The notes under the pieces: generated by a model | What the model saw: only the letters and a program-made list of their open reading frames with translations | Databases searched by the model: none | Told to the model about the DNA's origin: nothing | Made by a program: the position numbers and the translations under genes | NCBI GenBank assembly: GCA_020056155.1 | Contig: JAGVII010000725.1 | Coordinates: forward strand, 1-8,484 | DNA: 8,484 nt | DNA from: Afipia sp. | GTDB lineage: Bacteria; Pseudomonadota; Alphaproteobacteria; Rhizobiales; Xanthobacteraceae | Reading direction: 5' to 3' | Part shown: piece after piece, positions 1 through 8,484 of the stretch | Layout of the letters: each line of letters starts with the position of its first letter | Position numbering within the stretch: the stretch's first letter is position 1

Positions 1-191
1 CCGGTGACAACCGGCGGCAGCACCAGCGGCAGATAGACCAGCGCATCGAGCGCGGCCTTTCCCCAGAACTCGCGCCGCGCCAGCAGCCACGCCACGGCGA
101 TGCCGAGCGGCGTGGCGACCAGCGTGGCGACGGCGGCGACCCGCAGTGAAAGCAGGATCGCCGTCCAGTCCTCGGGAGAGAGATCGAACAT
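1..191 (-). CDS. modB: Molybdate ABC transporter permease ModB, N-terminal part (cut by window edge)
   Basis: This is the inner-membrane permease of the molybdate importer, which with ModA (binding protein) and ModC (ATPase) moves molybdate into the cytoplasm. Only the first 63 codons are inside the window. They read MFDLSPEDWTAILLSLRVAA onward, with a hydrophobic first membrane segment at about residues 11-37, a charged loop (LARREFWGKAA) and the start of a second segment ending in LPLVLPPVVTG, a sequence typical of ModB. The ATG at 191-189 lies only 6 bp after the modA stop, and an AAGG just upstream could serve as ribosome binding site, so the two genes are almost certainly one transcript and translationally coupled. 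The rest of modB, and probably modC, should lie to the left. Confidence 0.93.
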   Translation of the reverse strand, partial: MFDLSPEDWTAILLSLRVAAVATLVATPLGIAVAWLLARREFWGKAALDALVYLPLVLPPVVT

Positions 192-197
192 GCGGCC

Positions 198-1022
198 TTA
201 GGAGACAGGCTTGATCAGGAATGTGAAGCCGTACTTCTCGAAAATCGCCTTGGCCGCTCCCGAACGCAGAAACGCGAGATAGCCGTTGGCGCCGGCTTTC
301 GCGTTCACTGTCGCCGCGACGGGATAGATGATCGCCGGATGCGAATCCGCCGGGAAGGCGCCGACGATCTTCACGCCGGGTTCGACCCTGGCGTCGGTCT
401 CGTAGACGATGCCGAGTGCCGCTTCGCCGCGCGACACCAGTGCCAGCGCTGCGCGCACACTTTCAGCCATGGCGAACTTCTGCTCCGCCGCCTGCCACGC
501 GCCGAGCTTTTCCAGCGCCGCCTTGGCGTATTTGCCGACCGGCACGGCCTTGACGTCGCCGGTCGCAATCCGGCCGTCGCCCGCGAGCTTGGCGAGATCG
601 AAGCCTGCTCCGATCATGACGTTCATGACCCTGGAATCCTTCGGCGCGATCAGCACGATCTTGTTGCCGAGCAGATTGACCCGCGACGGATCGCTGATGG
701 TCTTTTTTCCGGCGGAATAATCCATCCAGTCGGTGTCGGCGGAGATGAAGATGTCGGCGGGCGCGCCCTGTTCAAGCTGCTTGGCCAGCGCCGAACTGGC
801 GGCATAGCTTGAGATCACCTTGGTGCCCGTCCTGGCGGTGTAGGCGGCATTGGCTTCGTCGAGCGCATTCTTCATGGACGCGGCTGCAAAGACGGTAAGA
901 GTCCTGTCCTGCACGGCGGCTGGCGGTGCGCCGGCGGGTTTTGCGTTCTGCGCCTGAGCCATCGAGAAAAATGGCGCACACACAAGCGCGGTGACGACGA
1001 GAAAACGGGGCATGAAGGTCAT
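198..1022 (-). CDS. modA: Molybdate-binding periplasmic protein ModA
   Basis: This is the periplasmic substrate-binding protein that delivers molybdate (and usually tungstate) to the ModBC importer. The protein has a signal peptide (MPRFLVVTALVCAPFFSMAQA, probable cleavage near AQA) followed by a mature domain opening with TLTVFAAASMKNALDE, then SYAASSALAKQLEQGAPADI and FISAD. These are the classic ModA stretches: the Ser in AAS and the Ser in the AASSAL segment correspond to residues that contact the oxyanion, and the later GIVYETDA segment carries the conserved Tyr. I chose the ATG at 1022 (274 aa) because a GGAG lies 6 nt upstream of it; in-frame ATGs at 1034 and 1013 have no comparable site. 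The length is normal for ModA. It is the first gene of a modAB(C) operon. A short hairpin (CGCGC-AAAA-GCGCG, 1044-1057) sits in the leader. I could not find a convincing ModE box. Confidence 0.95.
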   Translation of the reverse strand: MTFMPRFLVVTALVCAPFFSMAQAQNAKPAGAPPAAVQDRTLTVFAAASMKNALDEANAAYTARTGTKVISSYAASSALAKQLEQGAPADIFISADTDWMDYSAGKKTISDPSRVNLLGNKIVLIAPKDSRVMNVMIGAGFDLAKLAGDGRIATGDVKAVPVGKYAKAALEKLGAWQAAEQKFAMAESVRAALALVSRGEAALGIVYETDARVEPGVKIVGAFPADSHPAIIYPVAATVNAKAGANGYLAFLRSGAAKAIFEKYGFTFLIKPVS

Positions 1023-1222
1023 TGGGCGCTCCATAGCGGGACACGCGCAAAAGCGCGCAACCCGGCTTCGGTCATTTCATCTGACGACAAGCGGAAGCGC
1101 CGTTCCGGCAACCCCGACAGCGCGCAGCATGGCGGAGCATCGTTGGCCGCGACCATATCAGGCGTAATGTCTGCGTAAAGGCCTGGAATCGCGCTTTATG
1201 CGTTGACCGCGTTCTGCTGGCG

Positions 1223-2161
1223 TTATGGCGCCTGCAGAACCTGCCGGCATTCGGCGGGCAGATTTGCCATCGTGAGCGGCGGTTTTGGCTTGGGCGGCTT
1301 CACCGGCGGCTTCGGATGCAGCACGCGGTCGCTGAACCAGTAGGCGAGGTCGCCCGCGCTGCAGCCTTCGCCGTTGTTCGGCGGCGTCTGCGCCTCGCAG
1401 TTGGTGCTGCTCGCGGGACATTTCATGCGGATATGGAAGTGATAGTCGTGTCCGTACATCGGCCGCACCTTCGACAGCCAGCTGCGATCACCTTTCGCTT
1501 CCCGGCATAGCGCCTTCTTGATCGCGGCGTTGACGAAGATGCGCTCCACCTGCGGCTCCTGCGCGGCGGCGCGGATCACCGGAAGATGTGTCGGCGTCCA
1601 GGTGCCGGGATCGATGTCGAGACGATCTTTCCGCACCATCATCACCGCCGACGTTTCCTCGCGCTCCTCGCGCGAAAGCTGCCGGTTCGGCATCGGCGTC
1701 AGCCAGACGTCGGCATCGAGGCCGACCTGATGGCTGGCATGGCCGGTCAGCATCGGTCCGCCGCGCGGCTGCGACAGGTCACCGACCAGTAGTCCCGGCC
1801 AGCCCGCGTTTTTCTGCGCCTTGGCGGCGACTCGTTCCAGCAAGGCAATCAGATCCGGATGTCCCCAGTTGCGGTTGCGCGACAGCCGCATGACCTGCCA
1901 CGCCGGTCCGTTGATCGGCAGCGCGGCCGCGCCCGCAATGCAGCCCCTGGCGTAAAAGCCGATCGGCTGCGGCGCGAGTTTCGCGGGCAGCAGCTTGCGG
2001 CCGAACAACTCCTTGGCGGCGACATTGGGAGCGTTGGGATTGGCGAGCGGTGGAAGCGGCCTGGGATTGACGCTCCCCTTGTCCTGTGCGGATGCCGGAC
2101 CTGCCATCGACACGACGGCTGACATCAGGACGAGCGCGGGAATCAGACGGTGTCGCTTCAT
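1223..2161 (-). CDS. mepA: Penicillin-insensitive murein endopeptidase MepA (M74, LAS family)
   Basis: This is a periplasmic zinc peptidase that cuts D-Ala-meso-DAP (and LD) cross-links between peptidoglycan strands. Numbering from the ATG at 2161 (312 aa), residues 1-26 form a signal peptide ending GPASAQ. The LAS metal site is intact: GHASHQVGLDADVW at 140-153 supplies H144 and D151, and YGHDYHFHIRM at 236-246 supplies H241 and H243. Six cysteines (74, 219, 248, 255, 267, 305) have spacings that match the three disulfides I recall for the E. coli enzyme. The C-terminus has a proline-lysine linker (HPKPPVKPPKPKPPL). An upstream in-frame ATG at 2365 would add 68 residues and bury the signal peptide, so I reject it. 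The ribosome site upstream of 2161 is weak (AAGAGA). It stands alone, 188 bp behind modA and divergent from the GGDEF-EAL gene. Confidence 0.95.
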   Translation of the reverse strand: MKRHRLIPALVLMSAVVSMAGPASAQDKGSVNPRPLPPLANPNAPNVAAKELFGRKLLPAKLAPQPIGFYARGCIAGAAALPINGPAWQVMRLSRNRNWGHPDLIALLERVAAKAQKNAGWPGLLVGDLSQPRGGPMLTGHASHQVGLDADVWLTPMPNRQLSREEREETSAVMMVRKDRLDIDPGTWTPTHLPVIRAAAQEPQVERIFVNAAIKKALCREAKGDRSWLSKVRPMYGHDYHFHIRMKCPASSTNCEAQTPPNNGEGCSAGDLAYWFSDRVLHPKPPVKPPKPKPPLTMANLPAECRQVLQAP

Positions 2162-2503
2162 GGCGTCTCTTATAGCGGAAGGCCGCCCCGGCGACGAGAC
2201 GGCGCGGTTTTTTAAGACGATGTTAGCCATGCCGGTGAATGACGCAAATTGGTGCGGAACGCTGTGTCCGGGTGCATCGTTGAGTGCCCGGCATGCGATA
2301 ACCGCGGTAGCCCAGTAACAACAGGCCGCACGCGGGGCCGTGATCCATCGGTGTGGACCCGGCAAAAGCCTTGCAATTGAGCATTTCTGTTTGCCCGTTA
2401 TGCATCAATCCCGGCCGAAGGCTGCGGCCGGTGCCGAGAGATACCATTTTTTCAGACACTTATATCAAGACTGCTGCCCGCAGAATGCGAGGGGCGTAAG
2501 GCG
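2162..2503. promoter_or_regulatory. Divergent intergenic region between mepA and the GGDEF-EAL gene
   Basis: This 342-bp stretch holds no credible gene and must contain the promoters of both flanking genes. A weak plus-strand candidate is TTGAGC (2377-2382) and TATGCA (2399-2404), separated by 16 bp. A perfect 7-bp stem, CCGGCCG (2411-2417) and CGGCCGG (2425-2431), is followed 15 nt later by a run of six T (2447-2452); the gap is too long for an ordinary intrinsic terminator. The ribosome site GAGGGG at 2489-2494 lies 9 nt before the ATG at 2504 and fixes that start. The promoter assignment is tentative. Confidence 0.4.
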
Positions 2504-4714
2504 ATGCCGATCAATCGGCCAAAATCAAAAACCAGGTCCGGAAAGTCAGCACATACGCGGGGAAGGTTGTCGGTTCGCCGGCCAAAAGCCGTGCCGAAGC
2601 TGTTGAACAAGGGCCGCCGGATTATCGAAATCGGCGAGATCGAGCGCACCCGCGCGGAAGCCGAGGCGGCGATCGCGGATGCCGCGCGGTCCAATGCGCG
2701 CCTGCGCGAAGCGATCGATATCCTGCCGCAGGGCATCGTGTTTCTCGACGCCGACGGCCGTTACATTCTCTGGAACAAGAAATACGCCGAGATCTACAGC
2801 AAGAGCGCCGATCTCTTTGAAGAAGGAGCGATGCTGCGCGACACGCTGAAGGTCGGCGTCGCGCGCGGCGATTATCCCGAAGCCGTCGGCCGCGAGGACG
2901 AGTGGATCAACGAGCGGCTCGAGAAGCTTTATCATCCCGGCCATCGCCACGAACAGACGCTGTCCGACGGCCGCTGCATCCTGATCGAGGAACGTCTCAC
3001 CGGCGACGGCGGCGTGATCGGACTGCGCGTCGACATTACCGAGCTGAAACAGCGCGAAGCCTCGTTCCGTCTGCTGTTCGACGGCAATCCGGTGCCGATG
3101 ATCGTCTGCTCTCAGGACAGTGAGCGTATCATCAGCGTCAATGACGCGGCGGTCGCGCATTACGGCTACTCGCGGGAAGACTTCGAGAAACTGAAGGTCT
3201 CGGACATTCAGGCCTTCGATCAGGCCGCGCCCTGGACCGGCGACCAGACCACCGAGGAACGCGCCGCGCGGACGTGGAAGCATGTCAAGGCCGACGGCGC
3301 GTTGATCGACGTTGCGATCTACTCACGCCTGCTGGTGTTCGAGGGCCAGCCGGCGACGCTGCTGGCGCTGATGGACATCACCGAGCGCAAGCGCGCCGAG
3401 GCGCGGCTCGCCTTCATGGCGCAGCACGACGGCCTGACCGGACTGCCGAACCGCATCCTGCTGCGCCAGCGGCTGGACGAACTCCTGGCGCACACGCGCC
3501 GCAGCGGCGACAAGGTCGCGGTGCTGTTTCTCGATCTCGACAATTTCAAGGGCATCAACGACACGCTGGGCCATGCCATCGGCGACAAGCTGCTGAAGGG
3601 CGTGACCAAGCGTCTGCGCTCGTCATTGCGCGAGGAGGACGCCATCGCGCGCCTCGGCTCCGACGAATTCGCCATCGTTCAGGCCGGCGTGAGCCGTCCT
3701 GAGGAAGTGGCGTTTCTGGCGCGGCGCCTGATCGACGCCATCAGCGAGCCCTATCTGTTCGATGGCCACACCATCATCAGCGGCGCCTGCATCGGCATTG
3801 CCATTGCGCCCGGCGACGGCGACGACGCCGAGAAACTTCTGAAGAATGCCGACATGGCGCTGTCGCGCGCCAAGAGCGAAGGCCACGGCACGTTCGGCTT
3901 TTTCGAGTCGGAAATGGACGCCCGCGCCCAGGCGCGCCGCCGCATCGAGATCGATCTGCGCGCCGCCATCGAGAACAACGTGCTTCAGCCGCATTACCAG
4001 CCGCTGGTCGATCTCAAGAGCGGACAGATTACCGGGTTCGAGGCGCTGGTGCGCTGGCCGGACCGCGAACGCGGCATGATTCCGCCCTCCGAATTCATTC
4101 CGGTTGCGGAAGAAACCGGCCTGATCAACGCGGTCGGCGGACTGATGCTGCGGCGCGCCTGCATGGATGCGGCGCAATGGCCTGACGACGTGCGTGTCGC
4201 GGTCAACCTGTCGCCGCTGCAGTTCCGCGTCGGCAACCTGTTGTCGGTGGTGATGGACGCGCTGAAGACATCCGGCCTGTCGCCGAAACGGCTCGAACTG
4301 GAAATCACCGAAACCCTGCTGCTCGACAAGAGCGATCAGGTGCTGGCGACGCTGCATGCGCTGCGCGCGCTCGGCGTGCGGATTTCGATGGACGACTTCG
4401 GCACCGGATACTCGTCGCTGAGCTATCTGCGCAGCTTCCCGTTCGACAAGATCAAGATCGACCGCTCCTTCGTGCAGGATCTCGATTCCAACCACGACGG
4501 ACAGGCGATCATTCGCTCGATCATCTCGCTCGGCATGGGTCTCGGCGTCACCATCACCGCGGAAGGCGTCGAAACCGAAGCCGAACTGAGCTGCCTTCGT
4601 GCCGAAGGCTGCCACGAAGGACAGGGATTCCTGTTCAGCCGCGCGCGGCCGAATGCGGAGATCACGGCGCTGCTGCAGGCCCAGCGCAACGCGCGCGAAT
4701 CGCGCGTCGCCTGA
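2504..4714 (+). CDS. PAS-PAS-GGDEF-EAL protein, predicted c-di-GMP phosphodiesterase with substituted GGDEF
   Basis: This 736-aa cytoplasmic signalling protein controls the second messenger c-di-GMP. Domains in order are a basic, probably disordered N-terminus (1-35), a helix rich in Ala/Glu/Arg (45-70), a PAS-like domain (about 70-180, ending VDITELKQRE), a second PAS (about 185-297, ending MDITERKRAEA), GGDEF (about 300-465) and EAL (about 475-730). The GGDEF core reads LGSDEF (384-389), a Gly-to-Ser change in the signature, but the inhibitory I-site R376-EE-D379 is intact at the usual five-residue distance. The EAL domain has every hallmark: EAL at 513-515, N568, E600, DDFGTGYSS at 630-638, K651, AEGVET at 686-691 and Q707. 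I infer phosphodiesterase activity, with the GGDEF domain either regulatory or weakly active. There is no membrane segment, so the PAS pair should sense a cytoplasmic ligand or redox state. Start supported by GAGGGG 9 nt upstream. Confidence 0.93.
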   Translation: MPINRPKSKTRSGKSAHTRGRLSVRRPKAVPKLLNKGRRIIEIGEIERTRAEAEAAIADAARSNARLREAIDILPQGIVFLDADGRYILWNKKYAEIYSKSADLFEEGAMLRDTLKVGVARGDYPEAVGREDEWINERLEKLYHPGHRHEQTLSDGRCILIEERLTGDGGVIGLRVDITELKQREASFRLLFDGNPVPMIVCSQDSERIISVNDAAVAHYGYSREDFEKLKVSDIQAFDQAAPWTGDQTTEERAARTWKHVKADGALIDVAIYSRLLVFEGQPATLLALMDITERKRAEARLAFMAQHDGLTGLPNRILLRQRLDELLAHTRRSGDKVAVLFLDLDNFKGINDTLGHAIGDKLLKGVTKRLRSSLREEDAIARLGSDEFAIVQAGVSRPEEVAFLARRLIDAISEPYLFDGHTIISGACIGIAIAPGDGDDAEKLLKNADMALSRAKSEGHGTFGFFESEMDARAQARRRIEIDLRAAIENNVLQPHYQPLVDLKSGQITGFEALVRWPDRERGMIPPSEFIPVAEETGLINAVGGLMLRRACMDAAQWPDDVRVAVNLSPLQFRVGNLLSVVMDALKTSGLSPKRLELEITETLLLDKSDQVLATLHALRALGVRISMDDFGTGYSSLSYLRSFPFDKIKIDRSFVQDLDSNHDGQAIIRSIISLGMGLGVTITAEGVETEAELSCLRAEGCHEGQGFLFSRARPNAEITALLQAQRNARESRVA

Positions 4715-4718
4715 AGCG

Positions 4719-5099
4719 CTAACGGCGTTTCGCGGCCTTGCGGACGGTTTTGCGCGCGGATGTTTTCCTGGCCGATTTTGACCGCGCCGCCGCGTGACGC
4801 TTGCGGGTCGCGGCCGCTTTCTTGGCGGAGCGCGATCGTGCCGCCGCAGGCCGTGCGGCCGCAGCCCTTCCGCCGCGCGGACCGCCGATCCGGCCGCCTT
4901 TTTTAGCCGACACGTTGGTGTCCTTCACGCCGCGGCCCGAGCCGCTCCTGTTGCCGCCGCCGGTTTCCTTGTTGACCGTCGCCCAGGCGCGGCGCTCGGC
5001 CTCGTCCTTGCTGACGCCGCGCTCCTCGTAGCCTTCCTCGATATGTTGCGCCTTGCGCTTCTGCTTGCCGGTGTAACTCGATTTGTCGCCGCGCGGCAT
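4719..5099 (-). CDS. Small basic protein with histone-H1-like Ala/Lys/Arg tail
   Basis: This 126-aa protein has two parts. Residues 1-56 (MPRGDKSSYTGKQKRKAQHI, then an EEGYEERGVSKDEAERRAWA segment and a Gly/Ser-rich turn) match a small family common in rhizobia and often labelled 'plasmid stabilization protein', a label with little experimental support. Residues 68-126 form a tail of Ala, Lys, Arg, Ser and Gly (AAARPAAARSRSAKKAAATR and similar) with no acidic residue, like the C-terminal tails of histone H1 and of bacterial H1-like DNA-binding proteins. A nucleoid-binding role is an inference from composition. The ATG at 5099 is chosen because GGAGAG lies 5 nt upstream and because the family begins MPRGDKS; an in-frame ATG at 5165 has no such support. 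Its stop codon is 4 bp from the stop of the convergent GGDEF-EAL gene. Confidence 0.8.
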   Translation of the reverse strand: MPRGDKSSYTGKQKRKAQHIEEGYEERGVSKDEAERRAWATVNKETGGGNRSGSGRGVKDTNVSAKKGGRIGGPRGGRAAAARPAAARSRSAKKAAATRKRHAAARSKSARKTSARKTVRKAAKRR

Positions 5100-5190
5100 G
5101 ACATCTCTCCCTGACGGATGTGGACGATGCCAGAACGCAGCAGCCGCGCGTGCGTTCCATCGCATTCCGGCAATCGTGCCCTGTCAAAGC

Positions 5191-5216
5191 AAAACCCCGG
5201 CCGAAGCCGGGGTTTT
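5191..5216 (-). terminator. Intrinsic terminator downstream of the DUF1508 gene (possibly bidirectional)
   Basis: A perfect 11-bp inverted repeat, AAAACCCCGGC (5191-5201) and GCCGGGGTTTT (5206-5216), flanks CGAA. Read on the minus strand the loop is UUCG closed by C-G, an unusually stable tetraloop, followed by UUUU. It lies 37 bp past the DUF1508 stop at 5253. It would therefore separate that gene from the H1-like gene downstream, although it is symmetric enough to act in both directions. Confidence 0.85.
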
Positions 5217-5252
5217 CAGGGTCGCGCGCAGGCTCGGCGCCGCGCAGCGGTT

Positions 5253-5495
5253 TTACTTCTTTTTGGATTTCTTCTTCTTTGCCTTCTTCGGCTTCGGCGC
5301 GGCCTTCACGGCCTTCGAGACGTCATCGATCTCGGCCTTGCCGACATTCTTGATGACCGACTTGATCGAGCTCTTGGCGGACGCCTTGTTGGAATAGCCC
5401 TCCGAGGCGAACATCTTTTCGCCGTTCGGCGCGCGAAAGCGAAAACGGAATTCGCCGGATTTGTCTTTGTAGATTTCAAACTTGTAGGACGGCAT
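5253..5495 (-). CDS. DUF1508 (YegP-like) protein with Lys-rich C-terminal tail
   Basis: This 80-aa protein has one DUF1508 unit at residues 1-50: YKFEIYKDKSGEFRFRFRA, then the hallmark NGE, then SEGYSNKASAKSSIKSV. The family forms a small beta-alpha fold and its biochemical role is unknown; E. coli YegP has two such units, whereas this protein has one. From about residue 62 it runs into KAVKAAPKPKKAKKKKSKKK, a purely basic tail that suggests binding to nucleic acid or another polyanion (inference). The ATG at 5495 is preceded by GGAG with 7-nt spacing. The terminator at 5191-5216 ends its transcript. It shares strand and a basic tail with its neighbour at 4719-5099 but seems to be a separate transcription unit. 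Confidence 0.87.
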   Translation of the reverse strand: MPSYKFEIYKDKSGEFRFRFRAPNGEKMFASEGYSNKASAKSSIKSVIKNVGKAEIDDVSKAVKAAPKPKKAKKKKSKKK

Positions 5496-5649
5496 TCGTG
5501 ATCTCCGATGATTGATAATGACGCGCGCACGTTATGCGCGCAGCGCACCGGAGACAAGTGCAGGTTGTGCGTTACCCTCAGTGCATTGGCCCGGACGGCA
5601 CGCCAGGCAATCGCGATCGTCGCTGTCACAATCGGGATTCGCCATCGTT

Positions 5650-5742
5650 CGTCAGCGAGAGGTGCGCTTTGCCACGAAGCAATCCACTCGTTTCGATATG
5701 GAGTACTGAAGCTGGATTGCTTCGCCTGCGCTCGCAATGACG
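5650..5742. repeat. Pair of inverted REP-like palindromic units
   Basis: CGAAGCAATCCA (5675-5686) and TGGATTGCTTCG (5713-5724) form a perfect 12-bp inverted repeat around 26 bp. The right unit, read on the minus strand, is CGTCATTGCGAGCGCAGGCG followed by AAGCAATCCAG. This resembles the widespread extragenic repeat of the type 'CGTCATTGCGAGCGAAGCGA'. The left unit (5650-5686) looks like a degraded version in the opposite orientation. The region has no coding potential. Two head-to-head units are the usual organisation of such elements. Family membership is from memory. Confidence 0.7.
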
Positions 5743-5830
5743 ATGTGAATGCCCTGTTCGGCTGCGTTCGCTTCGGACGCGCGTGAGCATCCGCTTCACC
5801 TGAGGGCGCGGAATGCCCGGTCCCGTTTGC

Positions 5831-6098
5831 ATTTCCTCTTGAGGAAGAAATGGAGCGCCGGGAGGCGCCAGGGGTTTGCGAGACCCCTCATGACGAACCC
5901 TGGCGAGAGGTTCGTCCGCGTGCCGCAACGAGAACGGAGTGCGAGTCCGTCTCGCGAGGCGCGCGCGTTCTGATGCGGGAAGGTTTGCGAGGCCTTCCGC
6001 CCGAACGCTGCGCCTCCCGGCGCTCCATCAGCCGCGCCCCGACGTGCTGGGGTGGCGGCTGCGAGTTGATCCCTCCGCGTCATGAGCGTGGAGGGATC
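5831..6098. other. Dense multi-hairpin structured element, possible noncoding RNA or palindromic mobile element
   Basis: A perfect 19-bp inverted repeat, ATGGAGCGCCGGGAGGCGC (5850-5868) with its complement at 6010-6028, encloses four hairpins. H1 is AGGGGT/ACCCCT (5870-5875, 5883-5888). H2 is GACGAACC/GGTTCGTC (5892-5899, 5909-5916). H3 is CGAG-ACGGA with TCCGT-CTCG (5929-5938 with one bulged A, 5946-5954). H4 is GGAAGG/CCTTCC (5978-5983, 5993-5998), itself inside GCGTTC/GAACGC (5965-5970, 6003-6008). The four loops are TTGCGAG, CTGGCGAGA, GTGCGAG and TTTGCGAGG, all containing GCGAG although the stems differ. Flanking hairpins are TTCCTC/GAGGAA (5833-5846), CAGCCGC/GCGGCTG (6029-6035, 6055-6061, with inner CCCC/GGGG) and GATCCCTCC/GGAGGGATC (6068-6076, 6090-6098). 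I see no coding gene in it. I believe similar blocks recur in related genomes, but cannot verify that here. Strand and function are unknown. Confidence 0.6.
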
Positions 6099-6202
6099 GA
6101 TAATAGGAATATAGTCCAATTGCCAAAAAGTCAACCTCGCCGATCCTTAGGTCATCGGAAATGCCATGAGTGCCGGGACAAGCGGACAACAATACCGATG
6201 TC

Positions 6203-6222
6203 GTCCCCGCGCAGGCGGGGAC
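6203..6222. repeat. REP-like hairpin GTCCCCGC-GCAG-GCGGGGAC
   Basis: A perfect 8-bp stem with a four-base loop, followed by CCATAACCCC. The wording resembles a dispersed palindrome that I recall from Bradyrhizobium-type genomes (GTCCCCGC, loop, GCGGGGACCCATAACC). It sits 105 bp before the nuclease gene. There is no T-run, so it is not a canonical terminator. A smaller palindrome, CTTTCGAAAG, lies at 6280-6289, 37 bp upstream of the nuclease ATG, and could be a regulator site, though it is too short to press. Confidence 0.6.
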
Positions 6223-6326
6223 CCATAACCCCTGAACTACCCGATCAAATCGGATCGATCGCTCCAGTCCGGATTTTCGCTTTCGAAAGTGCTAGCAATG
6301 GGCTTTGTGAGAATTTGAGAGGATAC

Positions 6327-7262
6327 ATGAATCAGTTTTGGATTATGGCTCCCTACGCGGCAAACCCTCCTGAACAATTTGAGAAGGTTTGGGAATATGA
6401 TTTGGCGAATGACGTCATTTCAATTGGTTGGCCGGGTTTCGGCAACGTGCTTGAGATGAGCGAAACTCAGCTAAATGAAGAAGTAACTCGGAAGTATTCT
6501 CACAAGCCGCCGCAAACGCGAAGCCTTATCGCAAACATGCTGTGGGCATTTTACCATCGCATACGACCAGGCGACACAATCATTGCAAGGCGCGGACGAA
6601 AGACTCTCGCTGCAGTTGGTAGAGTTGCTCAGAGCGCGGTTTGGTCGCCGGGAGCAAATCCTTTGACGGATCACGCTGGCTATCTGGGCGTTGAATGGCA
6701 AGTCTCCCCGCGAGACAAGGAATTTAGCAGCATCGTGTTTCCGATGCATTCCTTGATCGAGGCTTCAAGCGAGGACGTTGAAAAACTTTTGCGACCCGAT
6801 GAGCCGATGCTATCGAGTCCGGAGCCTGCCGTTGGAACAGCGGGCGACGTTGTCGAGGACACCGCGATCTTCGTGCTTGAGAAATATCTCGAGGATTTTA
6901 TCGTCAGCAATTTTAATGCAATATTCAAGAGCAAGCTGAATATCCATCAAGATGGTGAGGGGAATGACGGTCAGCAGTATACGACCGATATAGGCCCGAT
7001 TGATATTCTGGCTGTCGAACCTGAAACGAAAGCTTTCGTCGTTATCGAGCTTAAAAAGGGCCGCCCGTCAGATCAAGTTGTGGGGCAGATTCTTCGATAC
7101 ATGGGATGGGTGAAGGAAAAGCTTTGTACAGAAGGCCAAGCGGTGAAGGGGCTCGTAATCTGCCAAGGCCGCGACAAGAAGCTAGACTACGCACTGAGCA
7201 TAGTGAGCAACATCGATATCCGGTATTACTCGGTATCCTTTAGTCTTCGAGAGAATCCGTGA
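6327..7262 (+). CDS. Predicted PUA/EVE-like reader fused to a NucS/DUF91-type PD-(D/E)XK nuclease
   Basis: A 311-aa protein with two domains. Residues 1-145 (MNQFWIMAPYAANPPEQF, then VISIGWPGFGN at 30-40, IRPGDTIIARRGRKTLAAVG at 79-98, and VEWQV at 122-126) have the pattern of PUA/EVE-like domains found at the N-terminus of Mrr-like and McrB-like restriction proteins, which read modified bases. Residues 180-300 form a nuclease core: LEDFI (189-193), D226 in GPIDILAV, E241-L-K243 in VVIELKKG and Q254-ILR-Y258, which is the D...ExK...QxxxY set of the NucS/RecB-like group. Domain assignments are by eye. The ATG at 6327 has GAGAGGA just upstream; the open frame continues back to 5850 but only through palindromic repeats. 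Base content is lower than its neighbours (24/60 G+C at 6361-6420 against 39/60 at 4201-4260), suggesting transfer. No methyltransferase is beside it, so a modification-dependent or self-sparing nuclease is the best guess; a repair role is the alternative. Confidence 0.8.
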   Translation: MNQFWIMAPYAANPPEQFEKVWEYDLANDVISIGWPGFGNVLEMSETQLNEEVTRKYSHKPPQTRSLIANMLWAFYHRIRPGDTIIARRGRKTLAAVGRVAQSAVWSPGANPLTDHAGYLGVEWQVSPRDKEFSSIVFPMHSLIEASSEDVEKLLRPDEPMLSSPEPAVGTAGDVVEDTAIFVLEKYLEDFIVSNFNAIFKSKLNIHQDGEGNDGQQYTTDIGPIDILAVEPETKAFVVIELKKGRPSDQVVGQILRYMGWVKEKLCTEGQAVKGLVICQGRDKKLDYALSIVSNIDIRYYSVSFSLRENP

Positions 7263-7281
7263 AGCAGAAAGCGTTTTGATC

Positions 7282-7353
7282 GTCCCTCAACTATCCACCT
7301 TCAGCGCGGCAACAAACGCTTCCTGCCGGATATCGACCTTGCCGAACCGCCGC
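7282..7353 (-). repeat. Detached copy of the lepA 3' end (left arm of a direct repeat)
   Basis: These 72 bp align without gaps, at an offset of 684, to 7966-8037, which spans the last codons, stop and first 5 bp past lepA. Sixty-six positions are identical, including the first 31 in a row. On the minus strand it still reads RFGKVDIRQEAFVAALKVDS and a stop. It differs from the true LepA tail by Q to R, P to R and I to V, plus three silent changes. It has no upstream coding sequence and is a remnant. It lies 19 bp after the nuclease stop and 6 bp before the mazF stop. Confidence 0.9.
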
Positions 7354-7359
7354 GCATCG

Positions 7360-7686
7360 CTATCGCGCCAGTCCGAGGATCACCAGCAGCGCGCGGTCGA
7401 GCTGTTCAACCGTTGTGTCATCAAGCTTACCGAGTACGGTACGGATACGATCGCGCTTCAGCGCGAGCAGTTTGTCGGTCATGATTTGCGAGCGGATGCG
7501 CAGGCCGTTTTTGCCATCCGGCTCGACAATGGGCCGCAGCGGCAAATCATTTTGCACATCGGATGAAAGCGGGCAGACGACGGCTGTCGATAGCCCCGTC
7601 AGTTGATCTGACTGAACGATAACGCCGGGCCGGGGCCGTCCGAGTTCGCTCGGAACAACCACCAGCACGACATCGCCGCGCCTCAC
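7360..7686 (-). CDS. mazF: MazF/PemK-family toxin (predicted mRNA interferase)
   Basis: A 108-aa cytoplasmic toxin expected to cut mRNA at short specific sequences. The MazF signature is clear: it opens MRRGDVVLVVVPSELGRPRPG and continues VIVQSDQLTGLSTAVVCPLS, the RPGVIVQ strand typical of the family. It then has the GLRIRSQIMTDKLLALKRDR segment, which carries the usual Ser/Thr and Asp positions, and ends VLGKLDDTTVEQLDRALLVI plus a short hydrophobic tail. The length is normal. The start is GTG (7686-7684), overlapping the antitoxin TGA by 4 bp (GTGA), so translation is coupled to the antitoxin and probably weaker, as expected for a toxin encoded second. It is convergent with the nuclease gene. 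Its cleavage sequence cannot be told from sequence alone. Confidence 0.92.
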   Translation of the reverse strand: MRRGDVVLVVVPSELGRPRPGVIVQSDQLTGLSTAVVCPLSSDVQNDLPLRPIVEPDGKNGLRIRSQIMTDKLLALKRDRIRTVLGKLDDTTVEQLDRALLVILGLAR

Positions 7687-7919
7687 TTTAGATCGCCCCA
7701 GTCGTAGGCTGCTTCAATCCAGTCGTCGATGGCCTTGTTATTGGGATGCGCCGCCATCAGCTTCGCCTGCCTGCGCAAGTCAGCAACAACTTTGGGATCG
7801 CGTAAATCCGGAACCCAGTGCTGGACCGGCCGCAAGCCCTGGGCGCGCAGGCGTTTGCGCCGGGCAGCCATTCGCTGCTGCGGGGTTCGCGGCGCCGTCT
7901 TTTTCCGCGTGGTGACCAT
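7683..7919 (-). CDS. mazE: MazE-like antitoxin (DUF3018 family)
   Basis: This 78-aa protein is the expected partner and inhibitor of the MazF-type toxin encoded directly after it. It starts with a very basic region (MVTTRKKTAPRTPQQRMAAR, then RKRLRAQGLRPV), continues with QHWVPDLRDPKVVADLRRQA and ends with a short acidic, Trp-containing segment (DDWIEAAYDWGDLK). This matches the MazE-like DUF3018 family, in which the N-terminal part binds DNA and the C-terminal part blocks the toxin. The ATG at 7919 lies 6 bp from a perfect 18-bp palindrome. No good Shine-Dalgarno sequence is present, so translation may be leaderless or weakly initiated. The stop TGA (7685-7683) overlaps the toxin GTG. Autorepression by MazE or MazEF is inferred from the palindrome. 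Confidence 0.9.
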   Translation of the reverse strand: MVTTRKKTAPRTPQQRMAARRKRLRAQGLRPVQHWVPDLRDPKVVADLRRQAKLMAAHPNNKAIDDWIEAAYDWGDLK

Positions 7920-7925
7920 GGATGA

Positions 7926-7943
7926 AACGTAACATGTTACGTT
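7926..7943 (-). promoter_or_regulatory. Probable mazEF operator, perfect 18-bp palindrome
   Basis: AACGTAACATGTTACGTT is fully self-complementary with no spacer and ends 6 bp upstream of the mazE ATG. A possible minus-strand promoter overlaps it: TTGAAT as -35 and TACGTT, inside the right half, as -10, spaced 17 bp. A repressor bound here would cover the -10 region, fitting the usual autoregulation of toxin-antitoxin operons. The promoter elements are weak matches; the palindrome itself is certain. Confidence 0.7.
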
Positions 7944-7965
7944 CGCGAATTCAACGGCGGATACT

Positions 7966-8037
7966 GTCCCTCAACTATCCACCTTCAGCGCGGCAATGAA
8001 AGCTTCCTGCGGGATGTCGACCTTGCCGAACTGCCGC
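7966..8037 (-). repeat. lepA 3' end in place (right arm of the direct repeat)
   Basis: This is the intact partner of 7282-7353: the last 21-22 codons of lepA, its stop and 5 bp beyond. The two arms have the same orientation and enclose 612 bp holding only mazE and mazF. The exact 31-bp run (7966-7996) covers the stop codon and the final codons of lepA. In an insertion at a gene end, this intact arm could be the one brought in and the detached arm the original. Confidence 0.9.
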
Positions 8038-8484
8038 ATCTTCTTCTTGCCTTCCTTCTGCTTCTCCAGAAGTTTGCGCTTGCGCGAGATGTCGCCGCCA
8101 TAGCACTTCGCGGTGACGTCCTTGCGCAGCGCGCGGACGGTTTCGCGCGCGATCACCTTGCCGCCGATCGCCGCCTGGATCGGAATCACGAACATGTGCG
8201 GCGGGATCAGTTCCTTCATCTTCTCGACCATGGCGCGGCCGCGGCCTTCGGCGCGCTGGCGATGCACCAGCATCGACAATGCGTCCACCGGCTCGCTGTT
8301 GACGAGAATCTGCATCTTCACCAGATCGGCCGGCTTGTAGTCGGTCAGGTGATAGTCGAACGAGGCGTAGCCCTTCGAGACCGATTTCAGCCGGTCGTAG
8401 AAATCGAACACCACCTCGTTGAGCGGCAGTTCGTATTTCACCATGGCGCGGGCGCCGACGTAGGTCAGTTCCTTCTGGTTGCCG
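7971..8484 (-). CDS. lepA: Elongation factor 4 (LepA), C-terminal part (cut by window edge)
   Basis: A ribosome-associated translational GTPase thought to act in back-translocation or in ribosome assembly. Only the last 170 codons are present; the GTPase domain lies to the right. The reading frame is open through the right edge with [20 protein letters not shown], so the in-frame ATG at 8444 is internal and not the start. The LepA-specific C-terminal domain is complete: [60 protein letters not shown] and the terminal [19 protein letters not shown]. The gene itself appears undamaged, although its 3' end is duplicated 684 bp away and a toxin-antitoxin operon begins 51 bp after its stop on the same strand, so some read-through into mazEF is possible. 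Confidence 0.97.

Follow-up and report, generated by a model that had tools for sequence, protein, structure and literature searches.

The window, the whole 8,484 bp stretch of DNA analysed here, is one entire contig of an assembly with 909 contigs, and at its right end it carries the 3' part of lepA (elongation factor 4; 7971..8484, minus strand), which is truncated by the contig end, matches LepA_C (5.2e-51) and TIGR01393 (1.2e-78), and has its stop codon at 7971-7973. Behind lepA, on the same strand, lie a gene for a MazE-like antitoxin (mazE, 7683..7919; PF11455, Pfam 6e-19) and a gene for a PemK/MazF-like toxin (mazF, 7360..7686; PF02452 PemK_toxin, 1.8e-20, 73.6 bits against a cut-off of 23.1). 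The antitoxin gene is upstream and the GTG start of mazF overlaps its end by 4 nt, such that the two form one operon. A palindrome before mazE (7926..7943) is a predicted MazE/MazEF operator, whose core GTAACATGTTAC (7929-7940) is present exactly in 30 of 35 mazEF loci and with at most one mismatch in 31 of the 35; the best downstream control sites have 4-5 mismatches. MazF is predicted to be an RNA-cutting toxin held by MazE, with the palindrome predicted to act as the operator of both genes. On the far side of the pair, on the plus strand, is a PDDEXK-type nuclease gene (6327..7262) of the candidate defence family PDC-S02 (PADLOC 1.5e-52; NucS_C 1.3e-6; YhcG_C 3.6e-7).

The mazEF pair is bracketed by two copies of the lepA 3' end in the same orientation, as an earlier sequence-only reading had proposed. 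The attached end with 5 bp past its stop (7966..8037, minus strand) and a detached copy (7282-7353) are identical at 66 of 72 positions (92%) without gaps and with a spacing of 684, and repeat searching recovers them as the top-ranked repeat of the window. The proposed extent (67 bp of lepA including the stop, plus 5 bp) agrees with the stop position, the last 31 bases are identical in a row as described, and both coordinates and Pfam matches place only mazE and mazF between the copies. If a 2-nt insertion is allowed, the likeness of this 72-nt exact-register copy extends to ~7358, beside the mazF stop, and the detached end, a proposed homology arm (7282..7358, minus strand), thus starts next to mazF. 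A chance repeat was considered and rejected (blastn E 3e-25 between the copies, in a small database). A full second lepA decaying in place, the pattern that the earlier reading had named as speaking for gene duplication, was likewise rejected, just the last 72-77 bases being present. No second copy of the locus is found in the window's own genome, and the gene and Pfam content of 7354-7965 bears out the earlier statement that these 612 bp contain no integrase.

The six base differences of the detached copy comprise three synonymous changes, all to states also present in relatives, and three that alter amino acids (Q>R, P>R, I>V). Among 118 distinct lepA tails, drawn from 191 loci with repeats of one genome counted, the three altered positions are constant in 118, 118 and 117. 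The copy thus has the appearance of a lepA end no longer under selection, in keeping with the relic that had been suggested from the three changes. The companion suggestion, a replacement end from another strain, fares less clearly: the tails most like the detached copy belong to L012/L120 (G019) and L039/L200 (62 of 66 identical, against 60 of 66 for the window's own lepA), and the copy may come from another lineage, 66 bases being too few to decide.

Genus loci without the insertion

The leftmost part of the window (1..5583) is a backbone common to genus mates, with GGDEF-EAL and DUF1508 genes (Pfam) and two further genes that we take to be of molybdate-binding type and extensin-like. In 21 of 22 genus loci, backbone matching within 1-5583 lies downstream of lepA without mazEF, the detached tail or the nuclease gene; in the 22nd the contig ends too early to show it. 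None of the 22 has a match to 6291-7965 on the lepA strand, and this stretch (6291..7965) is treated here as the insertion as a whole. The interval between lepA and backbone varies among the 21 loci: its position, flanked by conserved genes, is fixed, and its content differs. Matches to mazF and to mazE occur in 2 of 29 genus genomes each, namely G000 and G012, those in G012 being distant and on a different contig from lepA.

Between backbone and insertion is a repeat element (5787..6290) that is also found downstream of lepA in G007 (82%), where 385 bp of other sequence separate the lepA stop from the shared element. It contains a perfect 19-bp inverted repeat (5850-5868 and 6010-6028) and occurs in several genus mates at varying distances downstream of lepA.

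Because 21 of 22 genus loci keep the backbone and lack mazEF, the tail and the nuclease gene, comparison of these sequences supports insertion of DNA at the lepA 3' end, the central claim of the earlier reading, with which the unselected state of the detached end also agrees. Its expectation of a relative in which lepA is joined directly to sequence at about 7281 is matched only loosely, by a distant Bradyrhizobium MAG (L064) that has a relative of the nuclease gene after lepA. In L064 this relative (1334-2267) has lepA on one side and mazEF on the other and likewise faces lepA, so that the nuclease gene and mazEF both occur at the lepA site in differing order. The nuclease gene is rare (4 of 391 family genomes at 1e-30 or better), and by this comparison it is a second cargo at the same lepA site.

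Tail copies and cargo across the family

A 63-residue LepA tail was compared with 391 family genomes, 373 of which matched; genomes with multiple matches were searched again and their DNA inspected, a protein-level procedure that misses short or heavily decayed tails. Downstream same-strand tail copies were confirmed in 22 of the 391, the window included (G000, G060, G076, G080, G095, G105, G126, G133, G135, G164, G178, G204, G231, G251, G256, G291, G293, G312, G328, G342, G360 and G386), with DNA identities of 84-98% for most. Left out of this count are G288, whose lepA is at the edge of a contig, G107, in which lepA itself is broken, and G141, G138, G011 and G017, in which the second piece is on a different contig. 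In G107 the assembled lepA lacks ~28 codons near its end (L150 1087-1471). Contigs of G011, G521 and G631 terminate inside the lepA tail, as would be produced by unresolved tail repeats breaking assemblies.

The genes between lepA and its tail copies are diverse, and the earlier suggestion that other cargo be sought there was fruitful. Pfam identifies DUF4258 and/or DUF2283 in L134, L135, L138, L140 and L143 (L136 and L145 are assigned by likeness to L079), mazEF in L148, dienelactone hydrolase in L137, a GNAT protein in L142, a CHAT protein in L146, a cyclase with TPR in L144 and L196, a solute-binding protein in L147, DUF1508 in L141, a transposase in L194 and ABC transporter genes in L198; the cargo of L139 has no named domain. 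Outside the 22, Bradyrhizobium sp. LMTR 3 (L099) has two extra tails, which enclose open frames, and mazEF follows the second of them. The segment 1714-3444 of L099 is a three-gene set between two lepA tails, without a confident Pfam or PADLOC match. No open frame of 60 codons separates lepA and tail in L195 and L197; the two genomes with tails and nothing of that length between are G386 and G328, in which the copy is ~250 bp behind lepA. Two copies without mazEF between them had been named as a pattern favouring duplication, and it does occur, in these last two genomes rather than at this locus; their empty tails could be lost cargo or plain duplication.

DUF4258 begins 30-84 nt behind the lepA end in 12 lepA loci with the DUF4258/DUF2283 pair or part of it, these loci having mostly been fetched around lepA. 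DUF4258 followed by DUF2283 directly behind lepA is seen in L079 (1768-2222), L134 (790-1268), L140 (805-1065) and L143 (734-1123). One DUF4258 protein weakly matches the BrnT toxin (3.4e-5, below cut-off). The pair looks like a second toxin-antitoxin family at the lepA site. The tail behind DUF2283 starts at nt -165 to -181 in L049, L079, L134 and L136 and close by in L145, in genera g10, g34 and g38, the exceptions being L204 (-202) and L143 (-85); the DNA behind these tails appears unrelated when judged by eye.

Across loci, the tail start varies from about 52 to 297 nt ahead of the lepA end, with differences between cargo types, and the tails end at the stop codon or a few nt past it, where related genomes diverge. 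As close or closer to another sampled lepA are 15 of 24 tail copies, and the remaining 9 are nearest their own. No integrase or recombinase family was seen in the 48 open frames between lepA and tails, as judged from the 25 of 44 families listed; 44 of these frames were also inspected individually, and one IS transposase is among the cargo.

The preference for lepA was assessed in several ways. By a single DNA criterion in 80 stretches, 10 of 62 lepA records are positive against 3 of 1043 for other genes, the 62 records representing 59 of the 80 loci (21 had no evaluated lepA). All ten positive records are in 20 stretches picked for tails or mazEF (L194-L213; 16 for tails and 4 for mazEF), where a tail was present in 10 of the 14 that were evaluated; the remaining 60 stretches were chosen after confirmed-tail genomes had been set aside, and their 0 of 48 is no population rate. 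For genes with conserved tails in 100 stretches, 16 of which were chosen for tails, the figures are 10 of 75 for lepA and 0 of 294 for the others. A Fisher comparison of 22/373 with 3/1043 gives 1e-10, but detection differed between the two; restricting the count to the ten that passed the same DNA test, out of all 373, gives 1.9e-4. An order survey of 297 genomes (283 matched, 272 of these outside the family) flagged five, and only G612 has a tail copy downstream on the same contig (1 of 272 outside the family, where the query is less like the lepA genes).

mazEF behind lepA

Among family genomes and named contigs, 32 of 35 distinct mazF genes (at least 50% identity) are downstream of lepA on the same strand, 279-4731 bp away; L260 and L101 are not behind lepA, L261 is at a contig edge, and the 50% cut-off left out G314 (51% in another search, and at a contig edge). 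Within genera, mazEF identities are 0.54-0.90 compared with 0.86-0.99 for LepA (31 loci), as expected if mazEF moves, and mazEF varies as much inside a genus as from one genus to another. The mazEF and LepA distances nevertheless correlate (r 0.57; 0 of 2000 permutations), so the pattern reflects in part shared descent.

A clear lepA tail directly behind mazF (score at least 19.5; shuffle maximum 14 in 640) is present in 5 of the 32 lepA-linked loci, these being the window, L213, L266, L073 and L065; most mazEF loci have therefore lost a tail or never had one. In a gapped alignment of 14 of the 32 loci, the tail begins at lepA nt -67 in the window and in L269, with L213 nearby; the L269 tail is weak, at 22.1 where shuffles reached up to 21.3, and the L065 score was reached by 6 of 300 shuffles. 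Several Bradyrhizobium records (L068, L076, L083 and L098) have behind lepA a mazF that looks interrupted or incomplete, which would fit a toxin gene decaying where it stands.

No plasmid or phage carrier of the cassette was found, for plasmids among the matches listed. MazF matches 304 plasmid records, all below 60% identity among the 10 of 304 listed. The cassette DNA with both tails matches 17 plasmid records, none with at least 80% coverage among the 10 listed, and the annotated matches are named lepA. A phage search returned one unannotated 5-kb record, whose match is confined to the lepA part, and viral contigs yielded six MazF relatives at 41-45% identity.

Proposed recombination at lepA, alternatives and known systems

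For the window we give an even chance to a reading in which a mazEF cassette sits between an intact lepA end and a decayed copy that serves, or once served, as a homology arm for recombination at lepA. The probable founding event of such cassettes is homology-facilitated illegitimate recombination, in which an incoming fragment would pair with the resident lepA end, its far end would join inside the resident tail, and the product would be lepA with a new end, cargo and a truncated old end. Since lepA would be damaged by loss of its complete end, that end would stay on the gene, and the detached copy would then decay. With lepA likeness on both sides, a lepA-cargo-tail segment could be placed behind another lepA by a double crossover, leaving the DNA downstream in the recipient in place, and it is likely, judging from the comparisons above, that lepA-addressed gene sets spread between genomes by such ordinary recombination. 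Movement of cargo and tail as a unit by crossovers in lepA seems the simplest account, because the DUF2283-tail junctions recur across genera with DNA behind them that looks unrelated. The founding event, the function of the arm and the direction of any transfer are deduced from sequence; no donor, transfer event or crossover was observed. A wider form of this proposal, in which integrase-free cassettes of cargo and lepA tail dock behind any lepA by host recombination and stack into toxin-antitoxin and defence arrays, is put forward tentatively, as possible though rather doubtful.

Each insertion might instead be a separate product of homology-facilitated illegitimate recombination, the detached tail being a displaced old end with no later role. 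We regard this as unlikely while recognising that several features suit it well: tail starts differ widely between cargo types, copies stop at or just past the stop codon where relatives diverge, tail and own lepA are often from different sampled lineages, and the same process is proposed for effector-immunity arrays in the available part of PMC5361080. It is less at ease with the similar junctions that recur across genera for DUF2283 (less surely for mazF), and 32 of 35 mazF of one clade behind lepA would be hard to obtain by independent captures.

A still less favoured alternative, which we consider improbable, ties mazEF to lepA since an early ancestor, with subsequent inheritance and loss, and treats the tails as leftovers of local duplications. 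Presence of this mazEF in only 1 of 29 genus genomes, and a diversity within genera that equals the diversity between them, count against ancient linkage, and duplication alone puts no unrelated genes between tails; the shared place and orientation in many genera, the correlated mazEF and LepA distances, the apparently broken or partial mazF genes of L068, L076, L083 and L098, the tails without cargo in G386 and G328, and the 9 of 24 copies nearest their own lepA, as plain duplication would give, all fit it. Very improbable is a site-specific integrating element that brought mazEF and a replacement lepA end, its integrase lost or acting from elsewhere: such elements do leave a single address with a fixed orientation, together with an intact gene end and a detached copy, but the cargo frames showed no integrase or recombinase family (25 of 44 families listed), the cargo is mostly small and mixed, and tail starts are not constant (about -52 to -297), though clustered within one cargo type. 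Varied starts and cargo in which no integrase was seen thus argue against site-specific integration, and of the earlier analogy with elements at tRNA genes, prfC, icd and trmE the insertion stands and the integrase does not.

If recombination through lepA-tail arms is correct, it would provide a mechanism, readable from sequence, by which toxin-antitoxin genes free of mobile elements land repeatedly at one spot across genera, and would make recombination-driven hotspots testable at a single gene. It would also give a rule for finding cargo, which is to search the interval that separates a core gene from a duplicate of its tail.

A lepA-tail cassette layout was not described in the accessible portions of the literature on lepA as an attachment site or hotspot, on toxin-antitoxin insertion sites, or on DUF4258/DUF2283, and the closest parallels are with three known situations. 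Recombination-driven core-gene hotspots, as presented in the available part of a 2017 study (PMC5635113), share turnover beside a core gene without a mobile element, requiring only host recombination and likeness to core genes; their arms are two different core genes, whereas here both proposed arms are the same lepA 3' end, one of them carried by the cassette. The Vibrio T6SS effector-immunity arrays, in those sections of PMC5361080 that were available, share anchored insertion by a proposed homology-facilitated illegitimate recombination, displacement of the old end downstream, and stacking, and displaced-end arrays of orphan 3' ends are cited there for Rhs/CDI; the Vibrio anchor is a polymorphic toxin gene, whereas the anchor in the present loci is a housekeeping gene, lepA, to which the cargo bears no relation. 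SGI1 at trmE, according to the accessible text of PMC8409611, likewise leaves the gene end intact with a detached copy at the far side, but differs from the lepA loci, in which no integrase was found, copy starts vary and the cargo is one or a few genes. By its sequence the toxin-antitoxin pair itself belongs with the MazEF type II systems, sharing their two domains (PF02452 and PF11455), antitoxin-first order, overlapping genes and a palindrome ahead of the operon, and what sets this clade apart from such systems in general is its near-fixed chromosomal address behind lepA.
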